In this document: in pieces, positions 1-64,000 of the stretch
Numbering within the stretch: position 1 is the first letter of the stretch
How the letters are laid out: every line of letters begins with the position of its first letter
Source: Agromyces bracchium
GTDB taxonomy: Bacteria; Actinomycetota; Actinomycetes; Actinomycetales; Microbacteriaceae
DNA length: 64,000 nt
Assembly (NCBI RefSeq): GCF_009709675.1
Contig: NZ_WMLB01000019.1
Span: forward strand, 62,001 to 126,000
Direction of reading: 5' to 3'
Made by a program: the position numbers and the translations under genes
Notes under the pieces: generated by a model
The model's database searches: none
What the model was told of the DNA's origin: nothing
The model's input: the letters and a program-made list of their open reading frames with translations, nothing else

Positions 1-1
1 T

Positions 2-85
2 GCCGTCGCGGCGGTCGTGCTCGCCTTCGTGCCGAAGCTGGCGTTCTCGGACGCTCCGGAGGTGGAGGCGGCCGCGGTCCGCTGA
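2..85 (+). CDS. C-terminal end of a probable membrane transporter (partial)
   Basis: The window opens inside a plus-strand reading frame that stops with TGA. Only 27 residues are visible: a hydrophobic stretch (AVAAVVLAFVPKLAF) followed by a short acidic, alanine-rich tail. This looks like the last transmembrane helix and cytoplasmic tail of a multi-pass transporter, perhaps of the major facilitator superfamily, but the fragment is too short to name. The rest lies outside the window. Confidence 0.4.
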   Translation, partial: AVAAVVLAFVPKLAFSDAPEVEAAAVR

Positions 86-144
86 ACCGGCACGAAGGTC
101 GTTCGCCCCTGTGCGCGATGCCGACGACGGGGATGCTGGGACAC

Positions 145-633
145 ATGACTTCGGACCCGCCCGAGATCCAGCGGCGTGCGCCACGACGGCGCGAGCCGCT
201 CAGCCCCGCGGCGCGACGATTCGGCTTCGCGGTCGCGGCGTTCGTCAACCTGCTCCTGCTCTACCTGGGCAACGTCTGGCCGGGGTGGCAGGTCCTCCCC
301 TTCCTCACCGAGGAGACCGTCGACGTGCTTCCCTGGATCAACGCCTCCCTCGCGACCGGCGTTGTCGTCAACCTCATCAACCTCGTCTTCGACCGGGCGT
401 GGCTGAAGGCGCTCGGCGACCTGGCGACGACCAGCGTCGGCCTCGTCGCCACGATCCAGCTGTGGGCGGTCTTCCCCTTCGACTTCGGCGCCTCGACCTT
501 CCCGTGGGAGATCGCCGTGCGGACGCTCCTCATCCTCGCGATCGTCGGTTCCGCGGTCGGCATCATCGCGGCGGTCGTCGCGTTCGTGCGCGCACTCATC
601 CGAGGGGCGGATGCCGCGGCTCGCCCATCCTGA
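145..633 (+). CDS. Small multi-pass membrane protein, unknown function
   Basis: A 162-residue protein. I chose the ATG at 145 because GGGA lies just upstream; an in-frame ATG at 118 would add nine residues. The N-terminal 30 residues are charged and rich in Arg and Pro. About four hydrophobic helices follow: one at 35-50, a pair around 75-120 and one near the C-terminus, then a short Arg/Ala tail. This topology resembles small actinobacterial membrane proteins, but I recognise no family motif and no catalytic residues. It stands alone, downstream of the partial transporter and convergent with the next gene. Confidence 0.65.
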   Translation: MTSDPPEIQRRAPRRREPLSPAARRFGFAVAAFVNLLLLYLGNVWPGWQVLPFLTEETVDVLPWINASLATGVVVNLINLVFDRAWLKALGDLATTSVGLVATIQLWAVFPFDFGASTFPWEIAVRTLLILAIVGSAVGIIAAVVAFVRALIRGADAAARPS

Positions 634-703
634 GGGCAGGACGGTCCTTCGCCGATGCCCCGGCTCGGCGAAGTGATCGACGTCGTCGGGCGCTCAGTTC
701 GGC

Positions 704-1153
704 TCAGCCCTCTCCGAGCTCGCGCAGCGCGAGTGAACGCTCCTCGGTGAGCGAACCGATGACGCCGTTGCGCTTGGCCTCGGTGATCCACTTGCCCGCC
801 GTCTGCGCATCCACCCCGTGCAACGCCGCGATGGCCTCGCGCGGCGTCAGGCCCGCCAGTACCGCCTTGCGATAGAGGCGCGCCACCTCGGCGTCGAACT
901 CCGCGGACCCACCACGAGGACGCCGCAGCGGCCGCTCGGACGTGAACTCGGCCAGCCAGTGCGCGTCGATCTCGGGCGCGTTCATGCCTGCGGCGTCGAC
1001 CGCGTCGGCCCATCCGATGCCGCGGAGGATGTCGCCGGTCAGGCGCACGCCCTCCGGCGCGATCACCGTCATCGTGCGCCCGTCGTCGCCGAACTCGATC
1101 GTCCATCCGGGCAGCAGCGAGGGGTGCTGGGTCGTCCGGCGCATCTTCGGCAT
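704..1153 (-). CDS. Unknown 149-residue protein with a helix-turn-helix-like C-terminus
   Basis: The start at 1153 is supported by a strong ribosome-binding site (GGGAGGATCACCTC before ATG). Residues 1-60 form a mixed alpha/beta segment with no known motif. Residues about 95-140 contain LTPREAIAALHGVDAQTAG and KWITEAKRNG, which read like a helix-turn-helix of the kind found in small DNA-binding proteins. That makes a DNA-binding role possible, but this is inference from pattern only. A GTACcagatGTAC inverted repeat lies 33 bases upstream of the start (1186-1198) and could be an operator. It is divergent from dinB. Confidence 0.6.
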   Translation of the reverse strand: MPKMRRTTQHPSLLPGWTIEFGDDGRTMTVIAPEGVRLTGDILRGIGWADAVDAAGMNAPEIDAHWLAEFTSERPLRRPRGGSAEFDAEVARLYRKAVLAGLTPREAIAALHGVDAQTAGKWITEAKRNGVIGSLTEERSLALRELGEG

Positions 1154-1357
1154 GAGGTGATCCTCCCGTGGCCATGAGGCTTTACGTACCAGATGTACTC
1201 AGGCCTTTGGTTCCTCGTCAACCATGAGCCTCCCCCAGTTCTGGTGTGATTTCGCAGCTGATTCGTCGTTCCTCGTCGTTGCGACGACGCATCCCGTGTC
1301 GTCGGTGCGTGCGACGATCCGCGTGACGGACGTTCGGCGGGAGTGCGGGAGGGCGGG

Positions 1358-2554
1358 ATGCGGGGCGAGGCGACGGTGCTGCACGCCGATCTCGACGCGT
1401 TCTACGCCTCGGTCGAGCAGCGAGACGCGCCCGAGTTGCGCGGCCGGCCGGTCATCGTCGGCGGTGGCGTCGTGCTCGCGGCGAGCTACGAGGCGAAGGC
1501 CCGCGGGGTTCGCACCGCGATGGGCGGCCGGCAGGCACGGGACCTCTGCCCGGATGCGGTCGTCGTCCCGCCGCGGATGGACGCGTACTCGGAGGCCAGT
1601 CGAGCCGTGTTCGCGATCTTCCGCGACACGACGCCGTTCGTCGAGGGGCTCTCGATCGACGAGGCGTTCCTCGAGGTCGGAGGCCTCCGACGCATCGCCG
1701 GCACGCCCGAGCAGATCGCGGTGCGTTTGCGTGGGCGGGTCCGCGCGGAGGTCGGGTTGGCCATCTCGGTCGGCATCGCACGGACGAAGTTCCTCGCCAA
1801 GGTCGCCAGCGCGGTCAGCAAGCCCGATGGGCTCCTGATGGTCGAACCCGAGCGGGAGTCGGCGTTCCTGCTCCCCCTGCCCGTGGAACGGTTGTGGGGC
1901 GTCGGCGCGGTCACCGCGGAGAAGCTGCACCGCCTCGGCATCCGCACCGTCGGACAACTGGCGGAACTCGAATCCGCGACCGCCGAGCGACTGCTGGGCA
2001 GGGCGACGGGCGCGCACCTGCATGCGCTGGCACGGCTCCGCGACCCTCGCCCGGTCGACACCACGCACCGCCGCGGTTCCATCGGCTCGCAACGCGCGCT
2101 CGGCAACCGCCCCCGCACGGCCGACGAGCTCGACCTCATCCTCACCCAGGTCGTCGACCGACTCGCCCGTCGTCTCCGCGACGGCGATCGCGGGTGCCGA
2201 ACGGTCGTACTGCGGCTCCGCTACGGCGACTTCGCGAAGGCCACTCGATCCCGCACCCTCCGCTCCGCGACCGACCGCACCGCGGTCCTGCTCGCCATCG
2301 CGCGTGAACTGCTCGCCGCCGCCATGCCCGAGATCGCCGAGCGCGGCATCACCCTGATCGGCGTCTCGTTCTCGCACCTGGCCCGCGGCGACCGCCTCCA
2401 GCCGGAATTGCCGATCGACTGGGAAGACGGAGCGCGCCTCGACACGGTGCTCGACGCCGTACGCGATCGCTTCGGCGCGGCATCCGTCGCACGTGCGGCG
2501 CAACTCGGCCGCGATCCGGGGTGGTCGGCGCCGCTGCTGCCCGAACACGAGTGA
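1358..2554 (+). CDS. dinB: DNA polymerase IV (Y-family translesion polymerase)
   Basis: A 398-residue Y-family polymerase that copies past damaged template bases without proofreading. The palm holds the metal-binding residues in HADLDAFYASVEQ (Asp11, Asp13) and the SIDEAF motif (Asp101, Glu102). Fingers, thumb and little-finger domains follow in the usual order, with the helix-hairpin-helix segment around LWGVGAVTAEKLHRLGI. I prefer ATG 1358, preceded by GGAGG at 1347-1351, over the GTG at 1343, which would add five residues. No beta-clamp peptide is obvious at the extreme C-terminus. No LexA-type operator was found in the 200 bases upstream, so SOS control cannot be claimed. It is a single gene. 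Confidence 0.95.
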   Translation: MRGEATVLHADLDAFYASVEQRDAPELRGRPVIVGGGVVLAASYEAKARGVRTAMGGRQARDLCPDAVVVPPRMDAYSEASRAVFAIFRDTTPFVEGLSIDEAFLEVGGLRRIAGTPEQIAVRLRGRVRAEVGLAISVGIARTKFLAKVASAVSKPDGLLMVEPERESAFLLPLPVERLWGVGAVTAEKLHRLGIRTVGQLAELESATAERLLGRATGAHLHALARLRDPRPVDTTHRRGSIGSQRALGNRPRTADELDLILTQVVDRLARRLRDGDRGCRTVVLRLRYGDFAKATRSRTLRSATDRTAVLLAIARELLAAAMPEIAERGITLIGVSFSHLARGDRLQPELPIDWEDGARLDTVLDAVRDRFGAASVARAAQLGRDPGWSAPLLPEHE

Positions 2555-2600
2555 CGACGACGGGCGTCCGCAGCCGATCCCACGCGCAGAGCACGCCATG

Positions 2601-2642
2601 TCGAGGTAGGGCGGACGGGACTTGAACCCGTGACCGATGGAT
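2601..2642 (-). repeat. Left attachment-site copy: 3' half of the CAU tRNA
   Basis: Forty-two bases identical to 6579-6620. It covers the tRNA from the 3' side of the anticodon stem through the T arm and acceptor strand, plus a few bases beyond. Homology stops sharply just before the anticodon, so this is not a working tRNA. Confidence 0.85.
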
Positions 2643-2996
2643 CAGCCCGGCGCGACTCTGCTGTCTCGGCGCAAGCCGCGACACCTCGAATAATCTCAGC
2701 CCAATCAGGAATTCCTTTCGCCGCGACCGTCGCTGTCGAGCTCCGATGCTACCCGTTGATCGCGGCCGCTTTCGAAACGCCTTGGATCAAGGGGTGCTGG
2801 ATAAACGCGCGCGGATCAAGTCCTCATCCACTCATCTCAGATCGCGATCACCCTCCCCATGTGCACGCCGAACGCTCTTGTGCACTGCCGCTATGAGCAG
2901 GAGTAGCAGTGCACACCCGCTCCATGCCCCGTGCGCTAGATCGAAAATTGATGGAGGTTGCTGACAGTTCGGTCTTCCCATTCGGAGGAAGGATCC
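2643..2996. other. Gene-free stretch of the island
   Basis: No convincing coding sequence. It holds an AT-rich segment (ATAATCTCAGCCCAATCAGG) next to the attachment copy and a motif near 2796-2816 (GGGGTGCTGGATAAACGCGCGCGG) that resembles 6413-6437 near the other end of the island (GGGGTGAATAAACGTGCGCGG). The last 60 bases are the 5' leader of the broken transposase gene, with GGAGGAAGG as its ribosome-binding site. Confidence 0.4.
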
Positions 2997-3220
2997 ATGT
3001 CACAACGAGAGCTCGAGCAACGAGCGAAGCACAAGCTCGCGGTGCTGCGTCACGTCGACGAAGTCAGCGGAATTTTCGCCGCGCGACCTACCGCTCCTAC
3101 GGCATCAGCCGGCAGGTCCACAACAAGTGGCGAAGGCGCTTTGACGAAGAGGGCTACGAAGGGGTGAAATACCGCTCGGGGGTCCCGCATCATCAGCCCA
3201 CCAATAATGATCCTGCCTAG
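2997..3220 (+). pseudogene. IS481-family transposase, N-terminal remnant (frameshifted, cut by an IS)
   Basis: From ATG 2997 the frame gives MSQRELEQRAKHKLAVLRHV and DEVSG, then shifts. After a 2-base CG duplication at about 3081-3085 the second frame continues ATYRSYGISRQ..NKWRRRFDEEGYEG..YRSGVPHHQP. Together these read as the helix-turn-helix N-terminus of an IS481-family transposase. The frame ends at a TAG that belongs to the CTAG target of the IS481 element starting at 3217, so the insertion cut the gene. A short stretch of what looks like the same protein reappears to the right of the IS at 4287-4328. The gene is dead. Confidence 0.75.
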
Positions 3221-3260
3221 CTGTAGTTCCCCCGGACGTTGTGAACGTGGCGTGATGTAG

Positions 3261-3318
3261 CGAAGACCTCCGGGACGATGTGGGTTACCACACTCGCATC
3301 GGCCACCGGAGGTCTTCG
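3261..3318 (+). promoter_or_regulatory. Hairpin masking the transposase ribosome-binding site
   Basis: CGAAGACCTCCGG (3261-3273) is perfectly complementary to CCGGAGGTCTTCG (3306-3318). The right arm contains the GGAGG ribosome-binding site and ends on the G of the GTG start codon. Smaller repeats in the loop (GATG/CATC, GTGG/CCAC) would extend the fold. A transcript entering from outside would fold and hide the start. One starting inside the right part would not. Comparable protection is known in other IS families; here it is inferred from sequence. Confidence 0.65.
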
Positions 3319-4280
3319 TGACTCACGCTAACGCTCATTTGACACCGAAGGGGCGGCTTCGGCTTGCCAAGACCGTCGTCGACGACGGCTGGCCGCTCGC
3401 CCGCGCGGCTGAACGGCACCAGGTCTCTCGGGCCACGGCGAAGAAGTGGGCCGACCGCTGCCGGGCCGGCCTACCGATGACGGACCGGCCCTCGCGACCC
3501 AAGCACACCCCGACCCGGCTCGAGCGGCGCACCGAACGACGGATCATCGCGCTGCGGTTCACCCGACGGTGGGGCCCGCATCGGATCGCGTACCGACTCG
3601 GCCTGCACCCGTCCCAGGTATGGCGCGTGCTGCACCGGTACCGGATGCCGCTACTGGCGCACCTGGATCAGACCACAGGGCTGCCGGCGCGACGGGTCCG
3701 CGCCGTTCGGTACGAGAAGCAAGTCCCGGGCGAGCTGGTGCACGTGGATATCAAGAAGCTCGGCCGCATTCCCAACGGCGGCGGGCACCGCATGCTCGGC
3801 CGCACCGTGGGCAACCGCAACAACAAGAAGCAGGGACTCGGCTACTCCTACCTGCACCACGCCGTCGACGACTATTCGCGACTGGCGTACTCCGAGATCC
3901 TCGCCGACGAGCGCAAGGAAACGGCTGCCGCGTTCTGGAACCGCGCGAACGCATTCTTCGCCGACGCCGGCATTACCGTCACTGCGGTCATGACCGACAA
4001 CGGCTCCTGCTACCGATCCAAGCTCTTCAAGACCGCGCTCGGGAACCTCGACCATTACCGGACCCGCCCGTACCGACCGCAGACCAACGGGACGGTGGAG
4101 CGCTTCAACCGCACCCTGGCCGCCGAGTGGGCCTACGCAGCGACCTACCGCAGCGACGAAGCCAGGGCCGCAACCTACGACGCCTGGCTCCATCACTACA
4201 ATCACCACCGACCCCACACCGGAATCGGTGGATCAACCCCAGCAGGCCGCGTTCACAACCTCACGGCGAACTACAACTAG
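3318..4280 (+). CDS. IS481-family transposase (DDE)
   Basis: A 320-residue transposase starting at GTG 3318, eight bases after GGAGG. Residues 1-115 contain two helix-turn-helix units (LAKTVVDDGWPLARAAERH and the segment around RIAYRLGLHPSQVWRVLHRY), which bind the terminal repeats. The RNase H-like core carries Asp144 (LVHVDIKKLGR), Asp227 (AVMTDNGSCY) and Glu261 (QTNGTVERFNRT), a DD-x33-E arrangement. Length and ends fit a complete IS481 transposase. The stop codon TAG lies in the CTAG at the right end of the element. The reading frame is intact, so the enzyme is probably functional. Confidence 0.92.
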   Translation: MTHANAHLTPKGRLRLAKTVVDDGWPLARAAERHQVSRATAKKWADRCRAGLPMTDRPSRPKHTPTRLERRTERRIIALRFTRRWGPHRIAYRLGLHPSQVWRVLHRYRMPLLAHLDQTTGLPARRVRAVRYEKQVPGELVHVDIKKLGRIPNGGGHRMLGRTVGNRNNKKQGLGYSYLHHAVDDYSRLAYSEILADERKETAAAFWNRANAFFADAGITVTAVMTDNGSCYRSKLFKTALGNLDHYRTRPYRPQTNGTVERFNRTLAAEWAYAATYRSDEARAATYDAWLHHYNHHRPHTGIGGSTPAGRVHNLTANYN

Positions 4281-4286
4281 CTCGGC

Positions 4287-4451
4287 CTGAGCCGCCTTCG
4301 CTTGTCGCGGCGATACAAGCGCTTCTAGCCCGGCGATGGGGTCGCCTCCGTCGTCGAAGAACATGACGCCGTCGGTCTCGTAGAAGACCTGAACGCGTTG
4401 GCAGACCTAGTCGCTGCTGATCTGGAAGCAGATCCCGCGGGTGGGCCCTAG
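4287..4451 (+). pseudogene. Coding remnants right of the IS481 element
   Basis: Frame 4287-4328 reads LSRLRLSRRYKRF and then stops; this resembles the LNRLPxSQRYKRH segment of the transposase whose N-terminus lies at 2997-3220. About 50 codons between the two parts are missing. The same frame reopens to 4451 with a well-formed acidic tail (VASVVEEHDAVGLVEDLNA and onward, ending PAGGP), which looks like the C-terminus of some unrelated gene with no start. I cannot name it. Confidence 0.4.
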
Positions 4452-4454
4452 AGT
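4449..4454 (+). promoter_or_regulatory. Possible -10 box for a leaderless transcript
   Basis: TAGAGT lies six bases before the ATG at 4461, and no ribosome-binding site is seen. This spacing fits leaderless transcription, which is common in actinobacteria. Inferred from spacing only. Confidence 0.35.
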
Positions 4455-4460
4455 TGGCGC

Positions 4461-4967
4461 ATGCCGCCGACACCAAGCCCTTCTCCTCTCCAAGTCGGCG
4501 CTACCGATCTGACTCCATGGATTGCACTGGCGGGCACGATCTTTGCGTCGCTACTCGCTCTCGCCGGTGTGATCGTGCTGTTCTGGCTTCAACGGAACGC
4601 CGTACGGAAAGGCGAGCGGCAAAGGGCCCAGGACGAGGCTTTCGAACGGCTCTCCGCCATCTTCGCGCGGGCAGCCGAGGCGGCAAGCTCGGGTGATGTC
4701 CCCAAACTTACCGCGGTCGTAAACGTGTTCGTGATGCGTGTGAGTGAGGCGATCTGGTACATCGATACCAGCGACGAATATGTAGCCGACTGGATCGTCG
4801 AACGCGTGCAACGCCTGTCCAGAGCTCTCATTGATGAGCCCGATCTGACCAAGCGGGGAGACATCCTGAAGTCGGCTCACCGCGACCTCACCGTCGTGCT
4901 CAGACATTGGCGCTACGGCACGATCCCCACGAGGAACTTCTCCGAGTGGGTGAAGCATCTCGACTAG
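4461..4967 (+). CDS. Single-helix membrane protein of the island, unknown function
   Basis: A 168-residue protein with one transmembrane helix at about residues 17-44 (PWIALAGTIFASLLALAGV). A basic stretch (LQRNAVRKGERQRA) follows, then a soluble, helical domain rich in Glu, Asp and Arg to the end. The topology resembles small accessory proteins encoded on plasmids and islands, but no family motif is recognised. Base composition is lower in GC than the backbone, consistent with transfer. A hairpin overlapping its stop codon may end transcription. Neighbours are IS remnants and non-coding island DNA, so context gives no function. Confidence 0.65.
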   Translation: MPPTPSPSPLQVGATDLTPWIALAGTIFASLLALAGVIVLFWLQRNAVRKGERQRAQDEAFERLSAIFARAAEAASSGDVPKLTAVVNVFVMRVSEAIWYIDTSDEYVADWIVERVQRLSRALIDEPDLTKRGDILKSAHRDLTVVLRHWRYGTIPTRNFSEWVKHLD

Positions 4968-4997
4968 AGGGGACCCGAAGGGGCCCCCATCGAGATG
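4956..4997 (+). terminator. Hairpin at the end of the island membrane-protein gene
   Basis: CATCTCGA (4956-4963) pairs with TCGAGATG (4990-4997), with an inner GGGG/CCCC pairing. The stem includes the last codons and stop. No T-run follows, so a transcription-ending role is likely but not certain. Confidence 0.45.
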
Positions 4998-5290
4998 TTG
5001 GCGCGCCGGGGTCGTACCCGACGAGCGAGGGGCGATCAAACCCTCAAGTAAATTGGCACCTCGGAGTTGGATTCCGCCGTGCCAGTCGCAGCCGACGGTC
5101 GTTGAATGGTGTTCAGGGCCATGGCTATGGACATCCCGGCGGCCCAGGGGCCCCAAGCCAAGATCGGAAACGCCCCTATCCTCTGATTGGCAGGGCGAGC
5201 AGCTCCAGATTCTGTGGGGAAGCGGGGCCAACTCCGACCCAAACTCGAGCCCAGGATCGGTCCGAAATATCTGATCAGCCGCGCTTCGGC
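4998..5290. other. Gene-free stretch of the island
   Basis: Mixed-composition DNA. A minus-strand frame contains a hydrophobic segment (FPILAWGPWAAGMSIAMAL), but it has no ribosome-binding site, runs through the attachment-site copy and has no recognisable family. I see no supportable gene. Confidence 0.35.
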
Positions 5291-5325
5291 AGGGCGGACC
5301 GGACTTGAACCCGTGACCGATGGAT
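5291..5325 (-). repeat. Middle attachment-site copy: 3' half of the CAU tRNA
   Basis: Thirty-five bases matching the tRNA 3' half at 34 positions (C for G at 5300). It lies between the outer copy at 2601 and the intact tRNA at 6585, marking the junction of two insertions made at the same site. Confidence 0.8.
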
Positions 5326-5622
5326 CTGCTCGGCGATGAGCCGCCGCCTCGGCATGAGCCGAGTTCCTCGGGCGCGACCCGTGCACGATCTCTCGCGACC
5401 TGAGTCGCGGCGCATCGATGCGGACCACGAGGTGCGACTACCGGGCGACGATCGCGCACCGCACGACCTCTTCCAGGCTTTGCTAGCCTCCGAGAATCGC
5501 CCCCTGCGATGACTGCTGGAATACATGCCGTCGCATCGGCCCGAAATTCAACCGTCGTCGACACCGGTGGCCATGGTCCCGATTCACTACCCACTCTGAC
5601 AAGCGGTCCTGACGGTCGATCG
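5326..5622. other. Gene-free stretch after the middle attachment copy
   Basis: No coding sequence I can support. It begins with short CG-rich inverted repeats (CCTCGGCATGAGCCGAG) of the sort found beside integrase attachment sites, then becomes AT-richer toward the promoter of the repeat-protein gene. Confidence 0.35.
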
Positions 5623-5651
5623 TAGGCAATTGGCGCCCGCGCGACGATAAT
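5623..5651 (+). promoter_or_regulatory. Promoter for the acidic repeat-protein gene
   Basis: TAGGCA at 5623-5628 and GATAAT at 5646-5651 are separated by 17 bases, a fair sigma-70-type match in otherwise GC-rich DNA. The predicted transcript would have a leader of about 40 bases before GTG 5698. Confidence 0.5.
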
Positions 5652-5697
5652 CGGCATTGGGGCGACGCCAAGGTGCGCTCGGAATGAGGTGGTCGCA

Positions 5698-5979
5698 GTG
5701 GCAGAGATGAAGTTCGACCCAGACAAAATGTGGGACGGCATAGGCGACAGCATGGACAAGCTGAACGCAACTCCTAACCGCCCGCCTGAATACCCGCCCG
5801 GCGAGACCGCAATCGGTGACGACGGCTACGGCGGTAACAAGACCTCGATCGGCGATGACGAGGACGCAGGCGGTGAGACCGCCATCGGTGACGACGGCTA
5901 CCCGGGCGGGGACACTGCCATTGGCGACGAGAACGCCGATTACCCGAGGCTCGACGGGGACGACTATCCGCGCGTCTAG
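5698..5979 (+). CDS. Small acidic protein with tandem TAIGDDG repeats, unknown
   Basis: About 93 residues from GTG 5698, with GGAATGAGG just upstream; GTG 5689 would add three. The N-terminus (MKFDPDKMWDGIGDSMDKLN) could form one amphipathic helix. Then come four repeats of roughly 13 residues built on T-[AS]-I-G-D-[DE]: ETAIGDDGYGG, KTSIGDDEDAGG, ETAIGDDGYPGG and DTAIGDENAD. The tail is YPRLDGDDYPRV. The protein is strongly acidic, glycine-rich and probably unstructured. The spaced Asp residues could bind divalent cations, but they do not match known Ca-binding repeats. No signal peptide or membrane helix. I recognise no family. A good promoter and ribosome-binding site argue that it is a real gene. 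Confidence 0.6.
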   Translation: MAEMKFDPDKMWDGIGDSMDKLNATPNRPPEYPPGETAIGDDGYGGNKTSIGDDEDAGGETAIGDDGYPGGDTAIGDENADYPRLDGDDYPRV

Positions 5980-6496
5980 GCCGATTCGTCGGTGTCAGCC
6001 CAAGCCCAGTCTCAGACATGGCATGCGCGGTCGCGGTCGCCGGGTCGAGTTTCCAGCCTCAAGGTCGGACCTTTACGCCGCGATGCTCGACATCCGATCG
6101 GCCCAGCGATAGCCATACCGTTCTAAGGCGACGCGACGCCTCGCTCGAGCAGGCGCTCCCCTTCCGCGAGCTCCGAGCTCCGTTACAGCGATCCGCCCGG
6201 ACTAGTCAGGGCTGCCTCGTTGGGCTGCCGTTGCCCGTTCCTGTCTTCATCGGATGTCACGCATCGCGTCGAACTCTTGTCCCACCGAAATGAGCCGATC
6301 TCGGGTTTCTCGGCTTCCACAAGCAAGCCGAGGAACGCGACGGCTACGCCTCGGACGCCGTCTCGACGTCAGGCGACGTCGACATGTGCCCGGGCATGGA
6401 TCGCGATGCGATCAGGGGTGAATAAACGTGCGCGGCGTGCGCTCTCCGGCTAGCCCGAGTCCAATGACACTCCCAGATCAAGGGAGACTTCCGCGC
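5980..6496. other. Gene-free stretch of the island
   Basis: No coding sequence with a credible start or family. It contains a GGGGTGAATAAACGTGCGCGG motif at 6416-6437 resembling one at 2796-2816 near the other end of the island. Confidence 0.35.
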
Positions 6497-6565
6497 CTAA
6501 CGAGGGACTTGAACCCAAGTTAGGGCGTAGGAATGTCACAGGTTCGAATCTAGGGTCCCCGATCA
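6497..6565. other. Two tRNA T-arm-like relics facing each other
   Basis: On the minus strand 6497-6523 reads TTGGGTTCAAGTCCC inside a CTAAC/GTTAG inverted repeat. On the plus strand 6537-6560 reads CACAGGTTCGAATC followed by GGTCCCCGA. Both resemble the T loop and acceptor 3' strand of tRNAs, but no cloverleaf can be built. They are probably scars of earlier integration events next to the tRNA site. Confidence 0.35.
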
Positions 6566-6578
6566 ACGGCGGCACATC

Positions 6579-6620
6579 TCGAGGTAGGGCGGACGGGACT
6601 TGAACCCGTGACCGATGGAT
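6579..6620 (-). repeat. Right attachment-site copy, within the intact tRNA
   Basis: The 42-bp sequence shared with 2601-2642. It forms the 3' half of the working tRNA gene and is the presumed crossover region. Confidence 0.85.
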
Positions 6621-6658
6621 TATGAGTCCACTGCTCTAACCGGCTGAGCTACCGCCCC
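6585..6658 (-). tRNA. tRNA with CAU anticodon (probably tRNA-Ile2, possibly elongator Met)
   Basis: A full 74-base cloverleaf: acceptor GGGGCGG/CCGCCCT (one G-U), D stem GCTC/GAGC, anticodon stem GTGGA/TCCAT with loop CTCATAA, T stem ACGGG/CCCGT with loop TTCAAGT, discriminator A. CCA is not encoded. A CAU anticodon could be Met or the Ile2 type modified by TilS. The GAGCAG and TTCAAGT details resemble Ile2, but sequence alone does not settle it. The gene is the insertion site of the island to its left. Confidence 0.9.
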
Positions 6659-6668
6659 GTGAGCGATC

Positions 6669-7910
6669 TCAGTCGGGAACGATGACCGGGATCGACTCGG
6701 TGACCGGATCGGTCACGCGCTGACCACGATACAGACTCTCGAACGTGTCGAGCGTGCGGGTGATGTCGTGGGCCTTGATGAGCTTGAGCGATTGCGCCTT
6801 GAGGGCGTTGTAGTCGTCGGGCGTGGCCTCGAGCACGGTGCGGAGCTTGTCGGCGAGGTCCTTCGGGTCGCCCGGCTCGAACAGGTAGCCGTTCTCGCCG
6901 TGGTGCACGAGGTGCGGCAGGGCCATCGCGTTGGCGGCGACGACGGGCAGCGCCGAGGCCATGGCCTCCATGGTGACGATGCTCTGCAGCTCGGCGATCG
7001 AGGGCATCGCGAGCACCGAGGCCCGGTGGTACGCCTCGCGGAGCTCTTCGTCGGTGACGTAGCCGGTGAAGGTGACGCGGTCGGCGATGCCGAGCTCGAC
7101 GGCGAGGTGCTCGAGGTTGCGCTTCTGGTCGCCGCCGCCGACGACGTCGACCTTCACGTCGAGTTCGGCCGGCAGCAGCGTCACGGCCCGCAGGAGCACG
7201 TCGATCTGCTTCTCGCCGGTGACTCGGCCGACGAAGACGATGCGGTTCTCGGTGCGCGGCTCCCAGTTCGGCGAGTACTTGTGCGCGTCGATGCCGCACG
7301 AGATGGCGTGCACGCCGCGGAGGCCGGTGTACTTCTCGAGGAAGTCGGCGGCGCGACGCGTGGGCGTCGTGACGGACTCGGCCCGCCCGAACGTGCGCCG
7401 AGCGGCCTTCCAGGCGAGACCGACGGCCCAGTCCTGCCACGCCTTCGGGATCAGCGTGAACTCGAGCATGTTCTCGGGCATGAAGTGGTTGGTGCCGACG
7501 ATGCGGATGCCGCGCTTCGCGGCCTCGATCGAGAGGCCGCGACCGACCACGATGTGCGACTGGAAGTGCACGACGTCGGGCTTCACCTCGTCGAGGATGC
7601 GTGCACTGTTCTGCTTGATCCGCCACGGCAGCGCGAAGCGCAGCCAGTCGTGCGGGTACCAGCGCCAGCTCAGCAGGCGGTGCGCCGTGAGTTCCTGCCC
7701 CTCGTGGACCTCCTTCCACGTGCCGTGCTTGCGGCTCGCGGCGGGGGCAACGATGTGCACGTCGTGACCGCGCTCGACGAGTCCGGCGGCGAGCCGCTCG
7801 GCGAAGCGCGCGGCTCCGTTGACGTCGGGCGCGAAGGTGTCGGCGCCGATCAGGATCCGGAGCGGGCGCTCCGCGCCGGGATCGGCGGACACGCTCGATG
7901 AGTCGGACAC
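6669..7910 (-). CDS. GT4-family glycosyltransferase
   Basis: A 413-residue retaining glycosyltransferase with two Rossmann-like (GT-B) halves. The N-terminal half starts RILIGADTFAPDVNGAARF, with the glycine loop that binds acceptor and phosphate. The C-terminal nucleotide-sugar half has FVGRVTGEKQIDVLLRA and an E-x7-E motif (PSIAELQSIVTMEAMA). It is closest in pattern to the PimB/MshA/WsaF group that transfers mannose or similar sugars to lipids and envelope glycans. The substrate cannot be fixed from sequence. Cytosolic or membrane-associated; no transmembrane helix. It lies just upstream, in transcription sense, of the CAU tRNA. Confidence 0.88.
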   Translation of the reverse strand: MSDSSSVSADPGAERPLRILIGADTFAPDVNGAARFAERLAAGLVERGHDVHIVAPAASRKHGTWKEVHEGQELTAHRLLSWRWYPHDWLRFALPWRIKQNSARILDEVKPDVVHFQSHIVVGRGLSIEAAKRGIRIVGTNHFMPENMLEFTLIPKAWQDWAVGLAWKAARRTFGRAESVTTPTRRAADFLEKYTGLRGVHAISCGIDAHKYSPNWEPRTENRIVFVGRVTGEKQIDVLLRAVTLLPAELDVKVDVVGGGDQKRNLEHLAVELGIADRVTFTGYVTDEELREAYHRASVLAMPSIAELQSIVTMEAMASALPVVAANAMALPHLVHHGENGYLFEPGDPKDLADKLRTVLEATPDDYNALKAQSLKLIKAHDITRTLDTFESLYRGQRVTDPVTESIPVIVPD

Positions 7911-8108
7911 GTGGTGCTGTACCTCGCTGTTCGTGGAACGGGGTCGGGGCCGAATACCTGGCCCGTCGGGGGGTGAAGACTGGCCGCGTGGGCGGGGTTC
8001 ATCCGACCCTAGTGTACGAGAGGCTGCGGCGCAGCGCCGATCTCACGCGCCGAGCGCTGCTCGGATGAGCAGGCGTGGGCGCATCCGCGGCTCGGCGGCG
8101 GTGCGCCG

Positions 8109-9026
8109 TCAGAGCCTGGTCTGCGGATGGTTCTTCGCCAGGAGGAACACGCCCCAGATCGCCACGGCGCCGGTCACGACGAACACCGCGATCGCCCACG
8201 GCGGCGCCTGCGACGCCTCGCCGAGCACCGCGATGCCGATGAGCACCGCGACCATCGGGTCGACGACGGTGAGCCCGGCGATCACGAGGTCGGGCGGACC
8301 ACTCGCGTACGCGTTCTGCACGAAGTACGCGCCGAGTCCGGTCGCCGCGAGCAGCGCGATCACGCAGAGGAACGTCAGCCAGTCGAACTCGCCCTGGTCG
8401 ACCCGCGAGAGCACGACCTTCGCCAGCGTGGCCACGAACCCGTAGAGCACGCCCGCCATGAGGACGTAGAAGATCGCGCGGATGCGACGGCGGAACAGCG
8501 CGAACGTGATCGCCGCTGCGGCGAGCACCACGAGCAGGATGATCAGGATGGTGACGAGCTGGCGCGCCTGCACCGGCTTGTCGACGGCCGTGAAGGCCGC
8601 CACGCCGACGAAGACGAATACGCCGCCGACGCACATCACGATCGCGATGATCGACTTGCGGTTCAGCTTCACCTTGTTGATGCGGGAGTTCAGGATCGAG
8701 GTGATCACGAGCGCCAGCGCGCCGAGCGGCTGCACCACGATGAGCGGCGCGAAGTAGAGGCTCGAGAGCTGGAAGACGATCGCGAGCCCGAGCATGAGGG
8801 TGCCGAGCACCCACGAGGGGCGCGCGAGCAGCAGCGCGAGCTGCTTGCCGTTCAGCCCCTTGCCGAGGGTGTCGGCCGTGTTCGCCTCGACCTTGACCAC
8901 GCCGCGATGCTGGAACTGGGCCCCGAGCGACAGGAAGACCGCCCCGACGAGCGCGAGCGGGATGCCGATGAACTGCGTCGGATCGAGCGGGATCAGCTCG
9001 GTGAGTTCGCTGAGGTCCGGATCCAC
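8109..9026 (-). CDS. DMT-superfamily membrane transporter (EamA/NIPA-like)
   Basis: A 305-residue protein with about nine or ten transmembrane helices. Two tandem five-helix halves are recognisable: FIGIPLALVGAVFLSLGAQFQ opens the first and FYVLMAGVLYGFVATLAKV the second. The LIVVQPLGALALVITSI and LTVVDPMVAVLIGIAVLGE segments, at matching places in each half, are typical of the DMT superfamily and recall the NIPA magnesium-transporter branch. The substrate is unknown. It is divergent from the peptide deformylase gene with 40 bases between starts. A 200-base spacer separates it from the glycosyltransferase. Confidence 0.85.
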   Translation of the reverse strand: MDPDLSELTELIPLDPTQFIGIPLALVGAVFLSLGAQFQHRGVVKVEANTADTLGKGLNGKQLALLLARPSWVLGTLMLGLAIVFQLSSLYFAPLIVVQPLGALALVITSILNSRINKVKLNRKSIIAIVMCVGGVFVFVGVAAFTAVDKPVQARQLVTILIILLVVLAAAAITFALFRRRIRAIFYVLMAGVLYGFVATLAKVVLSRVDQGEFDWLTFLCVIALLAATGLGAYFVQNAYASGPPDLVIAGLTVVDPMVAVLIGIAVLGEASQAPPWAIAVFVVTGAVAIWGVFLLAKNHPQTRL

Positions 9027-9066
9027 CCCTCGACCCTACCGGCTGCCCCGCCGATATCCTTGGCGA

Positions 9067-9633
9067 ATGGCCGTGCTCCCGATCCGAATCACGGGCGACC
9101 CCGTGCTCCATGCGCCGGCCTCGCCGGTCGAGACCATCGACGACGAGATCCGCACCCTGGTGCGCGACATGTTCGAGACGATGGATGCCGCGCCCGGCGT
9201 GGGTCTCGCCGGCCCGCAGGTCGGCGTCCCGCTCCGCCTGTTCACCTTCGGGTGGACGGACGAGGACGACCGCGAGTGGCGGGGCGTGGCGATCAACCCG
9301 GAGTTGTGGATCTCGCCGCCCGTGCCGGGCATGCCCGACGAGGACGACGAGTCGGAGGGGTGCCTGTCGTTCCCGGGCGAGCGCTTCGCGCTCCGACGCG
9401 CGGAACGCGCCATCCTGCGCGCGACCGACCTCGAGGGCGAACCGTTCGAGATCGTCGCCGACGGATGGCTCGCCCGCATCTTCCAGCACGAGTACGACCA
9501 CCTCGACGGCGTGCTCTACATGGACCGGCTCGACGACCACGACCAGCGCATCGTCCAGAAGATCACGCGCAAGCGCGGCTGGGGCCGGCCGGGTTCGAGC
9601 TGGATGCCGGGCGTCGACGACCTCGAGGCGTGA
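9067..9633 (+). CDS. def: Peptide deformylase
   Basis: A 188-residue metalloenzyme that removes the formyl group from the first methionine of new proteins. All three motifs are present: GVGLAGPQVGV (motif 1, with Gly where Ala is more common), EGCLSF with the metal-ligand Cys, and FQHEYDHLDGVLY with HExxH giving two His ligands and the catalytic Glu. There is no clear ribosome-binding site at ATG 9067. GATATCCT lies shortly upstream, so the mRNA may be leaderless. Many actinobacteria have more than one def, and no fmt is next door. Convergent with azlD. Confidence 0.94.
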   Translation: MAVLPIRITGDPVLHAPASPVETIDDEIRTLVRDMFETMDAAPGVGLAGPQVGVPLRLFTFGWTDEDDREWRGVAINPELWISPPVPGMPDEDDESEGCLSFPGERFALRRAERAILRATDLEGEPFEIVADGWLARIFQHEYDHLDGVLYMDRLDDHDQRIVQKITRKRGWGRPGSSWMPGVDDLEA

Positions 9634-9655
9634 GCCGCGGCATCCGCTCGCCTCG
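9624..9655. terminator. Hairpin between def and azlD
   Basis: CGAGGC..GAG pairs with CTCGCCTCG around the def stop codon. It lies between two convergent genes and could act for both. No long T-run is present. Confidence 0.45.
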
Positions 9656-9682
9656 ATCGACGCGGCGCCGACTCGCAGCCGT

Positions 9683-9988
9683 TCAGACGAAGAGGCGGAT
9701 GCCGGCCGCCACGAGGGCGGCCACCGCGACCACGACGATGAAGGGCGTGCGCACGGCGTAGAGGGCCGCGGCGACGACGAGCGCCGGCACGCGTGCGTCG
9801 ACGACGAGCGTCTGGCCGACCGCGAGCGTCTGCACGGCGATGAGCGCCGCCAGGAGGGCGACCGTGAGCAGGTCGGCGATGCGCGCGGGTCGCTCGCGCT
9901 CGAGGAACGACGCGGGCACGAGGTGCCCGGCGAGCTTCAGCGCGAGCGTCGCCGCGGTCGCGAGCAGGATGACGTGCCAGACGGTCAT
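9683..9988 (-). CDS. azlD: AzlD-type branched-chain amino acid exporter subunit
   Basis: A 101-residue protein with four hydrophobic helices, typical of the small AzlD/BrnE subunit. Together with AzlC it forms an exporter of leucine, isoleucine, valine and sometimes methionine. The conserved opening of the family is seen as MTVWHVILLATAATLALKL, followed by the helix around LLTVALLAALIAVQTL. Its start overlaps the azlC stop by four bases (ATGA), so the two are translated together. Confidence 0.88.
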   Translation of the reverse strand: MTVWHVILLATAATLALKLAGHLVPASFLERERPARIADLLTVALLAALIAVQTLAVGQTLVVDARVPALVVAAALYAVRTPFIVVVAVAALVAAGIRLFV

Positions 9989-10692
9989 CGCACGGCCTCC
10001 CGCCTTCGGAAGAGGTCGAACCAGCCGACGACGAGCGCGACGACGGCCGCGACGAGCACCGGGAGGCCCGGGGTGAGGACGGGCGTCGCGACCGTCGCCA
10101 CGACTGCCGCGAGCACCGCCGTCGCCCCTGCCTGCACGCGCTTGAGGCGCGGCCAGAGCAGCCCGAGGAAGGCGGCGGCGGCCGCGGCGTCGAGCCCGTA
10201 CGCGCGGGTGTCGCCGAGCGCATCGCCGATGAGCGCGCCGAGGAGCGTGGTGAGGTTCCACCCGACGAAGATCGCGAGGCCGGTCACCCAGAAGCCGACG
10301 CGCGCCGCGCGCTCGTTCGTCTGCGCGAGCGCGACGGCCGTCGACTCGTCGATCGTGAGCCAGGCGGCCGCGATCCGGTGGGCGAGCCCGTGGTCGCCCA
10401 CGACCGGGCGCATGCGCATGCCGTAGACGACGTTCCGCACGCCGAGCAGCGCGGCCGCTGCGATCGCCGAGCCGCCTGCGGCCACCCCGCCCGCGCCGAG
10501 CACGCCGACGAGCGCGAACTGCGAGCCGCCCGTGAACATCAGCAGGCTGAGGAAGCAGGTCTGCCAGACGTCGAGGCCCGACGCGACCGAGAGCGCGCCG
10601 AACGAGATGCCGTACGCGGCGGTCGCGAGCCCCACGGCGATGCCGTCGCGTCGCGCACCGCGGATCGAGGCGTCGACGTCGGATTCGGGCAC
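9985..10692 (-). CDS. azlC: AzlC-type branched-chain amino acid exporter subunit
   Basis: A 235-residue multi-helix protein of the AzlC/BrnF family. The family signature is present near the N-terminus (AVGLATAAYGISFGALSV) and in FTGGSQFALVGVL. RNVVYGMRMRPV and the AWLTIDESTAVAL segment are also characteristic. It pairs with AzlD, encoded directly downstream with a 4-base overlap. No Lrp-type regulator is adjacent. It lies downstream of the tRNA-Asn gene, with a terminator-like hairpin between. Confidence 0.92.
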   Translation of the reverse strand: MPESDVDASIRGARRDGIAVGLATAAYGISFGALSVASGLDVWQTCFLSLLMFTGGSQFALVGVLGAGGVAAGGSAIAAAALLGVRNVVYGMRMRPVVGDHGLAHRIAAAWLTIDESTAVALAQTNERAARVGFWVTGLAIFVGWNLTTLLGALIGDALGDTRAYGLDAAAAAAFLGLLWPRLKRVQAGATAVLAAVVATVATPVLTPGLPVLVAAVVALVVGWFDLFRRREAVR

Positions 10693-10754
10693 GACTCCCA
10701 GTTGACCCGCAGTCGGCGCCTGCGCGCAAATCGGAGGGCACCCGGGAACGAGAA

Positions 10755-10780
10755 CGGCCCGAACCTGATGGTCCGGGCCG
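10755..10780 (-). terminator. Terminator after tRNA-Asn
   Basis: CGGCCCG (10755-10761) pairs with CGGGCCG (10774-10780) across a 12-base loop, just past the tRNA 3' end. In the sense of the tRNA it is followed by TTCTCGTTC, a weak T-rich tail. Confidence 0.55.
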
Positions 10781-10786
10781 GGGAAG

Positions 10787-10859
10787 CTCCCCCACTTGGA
10801 CTCGAACCAAGAACCTATCGGTTAACAGCCGATTGCTCTGCCAATTGAGCTATGGAGGA
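10787..10859 (-). tRNA. tRNA-Asn (GUU)
   Basis: A 73-base cloverleaf: acceptor TCCTCCA/TGGGGGA, D stem GCTC/GAGC, anticodon stem ATCGG/CCGAT with loop CTGTTAA giving GUU, T stem CTTGG/CCAAG with loop TTCGAGT, discriminator G. CCA is not encoded. Confidence 0.95.
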
Positions 10860-10930
10860 TCACGCTGGGCGCAGAGATACTGTAGCAAAGCGAGCGCCGG
10901 ACTCCCAATCCGAGCCGGGCTCAGCTGCCG

Positions 10931-11866
10931 TCAGTATCCGGCGTCGAGGTCGATGCGCCCGTCGAACGCCGTGCCGCCGACGAACGCGGCGACGTTGACC
11001 GCGATCCGCCGTGCGAACAGCGGCACCGTCATGGCTTCGGTGTCGGCGACGTGCGGCGTGATGAGGCAGTTCGGCGCGTTCCAGAGCGGATGCCCCGCGG
11101 GCAGCGGTTCGGGGTCGGTGACGTCGAGCCCGGCACCGCCGAGCCGTCCCGACTCGAGCGCCGTGACGAGCGCGTCGGTGTCCACCAGTCCCCCGCGGGC
11201 GACGTTCACGAGGACCGCGTGGGCGGGGAGCGCCGACAGCTCGGCCGCGCCGACGATGCCGCGGGTCTCCTCGGTGAGGGCGGCGACGACGAACACGACC
11301 TCGGCGGTGCCGAGCACGTCGGCGAGGCGGTCGGTCGTGACGGTCCGGGTCGCGCCGGGCACCGCGGCATCCGCTCGTCGCACGACGGTCGTGCGCACGC
11401 GGAAGGGCGCCAGGAGGTGCAGCAGTTCGACGGCGATGCCGCCGGCACCGACGATCACGACCTCGGCGCCGTAGAGGCTGCGTCCGCGCTCGTCGACCTC
11501 CCACCCGGTCGCTCGCACGCGCCGCGGGAACTCCCGGAGCACTCCGAGCGCGAGGCCGAGCGCGTGCTCGGCGACGGGCTGCGCGTAGGCGCCCTTCGCG
11601 CTCGTCCACGTGCGGCCGTCGTCGCGGTGACGCGCGAGGAGGTCGGCGAACGCGTCGACCCCGGCCCACGGCAGCTGCACCCACGAGATCGCGGGATGCT
11701 CGGCGAGGATCCGCTCGAGGCGCTCCGCCTCGGCCGAGCTCGTCCAGACCAGCCCGCGCGTCGCGGCCGACAGGGGCTCGACGCGCCCGCCGGAGGCGGT
11801 GGCGGCGTCGACGAACGCCCGGTCGGCGTCGGGGACGATCGCGATCGGGCCGACCTCCGGAGGCAT
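10931..11866 (-). CDS. D-isomer-specific 2-hydroxyacid dehydrogenase
   Basis: A 311-residue NAD(P)-dependent dehydrogenase. The nucleotide-binding fold has VVIVGAGGIAVELL. The active-site set is present: Arg in VNVARGGLVD, Glu in DPEPLPAGHPLW and His in LITPHVADTEAM, where Asp replaces the more usual Gly after the His. The pattern resembles the glyoxylate/hydroxypyruvate reductase-like and phosphoglycerate dehydrogenase-like groups, without the ACT domain of SerA, so biosynthetic PGDH is unlikely. ATG 11866 is chosen because it precedes the first conserved strand. It follows the ABC operon by 86 bases on the same strand and may be co-transcribed. Confidence 0.88.
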   Translation of the reverse strand: MPPEVGPIAIVPDADRAFVDAATASGGRVEPLSAATRGLVWTSSAEAERLERILAEHPAISWVQLPWAGVDAFADLLARHRDDGRTWTSAKGAYAQPVAEHALGLALGVLREFPRRVRATGWEVDERGRSLYGAEVVIVGAGGIAVELLHLLAPFRVRTTVVRRADAAVPGATRTVTTDRLADVLGTAEVVFVVAALTEETRGIVGAAELSALPAHAVLVNVARGGLVDTDALVTALESGRLGGAGLDVTDPEPLPAGHPLWNAPNCLITPHVADTEAMTVPLFARRIAVNVAAFVGGTAFDGRIDLDAGY

Positions 11867-11952
11867 GCCGTGCGTGGGTGCTGCGCCCGGGAGTCTGCTG
11901 CCCGGTGCACCGGCGACCGGCTCGTGGCGGGCTCTGGGGTCGCCCGCCGTGG

Positions 11953-12819
11953 TCACTGCTGCCCGTCGGAGGACACGTCGTCGGTCACGGCGTGCCCGTC
12001 GTCGATCGCGCCCGCGAGCGCCTTGACGTACGGGTGCAGCGGGTCGTCGAGCACCGCCTCCATCGTGCCGTCGGCGACGAGCTCGCCCCGGTCGAGCACG
12101 GCGATCCGGTCGGCCACCCGGCGCAGCACCGGGAGGTCGTGCGAGATCACGATCGCCGAGAACGTGTGGCCGGCGCGGAGCTCGGTGAAGAGCCCCGCGA
12201 CGGCATCGCGCACCGTGAGGTCGATGCCCGCCGTCGGCTGGTCGGCGATGAGGAGCTTCGGGCCGAGGACGAGCGCACGTGCCAGTGCCACGCGCTGGCG
12301 CTGCCCACCGCTCAGCTCGTACGGGAACTTCTCCAGCATGCCGAGCGGCAGTCGCACCGAGTCGAGCATCGTCGCGACGCGCGTGGCGAGCGCCGCCCGG
12401 TTGTACCGGTGGTCGCGTTCCAGGATCGGTTCGCCGATGATCTCGGCGACGGTCCGGTCGGCGGGCAGGCGCGCGGCGGCGTCCTGCGCGAGGTACCCGA
12501 CGTGGAACCGCAGCGCGTTGAGCTTTCGCTTCGAGACGCCGCGCAGCGGCGTGCCGAGCACCATCGCCCCGCCGCCCGTGATGACGGGGCGGACCTCGCC
12601 GCTCGCGAGGGTCGGCTCGAACGCGGCACCTGAGAGCACCCGAGCGAGCGTCGAGGCGCCGCTGCCCGCCGAGCCGATCACGCCGACGACCTCGCCGGGC
12701 GCGACCCGAAGGTTCACCCCGTGCAGCGCGACGTGCGCGGCGCTCGGCCCCCGCCCGGGATACTCGACCGACAGGTCGCTGACCACCACCGGGTAGCCGT
12801 GCGCCGCGTCGCGGCTCAT
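11953..12819 (-). CDS. Degenerate third ATPase of a peptide-type ABC transporter
   Basis: A 288-residue ABC nucleotide-binding domain of the Dpp/Opp type. The Walker A loop reads GSAGSGAST: the ATP-binding lysine is replaced by Ala55. Walker B ends LLIADQP, with Gln194 in place of the catalytic glutamate. The rest is conserved: Q-loop, signature LSGGQRQR, D-loop and His in VISHDL. It overlaps the fused DppDF gene by four bases (ATGA), so it belongs to the same operon. That operon already has two complete ATPase domains, so this third one is unlikely to be a main motor. It may be a regulatory or structural partner, or a decaying copy. Frame and codon use look intact. Confidence 0.85.
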   Translation of the reverse strand: MSRDAAHGYPVVVSDLSVEYPGRGPSAAHVALHGVNLRVAPGEVVGVIGSAGSGASTLARVLSGAAFEPTLASGEVRPVITGGGAMVLGTPLRGVSKRKLNALRFHVGYLAQDAAARLPADRTVAEIIGEPILERDHRYNRAALATRVATMLDSVRLPLGMLEKFPYELSGGQRQRVALARALVLGPKLLIADQPTAGIDLTVRDAVAGLFTELRAGHTFSAIVISHDLPVLRRVADRIAVLDRGELVADGTMEAVLDDPLHPYVKALAGAIDDGHAVTDDVSSDGQQ

Positions 12820-14510
12820 CGCGCGGCCTCCTCGCGGAGTCGGCGGAGCTCCTCGCGTCGCTCCGCCTGTGCGACCGGGTCGGGAACGGGCAGGGACGCG
12901 AGCAGTCGCTGCGTGTACGGGTCCGCGGGCGCGCCGAGCACCTCCGCACCGGTCCCCTCCTCGACGAGGCGACCGTGGTAGAGCACCGCGATGCGGTCGG
13001 CGAGCAGGTCGACGACCGCGAGGTCGTGGCTGATGAACAGCGACGCGAACCCGAACTCGCGCTGCAGCTCGGCGAAGAGCTCGAGGACGCGCGCTTGCAC
13101 CGACACGTCGAGCGCCGACGTCGGTTCGTCGGCGATGAGCAGCTCGGGCTCGAGCGCGATCGCCCGGGCGAGGCTCGCGCGCTGCCGCTGGCCGCCCGAG
13201 AGCTCGTGCGGGTACCGGTCGCCGTAGGAGGCCGGCAGCTGCACCGCCTCGAGCAGCTCGTTCACGCGGGGCCGCGCATCGCGCGCGTCGACCGCGCGGT
13301 CGTGGATCACGAGGGGTTCTGCGACGCACTCCGCGATCGTGAGCAGCGGGTTGAAGCTCGACGCCGGGTCCTGGAACACGAAGCCGATGCGGCTGCGGGT
13401 CGGCCGGAACCGCCGTTCGCGGATGCCGAGCATCTCGTGGCCGAGCACCTTCAGCGAACCGCCCGTGACCCTCGTGAGCCCCGCGATCGCGCGGCCGATC
13501 GTGGTCTTGCCGGATCCGGACTCGCCGACGAGGCCGAGCACCTCGCCGGGCCGGATCACGAGGTCGACGCCGTCGACGGCGCGGAAGCCCGCACGGCCGA
13601 ACCGGCCCGGGTACTCGATCTCGAGCCCTCGCGCCTCGACGACCGGGGTCTGCTCCGCCCAGTCGGCCGGGCGGGCCGCGGCCCGCTCCGCCGCGCGGGC
13701 GACGCCGTGGCCGACGTACGGCACGGCCGCGAGCAGCGCCTTCGTGTAGTCGGCCTTCGGGTCGGCGAAGAGCTCGCGCGCCGGCGCCTCCTCGACGACC
13801 TTGCCCTGGTACATCACCGCGACGCGGTCGGCGAGGTCGGCGACGACGCCCATGTTGTGCGTGATGAGCACGATCGCCGTGCCGAACTCGTCGCGCACGC
13901 GTCGCAGCAGGTCGAGGATCTCGGCCTGCACGGTCACGTCGAGCGCGGTCGTCGGCTCGTCGGCCACGATGAGGCCCGGCTCGAGTACGAGCGCCATGGC
14001 GATGACGATGCGCTGCTTCTGCCCGCCCGAGAACTGGTGCGGGTAGTGATCGACGCGATGCTCCGGGTCGGGGATGCCGACCCGGCCGAGGATCTCGATC
14101 GCGCGCTTCCGGGCATCCGCCTTCGAGACCTGGCCGTGCGCGCGCAGGCCCTCCATGATCTGCCAGCCGACCGTGTAGACCGGGTTCAGCGCGGTCGAGG
14201 GCTCCTGGAACACCATGGCGACGTCGGTGCCCCGGATGCCTCGGAGCTGGGCGCCGGTCAGCGAGATCACGTCGTGCTCGCCCGTGCCCGCACGGTTCGA
14301 GAGGACCACGGCGCCGCTCGTCGTCGCGGTCTCGGGCAGCAGCCCGAGGATCGTCTTCGCGGTCACCGTCTTGCCGGAGCCGGACTCGCCGACGATGGCG
14401 AGCACCTCGCCGCGCTCGACCGACAGGCTCACGTCGTCGACGGCCTTGACCGCGCCGGCGTCCGTCGAGAAGGACACGCCGAGGTTCCTGATGTCGACCA
14501 CCGTGCTCAT
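12816..14510 (-). CDS. Fused double ATPase of a dipeptide/oligopeptide ABC importer
   Basis: A 564-residue fusion of DppD-like and DppF-like nucleotide-binding domains. Domain 1 (about residues 1-270) has GESGSGKTVTA, FSGGQKQRI, VADEPTTALD and ITHN. Domain 2 (about 300-550) has GESGSGKTTIG, LSGGQRQRA, IADEPTSALD and ISHD. Both are fully canonical. C-terminal tails of the oligopeptide-type ATPase follow each domain. The start ATG 14510 overlaps the upstream permease stop by four bases. It powers import through the two permeases encoded upstream. Substrate class (peptide, nickel or other) is not shown by these domains. Confidence 0.93.
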   Translation of the reverse strand: MSTVVDIRNLGVSFSTDAGAVKAVDDVSLSVERGEVLAIVGESGSGKTVTAKTILGLLPETATTSGAVVLSNRAGTGEHDVISLTGAQLRGIRGTDVAMVFQEPSTALNPVYTVGWQIMEGLRAHGQVSKADARKRAIEILGRVGIPDPEHRVDHYPHQFSGGQKQRIVIAMALVLEPGLIVADEPTTALDVTVQAEILDLLRRVRDEFGTAIVLITHNMGVVADLADRVAVMYQGKVVEEAPARELFADPKADYTKALLAAVPYVGHGVARAAERAAARPADWAEQTPVVEARGLEIEYPGRFGRAGFRAVDGVDLVIRPGEVLGLVGESGSGKTTIGRAIAGLTRVTGGSLKVLGHEMLGIRERRFRPTRSRIGFVFQDPASSFNPLLTIAECVAEPLVIHDRAVDARDARPRVNELLEAVQLPASYGDRYPHELSGGQRQRASLARAIALEPELLIADEPTSALDVSVQARVLELFAELQREFGFASLFISHDLAVVDLLADRIAVLYHGRLVEEGTGAEVLGAPADPYTQRLLASLPVPDPVAQAERREELRRLREEAAR

Positions 14511-15577
14511 CGCTTGACCTCGATCCCGTGCTCGTCGAACGTCTCCCCGTCTTCGAGGCCCGCGAGCCCTCCCGGACCCGCGTCGAGGGTGCCGCCCGGC
14601 ACGACCGAGGTCTCGGCGACCTCGCCCGCCGCCTGCGCGACCCGCCGCCGCCCGCGCAGGCGCGGGTCGGCGAGGTCGTTGAGGCTCTCGCCCACGAGCG
14701 TGATCGCGAGGACCGTGAACACGATCGCGAGGCCGGGGAAGAGCGCGGTCCACCAGATGCCGCTCGTGACATCCGACTGCGCCTTGTTCAGGTCGTAGCC
14801 CCACTCCGCCGCCGCGGTCGGCTCGATGCCGAAGCCGAGGAAGCCGAGCGCCGCAAGCGTGAGGATCGCCTCGGAGGAGTTCAGCGTGATGATGAGCGGC
14901 AGGGTGCGCGTGGCGTTCCGGAACACGTGCCGGAACACGATGCGGCGGTTCGGTGCGCCCAGGACCTTCGCCGACTCGACGTACGCCTCCGCCTTGATCC
15001 GCACGGTCTCCGCGCGGATCACGCGGAAGTACTGCGGGATGAAGACGACCGTGATCGAGCCGGCCGCGGCGAGTACGCCGCCCCAGAGGTTCGACTGCCC
15101 GCCCGAGATCACGATCGAGAGCACGATGGCGAGCAGGAGCGACGGGAAGGCGTAGATCGCGTCGAAGACGACGACGAGGATCCGGTCGAGCCATCCGCCG
15201 AAGTAGCCGGAGTACAGCCCGAGCGCGACGCCGATGAAGATCGCGAGGACGACGGCGACGATGATCACCAGGATGGCGGTCTGCGTACCCCAGATGACCC
15301 GCGAGAGCACGTCGTAGCCCCCGACGGTCGTGCCGAACGGGTGTGCTGCGGACGGCGGCTGCTGCGTTCCGAAGCCGCCGGAGGCGTCGGCGCGCTGCGC
15401 GAACCCGTACGGCGCGAGCAGCGGTGCGAAGATCGCGCACAGCACGAAGACGAGGAGCATGAGCAGGCCCGCGACGAGCATGCCCCGCTGGAGCCCGACG
15501 CTCTGGCGCACCTGGTGGACGACGGGGATGCGGTCGCGCCAGCGGTGTCCGGGGCGCGAAGAGACGGCGACGGCCAT
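14507..15577 (-). CDS. ABC importer permease, DppC type
   Basis: A 356-residue inner-membrane permease. An N-terminal helix (MLVAGLLMLLVFVLCAIFAP) begins the OppC-type N-terminal segment, followed by five helices of the BPD_transp_1 domain. The cytoplasmic coupling motif is seen around YVESAKVLGAPNRRIVFRHV (EAA-like loop). A 45-residue C-terminal tail rich in Gly, Glu and Asp is longer than usual for the family. It sits between the DppB-type permease (one base apart) and the fused ATPase (4-base overlap). Confidence 0.92.
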   Translation of the reverse strand: MAVAVSSRPGHRWRDRIPVVHQVRQSVGLQRGMLVAGLLMLLVFVLCAIFAPLLAPYGFAQRADASGGFGTQQPPSAAHPFGTTVGGYDVLSRVIWGTQTAILVIIVAVVLAIFIGVALGLYSGYFGGWLDRILVVVFDAIYAFPSLLLAIVLSIVISGGQSNLWGGVLAAAGSITVVFIPQYFRVIRAETVRIKAEAYVESAKVLGAPNRRIVFRHVFRNATRTLPLIITLNSSEAILTLAALGFLGFGIEPTAAAEWGYDLNKAQSDVTSGIWWTALFPGLAIVFTVLAITLVGESLNDLADPRLRGRRRVAQAAGEVAETSVVPGGTLDAGPGGLAGLEDGETFDEHGIEVKR

Positions 15578-15578
15578 G

Positions 15579-16670
15579 TCAGTACCTCACTCGCGGGTCG
15601 ATGAACGCCGCGATCACGTCGACGACGAAGTTCGTGAGCGCGACGATCACGGCGAGCAGCACGACGATGCCCTGCACCGCGGCGAAGTCGCGGGACTCGA
15701 GGAACTCGGCGAGGATGAAGCCGAGTCCCTTCCATTCGAACGTCGTCTCGGTGAGGACCGCGCCCGCGAGCAGGAGCGCGATCTGGAGGCCCATCACGGT
15801 GATGATCGGGATGAGCGCGGGGCGGTACGCGTGCTTGCGCAGCAGCCGCGACTCGGCGACGCCCCGCGAGCGGGCGGCGTCCACGTAGTCGGTGGCGAGC
15901 GTGCCGATGACGTTGGTCCGCACCAGTCGGAGGAAGATGCCCGCGGTGAGCAGCCCGAGGGCGATGGCCGGCAGCACCGCGTGCGCGAGCACGTCGACGA
16001 GGACCTCCGGGTTGCCGGTGCGGATCGCGTCGATCGTGTAGAAGCCGGTCGGGTCCGGCAGCGTCTGCATCTGGAGTTCCGCGCTGACGCTGGCGCGGCC
16101 CGCGACGGGAAGCCACTTGAGCCACACCGCGAAGATGAGCTTGAGCAGGAGGCCGGCGAAGAAGATCGGCACCGCGTACCAGATGATCGCGAGCACGCGG
16201 GCGATCGCGTCCTGGGCCTTGTCGCGGTGGTAGGCGGCGTACAGGCCGAGGGGCACGCCCACGGCGAACGCGACGATGAGCGAGTAGAACACCAGCTCGA
16301 AGGTCGCCGGACCGTAGGTGGTCAGCACCTCGATCACGGGCCGGTTCGTGGTCAGGGTCTGGCCGAAGTCGCCGGTCGCGAGCTGGGCGAGGTACTCGAG
16401 GTACTGCACGATCAGGGGCCGGTCGTAGCCCGCGGCCGCGCGCAGCTCTGCGAGCGCCTCGGGGCCGAGTCGTCCGCCCTGGGCGGCGGTGATCGGGTCG
16501 CCCGTCGTGCGCGCCAGGAAGAAGACGACGGTGACGAGGATGAAGATGGTCGGGAAGATCAGCAGGAAGCGGATGAGCAGGTAGCGCCCGAACCCACCTC
16601 CCGCGGCTTTGGGCCTGGGTCGGGCCGCGGCCGGCGCCTCGGATGACGGCGCAGTGTCAACAGTGCTCAT
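15579..16670 (-). CDS. ABC importer permease, DppB type
   Basis: A 363-residue permease of the OppB/DppB type: a first helix (YLLIRFLLIFPTIFILVTV), the conserved periplasmic loop region with GDFGQTLTTNRPV, and five further helices. The EAA-like loop is YVDAARSRGVAESRLLRKHA. The first 30 residues are an Ala/Pro-rich cytoplasmic extension. It is second in the operon, 86 bases after the binding-protein gene, with a strong hairpin in that gap. Confidence 0.93.
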   Translation of the reverse strand: MSTVDTAPSSEAPAAARPRPKAAGGGFGRYLLIRFLLIFPTIFILVTVVFFLARTTGDPITAAQGGRLGPEALAELRAAAGYDRPLIVQYLEYLAQLATGDFGQTLTTNRPVIEVLTTYGPATFELVFYSLIVAFAVGVPLGLYAAYHRDKAQDAIARVLAIIWYAVPIFFAGLLLKLIFAVWLKWLPVAGRASVSAELQMQTLPDPTGFYTIDAIRTGNPEVLVDVLAHAVLPAIALGLLTAGIFLRLVRTNVIGTLATDYVDAARSRGVAESRLLRKHAYRPALIPIITVMGLQIALLLAGAVLTETTFEWKGLGFILAEFLESRDFAAVQGIVVLLAVIVALTNFVVDVIAAFIDPRVRY

Positions 16671-16692
16671 TGGTTCCTCACGGGTGCAGGGA

Positions 16693-16728
16693 GACGGGGG
16701 CGACCCGCGGTAGCAGATCGCCCCCGTC
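16693..16728 (-). terminator. Intercistronic hairpin between binding protein and permease genes
   Basis: GACGGGGGCGA (16693-16703) pairs perfectly with TCGCCCCCGTC (16718-16728), 11 bp with a 14-base loop. There is no T-run. At this position in an importer operon such hairpins commonly protect the upstream mRNA end or cause partial termination, so that the binding protein is made in excess. Confidence 0.6.
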
Positions 16729-16756
16729 GTCGTGCTGCGACGACTCTAGTCGGGAC

Positions 16757-18391
16757 TCAGCCCTTCGAGAGCGCCGCGTAGCGGAACTTGAACGACGCGT
16801 CGAGGGTGTCTTCGGCACCTTCGACGTCGGCGCCCACGACCGCGATCTGCGCACCCTGCATGTACGGGATGGTCGAAAGGTCGGCGGCCACCTTGTCCTG
16901 GATCTCACCGATGAGCGCGGCGCGCGCGTCGGGGTCGCCGGTCACCGACTGCTCGAGGATGAGGTCGTTGACCTCGGGGTTCTCGTAGTGGTTGGCGAGG
17001 AAGTTCTCCGTGAGGAAGAACGGCGACAGGTAGTTGTCGGCGTCGGAGTAGTCCGGGAACCAGCCGAGCTGGTAGGCCGGGTACAGGTCGGCGACACGGT
17101 CGTCGGAGTACTGGACCCACTCGGTCGACTGCAGGTTCACGGTGAACAGGCCGCTCGCCTCGAGGTTGTCCTTGATGATCGCGTACTCGTCGGACGAGGA
17201 CGGGCCGTAGCGCTCGGCGACGTACTGGATCGAGATGTCGACCGGCGTCTCGATGCCGGCCTCCTCCAGACGCTGCGCGGCCATGTCGGCGTCGGGCTGG
17301 CCCGAGCCGTCGCCGTACTGGTCCTTCAGCGCCTCGTTCGCGCCCGTGAGCCCCTCGGGGACGTACGAGTACAGCGGCGTGAAGGTGCCCTTGTACACGT
17401 CCTCCGAGATCGCGTCGCGGTCGATGAGGTCGGCGATCGCCTGGCGCACCGCGAGGGCCTTCGCCGGGTCGGCCTCGGCCGTGGTCGCACCGAACGGCAT
17501 CGTGTTGAAGTTGAACACGAGGTAGCGGATCTCGCCGCCGGGGCCGTCGACGACCTTGACGTTGTCGTTGCCGCGGAGGTCCTCGATGTCGGTCGCGCTG
17601 AGCGTGCGGTGCGCGACGTCGATGTTGCCCTCCTGGACGTCGAGCTTCAGGTTCGACGCGTCGGTGTAGTACTTGACGTTGACCGTGTCGGTCTTCGCCT
17701 CGCCGAGGATGCCCGCGTAGTCGGGGTTGGCCTTGTACGCCACGAGGTTGTTGAAGTCGTAGCTCGTGATCGTGTACTGGCCGGCGAACGGCTCGCCCGC
17801 GACGATGTCGTCGTCCGACGTCAGCGCGTCGGCGGCGAAGACCTCTTCGTCGACGATCGGACCGGCCGGGCTCGAGAGGATCAGCGGGAAGATCTGGTCG
17901 TTCGGCGACTTCAGCGTGAAGACGACGGTGAGGTCGTCGGGCGCCTCGACGCTCTCGAGGTTGTAGAGCAGCGACGACGGGCCGTTCGGGTCGGCGATCG
18001 CGACCTGGCGGTCGAAGGTGAACTTCACATCGGACGAGGTGAGCTCGTTGCCGTTGGCGAAGGTCAGGCCCTCCTTGAGGGTCACCGTGTACTCGTTCTC
18101 GGAGGTGAACTCCGCCGACTCCGCGATGTCGGGCTCGACGTCGGGGCTGCCGTAGGGCGTGTTCATCAGGAACGGGTAGACCTGGTTCATGACGGCGAAG
18201 GAGCCGTTGTCGTACGAGCCGGCCGGGTCGAGCGCGGTGATCTGCTCGGTGGTGCCGATGGTGAGCGTGCCGCCACCGGTCGACCCCTCGTCGTCGCCGC
18301 CCGCGGAGCAGCCCGCGAGGGCGAGCGCGGCGGCGGAGAAGCCCGCGGCGAGCGCGAGGCCGCGCCGGCGGTTCGTGGATGCGGATGCCAT
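16757..18391 (-). CDS. Solute-binding lipoprotein of the peptide-type ABC importer
   Basis: A 544-residue SBP_bac_5 family protein. The N-terminus is a lipoprotein signal: Arg-rich start, hydrophobic core, then lipobox LAGC with Cys28 as the lipid anchor, followed by a Gly/Ser/Asp-rich linker. The mature part has the family pattern near its start (TEQITALDPAGSYDNGSFAV) and the LKEGLTFANGNELTSSDVKF motif. It is anchored on the outer face of the membrane and hands ligand to the two permeases. First gene of the operon. Ligand cannot be told from sequence; peptides are the default. Confidence 0.92.
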   Translation of the reverse strand: MASASTNRRRGLALAAGFSAAALALAGCSAGGDDEGSTGGGTLTIGTTEQITALDPAGSYDNGSFAVMNQVYPFLMNTPYGSPDVEPDIAESAEFTSENEYTVTLKEGLTFANGNELTSSDVKFTFDRQVAIADPNGPSSLLYNLESVEAPDDLTVVFTLKSPNDQIFPLILSSPAGPIVDEEVFAADALTSDDDIVAGEPFAGQYTITSYDFNNLVAYKANPDYAGILGEAKTDTVNVKYYTDASNLKLDVQEGNIDVAHRTLSATDIEDLRGNDNVKVVDGPGGEIRYLVFNFNTMPFGATTAEADPAKALAVRQAIADLIDRDAISEDVYKGTFTPLYSYVPEGLTGANEALKDQYGDGSGQPDADMAAQRLEEAGIETPVDISIQYVAERYGPSSSDEYAIIKDNLEASGLFTVNLQSTEWVQYSDDRVADLYPAYQLGWFPDYSDADNYLSPFFLTENFLANHYENPEVNDLILEQSVTGDPDARAALIGEIQDKVAADLSTIPYMQGAQIAVVGADVEGAEDTLDASFKFRYAALSKG

Positions 18392-18606
18392 ATCCGTCTA
18401 CCTCTTCCTGTCGGTGAGCGCGCGCGGGTTCGCCGCGTCGCGATCGTGTATCTCCCAGAGCTAGCACAGGCGGCTGGTGGTGACACCCGGAGCGGGGGCC
18501 ATCGGGGCCCGAATGTGACCGATCTGCAACCTTGCCGGGGCGACGAGCTGCACACGATGAGCAGTCCTCGGATCCGCAGCCGGTCGATCCGCCCTCGGAC
18601 TCGTGG

Positions 18607-20664
18607 TCAGTCGCCGCGCAGCGCCCGTCTCTCGCGCTCGAGGTCGACGAGCGCCCGCTGGATCATCGTGTACGTCGCCGTGTCGGCCGGGTCGGTGCGC
18701 TGCAGTCGGCCGAGCAGTTCCTGCTTCTGGCGCAGCAGTTCGCGATCGACCAGTGCGCCGACCACGCCGCGGACGTAGGCCGTGAGCTCGGCGTCGCCGC
18801 GCTGCGGCACGGGGAGCACGGCGAGCTGCTGCACGATCGACCCGAACGGCGGCGGAACCTCGGCGACGACGCGGTCGACGGTCACCGGCCGGACGGCCAC
18901 CGCCGACGACACCGGGACCTCGCCCGGCGAGGTCGAGGCGACGGATGCCGCGGCGAGCACCGACGCGATGCCGTCGCGCACCACGGCGAGCGTGCCGTTG
19001 CCGAACCGGCAGTCGACGCCGTGGCGCAGCAGGTCGTCGCCGACGAGTTCGGGGTACTGCAGCATGACCTGCAGGGCGTCGCGCTCGAGGCGGGTCGCCG
19101 GGTCGTTCGGCAGCATCGTGATCGAGAACGGCCGGTCGGATGCCGCGCCCGCGCCGCCCTCGGACGGACCCGTTGCTCCAGCCGGCACGTACGCGTCGGG
19201 TCGTGCGTCGTCGGGTCGACCCGTCGGGCGCCCATCCTGGCCCGTGCTCCCCTGCCGCCCCGGTTCGTCGGGGCGTCGATCGCCCTGGCTCCGCTCGCCG
19301 CGGCGGTCCCGATCGCCGTCGCGCCCGCGTTCGCCGTCGCGCGGTCGCGCCCCCGCGGCGCGGACCGCCCGCCCGACCTCCTCGAGTTCCATGCCGAGCA
19401 TGCGCGCGAGCTCCCGCGTGTACCCGGGCCGCAGCGCCGGATCGCGGATCTCGGCGACGATCGGTGCCGCCGCGCGGAGCGCCGCGACGCGCCCCTCGAC
19501 GGTCTCGAGGTCGAAGCGGGCGAGCGTCGTGCGGATCACAAACTCGAACATCGGCGTCTTCGTCTCGACGAGCGACCGGACGGCGCCGTCGCCGCGTGCG
19601 AGCCGTAGGTCGCACGGGTCGAGCCCGTCGGGCGCGACGGCGACGAAGGTCTGCGCCGCGAACCGCCGCTCCTCGGCGAACGCCCGCATCGCGGCCTTCT
19701 GGCCGGCGGCGTCGCCGTCGAACGTGAACACGACCTCGCCGACACCCGAGTCGTCGCCGAGCACGCGCCGGAGCACCTTGATGTGGTCGACGCCGAAGGC
19801 GGTGCCGCACGTGGCGATCGCGGTCGTCACGCCCGCGAGGTGGCACGCCATCACGTCGGTGTAGCCCTCGACCACGACGACGCGATGCGTCTTCGAGATC
19901 TCGCGCTTGGCGAGGTCGAGCCCGTAGAGCACCTGCGCCTTGTGGTAGACGGCCGTCTCAGGGGTGTTGAGGTACTTCGGGCCCGGGTCGTCCTCGAGGA
20001 GCTTCCGGGCGCCGAACCCGACGGTCTGCCCGGTCACGTCGCGGATCGGCCAGATGAGCCGGCCGCGGAAGCGGTCGTAGACGCCGCGGTCGCCCTGCGA
20101 GACGAGTCCCGACGCGGCGAGCTCCTCCGTCGTGAAGCCCTTGCCCCGCAGGTGCTTCGTGAGCGTCTCCCAGCTCTTCGGCGCGAAGCCGACGCCGAAG
20201 TGGCGGGCGGCCTCGGCGTCGAAGCCCCGTTCGCCGAGGAACCTCCGCCCGACCTCGGCCTCCGGCGTGCCGAGCTGCTCGAGGAAGAACTCCTCGGCGG
20301 CCCGGTTCGCGGCGAGAAGCCGCGCGCGGTTGCCCGCGCCCTCGGCCGGCCCACCGCCGTCTTCGTAGTGCAGTTCGTAGCCGATGCGGCCGGCGAGGCG
20401 CTCGACGGCCTCGGTGAAGGTCACGTGGTCCATGCGCTGCAGGAACGTGTAGACGTCGCCCGATTCGCCGCAGCCGAAGCAGTGGTAGAAGCCGAGCTGG
20501 GGGCGCACGTGGAAGCTCGGGCTGCGCTCGTCGTGGAACGGGCAGAGCCCCTTCATCGAGCCGACGCCGGCCGATTTCAGGGAGACGTGCTCGCCGACGA
20601 TGTCGGCGATGTTCGTGCGGGCCTTGACCTCTTCGACATCGCTCTGTCGAATACGGCCCGCCAT
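18607..20664 (-). CDS. dnaG: DNA primase
   Basis: A 685-residue primase that lays RNA primers at the replication fork. The N-terminal zinc-binding domain (about residues 40-65) has CPFH and CFGCG. The catalytic TOPRIM core contains VVVEGYTDVMACHLAG and the acidic pair in FTFDGDAAGQKAA. Residues about 430-500 are an unusually long Arg/Asp/Gly-rich linker before the helicase-binding C-terminal domain, which ends RALVDLERERRALRGD. Last gene of a dusB-dgt-dnaG set on the minus strand, a usual order in actinobacteria. Confidence 0.96.
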   Translation of the reverse strand: MAGRIRQSDVEEVKARTNIADIVGEHVSLKSAGVGSMKGLCPFHDERSPSFHVRPQLGFYHCFGCGESGDVYTFLQRMDHVTFTEAVERLAGRIGYELHYEDGGGPAEGAGNRARLLAANRAAEEFFLEQLGTPEAEVGRRFLGERGFDAEAARHFGVGFAPKSWETLTKHLRGKGFTTEELAASGLVSQGDRGVYDRFRGRLIWPIRDVTGQTVGFGARKLLEDDPGPKYLNTPETAVYHKAQVLYGLDLAKREISKTHRVVVVEGYTDVMACHLAGVTTAIATCGTAFGVDHIKVLRRVLGDDSGVGEVVFTFDGDAAGQKAAMRAFAEERRFAAQTFVAVAPDGLDPCDLRLARGDGAVRSLVETKTPMFEFVIRTTLARFDLETVEGRVAALRAAAPIVAEIRDPALRPGYTRELARMLGMELEEVGRAVRAAGARPRDGERGRDGDRDRRGERSQGDRRPDEPGRQGSTGQDGRPTGRPDDARPDAYVPAGATGPSEGGAGAASDRPFSITMLPNDPATRLERDALQVMLQYPELVGDDLLRHGVDCRFGNGTLAVVRDGIASVLAAASVASTSPGEVPVSSAVAVRPVTVDRVVAEVPPPFGSIVQQLAVLPVPQRGDAELTAYVRGVVGALVDRELLRQKQELLGRLQRTDPADTATYTMIQRALVDLERERRALRGD

Positions 20665-20712
20665 GTCGTCAATCCTATTCCGCGGATGCCGCCCGGCGGC
20701 CCCGCACGCGCG

Positions 20713-21972
20713 TCATCGCTGCACGAGCCGTTCGTACCACGACAGCGCGGACTGGTCGGTGAGGCTCGCGACCTGGTCGACCACGACGCGGCGACGTGCC
20801 GCGTCGTCCGTCGCCGCCCGCCAGTCTTCGGCGAAGCCCGCGTCGAGGTGCTCGTCGCCCGTCTCCCAGAGCGCGTCGGCGAGGGCGGCGAGCACCTGCC
20901 GCTGCTGCGAGTAGATGGGCTGGCGCGTGTTCCTCGACATCACGAACGCCGCCACGATGCCCTTCAGCACGGCGATCTCGGCCTGGATCGATCGCGGCAC
21001 GACGACGTCGGCGTCGAACCGGATGAGGCTCGCGACCGGGTGGTGCGCCCGGGTGGCTTCGGTCGCCGCGTGCGCGAACCGGCCGATGAGCTGGCTCGTG
21101 AGGTTCTTCAGCGCGGCCTGTTCGCGGCGGCTGCCCGTCCACTCCGAGATCCAGACGTCGAGCGAGTCGAGTCGATCGAACGCGGCGATGAGCTCGTCGT
21201 GGCCGAACGCGCCTCCGATCCACTCGACCATCGCGTCGACGAGCTCGTCGTGGTCGACGCGGCGGCCGAGGGCGGCGACGTCGATGTAGCCGCCGACGAT
21301 CGCATCCTCGAAGTCGTGCACCGAGTACGCGATGTCGTCGGAGAGGTCCATGACCTGCGCCTCGATGCAGAGCCGGCGCTCGGGGGCGCCGCGACGCATC
21401 CACTCGAACACGTCGGCGTCGTCGGCGTAGAAGCCGAACTTGGTGCGGCCGCTGGGGTCGCCGACGCCCGAGCGCTCCGGCCAGGGGTACTTGCAGCTCG
21501 CGTCGAGGCTCGCACGTGTGAGGTTGAGCCCCAGAGAACGGCCGTCGGGCGAGAAGACCTTGGGCTCGAGGCGGGTGAGGATCCGCAGGGTCTGCGCGTT
21601 GCCTTCGAAGCCGCCGATGTCGGCCGCCCAGGCATTCATTGCCCTCTCGCCGTTGTGGCCGAACGGCGGATGCCCGAGGTCGTGCGCGAGGCACGCCGTG
21701 TCGACCACGTCGGGGTCGAGGCCCAGGCTGCCGGCGAGCTCGCGGCCGACCTGCGCGACCTCGAGCGAGTGGGTGAGTCGGTTGCGCGCGAAGTCGAGCC
21801 CGGAGGTGGGGCTCAGCACCTGCGTCTTCGCCGCGAGGCGTCGGAGCGCGCTCGAGTGCAGCAGGCGCGCGCGGTCGCGTGCGAAGTCGCTGCGGCGGCG
21901 GTTCTCGTGCTGCTCGGGCAGGAAGCGCTCGGCGTCGGCCTCGTCGTAGCCGCCGAAGAGTCGATCGCGCAC
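20713..21972 (-). CDS. dgt: Deoxyguanosinetriphosphate triphosphohydrolase-like protein
   Basis: A 419-residue HD-domain phosphohydrolase of the dGTPase family, which removes triphosphate from dNTPs and so helps balance the dNTP pool. Metal ligands are in RLTHSLEVAQVGREL (His) and CLAHDLGHPPFGHNGE (His-Asp and more His); a further Asp lies in MDLSDDIAYSVHDFEDA. Length fits the actinobacterial type. It starts five bases after the dusB stop and is followed by dnaG. Confidence 0.93.
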   Translation of the reverse strand: MRDRLFGGYDEADAERFLPEQHENRRRSDFARDRARLLHSSALRRLAAKTQVLSPTSGLDFARNRLTHSLEVAQVGRELAGSLGLDPDVVDTACLAHDLGHPPFGHNGERAMNAWAADIGGFEGNAQTLRILTRLEPKVFSPDGRSLGLNLTRASLDASCKYPWPERSGVGDPSGRTKFGFYADDADVFEWMRRGAPERRLCIEAQVMDLSDDIAYSVHDFEDAIVGGYIDVAALGRRVDHDELVDAMVEWIGGAFGHDELIAAFDRLDSLDVWISEWTGSRREQAALKNLTSQLIGRFAHAATEATRAHHPVASLIRFDADVVVPRSIQAEIAVLKGIVAAFVMSRNTRQPIYSQQRQVLAALADALWETGDEHLDAGFAEDWRAATDDAARRRVVVDQVASLTDQSALSWYERLVQR

Positions 21973-21976
21973 GCGC

Positions 21977-23137
21977 TCAGCCGCCGCTCGTGTCGAGTTC
22001 GGCGTCGACGAGGGTCGCCCGGTCGTGGCCCGCGAGGTCTTGCGAGTCGAGCCAGCCGTCGGGCAGCGACGGGTTCTTCGGCGTGCCGGCGCGGCCGCGC
22101 GGCCCCTCCGCGCCCTCGCCCGGGTACGGCATCGACCAGTCGAGCGTGCCGAGCAGGTCGTCGAGGTGCGCGAGCGTGTCGACCGTCGCGAGCTTCGCGC
22201 GCAGGTCGCCGCCGACCGGGTAGCCCTTGAAGTACCAGGCGACGTGCTTGCGGATGTCGCGGCAGCCGCGCTCCTCGCTGTCGAAGAACTCGGTCAGCAG
22301 CTCCGCGTGACGGCGGAAGGTTCGCGCGACGTCGCCGAGCGACGGCTCGGCCTTGGCCTCTTCGCCGCGGAAGGCCGCGGCGAGGTCGCCGAAGAGCCAC
22401 GGGCGCCCGAGGCATCCGCGCCCCACCACGACGCCGTCGCACCCGGTCTCGTCGACCATGCGCAGGGCGTCGTCGGCCGACCAGATGTCGCCGTTGCCGA
22501 GCACGGGCACGCTCGTGACGGCCTCCTTCAGCTTCGCGATGGCGGGCCAGTCGGCGTGGCCCGAGTAGAACTCGCTCGCGGTGCGCGCGTGCAGTGCGAT
22601 CGAAGCCACGCCCGCGCCCTCGGCGATGCGACCCGCCTCGAGGTAGGTGAGGTGGTCGGCGTCGATGCCCTTGCGCATCTTGACCGTGAGCGGGATGTCG
22701 CCGGCCGCCTTGACGGCGCCCTCGACGATGTCGCGGAACAGGCCGGACTTCCACGGCAACGCCGCTCCCCCGCCCTTGCGGGTGACCTTCGGCACGGGGC
22801 ATCCGAAGTTCAGGTCGATGTGGTCGGCGCGGTCCTCCGCGACGAGCATCGTCACCGCCTCGGAGACGGTCTTCGGGTCGACCCCGTAGAGCTGGATCGA
22901 TCGCGGCGTCTCGGACTCGTGGTGCGTGATGAGCCGCATCGACTCGGGCGTGCGTTCGACGAGTGCGCGGCTCGTGATCATCTCGGAGACGTACAGGCCG
23001 GCGCCGAACTCGCGGCAGAGCCGGCGGAACGCCGTGTTCGTGATGCCCGCCATGGGTGCGAGCACGACCGGCACCTCGAGGTCGAGGCCGCCGATCGTGA
23101 GCGGGCGGGCGGGGGTCGTGGTCGTTGGCATCGTCAT
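21977..23137 (-). CDS. dusB: tRNA-dihydrouridine synthase
   Basis: A 386-residue flavoenzyme that reduces specific uridines in tRNA D loops. The TIM-barrel carries VVLAPMAGITNTAFRRL near the start, catalytic Cys in NFGCPVPKVTRKGGG and FMN-binding GNGDIWSADDAL and VVGRGCLGRPW. ATG 23137 is chosen (MTMPTTTT); the frame stays open upstream but without homology. A basic C-terminal helical domain binds tRNA. The DusB assignment rests on gene context and family; the exact uridine position is not shown by sequence. Confidence 0.92.
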   Translation of the reverse strand: MTMPTTTTPARPLTIGGLDLEVPVVLAPMAGITNTAFRRLCREFGAGLYVSEMITSRALVERTPESMRLITHHESETPRSIQLYGVDPKTVSEAVTMLVAEDRADHIDLNFGCPVPKVTRKGGGAALPWKSGLFRDIVEGAVKAAGDIPLTVKMRKGIDADHLTYLEAGRIAEGAGVASIALHARTASEFYSGHADWPAIAKLKEAVTSVPVLGNGDIWSADDALRMVDETGCDGVVVGRGCLGRPWLFGDLAAAFRGEEAKAEPSLGDVARTFRRHAELLTEFFDSEERGCRDIRKHVAWYFKGYPVGGDLRAKLATVDTLAHLDDLLGTLDWSMPYPGEGAEGPRGRAGTPKNPSLPDGWLDSQDLAGHDRATLVDAELDTSGG

Positions 23138-23224
23138 CGATTCTCCCAGACGGCGAGCCGGATCTGCCCGGGCTCGCGGCAGCGGCGCATAGGATGCGGG
23201 CAGGACGGCAGTGGGGAGGACGGC

Positions 23225-23710
23225 ATGACGCGCTTCGCCGGGTTGGCGGGTGTCGAGCGGGTGCAAGCGGATGCCTCGGCGCGCGGCCTCGACATCGAGG
23301 TGATCGAGCGCCCCGCGGCGCGCAGCCTCGAAGAGGCCGCCGAGCTCCTCGGCATCGAACCCGCCGACATCGTCAAGTCACTCGTCGTCAAGCGCAGCGA
23401 CGACACCTACGTCTTCGCGCTGGTGCCCGGCGGCCGGAAGATCAGCTGGCCGAAGCTCCGCGCACTCCTCGCGGTGAACAAGCTCCAGTTGCCCGACGCC
23501 TCGCTCGCGCTCGCCGCGACGGGCTACGAACGCGGCACGATCACGCCGCTCGGCTCGAGCATCGAGTGGCCGGTCGTCGCCGACGAGACCATCGTCGGCC
23601 GCCGCGTCTCGATGGGCGCGGGCGAGCACGGCCGCAGCCTGTTCGTCGACGCCGATGCGCTCATCCGCGCACTCGACGCTACCGTCGCCGACATCAGCGA
23701 CCCCGAATGA
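23225..23710 (+). CDS. YbaK/EbsC-family aminoacyl-tRNA deacylase
   Basis: A 161-residue protein of the YbaK/ProX editing family, which hydrolyses mischarged tRNA such as Cys-tRNA-Pro or Ala-tRNA-Pro. The conserved lysine is in DIVKSLVVKRSDD and the GXXXP-type loop in ITPLGSSIEW. The pattern VGRRVSMGAGEHGRSL is also typical. The specific substrate is unknown. It is divergent from dusB and followed by a repeat-filled, gene-free spacer. Confidence 0.88.
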   Translation: MTRFAGLAGVERVQADASARGLDIEVIERPAARSLEEAAELLGIEPADIVKSLVVKRSDDTYVFALVPGGRKISWPKLRALLAVNKLQLPDASLALAATGYERGTITPLGSSIEWPVVADETIVGRRVSMGAGEHGRSLFVDADALIRALDATVADISDPE

Positions 23711-23760
23711 GGCAGGTGGTCGAGGAGCGCGAAGCGCGCCCTGAGTACGCGGCTGGGCAT

Positions 23761-23881
23761 GGCGGCCTCACCGAGCGGGAGGCAGTCGTGCTCGTCGGCG
23801 CCTGAATCGAACGACGCGGTGGGCGGCCTCACCGAGCGGGAGTCCGTCGTGCTCGTCGACTCCTGAATCGAAGGACGCGGT
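23761..23881. repeat. 61-bp tandem repeat, two copies
   Basis: Bases 23761-23820 and 23822-23881 match at about 55 of 60 positions (GGCGGCCTCACCGAGCGGGA and onward, ending ACGCGGT). Confidence 0.8.
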
Positions 23882-23917
23882 CACCGAGCGCGGCGAGCGT
23901 CCTCGGATTCAGGAGTC
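23858..23917. repeat. Long imperfect palindrome
   Basis: GACTCCTGAATCGAAGGACGC (23858-23878 is the left arm) pairs with 23897-23917 with two mismatches and an 18-base loop. It would form a stable hairpin in either strand's RNA and may terminate transcription from the YbaK-type gene. Confidence 0.65.
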
Positions 23918-24020
23918 ACCCCGGCCGGAGCATCTCCTGCGCCGCTGCGGCTCGGGTGGTCGAGGAGCGCGACACACGTGACGAGTCGGGTGAGGTGATC
24001 TCAATTCGCTCGCAACTCGA

Positions 24021-24071
24021 TCACCGGGGCTCGTTCACCGGGGCTCGTTCACCGGGGCGCGTTCACCGGGG
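24021..24071. repeat. 14-bp tandem array (TCACCGGGGCTCGT)
   Basis: Three full units at 24021, 24035 and 24049 and a partial fourth at 24063. Unit 3 differs by one base (CGCGT for CTCGT). The array overlaps the end of the small frame at 24049-24171. Confidence 0.85.
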
Positions 24072-24171
24072 GAACCACGCACACGTCGCCCTCGCAGACC
24101 AGGGCACCGGGATCGCCGGAGATCATCGTGAACGGCGAGGGCGCGGCATCCGTCGCCCGGTCGCTGCTCAC
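24049..24171 (-). CDS. Possible 40-residue protein with paired cysteines, coupled to the DsbA-like gene
   Basis: The frame starts GTGA, overlapping the stop of the DsbA-family gene by four bases, the coupling used throughout this genome. It ends in the 14-bp repeat array. The product contains GDPGALVCEGDVCVVPPVNA, with a C-x4-C pair. Such a pair beside a thiol oxidoreductase could be a metal or disulfide site, but this is speculation. The short length makes chance possible. Confidence 0.35.
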   Translation of the reverse strand: MSSDRATDAAPSPFTMISGDPGALVCEGDVCVVPPVNAPR

Positions 24172-24833
24172 GCCGCGGCCCCATCCTGCTCGCCCGCGAC
24201 CTGCGTGAGCACGTTGGCGAAGACCTCGGCGGGCTGGGCGCCCGAGACGCCGTACTTGCCCTCGAACACGAAGAAGGGCACGCCCTGGATGCCGTAGGCC
24301 CGCGCCTGCGCGATGTCGGCCTGCACGTCGTCGGCGTACCGGCCCGACTCGAGCGCCTCGCGCGCCTCGTCGGCGTCGATGCCGAGCTCGTCGGCCCAGC
24401 CGACGAGCTCGTCGATGCGGTTCACGCGGCCGCCCTCGGTGAAGTACGCCTTGAGCAGGCGCTCCTTCATCTCGAGCTGCGCGCCGTGCGCCTTCGCGAG
24501 GTGGAGCAGCTCGTGGCCCTTCAGCGTCTTCGTGTGCGCGACGGTCTCGAAGTGGTACTCGAGCCCGGCCTGCGCGGCGACGCCGGTCACGTGCTCGAGC
24601 ATCTGCTCGACGCGGTCGAGGGGCAGTCCCTTCGCCTTCGAGAGGTACTCGGTCGTCGAGCCCTCGAAGTCGAGCGGGGTATCGGGCGAGAGCTCGAACG
24701 AGTGGTACTCGATCTCGACCTCGGGGGCGTCCTCGCCGAGCGCGGCGATCCCGGCCTCGAGGTGGCGCTTGCCGATGTAGCACCAGGGGCACGCGATGTC
24801 GGACCAGATGTCGATCTTGATGGGGGAACTCAC
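24168..24833 (-). CDS. DsbA-family oxidoreductase (FrnE-like)
   Basis: A 221-residue thioredoxin-fold protein of the 2-hydroxychromene-2-carboxylate isomerase/DsbA family, FrnE branch. The active-site CPWC is at residues 16-19 (SDIACPWCYIGKRHLE). The cis-Pro segment is GIQGVPFFVFEGKYGVSGAQ. An all-helical insertion fills the middle. There is no signal peptide, so it works in the cytosol. FrnE proteins act as disulfide isomerases linked with oxidative stress; the exact role here is inferred. Confidence 0.88.
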   Translation of the reverse strand: MSSPIKIDIWSDIACPWCYIGKRHLEAGIAALGEDAPEVEIEYHSFELSPDTPLDFEGSTTEYLSKAKGLPLDRVEQMLEHVTGVAAQAGLEYHFETVAHTKTLKGHELLHLAKAHGAQLEMKERLLKAYFTEGGRVNRIDELVGWADELGIDADEAREALESGRYADDVQADIAQARAYGIQGVPFFVFEGKYGVSGAQPAEVFANVLTQVAGEQDGAAA

Positions 24834-24897
24834 GATGTATGCGAACGGATGCTTCGGCGCGCGTATTCCCCGAACGGCACGAATCGCGCTCGAACGG

Positions 24898-25719
24898 CTA
24901 CAGGCCCTCAGGCGCCGCGGCGGTCGGCGCGTCGACCGCGCCGCCGAAGCGGCGGTTGCGCGACGCGTAGAGCTCGATCGCCTTCCAGAGTTCGGTGCGG
25001 CCGAAGTCGGGCCAGAGCGTGTCGAGGAACACCATCTCGGCGTACGCCGACTGCCAGAGGAGGAAGTTCGACGTGCGCTGCTCCCCCGAGCTGCGGACGA
25101 ACAGGTCGACGTCGGGCATGTCGGGCACGTAGAGGTGCCGCTCGATGAGCTTCTCGGAGACGGCCGACGGGCGGATGCGGCCGGCGGCGACGTCGTCGGC
25201 GATCGCGCGGACCGCGTCGACGAGCTCGTTGCGGCCGCCGTAGTTCACGCACATCGTGAACTGCAGGCCCGTGTTGCCGGCGGTCAGCCGCTCGGCGACC
25301 TGCAGCTCGTCGATGACCGACTTCCAGAGCCGCGGCCGGCGACCGGCCCACCTGATGCGCACGTCCCACTCGTTGAGCTGGTCGCGGCGGCGGTGCAGCA
25401 CGTCGCGGTTGTAGCCCATGAGGAAGCGCACCTCGTCGGGCGAGCGCTTCCAGTTCTCGGTCGAGAACGCGTAGACGGAGAGGTGCTTCACGCCCGCCTG
25501 GATGGCGCCCGCGACGACGTCGAGCAGCACCTCCTCGCCGGCCTTGTGCCCCTCGATGCGCGTGAGGCCCTGCCGGTTCGCCCAGCGGCCGTTGCCGTCC
25601 ATGACGATCGCGACGTGCTCGGGCACCGCGCCCTTCGGAAACGCGGGCGGGGTGAGGCCGGTCCAGTCGAGCGGGCGGTAGGGCACCGCGTCCTTGTGGG
25701 TGTAGGGCTTGGGGGTCAC
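24898..25719 (-). CDS. uppS: Isoprenyl (undecaprenyl/decaprenyl) diphosphate synthase
   Basis: A 273-residue cis-prenyltransferase that builds the polyprenyl diphosphate carrier lipid for cell-wall synthesis. The catalytic Asp is in [18 protein letters not shown]; the substrate-binding motif is [19 protein letters not shown], and the C-terminal [12 protein letters not shown] is present. GTG 25719 is chosen because it overlaps the recO stop by four bases (GTGA). Actinobacteria often have two such enzymes; chain length is not decided here. Co-transcribed with recO. Confidence 0.94.
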
Positions 25720-26453
25720 TCTGGAGCCGTTCCTCGGGAGACGTGGGAGAGGGAGCGCAGGCCGCGCTCGAGATGCCATTGGGCGTACGCCGCGACGATA
25801 CCGCTCGCCTGTCCGCGGTCGCGCTGCGAGGCCGCCTCGGCGACCTCCCAGTCGCCGGCGAGCAGCGCGCCGAGCAGGTCGACGGTGCTGGGCGCGATCC
25901 GCGCGGTGCCGGGCGGGGCGCACGCGTCGCAGACCACGCCGCCGAGCTGCACCACGACGGCCGTGTGCGGCCCTGGCGCGCCGCACCGGGAGCAGTCCTC
26001 GAAGCTCGGCGCCCAGCCGGCGATCGCCAGCGCGCGCAGCAAGTACGAGTCGAGCGTGAGGTCGGGCCCGTGCTCGCGCCGCGACAGCGAGCGGAGGGCG
26101 CCGACGAGCAGCAGGTACTGCTGCAGCGAGCCCTCGGCCTCGGTCAGCCGGTCGGCGGCCTCGACCATCGCGTTCGCGGCGGTGTAGGCGGCGTAGTCCT
26201 GGCTGATCTCGGCGCCGTACGCGCCGATCGACTCGGCCTGCGTGATCACGTCGAGCGTGCGGCCCTCGTACAGCTGGAGGTCGGCGACCATGAACGGTTC
26301 GAGCCGCGACCCGAACTTCGACGCCGTCCGCCGGACGCCGCGCGCGACCGCCCGGATCTTGCCGTGCCGACGCGTGAGGAGCGTGACGATCCGGTCGGCC
26401 TCGCCCAGCTTGTGGGTGCGCAGCACGACGGCGTCATCTCGATACACGGGCAC
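25716..26453 (-). CDS. recO: DNA repair protein RecO
   Basis: A 245-residue mediator that helps load RecA onto gaps (RecFOR pathway). The N-terminal OB fold starts [20 protein letters not shown]. The C-terminal half has a four-cysteine zinc site (CSRCG and CDACA). The GTG start at 26453 matches the family's usual N-terminus, although the frame stays open far upstream. It is followed by uppS with a 4-base overlap, a common actinobacterial order. Confidence 0.94.
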
Positions 26454-26579
26454 CCGTCGATTCTCCCACCGACCGCCCTCCCCCGGTCCGCGACCGCGCC
26501 GCGCGGGCGAGCCCGTGCGATGACGGATGCCTCGGCCCACGGTGCGACGGGAGCGTCGGCGGCGATGCAGAATGGTCGG

Positions 26580-27326
26580 GTGACCGCGCCGTCCGCACCA
26601 GTCCTCGTCACCGGGGGCACCGGCACGCTCGGCCGCGCCGTGGTGCGGCAGCTCCGGGCGCGCGGCGACGACGTCCGAGTGCTCAGCCGTTCCGGTGCGC
26701 CCGACACGATTCGCGGCGACCTCGAGACCGGCGAGGGCGTCGAGGCGGCGCTCGAGGGGGTCGGCGCCGTGATGCACCTCGCCACGACGAGCCGCGACGA
26801 CACCGAGATCACGCGGCGGCTCGTCCGCGCCGCCGAGCACGAGGGCCGCCCGCGCATCCTGTACTCCTCGATCGTCGGCATCGACCGCATCCCGCTCGCG
26901 TACTACGGCGGAAAGCGCGCCTCCGAGCGGATCATCGCCGAATCGCGCCTGCGCTGGACGACCCTCCGCGCGACGCAGTTCCACGACTTCGTCGCGACCC
27001 TGTTCCGCGTGCAGCGCTTCTCCCCCGTGGTGTTCGCGCCGGCCTTCTCGTTCCAGCCGATCTCGGTCGACGACGTCGCGAAGCGGCTCATCGAGCTCCT
27101 CGACGAGGATGTGCTCGGCATCGCGCCCGACATCGGCGGACCGGAGGTGCGCACGGCACGTGACCTCGCCAGGGCGTGGCTGGCGGCGCGCGGCTCGCGG
27201 CGGCCGACGGCCGCGTTCCGACTCCCCGGCACCCGGTTCGAGGCGTTCCGATCGGGCGCGAACCTCGTCCCCGGCGAGCCCTACGGAGGCGTCACGTTCG
27301 AGCAGTACCTCGCCCGCGCGCGCTGA
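26580..27326 (+). CDS. NAD(P)-binding nucleoside-diphosphate-sugar epimerase-like protein
   Basis: A 248-residue atypical short-chain dehydrogenase. The nucleotide-binding loop is [20 protein letters not shown]. The SDR-a Tyr-x3-Lys appears as [11 protein letters not shown], so the NmrA/NAD(P)H-binding and SDR-a5 groups fit best. The start is uncertain: GTG 26580, ATG 26565 and ATG 26520 are all in frame. CAGAAT just upstream of GTG 26580 looks like a -10 box, which would make it leaderless. The substrate is unknown. Divergent from recO. Confidence 0.82.
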
Positions 27327-27362
27327 CGCGAGCCGCGGCATCCGTCGTGGTAGAACCGGTGC

Positions 27363-28022
27363 ATGACCGTCGCGCCCTTCACGATCCCGCTCTGGTCCGA
27401 TCTCGCGGCGGTCGGCATCGGCGCCCTGCAGGGCGCGATGTTCGCCTCGCGCATCAAGGAGCACCGCATCGACCTGCTGGGCGTCGCGCTCATCGGCATC
27501 ATCGTCGGACTGGGCGGCGGCCTGCTGCGCGACCTGCTGCTGAACCAGCTGCCCGCCGCGATGCGGAGCAACTGGTACCTCGTCGTCGCGACCGCCGCGG
27601 CGCTCATCGGGATGCTCCTCATCCGGATCTTCGACCGGCTGAACTCGCTGATCATCGCGCTCGACGCGGTCACGATCGGGCTGTTCGCGGCGATCGGCAC
27701 CACGAAGGCGCTCGCCTCCGGCGTACCCGAGGTGCCCGCGGTCTTCGTCGGCGTCGTCGCGGCCGTCGGCGGCTCGATCCTCCGCGACGTGGCGCTGAAC
27801 CTGCCCATCGCGCTCATGCACGTCGGATCGCTCTACGCGGTCGCCGCCGCCGGCGGGACCGTCCTGCTCGTGACGATGGTGCTCGTCGGAGCGAACATCC
27901 TGGTCGCGGCGATCGCGTGCGTCTTCGTGACGACCGTCATCCGGCTGCTGTCGGTCCGGTTCGGGTGGAGCCTGCCCGAGCAGCGAGCGATCGGCAGCTG
28001 GCGCGTGTGGCGCCGCGCCTGA
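27363..28022 (+). CDS. TRIC/UPF0126-family membrane protein
   Basis: A 219-residue protein with seven transmembrane helices made of two repeats. Each repeat carries the family's Gly-rich kinked motif: [12 protein letters not shown] in the first and [12 protein letters not shown] in the second. Bacterial members are trimeric potassium-permeable channels. It follows the epimerase-like gene by 36 bases and is convergent with leuA; a hairpin lies between them. Confidence 0.92.
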
Positions 28023-28075
28023 TCGGCGGCCGGAGACGTCCGCGTCGCGCGACGCGGGTGAGCGCGCCGCGTGAT

Positions 28076-28112
28076 CGCGGGCGGGCGACGACGGATGCCG
28101 CGCCCGCCCGCG
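28076..28112. terminator. Bidirectional terminator between the TRIC gene and leuA
   Basis: CGCGGGCGGGCG (28076-28087) pairs perfectly with CGCCCGCCCGCG (28101-28112), 12 bp with a 13-base loop, between two convergent genes. Confidence 0.65.
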
Positions 28113-28122
28113 CACGATCGGA

Positions 28123-29913
<1,791 letters not shown>

Positions 29914-29943
29914 CTATTCGGGGGTTTCAGCCGACGACGAACT

Positions 29944-29982
29944 CCGCAGCGAGGGAGGCCTGTGAACTAGGACTCGCTGCGG
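29944..29982 (-). promoter_or_regulatory. leuA leader hairpin
   Basis: CCGCAGCGAG (29944-29953) pairs perfectly with CTCGCTGCGG (29973-29982) across 19 bases, 46 bases upstream of the leuA start. A second small stem (CCGTG/CACGG) lies at 30001-30013. No leucine-rich leader peptide was found, so classic attenuation is not shown. The fold may still be regulatory. Confidence 0.4.
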
Positions 29983-30060
29983 CAGCTAAGGAGAAGCAGG
30001 CCGTGAAGCACGGACCTAGGCTAACACCGCGCGCGCGGGCGAGCGCAACCATGACGGCGA

Positions 30061-30136
30061 CGGATGCCGCGGGCGGCCGTCGCACGCACCGGGCGGGTGC
30101 CGCCCCCATGGCCCGGCACCCGCCCCGCGGCATCCG
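30061..30136 (-). terminator. Double hairpin after the ABC exporter operon
   Basis: An outer stem CGGATGCCGCGG/CCGCGGCATCCG (30061-30072, 30125-30136) encloses an inner stem GGGCGGGTGCC/GGCACCCGCCC (30091-30101, 30115-30125). It lies just past the permease stop and before the leuA leader. Confidence 0.6.
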
Positions 30137-30154
30137 CCCGCGTCTCTCAGCCGA

Positions 30155-31551
30155 TCACTCGATCGCGAGGGCGGCGACCGGCGAGACGGCCGTCGCCCGG
30201 CGCGACGGCGCGAGCGACGCGACCAAGGTCAGCACGCCCGCCGCGACGATCAGCACCCCGACCACGCCCCACGGGATCGAGGGCAGGATCACGAGCGGCT
30301 CCCCCTGCACGCTCCCGAGCATCGACTGCGCACCCGCCCAGCCGTAGAACGTGCCGAGCACGAGGCCGGTGAGCGTCGCGGCGGCCGTCAGCGCCGCGCT
30401 CTCGGCGAGCACCATCGTGCGGAGCTGCCGGCGTTCGAAGCCGAGGGCGCGGAGCAGCCCGAGTTCGCGCGTGCGCTGGAGCACGCTCAGCGAGAGCGTG
30501 TTGACGAGCCCGACGGCGGCGATGAGCGCGCTGAACCCGATGAGGATGCCGAACACGGCGACCGTCGCGGAGACCATCTGCTCGATGCCCGCGCGGAGAT
30601 CCGGGCGATCCTCCGTCGCAGCGAGCAGCAGGTCGCGGTACGACTCCATCGCGACGGCGAACATCGTCACGAGCGTCACGCCGATGACGAGCCCGATCGT
30701 CATCCGGGAGCTCCGCTCCGGGTGGCGGACGGCGTTCTCCGCGGCGAGGCGCGCCGACGGCGACGTGCCGAGCGCGCGTCCGACCAGGCGCAGGATCGGC
30801 GGCATGACGACGTGCGCGCCGAGCACGATGCCGGTGAACGAGAGCACGCCGCCGACGAGCCCCACGAGGACCCCGAGCGGCGTGACGAGCCCGAGCGCGA
30901 CGCCGGCGAGGAGGAGCAGCGTGCCGACGATCGCGAGGGTCGCGGCGGTCGCGGTCCGGCCGCGCCGCCCGGCGAGGTCCTCGCGGGATCGCGCGGCGGC
31001 GTTGCCGAGCGCCTCCGACGGGCGGACGGCGAGGACGCGCCGCGAACCCGCCCACGCCGCCAGCCACGTCGTCAGCACGGCGACGATGGCCGGCGGCAGC
31101 ACGACGGGGTCGACCCACGCGTGGTCGACGCGCGGCAGCACGTCGGCGGCCGCGGCCCACTCGGCGAGGCCGATCGCGACGAGCGTGCCGACGACGAGCC
31201 CGAGCGCCGCGCCGGTCGCGCCGATCACGAGTCCCTCGCGTGCGATCGCCCCGCGCTGCGCGCGGGCCGTCGAACCGAGCAGGCGCAGCAGCGCGATCTG
31301 CCGGGTGCGGCCGGCGACCACCGTCGCGACCGTGTTGGCCGTGACGACGCCGCTCACGTAGACCGCGATGACGATGAACACCCAGGCGACGATGGCGAGC
31401 ATCAGCGCCGCCGTGCCGCTGGATCCGGTGACGTCGTCGGCGCGCATCGCCGAGCCGAGGTAGCCCGTCACCTGAAGCAGCGCGACGCCGAAGGACGACG
31501 CGAGCGTCGCGACGACGAGCGTCGGGCCGTGCTCGCTGCGCAGCCTCGCGA

Positions 31552-31555
<4 letters not shown>
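30155..31555 (-). CDS. FtsX-like ABC transporter permease
   Basis: A 466-residue membrane protein of the MacB/FtsX superfamily. Two FtsX domains are visible: the first around residues 50-110 (VAWVFIVIAVYVSGVVTANT), the second near 310-460 (FGILIGFSALIAAVGLVNTLS and LQRTRELGLLRALGF). A long multi-helix region lies between. GTG 31555 is chosen because it overlaps the ATPase stop by four bases. These pairs act in export of lipids or peptides, or in mechanotransmission, rather than bulk transport; the substrate is unknown. Operon with a two-component system upstream. Confidence 0.88.
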
Positions 31556-32313
<758 letters not shown>

Positions 32314-32403
32314 GTCGGCGACGCTACGGACGCCGTATGGCGTCGCGCGTCCGCCGATCGTCGATGCCGGGTCATCCGCTCGGATGACCCGGCCGGCGAC
32401 GCC

Positions 32404-33072
32404 TCACCCGGCGGGCAGGTCGTGCTCGTACGCGAAGACGACGAGTTGCACGCGATCGCGCAGCCCGAGCTTGCCGAGCACGCGGCTGAGGTGCGTCTTC
32501 ACGGTCGCCTCGCCGAGGAACTCGGCCGCCGCGATCTCCGCGTTCGAGAGCCCCTTCGCGGCCAGAGCGAAGATCTCCCGCTCGCGCGCGGTGAGCTCGG
32601 CCCAGGCCGCGGGCGCCGGGCGGCGCCCGTTGCCGCGCGACGCGTGCGCGATCAGGTCGCGCGTCGCGTTCGCGGCGATCACGGCATTGCCGCGATGCAC
32701 CGTGCGGATCGCGGCGAGCAGGAACTCGGGGTCCGCGTCCTTCAGCACGAACCCGCTCGCACCCGCCCGGATGGCTCGCGCGGCGTTCTCGTCGAGATCG
32801 AACGTCGTCAGCACGAGCACGCGCGGCGGCTCCCGGCCCTCGCGCGCGGCGTCGGCCAGGATCTGCTCGGTCGCGGCGATGCCGTCGAGCTGCGGCATCC
32901 GCACGTCCATGAGCATGACGTCGGGACGGCTCCGCGCCGCGAGCGCGACCGCGGCTCGGCCGTCGGCGGCATCGCCGGCGAACACCAGGTCGTCCTGCGA
33001 CTCGACGAGCATGCGGATCCCGGCCCGGAAGAGCGCCTGGTCGTCGACGAGTGCGACGCGGATGGCGCTCAT
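32404..33072 (-). CDS. NarL/LuxR-family response regulator
   Basis: A 222-residue regulator. The receiver domain has the acidic pocket VALVDDQ, the phospho-acceptor Asp56 (LMDVRMP) and the switch Lys in VLKDADPE. The C-terminal LuxR-type helix-turn-helix is LTAREREIFALAAKGLSNAE. It overlaps the kinase gene by four bases. It most likely controls the ABC exporter genes that follow on the same strand, as in other kinase-regulator-ABC sets; that link is inferred from order only. Confidence 0.93.
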   Translation of the reverse strand: MSAIRVALVDDQALFRAGIRMLVESQDDLVFAGDAADGRAAVALAARSRPDVMLMDVRMPQLDGIAATEQILADAAREGREPPRVLVLTTFDLDENAARAIRAGASGFVLKDADPEFLLAAIRTVHRGNAVIAANATRDLIAHASRGNGRRPAPAAWAELTAREREIFALAAKGLSNAEIAAAEFLGEATVKTHLSRVLGKLGLRDRVQLVVFAYEHDLPAG

Positions 33073-34286
33073 GCCGCTGCCTGCGCGGGGATGCGGGCGG
33101 TCACGACGAAACGCCCGTCGGCCGCCTCCGCGGCGAACGAGCCGCCGGCGAGCTCGGCTCGCTCGCGCATGCCGGGGATGCCGTGCCGGGGAGCCGTCGA
33201 GCGGCCGGGCGGATCGCCCTCGGCCTCCCCCTCGCCGTCGCGGCCGGCCGCGTGGTACATCGCGTTCTCGACCCGGATCGCGACGCCGTCGGCGTCCCAG
33301 TCGAACTCGAGCCGCACGGGCGCATCGGGATCCCCGTGCCGCAGCGCGTTGGTGAGGCCCTCCTGCACGATGCGGTACACGGCGATCTGGTGGCCGGCGC
33401 CGAGCGCGACCCGGTCGCCGCGCTCGGTCCGTCGCACGTCGAGTCCGGCCCCGCGGACCTGCTCGACCAGGTCGTCGAGGTCGTCGAGGGCCGGCTGCGG
33501 CGACGAGCCCTCGCGATGCCGGAGCTCGCCGAGGAGCATCCGCACGTCGCCGAGCGCGTCGCGCGCCACGCCCGAGATGGTCTGCAGCGCCTCGGTCGCC
33601 GCCTCGGGTCGTGTCCGCGCGGCGAAGCGGGCGCCGTCGGCCTGCGCGATCACGACCGCGAGCGAGTGCGCGACGACGTCGTGCATGTCGCGGGCGATGC
33701 GTGAGCGCTCCTGCTCGACCACGTACCGGTACTCGGCGTGCTCCCGCTCGCGCCGGTCGAACTCCGCGCGTCGCCGCTGCTCGCGCGCGTCGCGCACGGT
33801 GCGCACGAGCAGCCCGATCGTCCATGCGAGCACGAGCCCCGCCAGTGCCGCGCCGAACAGCAGTGCGGTCCACGCCAGGGTGGCGAGGGCCTCGGATGTC
33901 GCGACGACGCCGACCCCGTCGACGAACGGCTTCACGAGCGCGAGGTACACCGCCGCGAGGACCGCGCCCGCGCCCGCCGACCCGAGGCCCCACCAGCGGA
34001 CGGCGCGTGAGCCGTGCGCCGAGGTCGAGTAGACGACGACGAACACCGCGACATCCGCCGGCTGCAGGTCGCGCAGCAGCAGCATCTGCACACACGCGGC
34101 GACCCACGCGACCACGAGCGAGGCGCCGGGCGCGACGCGCCGGATCGCGAGCGCCGCGGCGAACAGCACGGAGACGATCACGTCGGGCCAGCCGCCGACG
34201 AGCGCGAACAGCGAGCACGCCACGAGGAAGAGCGCGGCCAGGACGCCGTCGACGATCAGGGTCGTCCGCTGGGTCGAGGTGCTCAC
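33069..34286 (-). CDS. NarL-type sensor histidine kinase
   Basis: A 405-residue kinase. Residues about 10-175 hold five or six transmembrane helices with almost no extracellular loops, suggesting sensing within the membrane. The HisKA_3 box is RSRIARDMHDVVAHSLAVVI, with His202 as the phosphorylation site. The HATPase domain follows, with the N-box around IVQEGLTNALRHGD and a Gly-rich end (APRHGIPGMRERAEL). First gene of the kinase-regulator-ATPase-permease operon. The signal is unknown. Confidence 0.92.
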   Translation of the reverse strand: MSTSTQRTTLIVDGVLAALFLVACSLFALVGGWPDVIVSVLFAAALAIRRVAPGASLVVAWVAACVQMLLLRDLQPADVAVFVVVYSTSAHGSRAVRWWGLGSAGAGAVLAAVYLALVKPFVDGVGVVATSEALATLAWTALLFGAALAGLVLAWTIGLLVRTVRDAREQRRRAEFDRREREHAEYRYVVEQERSRIARDMHDVVAHSLAVVIAQADGARFAARTRPEAATEALQTISGVARDALGDVRMLLGELRHREGSSPQPALDDLDDLVEQVRGAGLDVRRTERGDRVALGAGHQIAVYRIVQEGLTNALRHGDPDAPVRLEFDWDADGVAIRVENAMYHAAGRDGEGEAEGDPPGRSTAPRHGIPGMRERAELAGGSFAAEAADGRFVVTARIPAQAAA

Positions 34287-34365
34287 CGCACCACGCTACG
34301 CCCTCGCCGCGACCCAGCTCCGGGGTCGCCGGCGAAGTCATCCGATCGGCTGACGTCGCCGTGCG

Positions 34366-35259
34366 TCAGAACCCGAGCCGCCCCAGCTGCTTCGGGTCGC
34401 GCTGCCAGTCCTTCGCAACCTTCACGTGCAGCGCGAGGTAGACCTTCCGGCCGAGCAGTGCCTCGATCTGCCCGCGCGCCCGCTCGCCGACCTCGCGCAG
34501 ACGAGCCCCGCCCTTGCCGATGATGATGCCCTTCTGGCTGTCGCGCTCGACGTACAGGTTCGCGTACACCTCGAGGAGGTCCTTGTCCTCGCGCTCGATC
34601 ATGTCGTCGACGGTGACCGCGATGGAGTGCGGCAGCTCGTCGGAGACGCCCTCGAGCGCGGCCTCGCGCACGAACTCGGCGATCCGCTCGGCCGTGTCCT
34701 CGTCGGTCGTGGTCTCCGCCGGGTAGAGCGGATGCTCCGACTGGGGCATCAGCTGCAGCAGCTCGTCGACCAGCACGTCGAGCTGTTCGCCCCGCGGCGC
34801 CGAGACGGGGATGATCGCATCCCACTCGCGCAGCTGCGACACCGCGAGCAGCTGCTCGGCCACCTTCGCCTTGCCCGTGGCATCCGTCTTCGTGACGATC
34901 GCGACCTTCTTCGCGCGCGGGTACTGGTCGAGCTGCTCGTTGATGAACCGATCGCCAGGGCCGATGGCCTCGTTCGCCGGCACGCAGAACCCGATGACGT
35001 CGACGTCGCCGAGGGTGGACTGCACGAGCGAGTTGAGGCGCTCGCCGAGGAGCGTCCGCGGCCGGTGCAGCCCCGGGGTGTCGACGACGATGAGCTGGCC
35101 GTACGAGCGGTGCACGATGCCGCGGATGGCGCGCCGCGTCGTCTGCGGCTTCGAGCTCGTGATCGCGACCTTCTCGCCGACGAGCGCGTTCGTGAGCGTG
35201 GACTTGCCGACGTTCGGGCGCCCCACGAAGGAGACGAACCCGGCGCGGTAGTCGGTCAT
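34366..35259 (-). CDS. era: GTPase Era
   Basis: A 297-residue GTPase needed for 16S rRNA maturation and 30S assembly. G motifs: GRPNVGKST (G1), switch I with TTRRAIRGI, VDTPGLHRP (G3), TKTD (G4) and SAPRGEQ (G5). The C-terminal KH domain has KGIIIGKGGARLREVGE, which binds the end of 16S rRNA. Its start overlaps the CorC/HlyC-type gene's stop by four bases. Part of the ybeY-CorC-era translation cluster. Confidence 0.97.
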   Translation of the reverse strand: MTDYRAGFVSFVGRPNVGKSTLTNALVGEKVAITSSKPQTTRRAIRGIVHRSYGQLIVVDTPGLHRPRTLLGERLNSLVQSTLGDVDVIGFCVPANEAIGPGDRFINEQLDQYPRAKKVAIVTKTDATGKAKVAEQLLAVSQLREWDAIIPVSAPRGEQLDVLVDELLQLMPQSEHPLYPAETTTDEDTAERIAEFVREAALEGVSDELPHSIAVTVDDMIEREDKDLLEVYANLYVERDSQKGIIIGKGGARLREVGERARGQIEALLGRKVYLALHVKVAKDWQRDPKQLGRLGF

Positions 35260-36575
35260 GGGCGGATCCCCTCGTGGGTGGCGGGCTCGTCGTCGGCGAA
35301 CGCCGCACGGACGTCGATGAGCGCCTGGTCGGCCTCGACGAGGATCGTCGCGATGCGCTTGCGGCGCCCCTCGGTGCGTTCGGCCTCGAGGAGGAGGCCG
35401 CTGACGCTCACCCGGTCGCCGCGGAGCGGGAGGCGACCGAGTTCCTTGGCGAGCAGGCCCCCGACGGAGTCGACGTCCTCGTCCTCCAGGTCGAGGCCGA
35501 ACAGCTCGCCGAGCTCGTCGACCGGCAGGCGGGCGTTCACCCGGTAGCGGCCCTCGCCGAGTTCCTCGACCTGCGCGGCCTCGCGGTCGTACTCGTCGGA
35601 GATGTCGCCGACGAGCTCCTCGATCAGGTCCTCGAGCGTCACGAGCCCGGCGATGCCGCCGTACTCGTCGACGACCATCGCGAGGTGGTTCGACTCGAGC
35701 TGCATCTGCCGCAGCAGGGCGTCGGCGCCCATCGACTCGGGCACGAACGCGGCAGGACGTGCGAGGTCGGCGACCGTCAGCGTCGCGGCGTCCAGCGGGC
35801 GCTCGAAGCCGAGCCGGGCGAGGTCGCGCAAGTACAGCACGCCCACGATGTCGTCGGCCTCGCGATCGATGACCGGGATGCGCGAGTAGCCCTCCTTGAG
35901 GAAGAGCGCCATCGCCTGCGGCAGGTGCGCCGAGGACTCGATCGTGACCATGTCGGTGCGCGGCACCATGACCTCGCGCACGAGCGTGTCGCTGAACTCG
36001 AAGATCGAGTGGATGAGTTCGCGGTCGCCCTGTTCGAGCACCTCGAGCTCGGTGGCCTCGTCGACCATGCTGAGCAGCTGCTCCTCGCTCGAGACGCCCG
36101 CGAAGCGGATGCGGCTCGGCGTGACGCGGTTCCCGAGCGAGACCAGCGCGTTCGCGAACGGCCCGAGCAGCACGCGGACGAAGCGGATGAGCGGGGCGGA
36201 GAGTCGCAGCACGGTGCCCGGGTGCGCGCGTCCGACGCTGCGAGGGCTCGCACCGACGAGCACGAACGAGACCGCGGTCATGACCGCGGCCGACACGAGC
36301 AGGACCAGCCACACCTCGGAGATGAAGAACGTGAATGCGAGGGTGACGAGCACGGCCGCCGTCGTCTCCGCCAGGATGCGCATGAAGTTCACGGCGTTCA
36401 CGTGCGCGCCCGTGTCCTCGGCGATCGCGAGGAGCGATCGGCGGGCGCGCGCGCCGATCGCGAGGTCGACGATGTCGGCGCGCGACATGACCCCGACCGC
36501 CGAGTCGACCGCGGCCATCAGGCCGCCGAACGCGACGAGGACGAAGGCGGCCGCGAGGAAGAGCCAGGGCAGCAT
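35256..36575 (-). CDS. CorC/HlyC-family (DUF21-CBS) membrane protein
   Basis: A 439-residue protein. Residues 1-190 are a DUF21/CNNM-type membrane domain with three or four helices (LPWLFLAAAFVLVAFGGLM at the start). Two CBS domains follow at about 210-330 (MVPRTDMVTIESS; LAMVVDEYGGIAGLVTLEDL). The C-terminal CorC_HlyC domain ends near RIATILVEADQA. Members are implicated in magnesium or cobalt transport; many carry the outdated name hemolysin. ATG 36575 is chosen as the start of the first helix, two bases after the ybeY stop. Confidence 0.93.
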   Translation of the reverse strand: MLPWLFLAAAFVLVAFGGLMAAVDSAVGVMSRADIVDLAIGARARRSLLAIAEDTGAHVNAVNFMRILAETTAAVLVTLAFTFFISEVWLVLLVSAAVMTAVSFVLVGASPRSVGRAHPGTVLRLSAPLIRFVRVLLGPFANALVSLGNRVTPSRIRFAGVSSEEQLLSMVDEATELEVLEQGDRELIHSIFEFSDTLVREVMVPRTDMVTIESSAHLPQAMALFLKEGYSRIPVIDREADDIVGVLYLRDLARLGFERPLDAATLTVADLARPAAFVPESMGADALLRQMQLESNHLAMVVDEYGGIAGLVTLEDLIEELVGDISDEYDREAAQVEELGEGRYRVNARLPVDELGELFGLDLEDEDVDSVGGLLAKELGRLPLRGDRVSVSGLLLEAERTEGRRKRIATILVEADQALIDVRAAFADDEPATHEGIRP

Positions 36576-36577
36576 GA

Positions 36578-37039
36578 TCAGCGGCGTCGCTCCTGCATCG
36601 AGAACCCGACGAGGATGTCGCGCTGGATCCCGAACATCTCCTTCTCCTCGTCGGGCTCGGCGTGGTCGAAGCCCAGGAGGTGGAGGATGCCGTGCGTGGT
36701 GAGCAGCAGCAGCTCGTCGAGCAGCGCGTGGCCGGCCGCCTTCGCCTGCGTCTCCGCGACCTGCGGGCAGAGCACGACGTCGCCGAGGAGGCCCGGCGGC
36801 GCGGGCTCCTCGGCCGTGCCGGGTCGCAGTTCGTCCATGGGGAAGCTCAGCACGTCGGTCGGGCCGGGCTCGTCCATCCACTGCACGTGCAGCTGCTCCA
36901 TGGCGCCCTCGTCGACGAGCACGATCGCGAGCTCGGCGTCGGCGTGCACGTGCATCATGTCGAGCGCGTAGACCGCGAGGCGCTGGAGCGCGGACTCGTC
37001 GACCTCGATCGACGACTCGTTGTTGATCTCGATGCTCAC
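36578..37039 (-). CDS. ybeY: Endoribonuclease YbeY (rRNA maturation)
   Basis: A 153-residue zinc-dependent endoribonuclease that trims the 3' end of 16S rRNA and takes part in ribosome quality control. The signature H-x3-H-x5-H is seen as [13 protein letters not shown]. The [10 protein letters not shown] segment is also conserved. Its start overlaps the phoH stop by four bases (ATGA). Confidence 0.96.
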
Positions 37040-38157
37040 GGCTGCCTCTTCCTCGGGAGGTGGTCACGGGGGCCCTGCGCGCCGCGCCGGTCGGCGCCGC
37101 GACGCTCGGCCCGGTTCGCGAACTCGCGCGCCTGCTCGCGCTCGTACCGCTGCGCCTGCGCGCGCTGGTCGAACTCGGTGTAGGCGTCGACGATGCGACC
37201 CACGAGCGTGTGCCGCACGACGTCGTCGCTGGTGAGCCGGGCGAAGTGGATGTCCTCGACGCCGTCGAGGATGCGCGTGACGAGGCGCAGGCCGCTCGAG
37301 CCGCCCGGCAGGTCGACCTGCGTGATGTCGCCGGTGACGACCATCTTCGATCCGAATCCGAGGCGCGTCAGGAACATCTTCATCTGCTCGGGCGTCGTGT
37401 TCTGCGCCTCGTCGAGCACCACGAACGAGTCGTTCAGCGTGCGACCGCGCATGTACGCGAGCGGCGCGACCTCGACGGTGCCCGTGGCGAGCAGCTTCGG
37501 CACGAGCTCGGGGTCCATCATCTCGTTCAGCGCGTCGTAGAGCGGGCGCAGGTACGGGTCGATCTTCTCGGTCAGCGTGCCCGGGAGGAACCCGAGCCGC
37601 TCCCCCGCCTCGACGGCCGGGCGGGTCAGGATGATCCGGTTGACCTCCTTGCGCTGCAGCGCCTGCACGGCCTTCGCCATGGCGAGGTAGGTCTTGCCGG
37701 TGCCGGCGGGGCCGATGCCGAACACGATGGTGTGCTCGTCGATCGCGTCGACGTAGGCGCGTTGGCCCTCGGTCTTCGGCCGGATGGACTTGCCACGGCT
37801 GGAGACGATGACCTGCCCGAGCTGTTCGGACGGACGGGCATTCGGGTCGGCGTCGAGCATGCGGGCCGAACTCCTCACTTCGATGGGTGTCGGGTCGCCG
37901 CCGCCGCGGACGAGCTCGAGGAGCTCCTCGACCAGTCGACGGACGCGGAGGCGGTCTTCGGCGTCGCCGCGGATGGCGATCTCGTTGCCGCGCACGTGCA
38001 CGTCGACGCCGGGGTACTCCCGTTCGATCGTCGTGAGGAGCCGGTCCTGGGGTCCGAGGAGCCGGACCATGGCGATGCCGTCGATCTTCAGTCGCTCCTC
38101 GTCGGAGCGGACCTCGGATCCGGAGAGCGGGAGGTCCCCCGCGTCGTCAGCCGCCAA
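37036..38157 (-). CDS. phoH: PhoH-family ATPase
   Basis: A 373-residue PhoH-like protein. An N-terminal KH-like RNA-binding region (about 20-100) precedes the ATPase core. Walker A is [14 protein letters not shown]; Walker B is [36 protein letters not shown] is diagnostic. The C-terminal tail is Arg-rich. The family is thought to be an RNA helicase-like partner of YbeY, which is encoded next. It overlaps the HIT gene by 11 bases. Confidence 0.94.
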
Positions 38158-38503
38158 GCGATCCCTCCCTGAGGCCGCCCCCGAGGACGTGGGCGTGCAC
38201 GTGGAACACGGTCTGGCCCGCAGCGGGGCCGGTGTTGAAGACGAGACGGAACTGCCCGTCGGCCAGGTCGTCGGCGATGCCCTTCGCCACCGAGACGAGC
38301 TCGGCGAGCAGCTCGGGGTCGTCGGCGGCGAGCTCGACGACGTCGCGGTGCCGGCCGATGCGCGGCGTCACGATCACGTGCACGGGCGCCTGCGGCGCGA
38401 TGTCGTGGAACGCGATGACGCGATCGGTCTCGGCGACCATCTTCGCCGGGATCTCGCCGGCCGCGATGCGCTCGAAGACCGTGGGCTCAGCCGTTCCGCT
38501 CAT
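38147..38503 (-). CDS. HIT-family nucleotide-binding protein
   Basis: A 118-residue histidine-triad protein, HINT type. The catalytic motif is QTVFHVHAHVLGG (H-x-H-x-H). The first strands FERIAAGEIPAKMVAETD are typical. HINT proteins hydrolyse AMP-linked substrates such as phosphoramidates and aminoacyl adenylates. It lies between rsmE and phoH, a usual actinobacterial order. Confidence 0.93.
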   Translation of the reverse strand: MSGTAEPTVFERIAAGEIPAKMVAETDRVIAFHDIAPQAPVHVIVTPRIGRHRDVVELAADDPELLAELVSVAKGIADDLADGQFRLVFNTGPAAGQTVFHVHAHVLGGGLREGSLGG

Positions 38504-38527
38504 CCCTCCATCGTAGCGACGGATGGC

Positions 38528-39262
38528 TCACCACCGCCCGAGCGCGACCGAGAGCACGGCGATCGCGGCGGGACCGGCCGTGGACGTGCGGAGCACCGAG
38601 TCGCCGAGGCGCACCGGTTCCGCGCCGGCCTCACGGAGCCGCTCGATCTCGGCCGGGTCCATGCCGCCCTCCGGGCCCACGACGAGGGCGAGGTCACGGC
38701 CGTCGGGGCGGATGCCGCTGAGCGGCGTCTCCGCGCCGGGCACGAGCAGCAGCATCCGCTCGCCCTCGAGCCGCGCGGGCAACTCGCGCGTCGACGCCAC
38801 CGGTTCGACCGCGGGGATCCGCGCGCGGAGGGACTGCTTGACGGCCTCGCGCACGATGCTCGCCCAGCGGACCCGGCCCTTCTCGGCCTTCGGCCCCTCC
38901 CAGCGCGACACCGACCGGGTCGCCGACCACGGCACGATCCGGTCGACGCCGAGCTCGGTCGCGGCCTGCACGGCGAGCTCGTCGCGGTCGCCCTTCGCGA
39001 GCGCCTGGACGAGCGTGATCCGGGGCGACGGCTCGGGCTCGTCGCCGACCGACTCGACCTCGATCTCGAGCCGCCGCGGCTCGGCCGCGGTCACCGGCCC
39101 GTGCACGACGCGCCCGCGGCCGTCGCCGATCGAGACCCGCTCGCCGACGCGCAGCCGCGAGACCGTGACCGCGTGCCGCGCCTCGTCGCCGTCGAGCTCG
39201 ACCGCGTCGCCCGGGCGCACCGAGTCGAGGTCGAGCGTCTCGTCGAGGTAGAGGTGGCTCAT
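38528..39262 (-). CDS. rsmE: 16S rRNA m3U1498 methyltransferase
   Basis: A 244-residue SPOUT-fold methyltransferase that modifies U1498 of 16S rRNA. The N-terminal PUA-like domain contains DEARHAVTVSRLRVGE. The knotted SAM-binding site has LVVGPEGGMDPAEIE and the final LRTSTAGPAAIAVLS. It follows dnaJ by 19 bases on the same strand. Confidence 0.95.
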   Translation of the reverse strand: MSHLYLDETLDLDSVRPGDAVELDGDEARHAVTVSRLRVGERVSIGDGRGRVVHGPVTAAEPRRLEIEVESVGDEPEPSPRITLVQALAKGDRDELAVQAATELGVDRIVPWSATRSVSRWEGPKAEKGRVRWASIVREAVKQSLRARIPAVEPVASTRELPARLEGERMLLLVPGAETPLSGIRPDGRDLALVVGPEGGMDPAEIERLREAGAEPVRLGDSVLRTSTAGPAAIAVLSVALGRW

Positions 39263-39281
39263 CGCGGCATCCGCTCGATGC

Positions 39282-40385
39282 TCAGCCCAGGAACCGGTCG
39301 CGCAGGCGCGCGAAGAGGCCCTGCTGGAAGTGCCCGAGCTGCGGCGGCTGCGCCTTGCGCTGCTTGGCCAGCTGCTCGACGAGCTCGCGCTCCTTGTGGT
39401 TGAGCTTGGTCGGCGTGACGACGTGCACCGCGACCCTGAGGTCGCCGCGGCCGCTGCCGCGCAGGTGCGTGATGCCGCGATCCTTCACGGTGAGGATCTC
39501 GCCCGACTGCACGCCCGGCTTCAGCTCGAGGTCGACGTCGCCGTCGAGCGCGGCGACCTTCGCCGAGGTGCCGAGCACGGCATCGGTCATCTGCACCTCG
39601 AGCGTGCACAGCAGGTCGTCGCCGTTGCGGCTGAAGACCTCGTGGTTCTTCACCTTGATCTCGAGGTAGAGGTCGCCGTTCGGGCCGCCTGCCGGGCCGG
39701 CCTCGCCGGAGCCCGGCATCTGGAGGCGCACGCCCGTGTCGACGCCCGCCGGGACGTCGACGGGCACCGTCCGGCGCGCCCGGACGCGGCCCTGGCCCTG
39801 GCAGGTGACGCACGGCGTGGCGATGATCGTGCCGTACCCGCGGCAGGATCCGCACGGGCTCGAGGTCATCACGTTGCCGAGGAGCGAGCGCACCGCGCGC
39901 TGGATGTGACCCGAGCCGCCGCAGATGTCGCACCTCACGGGCGAGGTGCCCGGCCGGCAGCACGAGCCGTGGCAGGTCTCGCACACCACCGCGGTGTCGA
40001 CCTCGATGTCGCGGTGGGTGCCGAAGATGACGTCGTCGAGTCCGACCTCGAGGCGGATCAGGGCGTCCTGGCCGCGCTCGCGGCGCGATCGCGGCCCGCG
40101 GCTGGCCTGCCCGGCGCCGAAGAACGTCTCGAAGATGTCGCCGAAGCCGCCGAAGCCCGCGCCGCCGCCGCCGAACCCGCCCTGGCCGCCCAGGTCGTAC
40201 TGCTGGCGCTGCTTCGGGTCGGAGAGCACGTCGTAGGCGTGCGTGACCTCCTTGAACCGCTCCGACGCCTCGGCGCCGGGGTTCACGTCGGGGTGGAGCT
40301 CGCGTGCGAGCCGGCGGTACGCCTTCTTGATCTCGTCCGGGGAGGCGTCGCGAGCGACGCCGAGGACCTCGTAGTGGTCGGCCAC
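39282..40385 (-). CDS. dnaJ: Chaperone DnaJ (DnaJ2 type)
   Basis: A 367-residue Hsp40 that delivers substrates to DnaK. The J domain has [13 protein letters not shown] (His-Pro-Asp). A Gly/Phe region ([18 protein letters not shown]) follows. Then come four zinc repeats. Three are standard CxxCxGxG. The first reads CETCHGSC, with Cys in place of the last Gly. Two beta-sandwich substrate-binding domains complete it. It is encoded directly after hrcA, so it is the HrcA-controlled copy; a second dnaJ beside dnaK-grpE is usual in actinobacteria but not in this window. Confidence 0.95.
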
Positions 40386-40443
40386 GTGAGGCGGGTTCCT
40401 TTCGATTGCCGGTGACGGATGCCGCGTGGCGGCCCCGTGCGGT

Positions 40444-41463
40444 TCAGCTCTCGCCGAGCGTGCGGGAGAGGTAGCGGGCGACCGCGCGGACGGCGGCCAT
40501 GCTCTGGGAGTAGTCCATGCGGGTGGGGCCGACGACCCCGAGGCGCGACACGTCGCGCCCGGGCACGGCGAACGCGGTCGACACCACGGAGGTGTCGCCG
40601 AGGCCGAAGGCGGCGTTCTCGCGACCGATGCGCACGGCGATGCCCTCGTCGGCGGCCATCTCGCCGAAGAGCCGGAGGATGACGACCTGCTCCTCGATGG
40701 CCTCCATCACGCCGAGGATGTTCCCGGCGAAGTCCTGCTCGGTGCGCACGAGGTTCGCGGCGCCGGCGACGACGAGCCGGTCGGACCGGGTGATCTTCGC
40801 CTGGTCGGCGAGCGTCGCCGCGAGCGTGTGCAGCACCTCGGCGTGCGCGCGATCGGCGTGTTCGGTCTCGGCGGAGAGTGCGGTCGCGGCATCCGCCATC
40901 GTGAGGCCCGCCGCCACCTCGTTGAGGCGGTCGCGCAGTCGCGCGAGCGTCGCCTCGTCGGCCGGCTGGTCGAGCTCGGCGAGCCGCTGCTCGACCTGGC
41001 CGCTGTCGGAGATGAGGATGCAGAGCACGCGCGTCGGCGCGAGCGAGACGAGCTCGACGTGCCGCACGCGCGCGCGGGCGAAGCTCGGGTACTGCACGAC
41101 GGCGAGCTGGCGGGTCAGCTGGGAGACCAGGCGGACCGTGCGGCCGAGCAGTTCGTCGAGGTCGTTCGACTCGCCGAGGAAGGTCTCGATGGCGTGCCGC
41201 TGCGTGGCCGAGAGCGGGCGGATGTCGGCGAGCTGGTCGACGAACACGCGGTAGCCCTTGTCGGTGGGGATGCGGCCCGACGACGTGTGCGGCGCCGCGA
41301 TGAGCTCCTCCTCTTCCAGGAGGGCCATGTCGTTGCGGATCGTCGCCGCCGAGACGCCGAAGTGGTGACGCTCGACGATCGTCTTCGAGCCGACCGGCTC
41401 GCGGGACTCGACGTAGTCCTGCACGATCGCGCGGAGCACCGCGAGACTGCGTTCGGAGACCAT
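40444..41463 (-). CDS. hrcA: Heat-inducible transcription repressor HrcA
   Basis: A 339-residue repressor that binds CIRCE operators and releases them on heat stress. The N-terminal winged helix has [20 protein letters not shown] and [12 protein letters not shown]. The GAF-like and dimer domains follow, ending in the conserved [26 protein letters not shown]-like operator lies 44 bases upstream of the start, so it probably controls its own operon with dnaJ. Confidence 0.96.
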
Positions 41464-41506
41464 GACCCTCGCTTCCCTCGACCGATCGGACCCGGACGAC
41501 GCGTGC

Positions 41507-41533
41507 TTGGCACTCCGCCCACGTGACTGCTAA
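41507..41533 (-). promoter_or_regulatory. CIRCE operator upstream of hrcA
   Basis: TTGGCACTC-N9-GACTGCTAA matches the CIRCE consensus TTAGCACTC-N9-GAGTGCTAA at 16 of 18 positions. A TATGAT -10 box for hrcA overlaps its upstream edge (41533-41538 on the plus strand reads ATCATA), so bound HrcA would block the promoter. Confidence 0.85.
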
Positions 41534-41667
41534 TCATATCGCGAGAATCAGGGCGTACACCGTTGCCGGGCGGTCCGCCGCGCCGATAGCGTGTGCATCA
41601 TCCCGCACCCCCACGGGCCGTGAACGGCCACCGACCGTGCGCTTCCCCACATCGAAAGGCTCCCGAA

Positions 41668-42081
41668 ATGACCGACTCCAACCTTCCTCCGCAGGATCCG
41701 AACGCCGCACCGCAGCCGACCCCGGCCGCGCCGCTCTCGCACGAACAGGACGTGCAGTGGGGCTCCTTCGCGCACCTCGGCGGCATCCTCGGGATCCTGC
41801 CGTCGCTCATCATCTGGCTCGTCTTCAAGGACCGCGGATCGTTCACGAACACCGAGGGCAAGGAGGCGCTGAACTTCCAGATCACGCTGGTGCTCGCCAC
41901 CGTCGCGCTGTGGGTCCTCACGACGATCATCACCGTGGTCACGTTCGGCTTCGGGTACGTCTTCAGCTTCCTCACGTACCTCCCGTGGGTCATCGGCGTG
42001 ATCTTCTCGATCATCGCGTTCATGACCGCGAAGGACGGCAACCACTACCGCTACCCCTTCGCGCTGCGCCTCATCAAGTAG
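41668..42081 (+). CDS. DUF4870-family membrane protein
   Basis: A 137-residue protein. ATG 41668 is preceded by GAAAGG. The first 35 residues are Pro/Ala/Gln-rich and cytosolic. The DUF4870 core starts VQWGSFAHLGGILGILPSLI and has the motif EGKEALNFQITLVLA, with three transmembrane helices. Function of the family is unknown. A paralogue follows 115 bases downstream; a perfect hairpin lies between. Confidence 0.88.
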   Translation: MTDSNLPPQDPNAAPQPTPAAPLSHEQDVQWGSFAHLGGILGILPSLIIWLVFKDRGSFTNTEGKEALNFQITLVLATVALWVLTTIITVVTFGFGYVFSFLTYLPWVIGVIFSIIAFMTAKDGNHYRYPFALRLIK

Positions 42082-42098
42082 GTCGCCGACGAGCCTCC

Positions 42099-42133
42099 GA
42101 CGCGCCGGTCGAGCATCCCTCGACCGGCGCGTC
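42099..42133 (+). terminator. Terminator between the two DUF4870 genes
   Basis: GACGCGCCGGTCGAG (42099-42113) pairs perfectly with CTCGACCGGCGCGTC (42119-42133), 15 bp with a 5-base loop. It is followed by GTCGTGTGCC, without a clear T-run. Confidence 0.7.
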
Positions 42134-42195
42134 GTCGTGTGCCAGCATGAGGGGAACGACCCCTGTCCGGGCGCCACCACAGAGGAGCAGGCATC

Positions 42196-42663
42196 ATGTC
42201 CGACGCACCACCTCCCACCCCGCCCACGCCGCCCGCAGGCGGCCCGCCGCCGCCCCCGCCGGGTGGTCCGACCCCGCCGCCGCCCGGCGGACCCACGCCG
42301 CCGCCGCCCGGCGGCGGCGCGTACCAGCAGAGCCAGCCGCTCAGCCCGGCCGACGAGAAGCTCTGGGCCACGCTGATCCACATCGGCGGCATCCTGTTCG
42401 GCTTCCTGCCCGCACTGATCGGGTACCTGGTCCTGAAGGACAAGGGCCCCTTCATCCGCGAGCACACCGCGACGGCGCTGAACTTCCAGATCACGCTGCT
42501 GATCGCCTACGTCGTGGGGTCGATCCTCACGTTCGTGATCATCGGCATCTTCCTGCTGATCGCGGCCTGGATCGCGGCGATCGTGTTCGGCATCATCGCG
42601 GCGATCAAGGCGAACAACGGCGAGTACTACGTGTACCCCGTCGCCATCAAGTTCGTCAGCTGA
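42196..42663 (+). CDS. DUF4870-family membrane protein with a proline-rich head
   Basis: A 155-residue paralogue of the preceding gene. Residues 4-42 are almost pure Pro/Gly/Thr in a repeated GGPTPPPP unit. The core has EKLWATLIHIGGILFGFLPA and the HTATALNFQITLLIA motif with three helices. A ribosome-binding site (GAGGAG) lies upstream. The head is likely cytosolic and flexible and may bind a partner. No function is known. Confidence 0.88.
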   Translation: MSDAPPPTPPTPPAGGPPPPPPGGPTPPPPGGPTPPPPGGGAYQQSQPLSPADEKLWATLIHIGGILFGFLPALIGYLVLKDKGPFIREHTATALNFQITLLIAYVVGSILTFVIIGIFLLIAAWIAAIVFGIIAAIKANNGEYYVYPVAIKFVS

Positions 42664-42682
42664 TCTCGGTACGCGCTTCGCG

Positions 42683-43918
42683 CTACTCGATCACCGTCTC
42701 GAGCAGGCGCCGCACGACGGCGTCCGCCAGCAACCGCCCTCGTCGGGTCAGCGTGAGCTTCCCGGCGAGGGCGGTTCGTGCGTCCACGAGCCCGTCGGCG
42801 ATGAGACCGGCGACCGCGTGCCGACCGCCGGCGTGCAGGCTCGAGACCTCCACGCCCTCCCGGATGCGCGTCGCGAGGAGCACGCGCTCGGTCTCACGCG
42901 TCGCGTGGTCGAGCGTCTCGCGCCCGACCGCCGGCGAGATCCCGGACGCGAGACGCTCCGCGTACGCCGCCGGATGCTTGGCGTTCCACCATCGGACGCC
43001 CCCGACGTGGCTGTGCGCACCGGGGCCGACGCCCCACCAGTCGTCGCCGCGCCAGTAGCCGAGGTTGTGCCGCGACCGGTGCGCCGCGTCCGTCGCCCAG
43101 TTCGAGACCTCGTACCACTCGTAGCCCGCCCGGCCGAGCAAGTCGTCTGCGAGCTCGTACATATCCGCCTCGAGGTCCTCGTCGGGCGTCGCGAGCTCTC
43201 CTCGGCGAATCTGCCGGGCGAGCTTCGTACCGTCCTCGACGATGAGCGCGTAGGCGCTCACGTGGTCGGGGCGCTCGGCGATCACGGCCGCGAGGCTCGT
43301 GCGCCAGTCGGCCAGCGTCTCGCCGGGCGTGCCGTAGATGAGGTCGAGGCTCACGTCGAGTCCCGCCTCGCGCGCCCACCCGACGACGAGCGGGACCCGC
43401 GCCGGGTCGTGGGTCCGGTCGAGCGCGGCGAGGACGTGCGGCACGGCGGACTGCATGCCGAACGAGACCCGCGTGAACCCGCCGTCGGCGAGGCGCCGCA
43501 GGTCGTCGGCGTCGACCGAGTCGGGGTTCGCCTCGGTCGTCACCTCGGCGCCCTCGGCGATGCCGAACGCGTCGCGCACGGCGCCGAGCATCCGGACGAG
43601 GTCGGCAGCCGGCAGCAGGGTCGGCGTGCCGCCGCCGAAGAAGACCGTCGACGCCGCGCGATCGGGGGCGCCGGATGCCTCGAGCACGTCCCGGGCGAAC
43701 CGCACCTCCGCCGCCGCCTGGTCGGCGAAGTCCTCCTGCCGGGCGCCGCGGAGCTCCCCCGACGTGTACGTGTTGAAGTCGCAGTAGCCGCACCGCACGC
43801 GGCAGAACGGCACGTGCAGGTACACGCCGAACGCGCGGGACGCGGCATCCGTCGTCGCACTCGCGGGCAGCAGCCCGTCGGCCGGCGCCGGGTCGGCGAT
43901 CGGCAGGGGTCCGGCCAT
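42683..43918 (-). CDS. hemW: Radical SAM heme chaperone HemW
   Basis: A 411-residue radical SAM protein. The cluster-binding motif is VPFCRVRCGYCDF (C-x3-C-x2-C). The HemN-like motif GGGTPTLLPAADL and the C-terminal HemN domain around YEVSNWATDAAHRSRHNLGY are present. Family members once called coproporphyrinogen III oxidase lack its activity and act as heme chaperones. ATG 43918 shares one base with the DUF1990 gene's stop (TGATG). It usually lies with lepA and hrcA, as here. Confidence 0.93.
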   Translation of the reverse strand: MAGPLPIADPAPADGLLPASATTDAASRAFGVYLHVPFCRVRCGYCDFNTYTSGELRGARQEDFADQAAAEVRFARDVLEASGAPDRAASTVFFGGGTPTLLPAADLVRMLGAVRDAFGIAEGAEVTTEANPDSVDADDLRRLADGGFTRVSFGMQSAVPHVLAALDRTHDPARVPLVVGWAREAGLDVSLDLIYGTPGETLADWRTSLAAVIAERPDHVSAYALIVEDGTKLARQIRRGELATPDEDLEADMYELADDLLGRAGYEWYEVSNWATDAAHRSRHNLGYWRGDDWWGVGPGAHSHVGGVRWWNAKHPAAYAERLASGISPAVGRETLDHATRETERVLLATRIREGVEVSSLHAGGRHAVAGLIADGLVDARTALAGKLTLTRRGRLLADAVVRRLLETVIE

Positions 43919-44568
43919 CAGACGGGGAAGGCGGGGTGCAGCGCACGCAGCTCGAGCCTGGTCAGCTCGCGCCGTCGCCGCCGGACGAGCGGGCCGAACA
44001 CGCGCCGCACGCCGCCGTTCGGCTCGAACGCCGAGCGGATGGTCAGCCACACCGAGTCGTCGTCACGGTGCTCGAGAATGAACGACTCCTCGCCGTTCTC
44101 CGAGGCGTCGCCCGTGGTGCCGTATGCGAAGCCGATCCGGTTCGGCTCGTCGACGACGTAGACGACGAGGACCGGCGTCGAGCGCGTGCGGACTCGACCG
44201 CGTCGCTTCAGGGTCGCGGTCATTCCGGCGCTGATGTACGGCGTGCCGTCGGGGCCGAACCGCTGCTCGACGCGCGGTGCGGGCTGCTCTTCGAGCGGGG
44301 CACCGGCCTCGTCGTACGCGAGGCCCGTGTACTGCGCGCCCGTGCCGGGCGACGCGTCGACCACGCTGAATCCGGCGCCCTGCTGGATGCCCCACGTCAT
44401 GAGCGCCTCCGCCGAGGCGTCGAAGCGCTCGCGCCCGGAACCCAGCCGCACCGAGTCCTCGGAGGGTGTGAACCCCGCCGGCGGATACCGCAGCAGGTCG
44501 GGGTCGAGCGTCGCGCCGATCGCCCCATAGGTGACCGACTGGTCGGTGAACGTGCTTCGCCGGGTCAT
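43918..44568 (-). CDS. DUF1990-family protein
   Basis: A 216-residue protein of the DUF1990 family. [20 protein letters not shown] near the start and the YTLRYGTT-like segment here read as [20 protein letters not shown] are the family's recognisable parts. No transmembrane helix or signal peptide. Function unknown. It is coupled to hemW (1-base overlap) and lies eight bases after lepA, so the three are probably one transcript. Confidence 0.85.
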
Positions 44569-44576
44569 CGTGCCCC

Positions 44577-46433
44577 CTACTTCTTGGCGTCCTTCTTCTC
44601 GGTCTCCCCGCTCAGGGCGGCGATGAACGCCTCCTGGGGCACCTCGACGCGGCCCACCATCTTCATGCGCTTCTTGCCCTCCTTCTGCTTCTCGAGGAGC
44701 TTGCGCTTGCGCGTGATGTCACCGCCGTAGCACTTCGCGAGGACGTCCTTGCGGATGGCGCGGATCGACTCGCGCGCGATGATGCGCGCGCCGATCGCCG
44801 CCTGGATGGGCACCTCGAACTGCTGCCTCGGGATGAGTTCGCGCAGGCGCCCCGTCATCAGCACGCCGTAGGCGTACGCCTTGTCGCGGTGCACGATCGC
44901 GCTGAACGCGTCGACCTGCTCGCCCTGCAGCAGGATGTCGACCTTCACGAGGTCGGCGGCCTGGTCGCCGGCGGGCTCGTAGTCGAGCGATGCATACCCG
45001 GCGGTCTTCGACTTGAGGTTGTCGAAGAAGTCGAACACGATCTCGCCGAGCGGCATGTTGTAGCGGATCTCGACGCGGTCCTCGCCGAGGTACTCCATGC
45101 CGAGGAGCGTCCCGCGACGGGACTGGCAGAGCTCCATGATGGTGCCCACGTAGTCCTTCGGCGCGAGGATCGCCGCCTTCACGATGGGCTCGCGCACCTC
45201 GGCGATCTTGCCGCCGGTCGGGAACTCGCTCGGGTTGGTGACCGTGACCGACTTCTTGTCCTCCGTCGTCACCTCGTAGACCACGGACGGCGCGGTCGCG
45301 ATGATGTCGAGGTCGAACTCGCGGCGGAGGCGCTCGGTGACGATCTCGAGGTGCAGGAGGCCGAGGAACCCGCAGCGGAAGCCGAAACCGAGCGCGACCG
45401 ACGTCTCGGGCTCGTACACGAGCGCCGCATCGGAGAGCTTCAGCTTGTCGAGCGCCTCGCGGAGCTCGGGGTAGTCGCTGCCGTCGATCGGGTAGAGGCC
45501 CGAGAAGACCATGGGCAGTGGCTCGGTGTAGCCGGCGAGCGGCTCGGTGGCGGACTTGGCCAGCGTTGTGACCGTGTCGCCGACCTTCGACTGGCGCACG
45601 TCCTTCACGCCGGTGATGAGGTAGCCCACTTCGCCGACCCCGAGCCCCTTGGTCGGCGTCGGCTCGGGCGAGCTCACGCCGATCTCGAGGATCTCGTGGG
45701 TCGCCTTGGTCGACATCATCTGGATGCGCTCGCGCGGGTTCAGCTGGCCGTCGACCATGCGGACGTAGGTGACGACGCCGCGGTAGCTGTCGTAGACGGA
45801 GTCGAAGATCATCGCCCGCGCCGGGGCATCCGCATTCCCCTTCGGGGCGGGGATGCGCTCGACGACGCGGTCGAGCAGGTCCTCGACGCCCATACCGGTC
45901 TTGCCGGAGACCCGCAGCACGTCGTCGGGCGAGCCGCCGATGAGGTCGGCCAGCTCGCGCGCGTACTTCTCGGGCTCGGCCGCGGGGAGGTCGATCTTGT
46001 TGAGCACGGGGATGATCTCGAGGTCGTTCTCGAGCGCGAGGTAGAGGTTCGCGAGCGTCTGCGCCTCGATGCCCTGCGCGGCATCCACCAGCAGGATCGC
46101 CCCCTCGCACGCGGCGAGCGAGCGCGAGACCTCGTAGCTGAAGTCGACGTGGCCCGGGGTGTCGATCATGTTCAGGGCGTAGCCCGTGCCGCCGAGCTCC
46201 CACGGCATGCGCACGGCCTGGCTCTTGATCGTGATGCCGCGCTCGCGCTCGATGTCCATGCGGTCGAGGTACTGCGCGCGCATGTCGCGGTCGGCGACCA
46301 CGCCCGTGATCTGCAGCATGCGGTCGGCGAGGGTCGACTTGCCGTGGTCGATGTGCGCGATGATGCAGAAGTTGCGGATCAGCGCGGGATCGGTGGCGGC
46401 GGGCACCGGTGGATGGGCGGCTCTCGGAGACAT
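44577..46433 (-). CDS. lepA: Elongation factor 4 (LepA)
   Basis: A 618-residue ribosome-associated GTPase. G motifs: [15 protein letters not shown] (G1), DTPGHVDF (G3), NKIDLP (G4). EF-G-like domains II, III and V follow, and the LepA-specific C-terminal domain ends with [23 protein letters not shown] 46433 gives the N-terminus usual in actinobacteria (MSPRAAHPP). It is divergent from the sensor kinase gene. Confidence 0.97.
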
Positions 46434-46512
46434 CCTGTCGATTCTCCCATGCATGCGATCCCACTTTCGACGGATGCCGCCCGAGGGCCCCCGGACTACG
46501 CTGAATCGCACC

Positions 46513-47739
46513 ATGACCGTGCTCGATGCCCCACTCGTCGGACGGGTCCAGCCGTCCGCCCTGCGCCCCGTCTTCGTCTCGTTGCGGGTCGGCCTCCACG
46601 TGCTCGTCGTCGGCCTGACGATGTTCGTCCTCGCCCGGGCCGTGCTCGCCGGCGGCGAGCAGCTCGTCGCGATCTCGATCCTCTCGATCGCCTTCATCGG
46701 CGCGTACCTCGTCGGCGTGGTCACCGCGCACCAGGTCGTGACGCCGTGGATGCGGGCGGCCTGGCTCATCATGCTGCTCGGGCTCTGGCTCGGGCTCAGC
46801 GCCCTGACGCCCGATGCCGCCTTCCTCGCGTTCCCGCTGTTCTTCCTCGAACTGCACGTGCTCCCCGCGCGGTGGGCGGTTCCGCTCGTCGCCGTGACCT
46901 TCCTCATCAGCGTGTGGAGCTCGACCTCGCAGCTCGGCTTCGAGGTCGGCAGCGTGCTCGGTCCGCTCATCTCCGCGGGCGTCGCCGTCATCATCGGCCT
47001 CGGCTATCGCGCAATGGCGGTCGAAACGCGCGAACGCCAGTCGCTCATCCTCGACCTGCTCGCCACGCGCGAGGAGCTCGCGGCGGCCAGCCGCGAGGCG
47101 GGCACCCTCGCCGAGCGCGAGCGCATCGCGCGCGAGATCCACGACACGGTGGCACAGGGCCTGTCGAGCATCCAGATGCTGCTGCACGCGGCCGAGCGCG
47201 ACGTCGCCGACGAGGGCACGCGCGACAAGCTCCGCCTCGCGCGCGAGACCGCGGCCGACAACCTCCAGGAGACGCGGCGCTTCATCCGCGAACTCACGCC
47301 GCCGGCACTCGACGAGCAGACCCTCCCCGGCGCGCTCCGACGGCTGGCGGATGCCACGAACGAGCAGGCACGCCAGGCCGGCACGCGCACTCGCATCGCG
47401 TTCTCGCTGAGCGGCGACCCGGTCGCGCTGCCCATGTCGATCGAGGCGACGCTGCTGCGCATCGCGCAGGGGTCGCTGTCGAACGTCGTCAAGCACGCCG
47501 ACGCCGCACGTGCCGAGCTCACGCTCAGCTACCTCGGCGACGAGATCGCGCTCGACGTCGTGGACGACGGCGTCGGCTTCGACCCGTCGGTGCTCTCCGG
47601 CGCCGACGACGACGCTCCGTCCTTCGGGCTCCGCGCCATCCGTCGCCGCGCCGAGAGCCTCGGCGGCACCGTCGACGTCGAGTCGACGCACGGCGGCGGC
47701 ACCGCGCTCTCGGTGCGGATCCCGGTGGTTCCCGCATGA
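46513..47739 (+). CDS. NarL-type sensor histidine kinase
   Basis: A 408-residue kinase with six predicted transmembrane helices in residues 25-170. A coiled linker then leads to the HisKA_3 box [20 protein letters not shown], with His210 as phospho-acceptor. The HATPase domain has [20 protein letters not shown] (N-box) and [12 protein letters not shown]. Its stop overlaps the response-regulator start by four bases. The signal is unknown. 79 bases separate it from the divergent lepA. Confidence 0.92.
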
Positions 47740-48362
47740 TCCGCCTGCTGCTCAGCGACGACCACCCCGTCGTGCGCGCCGGCATGCGCGCGCTCCTCGA
47801 GGCCGAGGACGACCTGCACGTCGTGGGCGAGGCCGCGACCGCCGAGGAGGCCGTGCGCCTCGCCGAGACCCCGGGCATCGACCTCGTGCTCATGGACCTG
47901 CAGTTCCCGGGCGCCCTGCAGGGCGTCGACGCGACCCGGCGGATCCGGTCCATGCCCGCCGCGCCACGCGTGCTGGTCCTCACGAACTACGACACCGACG
48001 CCGACATCCTCGGCGCGATCGAGGCCGGTGCGAGCGGGTACCTGCTGAAGGACGCCCCGCCGGGCGAGCTCGTCGCGGCGATCCGCGCCGCGGCGGCCGG
48101 CGAGTCCGCGCTCGCCCCGACGGTCGCTTCGCGGCTCGACGAGTCCCAGCGCTCCGGCGACCAGCGGCTCACCGTGCGGGAGGCCGAAGTGCTCGCCCTC
48201 GTCGCCGCCGGGCGGACGAACCGGGAGATCGGCCAGGCGCTCTTCCTCAGCGAGGCGACCGTGAAGTCGCACCTCGTGCACATCTTCACCAAGCTCGGCG
48301 TCGGGTCGCGCACCGCCGCGGTCGCGCGGGCCCGCGAGCTCGGGGCGATCCGGGCGGGCTGA
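47736..48362 (+). CDS. NarL/LuxR-family response regulator
   Basis: A 208-residue regulator. Receiver domain: [10 protein letters not shown], phospho-acceptor Asp54 ([10 protein letters not shown]), LKDAPPGE with the switch Lys. LuxR-type helix-turn-helix at the C-terminus: [20 protein letters not shown]. It partners the kinase encoded directly upstream. The target genes are unknown; the hydrolase three bases downstream may be one. Confidence 0.94.
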
Positions 48363-48365
48363 CGG

Positions 48366-49118
48366 ATGCCGCGCGCCCGCGTCGTCCTCGTCCACGGCAT
48401 CCGCACGTCGGCGACGATGTGGCGCGGGCAGGTGCTGCGGCTCGAGCGTCACGACCTCGAGGTCGTGCCCGTCGACCTCCCCGGTCACGGGGCCCGGCTC
48501 GGCGAACCGTTCACGCTGGAGGACGCGCTCGGCGTCATCGGCGACGCGCTCGGCGACCCGGTGCCCGGCGTGCCGCGACTGCTCGTGGGCCTGAGTCTCG
48601 GCGGGTACCTGTCGATCGAGTTCGCGGCGCGGCATCCGCACGCCCTCGAGGGTCTCGTCGCCGCTTCGTGCGGCACCCGACCGCGCGGGCCGGGGCTGCA
48701 CGGCTACCTGCGTCTCGCCGACGCCATCGGCCGCCTCCCCGACCAGGGCCGGGCCCTCAACGACCGGATGGCACGCCTCTTCCTCTCCCCCGCGGCCGTC
48801 GACGACATCGTCGCGGGCGGCGTCGCCCTCGACGTGATGCGTCCGGCGATCACCGCGGTCAGTGAGCTCGACCTGGAGGCCTCGATCGCGAGGGTCGAGG
48901 TGCCCGTCTGGTTCGTGAACGGCCGCTACGACCACTTCCGGTTCGAGGAGCGGCGGATGCTCCGGGCCGCCGCCGACGGCCGCCTCGTGCACATCGAGGG
49001 GGCGACCCACCTCGTGAGCCTTGCGCGACCTGAGGCGTTCACCGCGGCCGTGCTCGGTGCGGTCGCCGAACTCGAAGTGCGGGAGGTCCGCCGCGAGGCG
49101 GCGTCCGCCCCGCGCTGA
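48366..49118 (+). CDS. Alpha/beta-hydrolase
   Basis: A 250-residue alpha/beta-hydrolase fold protein. The oxyanion segment is [14 protein letters not shown]. The nucleophile elbow is GLSLGGY (Ser). The acid is likely Asp in [11 protein letters not shown] and the catalytic His lies in [14 protein letters not shown]. The pattern fits non-specific esterase or lactonase-like enzymes; the substrate is unknown. It follows the response regulator by three bases, in the same transcript. Confidence 0.85.
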
Positions 49119-49155
49119 CGCGGCCCGCTCGGTGCGGCCGTCGATCCGCGTCGCT

Positions 49156-49185
49156 TTGCTGCCGCACGGGCGATGCTGGTATCGT
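49156..49185 (+). promoter_or_regulatory. Promoter of rpsT
   Basis: TTGCTG (49156-49161) and TATCGT (49180-49185) with an 18-base spacer. The leader before the GTG start is about 100 bases, which leaves room for feedback control, but no fold is obvious. Confidence 0.6.
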
Positions 49186-49293
49186 TGCCTGTTGGCTTGC
49201 GTGTGGGTCCCACCCCCGCACGATGCGCCGCGACGGCCCCTCTACCGATTGCGGCAACTCCGGTACCCGCAGAACACACGAAAGACGAACCAC

Positions 49294-49554
49294 GTGGCAA
49301 ACATCAAGTCGCAGATCAAGCGCATCCGCACCAACCTGAAGGCGCAGGAGCGCAACAAGGCCGTGAAGAGCGAGCTCAAGACCGTCATCACCGCCACCCG
49401 CAAGGCCATCGCCGAGGGTGACAAGGAGAAGGCCACCGCCGCCCTCCGCGTCGCGACCCGCAAGCTCGACAAGGCCGTGAGCAAGGGCGTGATCCACAAG
49501 AACCAGGCCGCGAACCGCAAGTCGGCCATCGCGAAGCGGGTCGCCGCGCTCTGA
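49294..49554 (+). CDS. rpsT: 30S ribosomal protein S20
   Basis: An 86-residue, strongly basic helical protein that binds 16S rRNA early in 30S assembly. It starts [20 protein letters not shown]; the RNA-binding repeat [18 protein letters not shown] is typical. The start is GTG at 49294; an upstream open frame has no support. Convergent with holA, with a strong terminator between. Confidence 0.97.
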
Positions 49555-49568
49555 TCCGAGCCTCGTTT

Positions 49569-49602
49569 CGAAGGCCCCGCACCGAGAGGTGCGGGGCCTT
49601 CG
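49569..49602. terminator. Bidirectional terminator between rpsT and holA
   Basis: CGAAGGCCCCGCAC (49569-49582) pairs perfectly with GTGCGGGGCCTTCG (49589-49602), 14 bp with a 6-base loop. TCGTTCCC follows on the plus strand and AAACG precedes, giving short T-rich tails on both sides. Confidence 0.85.
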
Positions 49603-49628
49603 TCGTTCCCGTTCCCGCGGGCGGTCGC

Positions 49629-50648
49629 TCAGGCGAGGGCGCGGCCGCGGGCGGCGATGACGCCGACGAGTCGTTCGAGCGCGAACACGGGGTCGCGTTC
49701 GGCGCCCTTCACCGCGGCGTCGGCCGCGGCCAGCGCCTGCACGGCGACGCCGAGGCCCTCGTCGCTCCACCCGCCGAGGTCGCGGCGCGCGCGGTCGACC
49801 TGCCACGGCGCCAGCCCGAGCGACGACGCCGACGCACCGCGCGAGCCGGCGACCTTCGCCATCGTGCGGATCTTCATGGCGAACGCCGCGACGATCGGCA
49901 CCGGGTCGGCGCCCGAGTCGAGCGCGTGCCGGAGCGCGATGAGCGCCTCGCCGTGACGACCGGCGATCGCCGCGTCGGCGACCTCGAAGGCGTTGGTCTC
50001 GACGCGGCCGCCGTAGTACTTGCGCACGGTCGTCTCGTCGATGTCGCCGGAGGCGTCGGCGATGAGCTGTCGGCACGCCGCCGCGAGCTCTCCGAGGTCG
50101 TCGCTGAAGGCGCCGACGAGGGCGCGGAGGGCGGCTGGGGCGATGCGGCGGCCGGCGAGCCGGAACTCGGCCGCCGCGAAGTCCTGCTTGTCGGCGTCGC
50201 GCTTGAGTTCGGCGCACACGACCTCGATGCCGCCGCCCTCGCCGGCGCGGAGCGCATCGAGGAGCTTCTTGCCGCGGTTGCCGCCGCGGTGGCGGAGCAC
50301 GACGGTCGTGCCCTCGGCGGGAGCCGCGAGGTACTCCAGCGCGTCGAGCAGGAACTCGTCGCTGGACTTCTCGACGCCCGTGACGCGGATCAGCCGCGGC
50401 TCGCCGAAGAGCGACGGGCTCGCGAGCGTGAGCAGGGTGCCGCGCGTGTAGCCGTCGGCCTCGAGGTCGCTGACCTCGAGGGACGGGTCTTCGGCGCGGA
50501 GCGTCTCGCGCACCATCGTGAGGGCGCGCTCGGCGAGCACGTCTTCGCCCCCGGAGACCAGGACGACGGGCGCCGGACGCGTCTCGCTCCACGCCAGCTG
50601 CGGAATCGCGGTCTTCGACGACCTGCTGCTGCCCTGCCGTGCCGCCAC
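49629..50648 (-). CDS. holA: DNA polymerase III delta subunit
   Basis: A 339-residue clamp-loader subunit that opens the sliding clamp. The N-terminal AAA+-like domain has VVLVSGGEDVLAERALTMV and ASPSLFGEPRLIRVTG, both typical of HolA. The C-terminal collar domain carries the helix around DPVPIVAAFAMKIRTMAK. The GTG start at 50648 fits the family length. It is encoded 28 bases after comEC; comEA-comEC-holA is a usual order. Confidence 0.93.
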   Translation of the reverse strand: MAARQGSSRSSKTAIPQLAWSETRPAPVVLVSGGEDVLAERALTMVRETLRAEDPSLEVSDLEADGYTRGTLLTLASPSLFGEPRLIRVTGVEKSSDEFLLDALEYLAAPAEGTTVVLRHRGGNRGKKLLDALRAGEGGGIEVVCAELKRDADKQDFAAAEFRLAGRRIAPAALRALVGAFSDDLGELAAACRQLIADASGDIDETTVRKYYGGRVETNAFEVADAAIAGRHGEALIALRHALDSGADPVPIVAAFAMKIRTMAKVAGSRGASASSLGLAPWQVDRARRDLGGWSDEGLGVAVQALAAADAAVKGAERDPVFALERLVGVIAARGRALA

Positions 50649-50676
50649 CGCGCTCCCTTCGTCGTGCCGGTCCAGT

Positions 50677-53103
50677 CTACGGAGCACCGCCGACGCCGGA
50701 GTCCCGTTCGCTCCACAGCTCGAACCCGCCGGGCACGGCCCGGAGCGCCGAGTCCCCCGACACGTCGCTCCGCACCGCCACCGTTCGCGCATCGTCGAGC
50801 TGTCCGAGCAGCGACGCCGTCGGGTGCCCGTAGCCGTTCTCCGCTCCCACGCCGATGAGCCCGACGGATGCCGCGAGCTCGCCGTACAGCTCGGCACTCT
50901 GGTCGGCGCTCCCGTGGTGTGCCACCTTCACGAGGTCGACCCGCGGCAGGTCCGTCGACCGCCGCATCGCGTCCTGCGCCTCGCGACCGAGATCGCCGAG
51001 GAAGATCGCCCGGTAGTCGGGCGTCACGAGATCGAGCACGACGCTCGCGTCATTGCCGGGGACGGCACCCGGTCGCGGCCACACCACCCGCCAGCGGGCC
51101 TCGCCGAGCGTGCCCGTCGCCCCGGCGCCCACCTCATCGTGCGTCGCGCCCCCGCCGACCAACGGCTCGAGTGCGCGAGCGGAGCGCACGCCGTCGAGCG
51201 GTCCGTGCAGCACTGCGCCGACCCTCCCCGAGAGCGCCGCCGTACCCGTCACGTGGTCCGCGTCCCAGTGCGTGAGCACGACGAGGTCGATGCGGTCGAC
51301 GCCCGCGTTCGCGAGGCAGCGGTCGAGGGCCTCGGGGTCTGGACCGGCGTCGACGAGCATCACCGCCTCGGCGCTGCGCACCAGCACCGCGTCGCCCTGG
51401 CCGACGTCGCACTGCCAGACGTCCCACGCGGTCGGGCGGGACGCGCTCGCGACCATCGGCGGACCTGCGGCGGAACCGAGGGGAACGGCGACGCTGAGGC
51501 ACAGTGCGACGACGGCTGCCCGCCGCGCGGCGCGGAGCGCTCTCATGCCTGCAGCGGCCTGCGGTGCCAGCACGAGCAGCAGGCCGGCCCCGATGGCCAC
51601 CACCGCCAGGAGCGCCCCGCCGACGTCCGGCGGCCAGGGCACGCCGGTGAGCGGCATCCGCTCGGCGCCGCGCGCGAGGAGGGCGATCCACGATGCGGGC
51701 ACCCACGCCACCTGCAGCGCGGCGAGTCCCACCGACGGCAGCACGGGCAGCAGCAGGCAGCCGACGAGGCCCGCCATGGTGGCGATCGGGGCGGCGGGTG
51801 CGGCGAGGAGGTTCGCCGGCACCCCGTACACGGGGATCACGGGTTCGAGCAGCACGAGCACGGGTTGGCAGGCGAGCTGCGCTGCGAACGGGATCGCCGT
51901 CACGGCCGCGAGCCGACGCGGCATCCACCTCGCGAGCACCCGCGCCAGCGGCCTCGACAGCAGGACCAGTCCCGCCGTCGCGCAGGCCGACAGCGCGAAG
52001 CCCGCATCGGTCGCGTACCACGGGTCGATCGCGAGGAGTGCGATGATCGCGAGCCCGAGCGCCGGCACGCCGCCCGCGGCGCGGGCGGTCGCGCAGGCCG
52101 TGAGCACGACGATCGCCATCGCGGAGGCGCGGACGACGCTCGCCTCCGGCGTGACGAGCGCGACGAATCCACCGAGCGCGGCGAGGGCGGCGACGACGCG
52201 AGCGACGCGCGGGAGTCCGGCGAGCCCCGCGATCCAGAACGCGGCAGCCGTGATGATCGCGCAGTTCGCCCCTGAGACCGCGGTGAGATGCGTGAGCGAT
52301 GCGGTCGTCATCGCGGCATGCAGGTCGTCGGCCACGCGCGAGGTGTCGCCGATCGCGAGGCCCGGCACGAGCGCTCCCCCGTCGCCGCCGAGCCCAGCGG
52401 ATGCCTCCGCCAGCCCCTCCCGCAGTGGGTGCGTCCAGGCGAGCCATTTCGGAGCCGGCCCCACCTCGACGACCTTCGAGGCGTTCAGGCGGTACGCCGC
52501 GCGCGAGGCTGCCGGCATCTCCGACAACCGCCCCTCGACGACGAGCGACGACCCGAACCCCGACCCATCCGCATCGCCCGGCAGCGACAGGTCGAGACGC
52601 ACGGACGAGACCTCGATCGCCCCCGAGCCGGATCCGCCGCCCGACAGCGTGATCAGCGTCGCCGCGGCGCGCAGCCGTGGTTCACCCGACCACGGCGACG
52701 CGTTCCCCGAACGTGGCGCGGAGTCCAGCCGAACGCTCGCGCGGACCATCTCGCGCGACGAGGCCGCCGCCTCGACGACCTCCGGATGCCGACGCTCGAG
52801 CGCGCTCCACGCCGACGTGCCGACGAGCCCCGCAGCCGTCGCCGCCAGGAGCACCGCAGCGGTGGCCGATGTCCACGACCGGGCCGCGCGGTTCGCGCCG
52901 TCGGAGCCGCCCCGCTCACCCCGCCATCCGCCCGCACCGCGGCCCACGAGCAGCATCGTCGCGAGCGCGAGCCCGGCGAGACTCCAGGAGACGGTCGGAA
53001 CGACCCAGGTGGGCACCTCCAGATCGGGCACGGTCGTCGCGAGCCATGCGGTCGCCCAGGCTGAGCCGGCGGGGCCGAGCAGGCGGAGGTCGTGCCCGCG
53101 CAT
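50677..53103 (-). CDS. comEC: ComEC/Rec2 DNA-uptake channel protein
   Basis: An 808-residue membrane protein. Helices at the N-terminus frame an OB-like domain (about 130-220). The Competence core has eight or more helices, with LTAVSGANCAIITAAAF conserved. The C-terminal metallo-beta-lactamase-like domain has LTHWDADHVTGTAAL (H-x-D-x-D-H-type motif) and VKVAHHGSADQSAELYGEL. It forms the channel through which single-stranded DNA enters. Actinobacteria keep comEA/comEC widely, even where natural competence is unproven. Its start directly follows the comEA stop (TGAATG). Confidence 0.94.
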   Translation of the reverse strand: MRGHDLRLLGPAGSAWATAWLATTVPDLEVPTWVVPTVSWSLAGLALATMLLVGRGAGGWRGERGGSDGANRAARSWTSATAAVLLAATAAGLVGTSAWSALERRHPEVVEAAASSREMVRASVRLDSAPRSGNASPWSGEPRLRAAATLITLSGGGSGSGAIEVSSVRLDLSLPGDADGSGFGSSLVVEGRLSEMPAASRAAYRLNASKVVEVGPAPKWLAWTHPLREGLAEASAGLGGDGGALVPGLAIGDTSRVADDLHAAMTTASLTHLTAVSGANCAIITAAAFWIAGLAGLPRVARVVAALAALGGFVALVTPEASVVRASAMAIVVLTACATARAAGGVPALGLAIIALLAIDPWYATDAGFALSACATAGLVLLSRPLARVLARWMPRRLAAVTAIPFAAQLACQPVLVLLEPVIPVYGVPANLLAAPAAPIATMAGLVGCLLLPVLPSVGLAALQVAWVPASWIALLARGAERMPLTGVPWPPDVGGALLAVVAIGAGLLLVLAPQAAAGMRALRAARRAAVVALCLSVAVPLGSAAGPPMVASASRPTAWDVWQCDVGQGDAVLVRSAEAVMLVDAGPDPEALDRCLANAGVDRIDLVVLTHWDADHVTGTAALSGRVGAVLHGPLDGVRSARALEPLVGGGATHDEVGAGATGTLGEARWRVVWPRPGAVPGNDASVVLDLVTPDYRAIFLGDLGREAQDAMRRSTDLPRVDLVKVAHHGSADQSAELYGELAASVGLIGVGAENGYGHPTASLLGQLDDARTVAVRSDVSGDSALRAVPGGFELWSERDSGVGGAP

Positions 53104-53808
53104 TCAGAGGCTCACGAGGTCGACGAGTCCGGAGTAGACGGCATCGCCGATGCCCGCGACCTCCATGAGCTGCGAGACGTCGGTGAACCCTCCGTTCGCC
53201 TCGCGCCAGTCGATGATGCGCTGCGCGAGCGCCGGGCCGATGCGAGGCAGCGTGTCGAGCGCCGCGGCATCCGCCTGATTGATGCTGACACGGCCGCCGC
53301 TCGCCGTTCCGGCCCCGCCTGCCGCGACCCCCGGACCCGCCGGCGGCACCGCCTCGCCCTCGCGCGGAACGACCAGTTGCTCCCCGTCGACGAGCGGGCG
53401 TGCCAGGTTCACGCCGGCCGGGTCGGCATCACCGCCGAGGCCGCCCGCGGCAGCGATCGCGTCGACGACCCGCGCGCCCGTCGTGAGCTCGACGATGCCG
53501 GGCTCGGTGACCGCGCCGAGGACGTGCACCAGGATCGTCGGCTCCTGGGCGGCTCCCCCGCCGGCCGGCGAACCGCCGTCGCCCTCGCGCCCCGACGTCG
53601 AACCCTCGCCGGCCCCACCGCTGCCGTCGTCGACGCGCACGATCTCACCCTGCGCTCCCCCGCCGCCGGCGCCGATCGAGAGGATCGCGGAGACGGCGAC
53701 GGCGGCGACGAACAGCACCACGGCCGCGCCAACCGCGACGCGAGCCCGCGGTCGCGCGCGCGAGCCCGCGAGCGGGGCGAGCGCATCCGCGCGGGGTCCA
53801 TCGGTCAC
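53104..53808 (-). CDS. comEA: ComEA-type helix-hairpin-helix DNA-binding protein
   Basis: A 234-residue membrane-anchored DNA receptor. One N-terminal helix (VAVGAAVVLFVAAVAVSAIL) is followed by a Gly/Ser/Glu linker. The SLBB domain is VHVLGAVTEPGIVELTTGAR, and the C-terminal helix-hairpin-helix pair contains INQADAAALDTLPRIGPALA and LMEVAGIGDAVYSGLV. It would bind incoming double-stranded DNA and pass it to ComEC. Confidence 0.93.
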   Translation of the reverse strand: MTDGPRADALAPLAGSRARPRARVAVGAAVVLFVAAVAVSAILSIGAGGGGAQGEIVRVDDGSGGAGEGSTSGREGDGGSPAGGGAAQEPTILVHVLGAVTEPGIVELTTGARVVDAIAAAGGLGGDADPAGVNLARPLVDGEQLVVPREGEAVPPAGPGVAAGGAGTASGGRVSINQADAAALDTLPRIGPALAQRIIDWREANGGFTDVSQLMEVAGIGDAVYSGLVDLVSL

Positions 53809-53872
53809 ATCGCGACGCTACGGGCGGCGCACGGCGAGCTTCAGCGCCGCACGGGCATGCGAGCGCGGTCCA

Positions 53873-53903
53873 CCGAGCCCTCCCGATGTGGAGGAGGGCT
53901 CGG
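53873..53903 (-). terminator. Terminator of leuS
   Basis: CCGAGCCCTCC (53873-53883) pairs perfectly with GGAGGGCTCGG (53893-53903), 11 bp with a 9-base loop, 14 bases past the leuS stop. Confidence 0.65.
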
Positions 53904-53916
53904 CCCGGGATGGAAC

Positions 53917-56490
53917 CTAGCCGCGCGTGGCGATGTTGACGAGCTTCGGCGCGCGCACGATCACGTTGACGATCTCGCGCTCGCCCACCGAACGCACGAC
54001 CGCGGCCGAGGCGCGCGCGAGCGACTCGAGCTCGTCCGCGCCGATCTTGGGCGACACCTCGAGGCGGTCGCGCACCTTGCCGTCGACCTGCACGATGGCC
54101 GTGACCGACTCCTCGACGAGGAGCGCCGGGCCGGCCTTGCGCCACACGACGTTCGCGACGGTGGGCTCGTAGCCGAGCCGCTCCCACATGTCCTCCGCTG
54201 TGTACGGCGCGAACAGGTCGAGGATCATCGCCGTGACCTCAGCCGCTTCCCGCACGGCCGCGTCACCCGCGCCGGGGCCCGAGTCGATCGCCTTGCGCGT
54301 GGCGTTCACGAGCTCCATGAGCCGCGCCACGATAACGTTGAACTTGAACGATTCGGCCAGGCCCGGGGCATCCGCCAGCAGCCGGTGCGTGACGCGGCGC
54401 AGCGCCGGGTCGCCCGACTTCCACTCCACGTCGGGGCTCGAGGTGACCTCGCCCGAGATGCGCCACGCGCGTGCGAGGAACTTCGCCGCGCCGACCGGCG
54501 ACACGTCGGCCCAGTCGATGTCGTCCTCGGGCGGGCCCGCGAACGCCAGCGTGACGCGCAGCGCGTCGGCACCGTGCGCCGACAGCTCGGACGCGAACTC
54601 GACCAGGTTGCCCTTGGACTTCGACATCTTCGTGCCGTCCATGATGACCATGCCCTGGTTCAGCAGCGACGTGAACGGCTCGGTGAACCCGAGGTAGCCG
54701 AGGTCGAAGAGCACCTTCGTGACGAAGCGCGAGTAGAGCAGGTGCAGGATGGCGTGCTCGACGCCGCCGACGTACTGGTCGACCGGCATCCACTTCTCGG
54801 CCTCCGCCGGGTCGAACGCCTTCGCGTCGTCGTTCGGGTTCAGGTAGCGCAGGTAGTACCACGAGCTGTCGACGAACGTGTCCATCGTGTCGGAGTCGCG
54901 TCGTGCATCGCGACCGCAGTTCGGGCACGTCACGCGCGACCACTCCTCGGCGGCGCCGAGCGGACTCGCACCCTTGGGGCTGAGGTCGAGCCCCGCGGCA
55001 TCCGGCAGCCGCACCGGCAGGTCGGCCTCGGGGACCGGCACCTCGCCGCAGTGCTCGCAGTGGATGATCGGGATCGGGGTACCCCAATAGCGCTGGCGCG
55101 AGATGAGCCAGTCGCGCAGGCGGAAGTTCTTCGCGGCGCGGCCGACGCCGCGCTCCTCGAGGATCTCGATCGCGCGACGGATCGCGTTGGTCTTGCTCAG
55201 GCCGTTCAGCGGGCCCGAGTTCGTCAGCCGGCCCTCGCCCGCGAGGGCGATGCCGGTGCCCGCCGGGTCGAGCGTGGGCAGGTCGTCGAGCGGCAGCGGC
55301 ACGCCGTGCTCGTCGACCGGGATCACGGGGATGACGCCGGTGACGGCCGCATTCGTGTCGACGACCACGCGGACCGGCAGTTCGAACGCGCGAGCGAAGT
55401 CGAGGTCGCGCTGGTCGTGCGCGGGAACCGCCATGATCGCGCCGTGGCCGTAGTCGGCCAGCACGTAGTCGGCGGCCCAGATCGGCAGGCGCTCGCCGTT
55501 CAGCGGGTTCGTCGCGTAGCGCTCGAGGAACACGCCGGTCTTCGGCCGGTCCGTCGAGAGGCGGTCGATGTCGCTCTCGGCGCGCACCGACTCCAGGTAC
55601 TCCGCGAAGCGCGTGCGCACCTCCTCGGATGCGCCGGCCGCGAGTTCCTCGGCCAGCGCCGAGTCAGGGGCGACGACCATGAAGGTCGCACCGTAGAGCG
55701 TGTCGGGGCGCGTCGTGAAGACCGTGACCGGCTCGTCGCGGCCCTCGATCGCGAAGTCGACGTCCGCGCCCGACGAGCGGCCGATCCAGTTGCGCTGCAT
55801 GGTCAGGACCTTGTTCGGCCACTTGCCCTCGAGCTGGTTCAGGTCGTCGAGCAGGCGGTCGGCGTAGTCGGTGACGCGGAAGTACCACTGCGTCAGCGCC
55901 TTCTTCGTCACGACGGCGCCGCAGCGCTCGCAGTGGCCGTCGACGACCTGCTCGTTCGCGAGCACGGTCTGGTCGACCGGGCACCAGTTGACCTGGCCGT
56001 CCTTGCGGTAGGCGATGCCCTTCTCGTACAGCTTCAGGAACAGCCACTGGTTCCACTTGTAGTACTCGGGGTCGCTCGTGTGGAGCTCGCGCGTCCAGTC
56101 GAACGACGGCGCGTACTGCTTGAACGAGCGCTTCTGCTGCTCGATGTTCGCGTAGGTCCACGCCTTCGGGTCGGCGCCGCGCTTGATCGCCGCGTTCTCG
56201 GCGGGCAGGCCGAACGAGTCCCACCCGATCGGGTGCAGCACGTCGAAGCCCTGGTGGCGCCAGTACCGTGCGGCGGCGTCGCCGAAGCCGAACGCCTCGG
56301 CGTGGCCCATGTGCAGGTCGCCCGACGGGTACGGGAACATGTCGAGGATGTACTTGCGGGGGCGCGTGTTCCCCGGCTGCGCCGCGCGGAACGGCTCGAG
56401 CTCCTCCCACACCGGACCCCACTTCGCCTGGATCGCGGCGAAGTCGTAGGTGCCTGCCTCGGCCTGGGTGGTGTCCTGCTCGTGTGCCAC
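53917..56490 (-). CDS. leuS: Leucyl-tRNA synthetase
   Basis: An 857-residue class I synthetase. Catalytic motifs: [20 protein letters not shown] (HIGH as HMGH) and [11 protein letters not shown] (KMSKS). A zinc-ribbon ([14 protein letters not shown] and CPNCG) and the CP1 editing domain with a [15 protein letters not shown] segment are present. The C-terminal domain ends [20 protein letters not shown] 56490 is preferred; the frame remains open upstream to 56568 but that part lacks family similarity. Confidence 0.95.
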
Positions 56491-56570
56491 GTGACTCTCA
56501 ATCGTGATGCGCGGGGGTCGGGCGAGTCGCCCGGATGCGGGCGCGCGCGACGGGCGCCCGAGGATCAAGC

Positions 56571-58040
56571 CTACTCAATGGCCGGAGGGGTGCGTCGGGC
56601 GTTCGCGTCGGGCGCAGCGGCCGGGTGCTCGCCGTCGGCGGGCCCTGTCCAGGCACCCGGCGACTCGCCGCCGAGCGCCGCGATGAGCGCCCGCGCCTTG
56701 ATGCGGGTCTCCTCGACCTCCTCGTCGGGGTCGGAGAGCGCCGTGATCCCGCCGCCCGTGCCGATCGACGCCCCGTCGGGCGTCAGCACGATCGAGCGGA
56801 TCACCATCGCCAGGTCGGCGGTGCCGTCCACCCCGAGGCATCCGAACGCCCCGGAGTACACCCCGCGCGGACCCCGCTCGAGACCGTGCAGGATCGTCAT
56901 GGCCGACAGCTTCGGCGCCCCCGTCATCGACCCGGCGGGGAAGGCCGATCGCACGGCGTCGAGGGCGGTGAGCGGATGCCGCAGCCGCGCGGTCACGGTC
57001 GAGACGAGCTGGTGCACGTGCGGGTACTCCTCGACCTCGAGCAGGTGCGGCACGCGGACCGTGCCGAGCTCGGCGATGCGCCCGAGGTCGTTTCGCATGA
57101 GGTCGACGATCATGAGGTTCTCCGCGCGCTCCTTCTCGCTCGCGTGGAGCTCGGCGCGGAGCGCGGCATCCGTCGCCGGATCGGCCGACCGCGGGCGCGT
57201 GCCCTTCATGGGCTTCGTCGCGACCGTGCCGTCGGGCTCGACGAGGAGGAACTGCTCGGGCGATGCGCTGAGGAGGGCCACGTCGTCGATGCGGACGAAC
57301 CCGCCGTGGTGGCTCGGGCTCGAGGCGCGGAGTGCGAGGTAGGCGGCGACGGGGTCGGGTCGCACGTCGACCTCGACGCGGTTCGTGAGGCACAGCTGGT
57401 AGGCGTCGCCGCGCGTGATCGCCGCCTGGCACTCGGCGATCATCTGCCGGTACTCGTCGGGCGAGTGGCGCCAGCGCGTCGGCGCGGCGGTGACCGTCGG
57501 TACCGCGGCCGAGACGCGGTCGTCGACGGATGCATCCGCGGACCCGATCGCGTCGATCCGCCGCGTCGTCCGCCGAACCCACTCGTCGGCGTCCGCCGCA
57601 TCGCGGGCGCCGTCCTCGATCCACTCGAGGCGTACAGTCCGTGCGGCGTGCTCGAAGACGATGACGCGATCGGCGAGGAAGAACGCCGCCTCGGGGGTTC
57701 CCGCGTCCGCGGCGGGCACGCCGAGCGTGCGGGCGCCGAACTCGTACCCGAACCAGCCGTGCCACCCGACGGCCGCGCGACTGCCCGCCCGGTCGGGATC
57801 GGGCTCGAGACCGCCGACCTCCCGGGCCAGCGCCGCGTACACGGACTCCGGGTCGGCATCGCCGCCCGCCCGCACGACCGGCGCGTCGCCCCGTGCGACC
57901 GCGATGACGCTGCGACCGGTCGTCGCGTCGTCGCCGCCGTCGAGCCACGCCACGCGGGACGCGTCCGCCGCGAGGGCGAGGAACACCGACCGCGGATCGC
58001 GCCACTCGGGCAGCACCGTGCTGCGGATTCGTCGCGGCAT
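56571..58040 (-). CDS. pabB: Aminodeoxychorismate synthase component I (chorismate-binding)
   Basis: A 489-residue chorismate-utilising enzyme. The C-terminal core has [48 protein letters not shown] and [17 protein letters not shown]. Lys279 in the PMKGT motif marks PabB-type enzymes; anthranilate synthase has Ala there. It makes 4-amino-4-deoxychorismate for folate. The N-terminal third is the glutamine-amidotransferase-binding region. No pabA or pabC is adjacent in this window. Confidence 0.9.
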
Positions 58041-58081
58041 CCCCTCAGCCTAGGGCCGCGCCTGGCCCGCGCGGCACGCAG

Positions 58082-58113
58082 CGACGGGCGGGTGCTCACG
58101 CACCCGCCCGTCG
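58082..58113 (-). terminator. Perfect 14-bp hairpin terminator
   Basis: CGACGGGCGGGTGC (58082-58095) pairs with GCACCCGCCCGTCG (58100-58113) across a 4-base loop. It lies 18 bases past the stop of the secreted LVIVD gene and before pabB. Confidence 0.75.
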
Positions 58114-58131
58114 TGTCGTGCGATCAGCGGA

Positions 58132-60009
58132 TCACGGCGTGTACTGGAAGATGTACAACCCGCTGTCGCGGTCGGACGCGAGGATGTACTTCTCGCCGTC
58201 GATCTCGTGCACCTCGACGCCCCAGAAGTTGTTGCCGCCCTCCTCGATGTAGTGGCCGACCTCGGTCAGGCCGTCGTCGCGGTCGTACTCCACCACGCGG
58301 AAGCCTGCGGCGTAGTACGAGATGTAGGCGAGGTTGGTGTCGGGGTCGGTCGCGACCTCGTGCACCGACAGGTCTCCGTAGCCCGACGCGTACGTGGCGT
58401 CCTGGCTCTCGGGGACGTAGTACTGGTCGAGGTCCTCCATGGTCTCGGCGTCGTACAGGTGCACGTAGCCCCAGCCGTCGAACACCGCGCTCACGTCGAC
58501 CGCCTTGCCGGGGTCGCCCACTGCGAGGGGCACGGCGTAGGGCGTGCCGGTGCCACAGGTGTAGTCACCGGGAACGCCGCCCGTCAGGATCCGGAACCCG
58601 TCGGTCCGCGAGGCGAACACGGCCGGGATCCCGGCGTCGACGAGCATCGACACGAGGGCGTCGCAGTTGCCCGCGAGATCCGAGTTGAAGACGATCGCGC
58701 CGGCGTAGCCGGCGGCCTCGACGTTCGTCACCTTCTCGGTGAACGAGCAGGTGCCGCGCTCGATGACGGCGACCGTGGCCCCGTCGGGCTTCGGCATCGT
58801 CATGCCCGTGCAGGCGAGCCCGACGAAGCGGGTGTCGCCGGCGAGACTCTGCTCGGGCGAGATCTGCGGCACGTCGGAACCCTGGATCGCGGTGAACTCG
58901 CCGCCGCCCTCGATCTCGGCCACCACTCGGTACGGATCGAAGTCCTCGTCGGTCGCGATGACGAACTCGCGGTCGTTGGTGAACTCGGCCTGGTGGGCGT
59001 TGCCCTCGGGCGTGATGTATTGCGTCTCCTGCGCAGGGTCCGCCTCGGTCACCTCGACACGCACGGGGTCGAACTCGGCGAAGTCCGTGTCATCCATGAA
59101 GACGGGGTTGGCCGGATTGTTCACGTTGAGCTTGATGTAGCCGCCGTCCCAGTACGAGAGCAACATCACCATGTCGTCGCCGACCTGCTCGACGACCATG
59201 TCGTGGAGGAAGGTCGCGTCGCCGTGCACCTGACCCAGCGGCTGCGCCGATTCGTCGGTCAGGTCGGTTTCGGAGATCAGCTTGGGCCGCGCGGGGTTCG
59301 AGATGTCGAAGATGTCGACGTCGGTCGTCTCCTCGTTGTCGACCTGCACCGCGTACGCCTTGTCGCCGTCGGCCCACATTCGCACCGAGTGCACCTCGTT
59401 GGACTTCGTCTGCGCGTTGCCCTTGTTCGAGAAGTCGCCCCAGCCCTCGACGAGCTTCACCGGCTCGAGCGGGTTCGTGACGTCGAAGAGCGACATGCCG
59501 CCGATGCCCTTCGTCTCGCCCGGGCAGACCTCGTTCTGGAAGGCGAGGACGTCACCCGTGAACTGCGGGGTGTCGATGTGCATGACCTGCGAGCCCTCGC
59601 CGCTGAACGTGCCCCGGTGGCTCGGGATCCGGTTGACGAGTTCGGGTGCGGTCGGGTCCGAGATGTCGACGATGTAGACGCCGCCGCGGTCGCAGTCCGG
59701 CTCCCAGAACGCGGTGAGGTAGGCGTAGTTCCCGAACGCCGACACGTCGGCGATGCGACCCGGCTCCTCCTCGTCCGCGAAGAGATCGAGATTGCTGATC
59801 TTGAGCACGTTGTCCTCGGAGGCCGGCAGGTGGCCTTCCTCCTCGCCGTGCTGCTGGTCGTTCGAGTGGTGACCGTGGGTCTCCTTGCCGGAGTCCAGGA
59901 CGCCGTCGTCGAACACCGGCTCATCGTGTGCGAGCACCGGTCCGGCGCCGAGCAGGAGTGCTCCTGCAGCGACGATGGCCGTGCCCGCGAGTGTGGCGCT
60001 TCGTTTCAT
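58132..60009 (-). CDS. Secreted LVIVD-repeat beta-propeller protein with an inserted PA domain
   Basis: A 625-residue exported protein. The signal peptide (MKRSATLAGTAIVAAGALLL) ends near VLA-HDEP (residue 27). A His/Glu-rich stretch follows (GKETHGHHSNDQQHGEEEGH). Then LVIVD-type repeats form a probable propeller: YLTAFWEPDCDRGGVYIVDI, MSLFDVTNPLEPVKLVEG, VDIFDISNPARPKLISET, YIKLNVNNPANPVFMDD. At about residues 380-480 lies a PA (protease-associated) domain (VAVIERGTCSFTEKVTNVEA, AGAIVFNS). A final propeller part ends YILASDRDSGLYIFQYTP. There is no LPXTG or membrane anchor. Ligand unknown; the His-rich start could bind metal. A ribosome-binding site (AGGAGA) precedes ATG 60009. Confidence 0.85.
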   Translation of the reverse strand: MKRSATLAGTAIVAAGALLLGAGPVLAHDEPVFDDGVLDSGKETHGHHSNDQQHGEEEGHLPASEDNVLKISNLDLFADEEEPGRIADVSAFGNYAYLTAFWEPDCDRGGVYIVDISDPTAPELVNRIPSHRGTFSGEGSQVMHIDTPQFTGDVLAFQNEVCPGETKGIGGMSLFDVTNPLEPVKLVEGWGDFSNKGNAQTKSNEVHSVRMWADGDKAYAVQVDNEETTDVDIFDISNPARPKLISETDLTDESAQPLGQVHGDATFLHDMVVEQVGDDMVMLLSYWDGGYIKLNVNNPANPVFMDDTDFAEFDPVRVEVTEADPAQETQYITPEGNAHQAEFTNDREFVIATDEDFDPYRVVAEIEGGGEFTAIQGSDVPQISPEQSLAGDTRFVGLACTGMTMPKPDGATVAVIERGTCSFTEKVTNVEAAGYAGAIVFNSDLAGNCDALVSMLVDAGIPAVFASRTDGFRILTGGVPGDYTCGTGTPYAVPLAVGDPGKAVDVSAVFDGWGYVHLYDAETMEDLDQYYVPESQDATYASGYGDLSVHEVATDPDTNLAYISYYAAGFRVVEYDRDDGLTEVGHYIEEGGNNFWGVEVHEIDGEKYILASDRDSGLYIFQYTP

Positions 60010-60147
60010 GTTGAAGGCTTCTCCTCTGCTGGGAATGCAGTTCGCCCGGGCAGGCGATGTGCCGGAGTCAACCAGAACGGGTGTCCCCGAAACTAGGGGG
60101 GTCGGCCGACGACGCAAGATACGTGCGCACGACGCGAGGAATCGTCA

Positions 60148-61878
60148 TTACCGGACGTCGTCGTCCGGTACTTCGGAGACTCGGACGGCGCGGTCGACGG
60201 CCCCGGCCGGCGCACCGGTGTGCGAGATCAGGACAACGCTCCGATTGCGTCCGGCCGCCCCGAGGAGGTCGCGGAGCAGCGCGTCGGCCTGCGCCGGGTC
60301 GACGCTCGCCGTCGGCTCGTCGAGCACGAGCACCGGGAAGTCGGCGAGCATGGCCCTCGCGAGCGCGATGCGCTGGGCCTGGCCCCCGGAGACGAGGGCG
60401 CCGCGCTCGCCGACGCGGGCATCGAGCCCGCCGCGTTCCGCGGCCCACTCCCCGAGGCCGACCCGATCGAGCACGTCGAGCAGCTCCGCGTCGGTCGCGG
60501 TGTCGCGCGCGAAGACCAGGTTCTGTCGCAGGTCCTCGTCGAAGAGCCATGGCCGCTGCTCGACGAGCCCGACCGTGCGCCGCACGGCACGCGGATCGAG
60601 GTCGCGCGCCTCGACGCCGTCGAGTCGGTACGAGCCGCCGTACTCGAGGAAGCGGACGAGCACGTGCGCGAGCGTCGTCTTGCCCGCACCCGACGGACCG
60701 GTGACGAGCAGTCGCTCCCCCGGCTCGAGATCGAGGTCGAGCGGCGCGAGCGAGGGCCGGGCGGATGCCACGGCGCCATCCGTCACGTCGTCGCCCGCGA
60801 TGGCCGGCCACCGCGCACTCGCACCGCGGAGGCGGATCACGGGAACCGCTCGCGCGGCGGGCGTGCGGTCGTCCGATGCCTCGCCGCCGGCGACGGTCGA
60901 CCGCGCCGGGATCTCCGCCGGAACCGCCTCCGGGACGGCATCGGCCACCCGGCGCGCACTCGCGCGCACCACCCGGAGCGAACCGACGGCCACCGGGACC
61001 GCCGCGGCCACCTCGGCGATCGCGAGCGGAACGAGGCAGAGCACCGCGAACGTCGGTCCGTCGATGCGCCCGCCCTCGAGGAGCGGCTGCGCGGCGCCGA
61101 GACTCGCCGCCGCCGCGAAGGCCCCGACGGCGCTCATCGCGGCGGCCGCGAGCCCGACCGCCGACGCACGGGCCCGGGTCGCGCGTTCGAGTCGACGGCC
61201 GAGCGACCGGATCCGCTCGCGACCGGCGTCGGCCGCGTCGAACGCGACGAGCACGTCGAGGGCCTGCACGTGCTCGACGATCGCCGCCTGCAGCTCGCCG
61301 CGGAGCGGCGCGAGTCGCTCGTCCGCGCGCGCGGCGAGCACCGCCTGCGCGATCACGGCGCCCCCGACACCGAGCACGAGGACCGCGCCGACCGCCACGG
61401 CCGCGCCGGGCGCGAGCCACGCGAGCCCCACGAGCGCGGCGGCGAGCACGACGGTCGCGCTCGCGACGGGCTGCACGATCCGGAGCGACACGTTCTGCAG
61501 TTCGTCCACGTCGCCCACGAAGCGCGAGAGGAGGTCGCCGCGCCGCGAGGACGCGAGACCGTCGGGCGCGAGCGGGAGCATCCGCTCGAACACCCCGACC
61601 CGGATCTCGGCGAGCTGCCGGAACGCCGCGTCGTGGCCGGCGAGCCGCTCCAGGTAGCGGAACACCGCACGCCCGATCGCGAACGCGCGGACCCCGACGA
61701 CGCCGAGCGAGAGGAACAGGATGGGCGGCTGCTCGGCGGCGCGCGCGATGAGCCACGCGCTGGAGGCGAGCAGCGCGACGCTCGAGAGCCCGGCGAGCAC
61801 CCCGAGCAGCACCAACGGCAGGAGGCGGCGCACCGGCGGCAAGGCCTGCCGGAGGACGGAACGAGCACGATCAGGCAC
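60148..61878 (-). CDS. cydC: ABC exporter CydC for cytochrome bd assembly
   Basis: A 576-residue half-transporter with six helices (residues about 15-300) and a C-terminal ATPase domain: Walker A GPSGAGKTT, signature VSGGQAQRI, Walker B VLVLDEPTASVD and His switch ISHT. With CydD it exports thiols (cysteine, glutathione or mycothiol-type) needed to assemble cytochrome bd. A longer, low-complexity linker joins the two halves at about residues 305-365. It overlaps cydD by eight bases. Confidence 0.93.
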   Translation of the reverse strand: MPDRARSVLRQALPPVRRLLPLVLLGVLAGLSSVALLASSAWLIARAAEQPPILFLSLGVVGVRAFAIGRAVFRYLERLAGHDAAFRQLAEIRVGVFERMLPLAPDGLASSRRGDLLSRFVGDVDELQNVSLRIVQPVASATVVLAAALVGLAWLAPGAAVAVGAVLVLGVGGAVIAQAVLAARADERLAPLRGELQAAIVEHVQALDVLVAFDAADAGRERIRSLGRRLERATRARASAVGLAAAAMSAVGAFAAAASLGAAQPLLEGGRIDGPTFAVLCLVPLAIAEVAAAVPVAVGSLRVVRASARRVADAVPEAVPAEIPARSTVAGGEASDDRTPAARAVPVIRLRGASARWPAIAGDDVTDGAVASARPSLAPLDLDLEPGERLLVTGPSGAGKTTLAHVLVRFLEYGGSYRLDGVEARDLDPRAVRRTVGLVEQRPWLFDEDLRQNLVFARDTATDAELLDVLDRVGLGEWAAERGGLDARVGERGALVSGGQAQRIALARAMLADFPVLVLDEPTASVDPAQADALLRDLLGAAGRNRSVVLISHTGAPAGAVDRAVRVSEVPDDDVR

Positions 61879-63529
61879 GGACGACCTCCCTCAGCCGCAC
61901 GACGCGATCGGCCGCGTCGCCCAGCCCGCCGCGGTGGGTCGTGACGAGCACGATCCGGCCCGACCGCGCGAGTGACCGGAGCGCCACGGCCATCGCCCGT
62001 TCCCGCTCGGGATCGAGCGCCGACGTGGGCTCGTCGAGGAGGATGAGCGGGGCATCGGTCGCGAGCGCACGATGGACGGCCCGCGCGACGGCGACGCGTT
62101 GCGCCTGACCGCCCGAGAGTCCCGCACCGGACGGCCCGAGGCGCATCGACGCATGGACGTCGACGCCGCCGGCGTCGAGCGCCCGCACGAGCAGGTCCGG
62201 ATCGGCGTTCTCCGAGCCCAGGCGGATGTTCTCCGCGACCGTGCCCTCCACGAGCTGCGGCGACTGTCCCGCCCAGGCGACCAGCCGGCGCGTCCCGGCG
62301 CCGAGCGCGACGCCGTCGAGCGCGAGCTCGCCGGTGCGGTCGGCGAACCCGAGCATCGCGGCGAGCACCGAGGACTTCCCCGAGCCGCTCGCGCCGGTCA
62401 GCGCGACGAGCTCGCCGCGCGCGGCATCGAGGGCGAGCGGTGCGCAGACGGGCGCCCCGTCCCGGAGGACGACGAGGTCGCGCACCCGCAGGCCCTGCCC
62501 CGCGTCCGCTGCGCTCCGGTCGGCGTCGACGGATGCCGCGGCATCCGCCCGTCGCCCCGACGCGCTGGCCGCGGCGCCCGCAGGCGCGTCGTCGAGCAGG
62601 TCGAGCGCATCCCTCGAGGCCTCGAGCCCCGCCGTCGCGGAGTGGAACGCCGCGCCGACGTTCCGCACGGGCAGGAAGACGTCGGGCGCGAGGATCAGCG
62701 CGAACAGGCCGGGTGCGAACGCCATGTCGCCGGCGACCAGCCGCAGCCCGATCGAGACCGCGACGAGCGCGACCGAGAGGCTCCCGGCGAGTTCGAGCGT
62801 GAACCCCGAGAGGAAGGTCACCCGCAGCACCTTCATGGTGCTCGACCGGTACTCGTCGGTGACCGCTCGGATGCGACGCGCCTGCCGCTCGGCGCGGCCG
62901 AACACCATGAGCGTCGAGAGCCCCCCGAGCACTTCGAGGAACCCGCGCGAGAGCGCCTGCAGCCGATCCCACTGGCGGCGCTGCACGACCTCGGTCGCCA
63001 TGCCGATGAGCGCCATGAAGACCGGGATGAGCGGCAGCACGATGACGAGGATCAGGCCGGAGACCCAGTCCGCGGTCCAGACGGCCACGACGAGCACCGG
63101 CGTCGCGATCGCCGTCAGCACGAGCTGCGGGAGGTAGCGCCCGAAGTACTCGTCGAGCGCGTCGAGCCCCGGGCCCAGCAGCGTCGCGGCCCGAGCGGTC
63201 GTGACGCCCCGCCGCCCGGTCCGGTCCTCGAGTCGCGTCAGCAGCGCGTCGCGCAGCTCGGCCTTGACGCGCATCGCCCCGGCCGAGCCGAGCCACTCCC
63301 AGAGCCATCCCGAGAGCGCGCGAACGGATGCCGCGACCAGCAGCACGAGCGCGATCGTGCTCGCATCGCCCGGCAGCCCGCCCTCGATGAGGCCGACGAC
63401 GAGGGTCGACAGCGCCCACGCGAACGCGACCGTCGCCCCCGCCTGGAGCAGCGCGAGCGCGCCGCCCGCGGCCATGAATCCGCGTGCGGCGCGCGAGCGC
63501 CCGAGCAGCCTCGGATCGAGTGGTCGCAC
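61871..63529 (-). CDS. cydD: ABC exporter CydD for cytochrome bd assembly
   Basis: A 552-residue half-transporter. The membrane domain has GPGLDALDEYFGRYLPQLVL and GFLEVLGGLSTLMVFGRAER, both typical of CydD. ATPase: Walker A GASGSGKSS, signature LSGGQAQRV, Walker B LILLDEPTSALD and TTHR. The GTG start follows the cydB stop by one base. It heterodimerises with CydC. Confidence 0.94.
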   Translation of the reverse strand: MRPLDPRLLGRSRAARGFMAAGGALALLQAGATVAFAWALSTLVVGLIEGGLPGDASTIALVLLVAASVRALSGWLWEWLGSAGAMRVKAELRDALLTRLEDRTGRRGVTTARAATLLGPGLDALDEYFGRYLPQLVLTAIATPVLVVAVWTADWVSGLILVIVLPLIPVFMALIGMATEVVQRRQWDRLQALSRGFLEVLGGLSTLMVFGRAERQARRIRAVTDEYRSSTMKVLRVTFLSGFTLELAGSLSVALVAVSIGLRLVAGDMAFAPGLFALILAPDVFLPVRNVGAAFHSATAGLEASRDALDLLDDAPAGAAASASGRRADAAASVDADRSAADAGQGLRVRDLVVLRDGAPVCAPLALDAARGELVALTGASGSGKSSVLAAMLGFADRTGELALDGVALGAGTRRLVAWAGQSPQLVEGTVAENIRLGSENADPDLLVRALDAGGVDVHASMRLGPSGAGLSGGQAQRVAVARAVHRALATDAPLILLDEPTSALDPERERAMAVALRSLARSGRIVLVTTHRGGLGDAADRVVRLREVVRA

Positions 63530-63530
63530 G

Positions 63531-64000
63531 TCAGTGCGCTGCGGCGTCGATCGTCTGCCGCGTCACGCGCTTGCGGAACACCCAGTAGGTCCAGCCCTGG
63601 TAGGCGAGGATCAGCGGCAGGAAGATCAGCGCGGTCCAGCTCATGACCGTCAGCGTGTACGGCGTGCTCGACGCGTTCTCGATCGTGAGGCTGTTCGCGG
63701 GGTCGTTCGACGCGGGCATGACGTCGGGGAACAGCGCCGCGAACAGCGCGAACACGGCGGCGCCGATCGTCACGGCCATGAGCGTGAACGCGACCCGCTC
63801 GGCTCCGCGGCCGTTCGCGAGCCACGAGCCGACCAGCGCCAGCGCCGCGACCGCCGCCAGGCCCCAGAACCAGGCCGTGCCGTGCGCGAATCCGGTCCAC
63901 ACCAGGAAGGACGCCGCGACCACGATCGTGATGGCCCCGGCCCGCGTCGCGAGGCGCCGTGCGCGCTGCCGGATGTCGCCGTCGGTCTTGAGCGCGACGA
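63531..64000 (-). CDS. cydB: Cytochrome bd ubiquinol oxidase subunit II (partial, 5' end outside)
   Basis: The C-terminal 155 or so residues of CydB. Four transmembrane helices are visible, with NSLTIENASSTPYTLTVMSW and the end LILAYQGWTYWVFRKRVT, which is highly characteristic of CydB. Subunit II of the bd oxidase, which reduces oxygen with quinol at low oxygen or under stress. The frame runs past the right edge (ALKTDGDIRQRARRLATRAG at the boundary). cydA is expected further right. Confidence 0.93.
   Translation of the reverse strand, partial: VALKTDGDIRQRARRLATRAGAITIVVAASFLVWTGFAHGTAWFWGLAAVAALALVGSWLANGRGAERVAFTLMAVTIGAAVFALFAALFPDVMPASNDPANSLTIENASSTPYTLTVMSWTALIFLPLILAYQGWTYWVFRKRVTRQTIDAAAH

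Follow-up and report, generated by a model that had tools for sequence, protein, structure and literature searches.

Probable tandem of two decayed elements at a tRNA(CAU) gene

Judging from its sequence, the stretch of Agromyces bracchium DNA analyzed here (the window; 64,000 nucleotides, contig NZ_WMLB01000019.1 of assembly GCF_009709675.1, positions 62,001 to 126,000) very probably contains two integrative elements in tandem, both decayed to CIME-like remnants, whose target was the 3' half of a tRNA(CAU) gene. ARAGORN recognizes one intact gene (6583-6658, minus strand, anticodon CAU), whose 3' half carries the att core. Two displaced copies of this half lie further out on the same strand: copy 2 (5288-5325, 36/38 match) at the junction of the inner unit A and the outer unit B, and the outermost copy 3 (2601-2642) at the junction of unit B and the chromosome on the side of dinB. 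The earlier note had placed three copies here and every one was recovered: 2601-2642 equals 6579-6620 over 42/42 bases, copy 3 matches the intact 3' half over 38/38 (2605-2642), and 5291-5325 matches the intact tRNA of relatives at 34/35 (97.1%). For one 35-base tRNA stretch there are no mismatches at 6584-6618 and 2606-2640 and two at 5289-5323 (all minus strand), while 100 dinucleotide-preserving shuffles of the window yielded no half-tRNA copy at all.

Three CAU genes occur among the 45 ARAGORN-confirmed tRNAs of this genome (46 matches initially). The other two, at different loci, are initiator-like (L191) and elongator-like (L192, adjoining tRNA-Thr), assigned by features that we take to be typical of each, and the island gene is probably tRNA-Ile2, i.e., neither initiator nor elongator Met; a TilS gene (lysidine modification) is present in the genome, above the cut-off. 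T-arm-like pieces are also seen at 6499-6550, where comparison with the tRNAs of the same genome gave 17/18 to part of tRNA-Leu(UAG) (score 31) and 15/16 to tRNA-Pro(UGG) (score 27), 30 shuffles scoring 25 or less. The island is flanked on its outer side by a dinB-like Y-family polymerase gene (1343-2554, plus strand; PF00817, E 2.2e-48) and on the tRNA side by a GT4 glycosyltransferase gene (6669-7910, minus strand; profile match) that adjoins the tRNA in relatives too.

Composition, gene content and ends of the units

Both unit A (5326-6582, G+C 0.637) and unit B (2643-5287) are bounded by att copies. The reduced G+C content reported before holds: it is 0.635 for 2643-6578 and 0.612 for unit B without its insertion sequence, against 0.719 for the remainder, where the lowest 1.25-kb window within 6661-64000 reaches 0.652. 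The reported lack of an integrase holds as well, with no integrase and no transfer domain among five island frames scanned with Pfam, no PF00589 or PF00239 match inside the island, and no convincing vestige in 2555-6583 when six Int/Xis frames from relatives served as tblastn queries (up to E 10; best E 0.055). The segments had also been called nearly gene-free, and this does not stand, as they contain frames for 168 and 96 amino acids and a full-length IS481-family transposase (3318-4280; NCBIfam NF033577, E 1.5e-95, 319.9 bits, cut-off 224).

This transposase belongs to an IS481-family insertion sequence in unit B (3221-4276, plus strand; terminal inverted repeats 24/30) that has CTAG on both sides (3217-3220 and 4277-4280). 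The IS481 family prefers CTAG targets, and in transposase type, terminal inverted repeats and flanking CTAG we noticed no difference from it. A fragment of a second IS481-type transposase, i.e., the leucine-zipper/HTH part only, precedes it (2909-3220, plus strand; PF13011, E 1.4e-4, 22.5 bits, cut-off 22.2). The cargo of unit B is the 168-aa protein (4461-4967, plus strand; one N-terminal hydrophobic stretch by look), with Pfam and NCBIfam matches below the curated cut-offs (CcmD-like, others), a weak PADLOC match (one-TM effector, E 0.0027) and no PHROGs family, and that of unit A is a 96-aa acidic repeat protein (5689-5979, plus strand) without a match in Pfam, NCBIfam, PHROGs or PADLOC. 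Beyond their own genome, they have eight and one weak relatives, respectively, in 299 Microbacteriaceae genomes, with no tRNA gene beside them at the 8 examined of these 9 loci. For the suggestion that such cargo was the reason the island stayed, we found no evidence, both proteins having few and weak relatives.

The right end of unit B (att arm, family I; 2606-2825, minus strand) is homologous to the ends at displaced copies in relatives, with 73-79% identity over 218-223 bases to G002, G004, G007, G013 (two) and G056 (Agromyces genomes are given by such numbers). The right end of unit A (5326-5371, minus strand), about 46 bases beyond the att copy, resembles family I right ends: together with the att copy it is 81-85% identical over ca. 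76-84 bases to G002, G013 (one copy), G007 (two copies) and G056, and 72% identical over 122 bases to another G013 copy. At its left end, unit B has the motif TGATCAGA followed by TATTTC (5270-5277, minus strand), 11 bases past the att core, and a possible, weak motif of unit A, TGATCGGG (6558-6565, minus strand), agrees with TGATCAGG at 7/8 positions and lies 18 bases past the core, as against 12-14 in 15 module loci. The motif is thus present after copy 2 and, weakly, after the intact tRNA, and absent after copy 3; apart from the motif itself, no relative was found for the left ends of A and B in the window. In a wider set it follows 44 of 90 distinct tRNA-adjacent 40-mers and 17 of 30 displaced copies, compared with 0.5% of 20,000 random 40-mers, an enrichment that is partly circular because the loci from which the motif was derived are among the 90 and the offset range (10-20) was chosen after the window values had been seen. 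Owing to att ends that are kept (the right end in both units, the left-end motif in B and weakly in A) and an integrase that is gone, units A and B look like CIMEs.

Elements at the same tRNA gene in relatives

At least two half-tRNA matches are present in 24 of 60 Agromyces genomes (the genome under study included), and a 1.6-kb module consisting of an att arm, an excisionase-like HTH gene and a tyrosine integrase adjoins this tRNA at loci of Agromyces, Leifsonia and Cryobacterium. Larger units are found at the same site, e.g., one in G020 with VirD4-like and VirB4-like genes and one in G004 with an integrase match, a VirB4-like gene and a right end of the same family as that of unit B. The G002 locus is an example of decay, a remnant of ca. 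290 bases of the left end of the integrase element and 218 bases of a family I right end, with no PF00589 match. The distance between the tRNA and a displaced copy ranges from 1.3 to 109 kb in 12 genomes. What stands upstream of displaced copies is no tRNA 5' half; in most of the 32 copies listed it is one out of a small set of shared end sequences. The G040 copy alone shows a few extra tRNA bases upstream.

Units A and B could also be small and non-autonomous yet still mobile, with elements that use the same att site supplying the integrase in trans; this reading overlaps the preferred one, and we consider it possible but improbable. Sixteen of the 19 att-bounded units in 12 arrays (counted where an array lies on one contig) have no PF00589 match and range from 1.3 to 29.8 kb, no serine recombinase (PF00239) was seen inside arrays of the 13 genomes searched (positions by eye), right ends are kept and left-end motifs occur in many units, and G008 harbors two tandem integrase-less units with like ends and different genes. 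A bolder, equally doubtful version would make the Agromyces tRNA-Ile2 gene the entry point for a whole population of integrase-less cassettes (ca. 1 to 30 kb). These would have att arms of one common type and would depend for their movement on an occasional full conjugative element at that site, whose integrase would act in trans, A and B being small members and not dead relics. However, none of the seven PF00589 matches of G000 lies at this tRNA, the ends of unit A are weak, the IS insertion and the missing conserved genes look like decay, and overlooked, more decayed att copies could make composites of some of the "units".

Prophage remnants, i.e., a variant compatible with stacked insertion in which A and/or B would not be conjugative, appear less probable still. 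A 36-kb IMG/VR contig contains the half-tRNA without a mismatch, at the edge of the stretch examined, and the integrase of G007 (Agromyces sp. ISL-38, which has a full element) is 37-40% identical to the ten best phage integrases listed, but the flank of that contig has no left-end motif (by eye), the right end of B shares its family with that of the G004 unit, which has an integrase match and a VirB4-like gene, and neither of the two proteins searched (168 and 96 aa) has a PHROGs family. Debris of tRNA gene duplication, i.e., a decayed tandem tRNA array, would explain why the half copies follow the intact gene downstream in the same orientation, yet we reject it as scarcely credible, since the 3' half alone was copied, starting at about the same point each time, and the copies, some as far as 109 kb off, mostly adjoin shared element ends and no 5' tRNA halves. 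Two stacked insertions remain the best reading of units A and B.

Search for an empty site on the dinB side

The gene dinB lies near this tRNA in several relatives, at varying distances. An empty site, i.e., the tRNA followed directly by the dinB side, had been predicted by the earlier note and was found in none of the 59 relatives (24 + 35) searched for dinB (positions compared by eye), a test that is incomplete because tRNA and dinB are on different contigs in at least seven (G041, G045, G049, G050, G056, G069, G074). The note had itself counted the lack of an empty-site genome among close relatives against stacked insertion, and formally this is what was found. Its central proposal, that one tRNA received two insertions which are now remnants lacking an integrase, is supported by the element ends shared with relatives; the near absence of genes and the empty site are not supported.

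G056, very probably A. luteolus, was considered as an empty site and rejected, since copy 3 is present there together with the right end of an element; its tRNA is on a different contig from the dinB-side copy, and its outermost half copy is 41 bases from the dinB-side homology, exactly as in the window, which shows the same outer junction. A distance of 1.4 kb separates tRNA and dinB in A. binzhouensis (G014), an interval with no half copy and with a frame that we take to be an M29-like peptidase; in G019 the distance is 2.8 kb, again with no half copy. The end of a peptidase-like gene lies before dinB in both A. binzhouensis and A. kandeliae, so the order tRNA-dinB is possibly not ancestral. 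When the 600 bases preceding dinB were searched for decayed half copies at 10 loci, G056 was the only one to exceed its shuffles in score.

Proposed history and known systems

Under the preferred reading of stacked insertion, the first step would have been recombination between the 3' half of the tRNA gene and a matching att site (ca. 35-38 bases) on an element that encoded a tyrosine integrase. This first element (B) would have rebuilt the tRNA with its own copy and displaced the old 3' half outward, leaving it as copy 3 beside dinB; a second, related element (A) would then have reused the rebuilt tRNA, leaving copy 2 between A and B. Both may later have lost their integrase and transfer genes while the ends persisted, and an IS481 copy would have entered unit B. 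Directly observed are the three att copies, the right ends and, at this tRNA in relatives, larger elements bearing integrase and VirD4/VirB4-like genes; beyond these, we infer that B is older than A, that both once encoded an integrase and transfer genes, and that they came from conjugative donors, not from phages. As to descent from an ICE or IME, the G004 unit, with its integrase and VirB4-like genes, has a right end matching that of B, but neither A nor B retains an ICE gene. Alternatively, a deletion could have joined the left end of one element to the right end of another to give unit B.

Among known systems (PMC5704250, PMC3218068), the closest likeness is to cis-mobilizable elements (CIMEs) and the tandem accretion of ICEs, IMEs and CIMEs, where att ends are likewise kept, integration and transfer genes are gone and units are stacked at one target gene. 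Here, in contrast, both units are decayed, there is no functional element in the array, the host is Agromyces and cis mobilisation is putative. The ICEs of Actinobacteria (AICEs; PMC3218068) have a tyrosine integrase and an excisionase-like gene and insert in the 3' end of tRNA genes. The elements of the relatives also pair a tyrosine integrase with an excisionase-like gene at a tRNA 3' end, whereas the AICE set comprises FtsK-like Tra and Rep and these elements were seen with VirD4/VirB4-like genes, the comparison extending to these genes only; none of them was found in A or B.

Significance

The locus is an ordinary, decayed example, a small and clean case of tandem accretion and decay. The comparison with relatives indicates an integration hotspot at this tRNA(CAU) gene, in Agromyces as well as in other Microbacteriaceae; no paper on it was apparent from titles or abstract openings, which is weak evidence. 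Should trans movement of integrase-less units be real, the hotspot would amount to a cassette system by which soil actinobacteria swap single functional modules, with no integrase needed in each module.

Two displaced tRNA halves beside a CAU tRNA gene

The intact tRNA gene (anticodon CAU, ARAGORN) lies at 6583-6658, and two copies of its 3' half occur in the same orientation at 5288-5325 (copy 2) and 2605-2642 (copy 3), bounding an inner unit A (5326-6582) and an outer unit B (2643-5287). The three copies described in the earlier note are thus in place, such matches being absent from 100 shuffles used as a chance control, and the segments between them, noted there as AT-richer, are indeed poorer in G+C. 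ARAGORN labels this attachment gene Met from its CAU anticodon. The genome, an Agromyces in which the glycosyltransferase adjoining the tRNA is 98% identical to that of A. luteolus and 97% to that of A. binzhouensis, has 46 tRNA matches (45 confirmed by ARAGORN), three of them CAU tRNAs; as we take one of the other two (L191) to have initiator features and the second (L192, adjoining tRNA-Thr) to have elongator features, the attachment gene is, by elimination, probably tRNA-Ile2, on which TilS acts; this genome has a TilS gene. Three more tyrosine integrase matches in this genome are no more than 0.5 kb from tRNA genes, namely C20:16649 (Met/Thr), C37:163854 (Phe/Asp/Glu) and C36:1231 (Arg).

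Shared element ends

Whether A and B are elements was checked by a search for element ends. At 2606-2825, the right end of B aligns over 218-223 bases, with 73-79% identity, to ends at displaced copies in G002, G004, G007, G013 (two) and G056 (very probably A. luteolus, judged by T-arm variant and contig position); these copies are on the same contig as the tRNA in G002, G004 and G013 and on another in G056 and G007 (C10, with the tRNA on C22). The right end of A resembles this family (family I) over ca. 80 bases, att copy included. Among the 32 displaced copies surveyed, two of them from the window, another large family comprises ends in G007, G008, G011, G015, G020, G021, G044 and G055, and some smaller families occur as well. 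In three second-family units (G007, G015 and G044; L067, L038 and L157), a frame of 208-231 residues, presumably a Fic-like protein, is found ca. 0.3 kb inside the right end and is 75-84% identical between pairs.

At left ends, TGATCAGG or 7/8 of it occurs 12-14 bases past the att core in 15 loci picked for the presence of an integrase module. In the window, 7/8 of this motif follows copy 2 at 11 bases and the tRNA at 18 bases, while only 5/8 follows copy 3, in line with a junction between this copy and the chromosome. In a wider set excluding the window (at least 7/8, offset 10-20), the motif follows 44 of 90 distinct tRNA-adjacent 40-mers and 17 of 30 displaced copies, compared with 0.5% of random 40-mers, a count that is partly circular since the source loci are within the set and the offset range was fixed once the window values were known. 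When left ends were clustered, those of A and B each stood alone. T-arm-like pieces on both strands are seen at 6499-6550, just inside the left end of A, and a palindrome of similar look, like GGACTTGAACCCAAGTCC, occurs in the left ends of an aligned cluster of six relatives, some of them integrase-less.

The main reading of the earlier note, in which A and B are remnants of two stacked insertions, is the best explanation, and we hold it with high confidence, slightly lowered by the post hoc offset range; the odds given to rival readings overlap with it rather than summing to one. A and B resemble CIMEs in tandem, as these are described in PMC5704250.

Cargo and the dinB side

Unit B holds an IS481-family element (3221-4276, CTAG on both sides) along with part of a second IS481-type transposase. 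The 168- and 96-residue proteins have no family match above curated cut-offs and, among 299 Microbacteriaceae genomes, eight and one weak relatives, respectively, besides their own genome; nothing indicates that they hold the island in place, as had been suggested.

The predicted empty site, with the tRNA followed directly by the dinB side, was sought via dinB in 59 relatives and not found. In several relatives dinB is downstream of the tRNA, at distances between 1.4 kb (in A. binzhouensis) and tens of kb; it is elsewhere in G002 and G010 and on a different contig in at least seven relatives, and in others a close homologue is missing. Between the tRNA and dinB of A. binzhouensis is a frame that we take to be an M29-like peptidase (L034, 4988-6079), by look out of frame near its start, and the 3' end of a like peptidase precedes dinB in A. 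kandeliae (G053; L153, just before 13639), which makes an original adjacency of tRNA and dinB uncertain. In G056 the outermost copy has an element right end in front and is 41 bases from the dinB-side homology, as in the window; the outer junction is thus either common to both species or was formed twice at one place.

Larger elements at the same tRNA

A 1.6-kb block adjoining the tRNA is common to Agromyces (G004, G007, G020, G022, G054 and A. italicus L072), Leifsonia (L103) and Cryobacterium (L111, L123, L128, L130, L131, where the match spans 1.35 kb, L138, L139 and L144), with 67-97% identity between pairs, and in G007 codes for an excisionase-like HTH protein and a 412-residue tyrosine integrase. 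The G020 unit (72.8 kb) carries a VirD4-like coupling protein that scores above the Pfam cut-off, a VirB4-like protein, found also in the G004 unit, and, toward the distal end, type I restriction genes; as both VirB4-like matches fall below NCBIfam cut-offs, we consider these larger elements no more than likely to be conjugative. The 1.68-kb G002 unit, with a family I right end and no integrase match found, keeps ca. 290 bases of the integrase-module left end (89% to G020) and is a visible step of decay. On a 36-kb IMG/VR contig (L149, 10575-10609), the half-tRNA, matched exactly, and some further tRNA bases lie at the border of the stretch retrieved, and a phage-like element may thus use the same tRNA gene.

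A hotspot across Agromyces

Searching 60 Agromyces genomes, including that of the window, with the 35-base half (up to three mismatches) gave at least two matches in 24, at least three in eight and none in four; the reversed pattern, as a control, gave none. The second copy is off the contig of the tRNA in some genomes (G007, G022, G042 and G067). Another T arm with paired changes, e.g., CACCAGTTCAAGTCTGG in place of CACGGGTTCAAGTCCCG, is seen in the same-site tRNA of A. luteolus (L069/L214, G056), G012 (L053) and A. lapidis (L039, G013), and the standard form is kept in the displaced copies of G013 and G056, a pattern suggestive of replacement of the tRNA 3' half by an incoming element. Both matches in G013 are displaced copies, owing to the other T arm of its tRNA. 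G056 has one match, likewise at a displaced copy.

Of the first 25 genomes, 12 have the tRNA and displaced copies together on one contig. The tyrosine integrase domain PF00589 is matched at E up to 0.001 in three of these 12 arrays and in three of their 19 att-bounded units, leaving 16 units of 1.3-29.8 kb without one, and no serine recombinase match (PF00239, positions compared by eye) falls inside the 12 arrays. The less ordinary feature of the arrays examined is the excess, at the attachment tRNA, of att-bounded units that lack an integrase and that might still be moved in trans.
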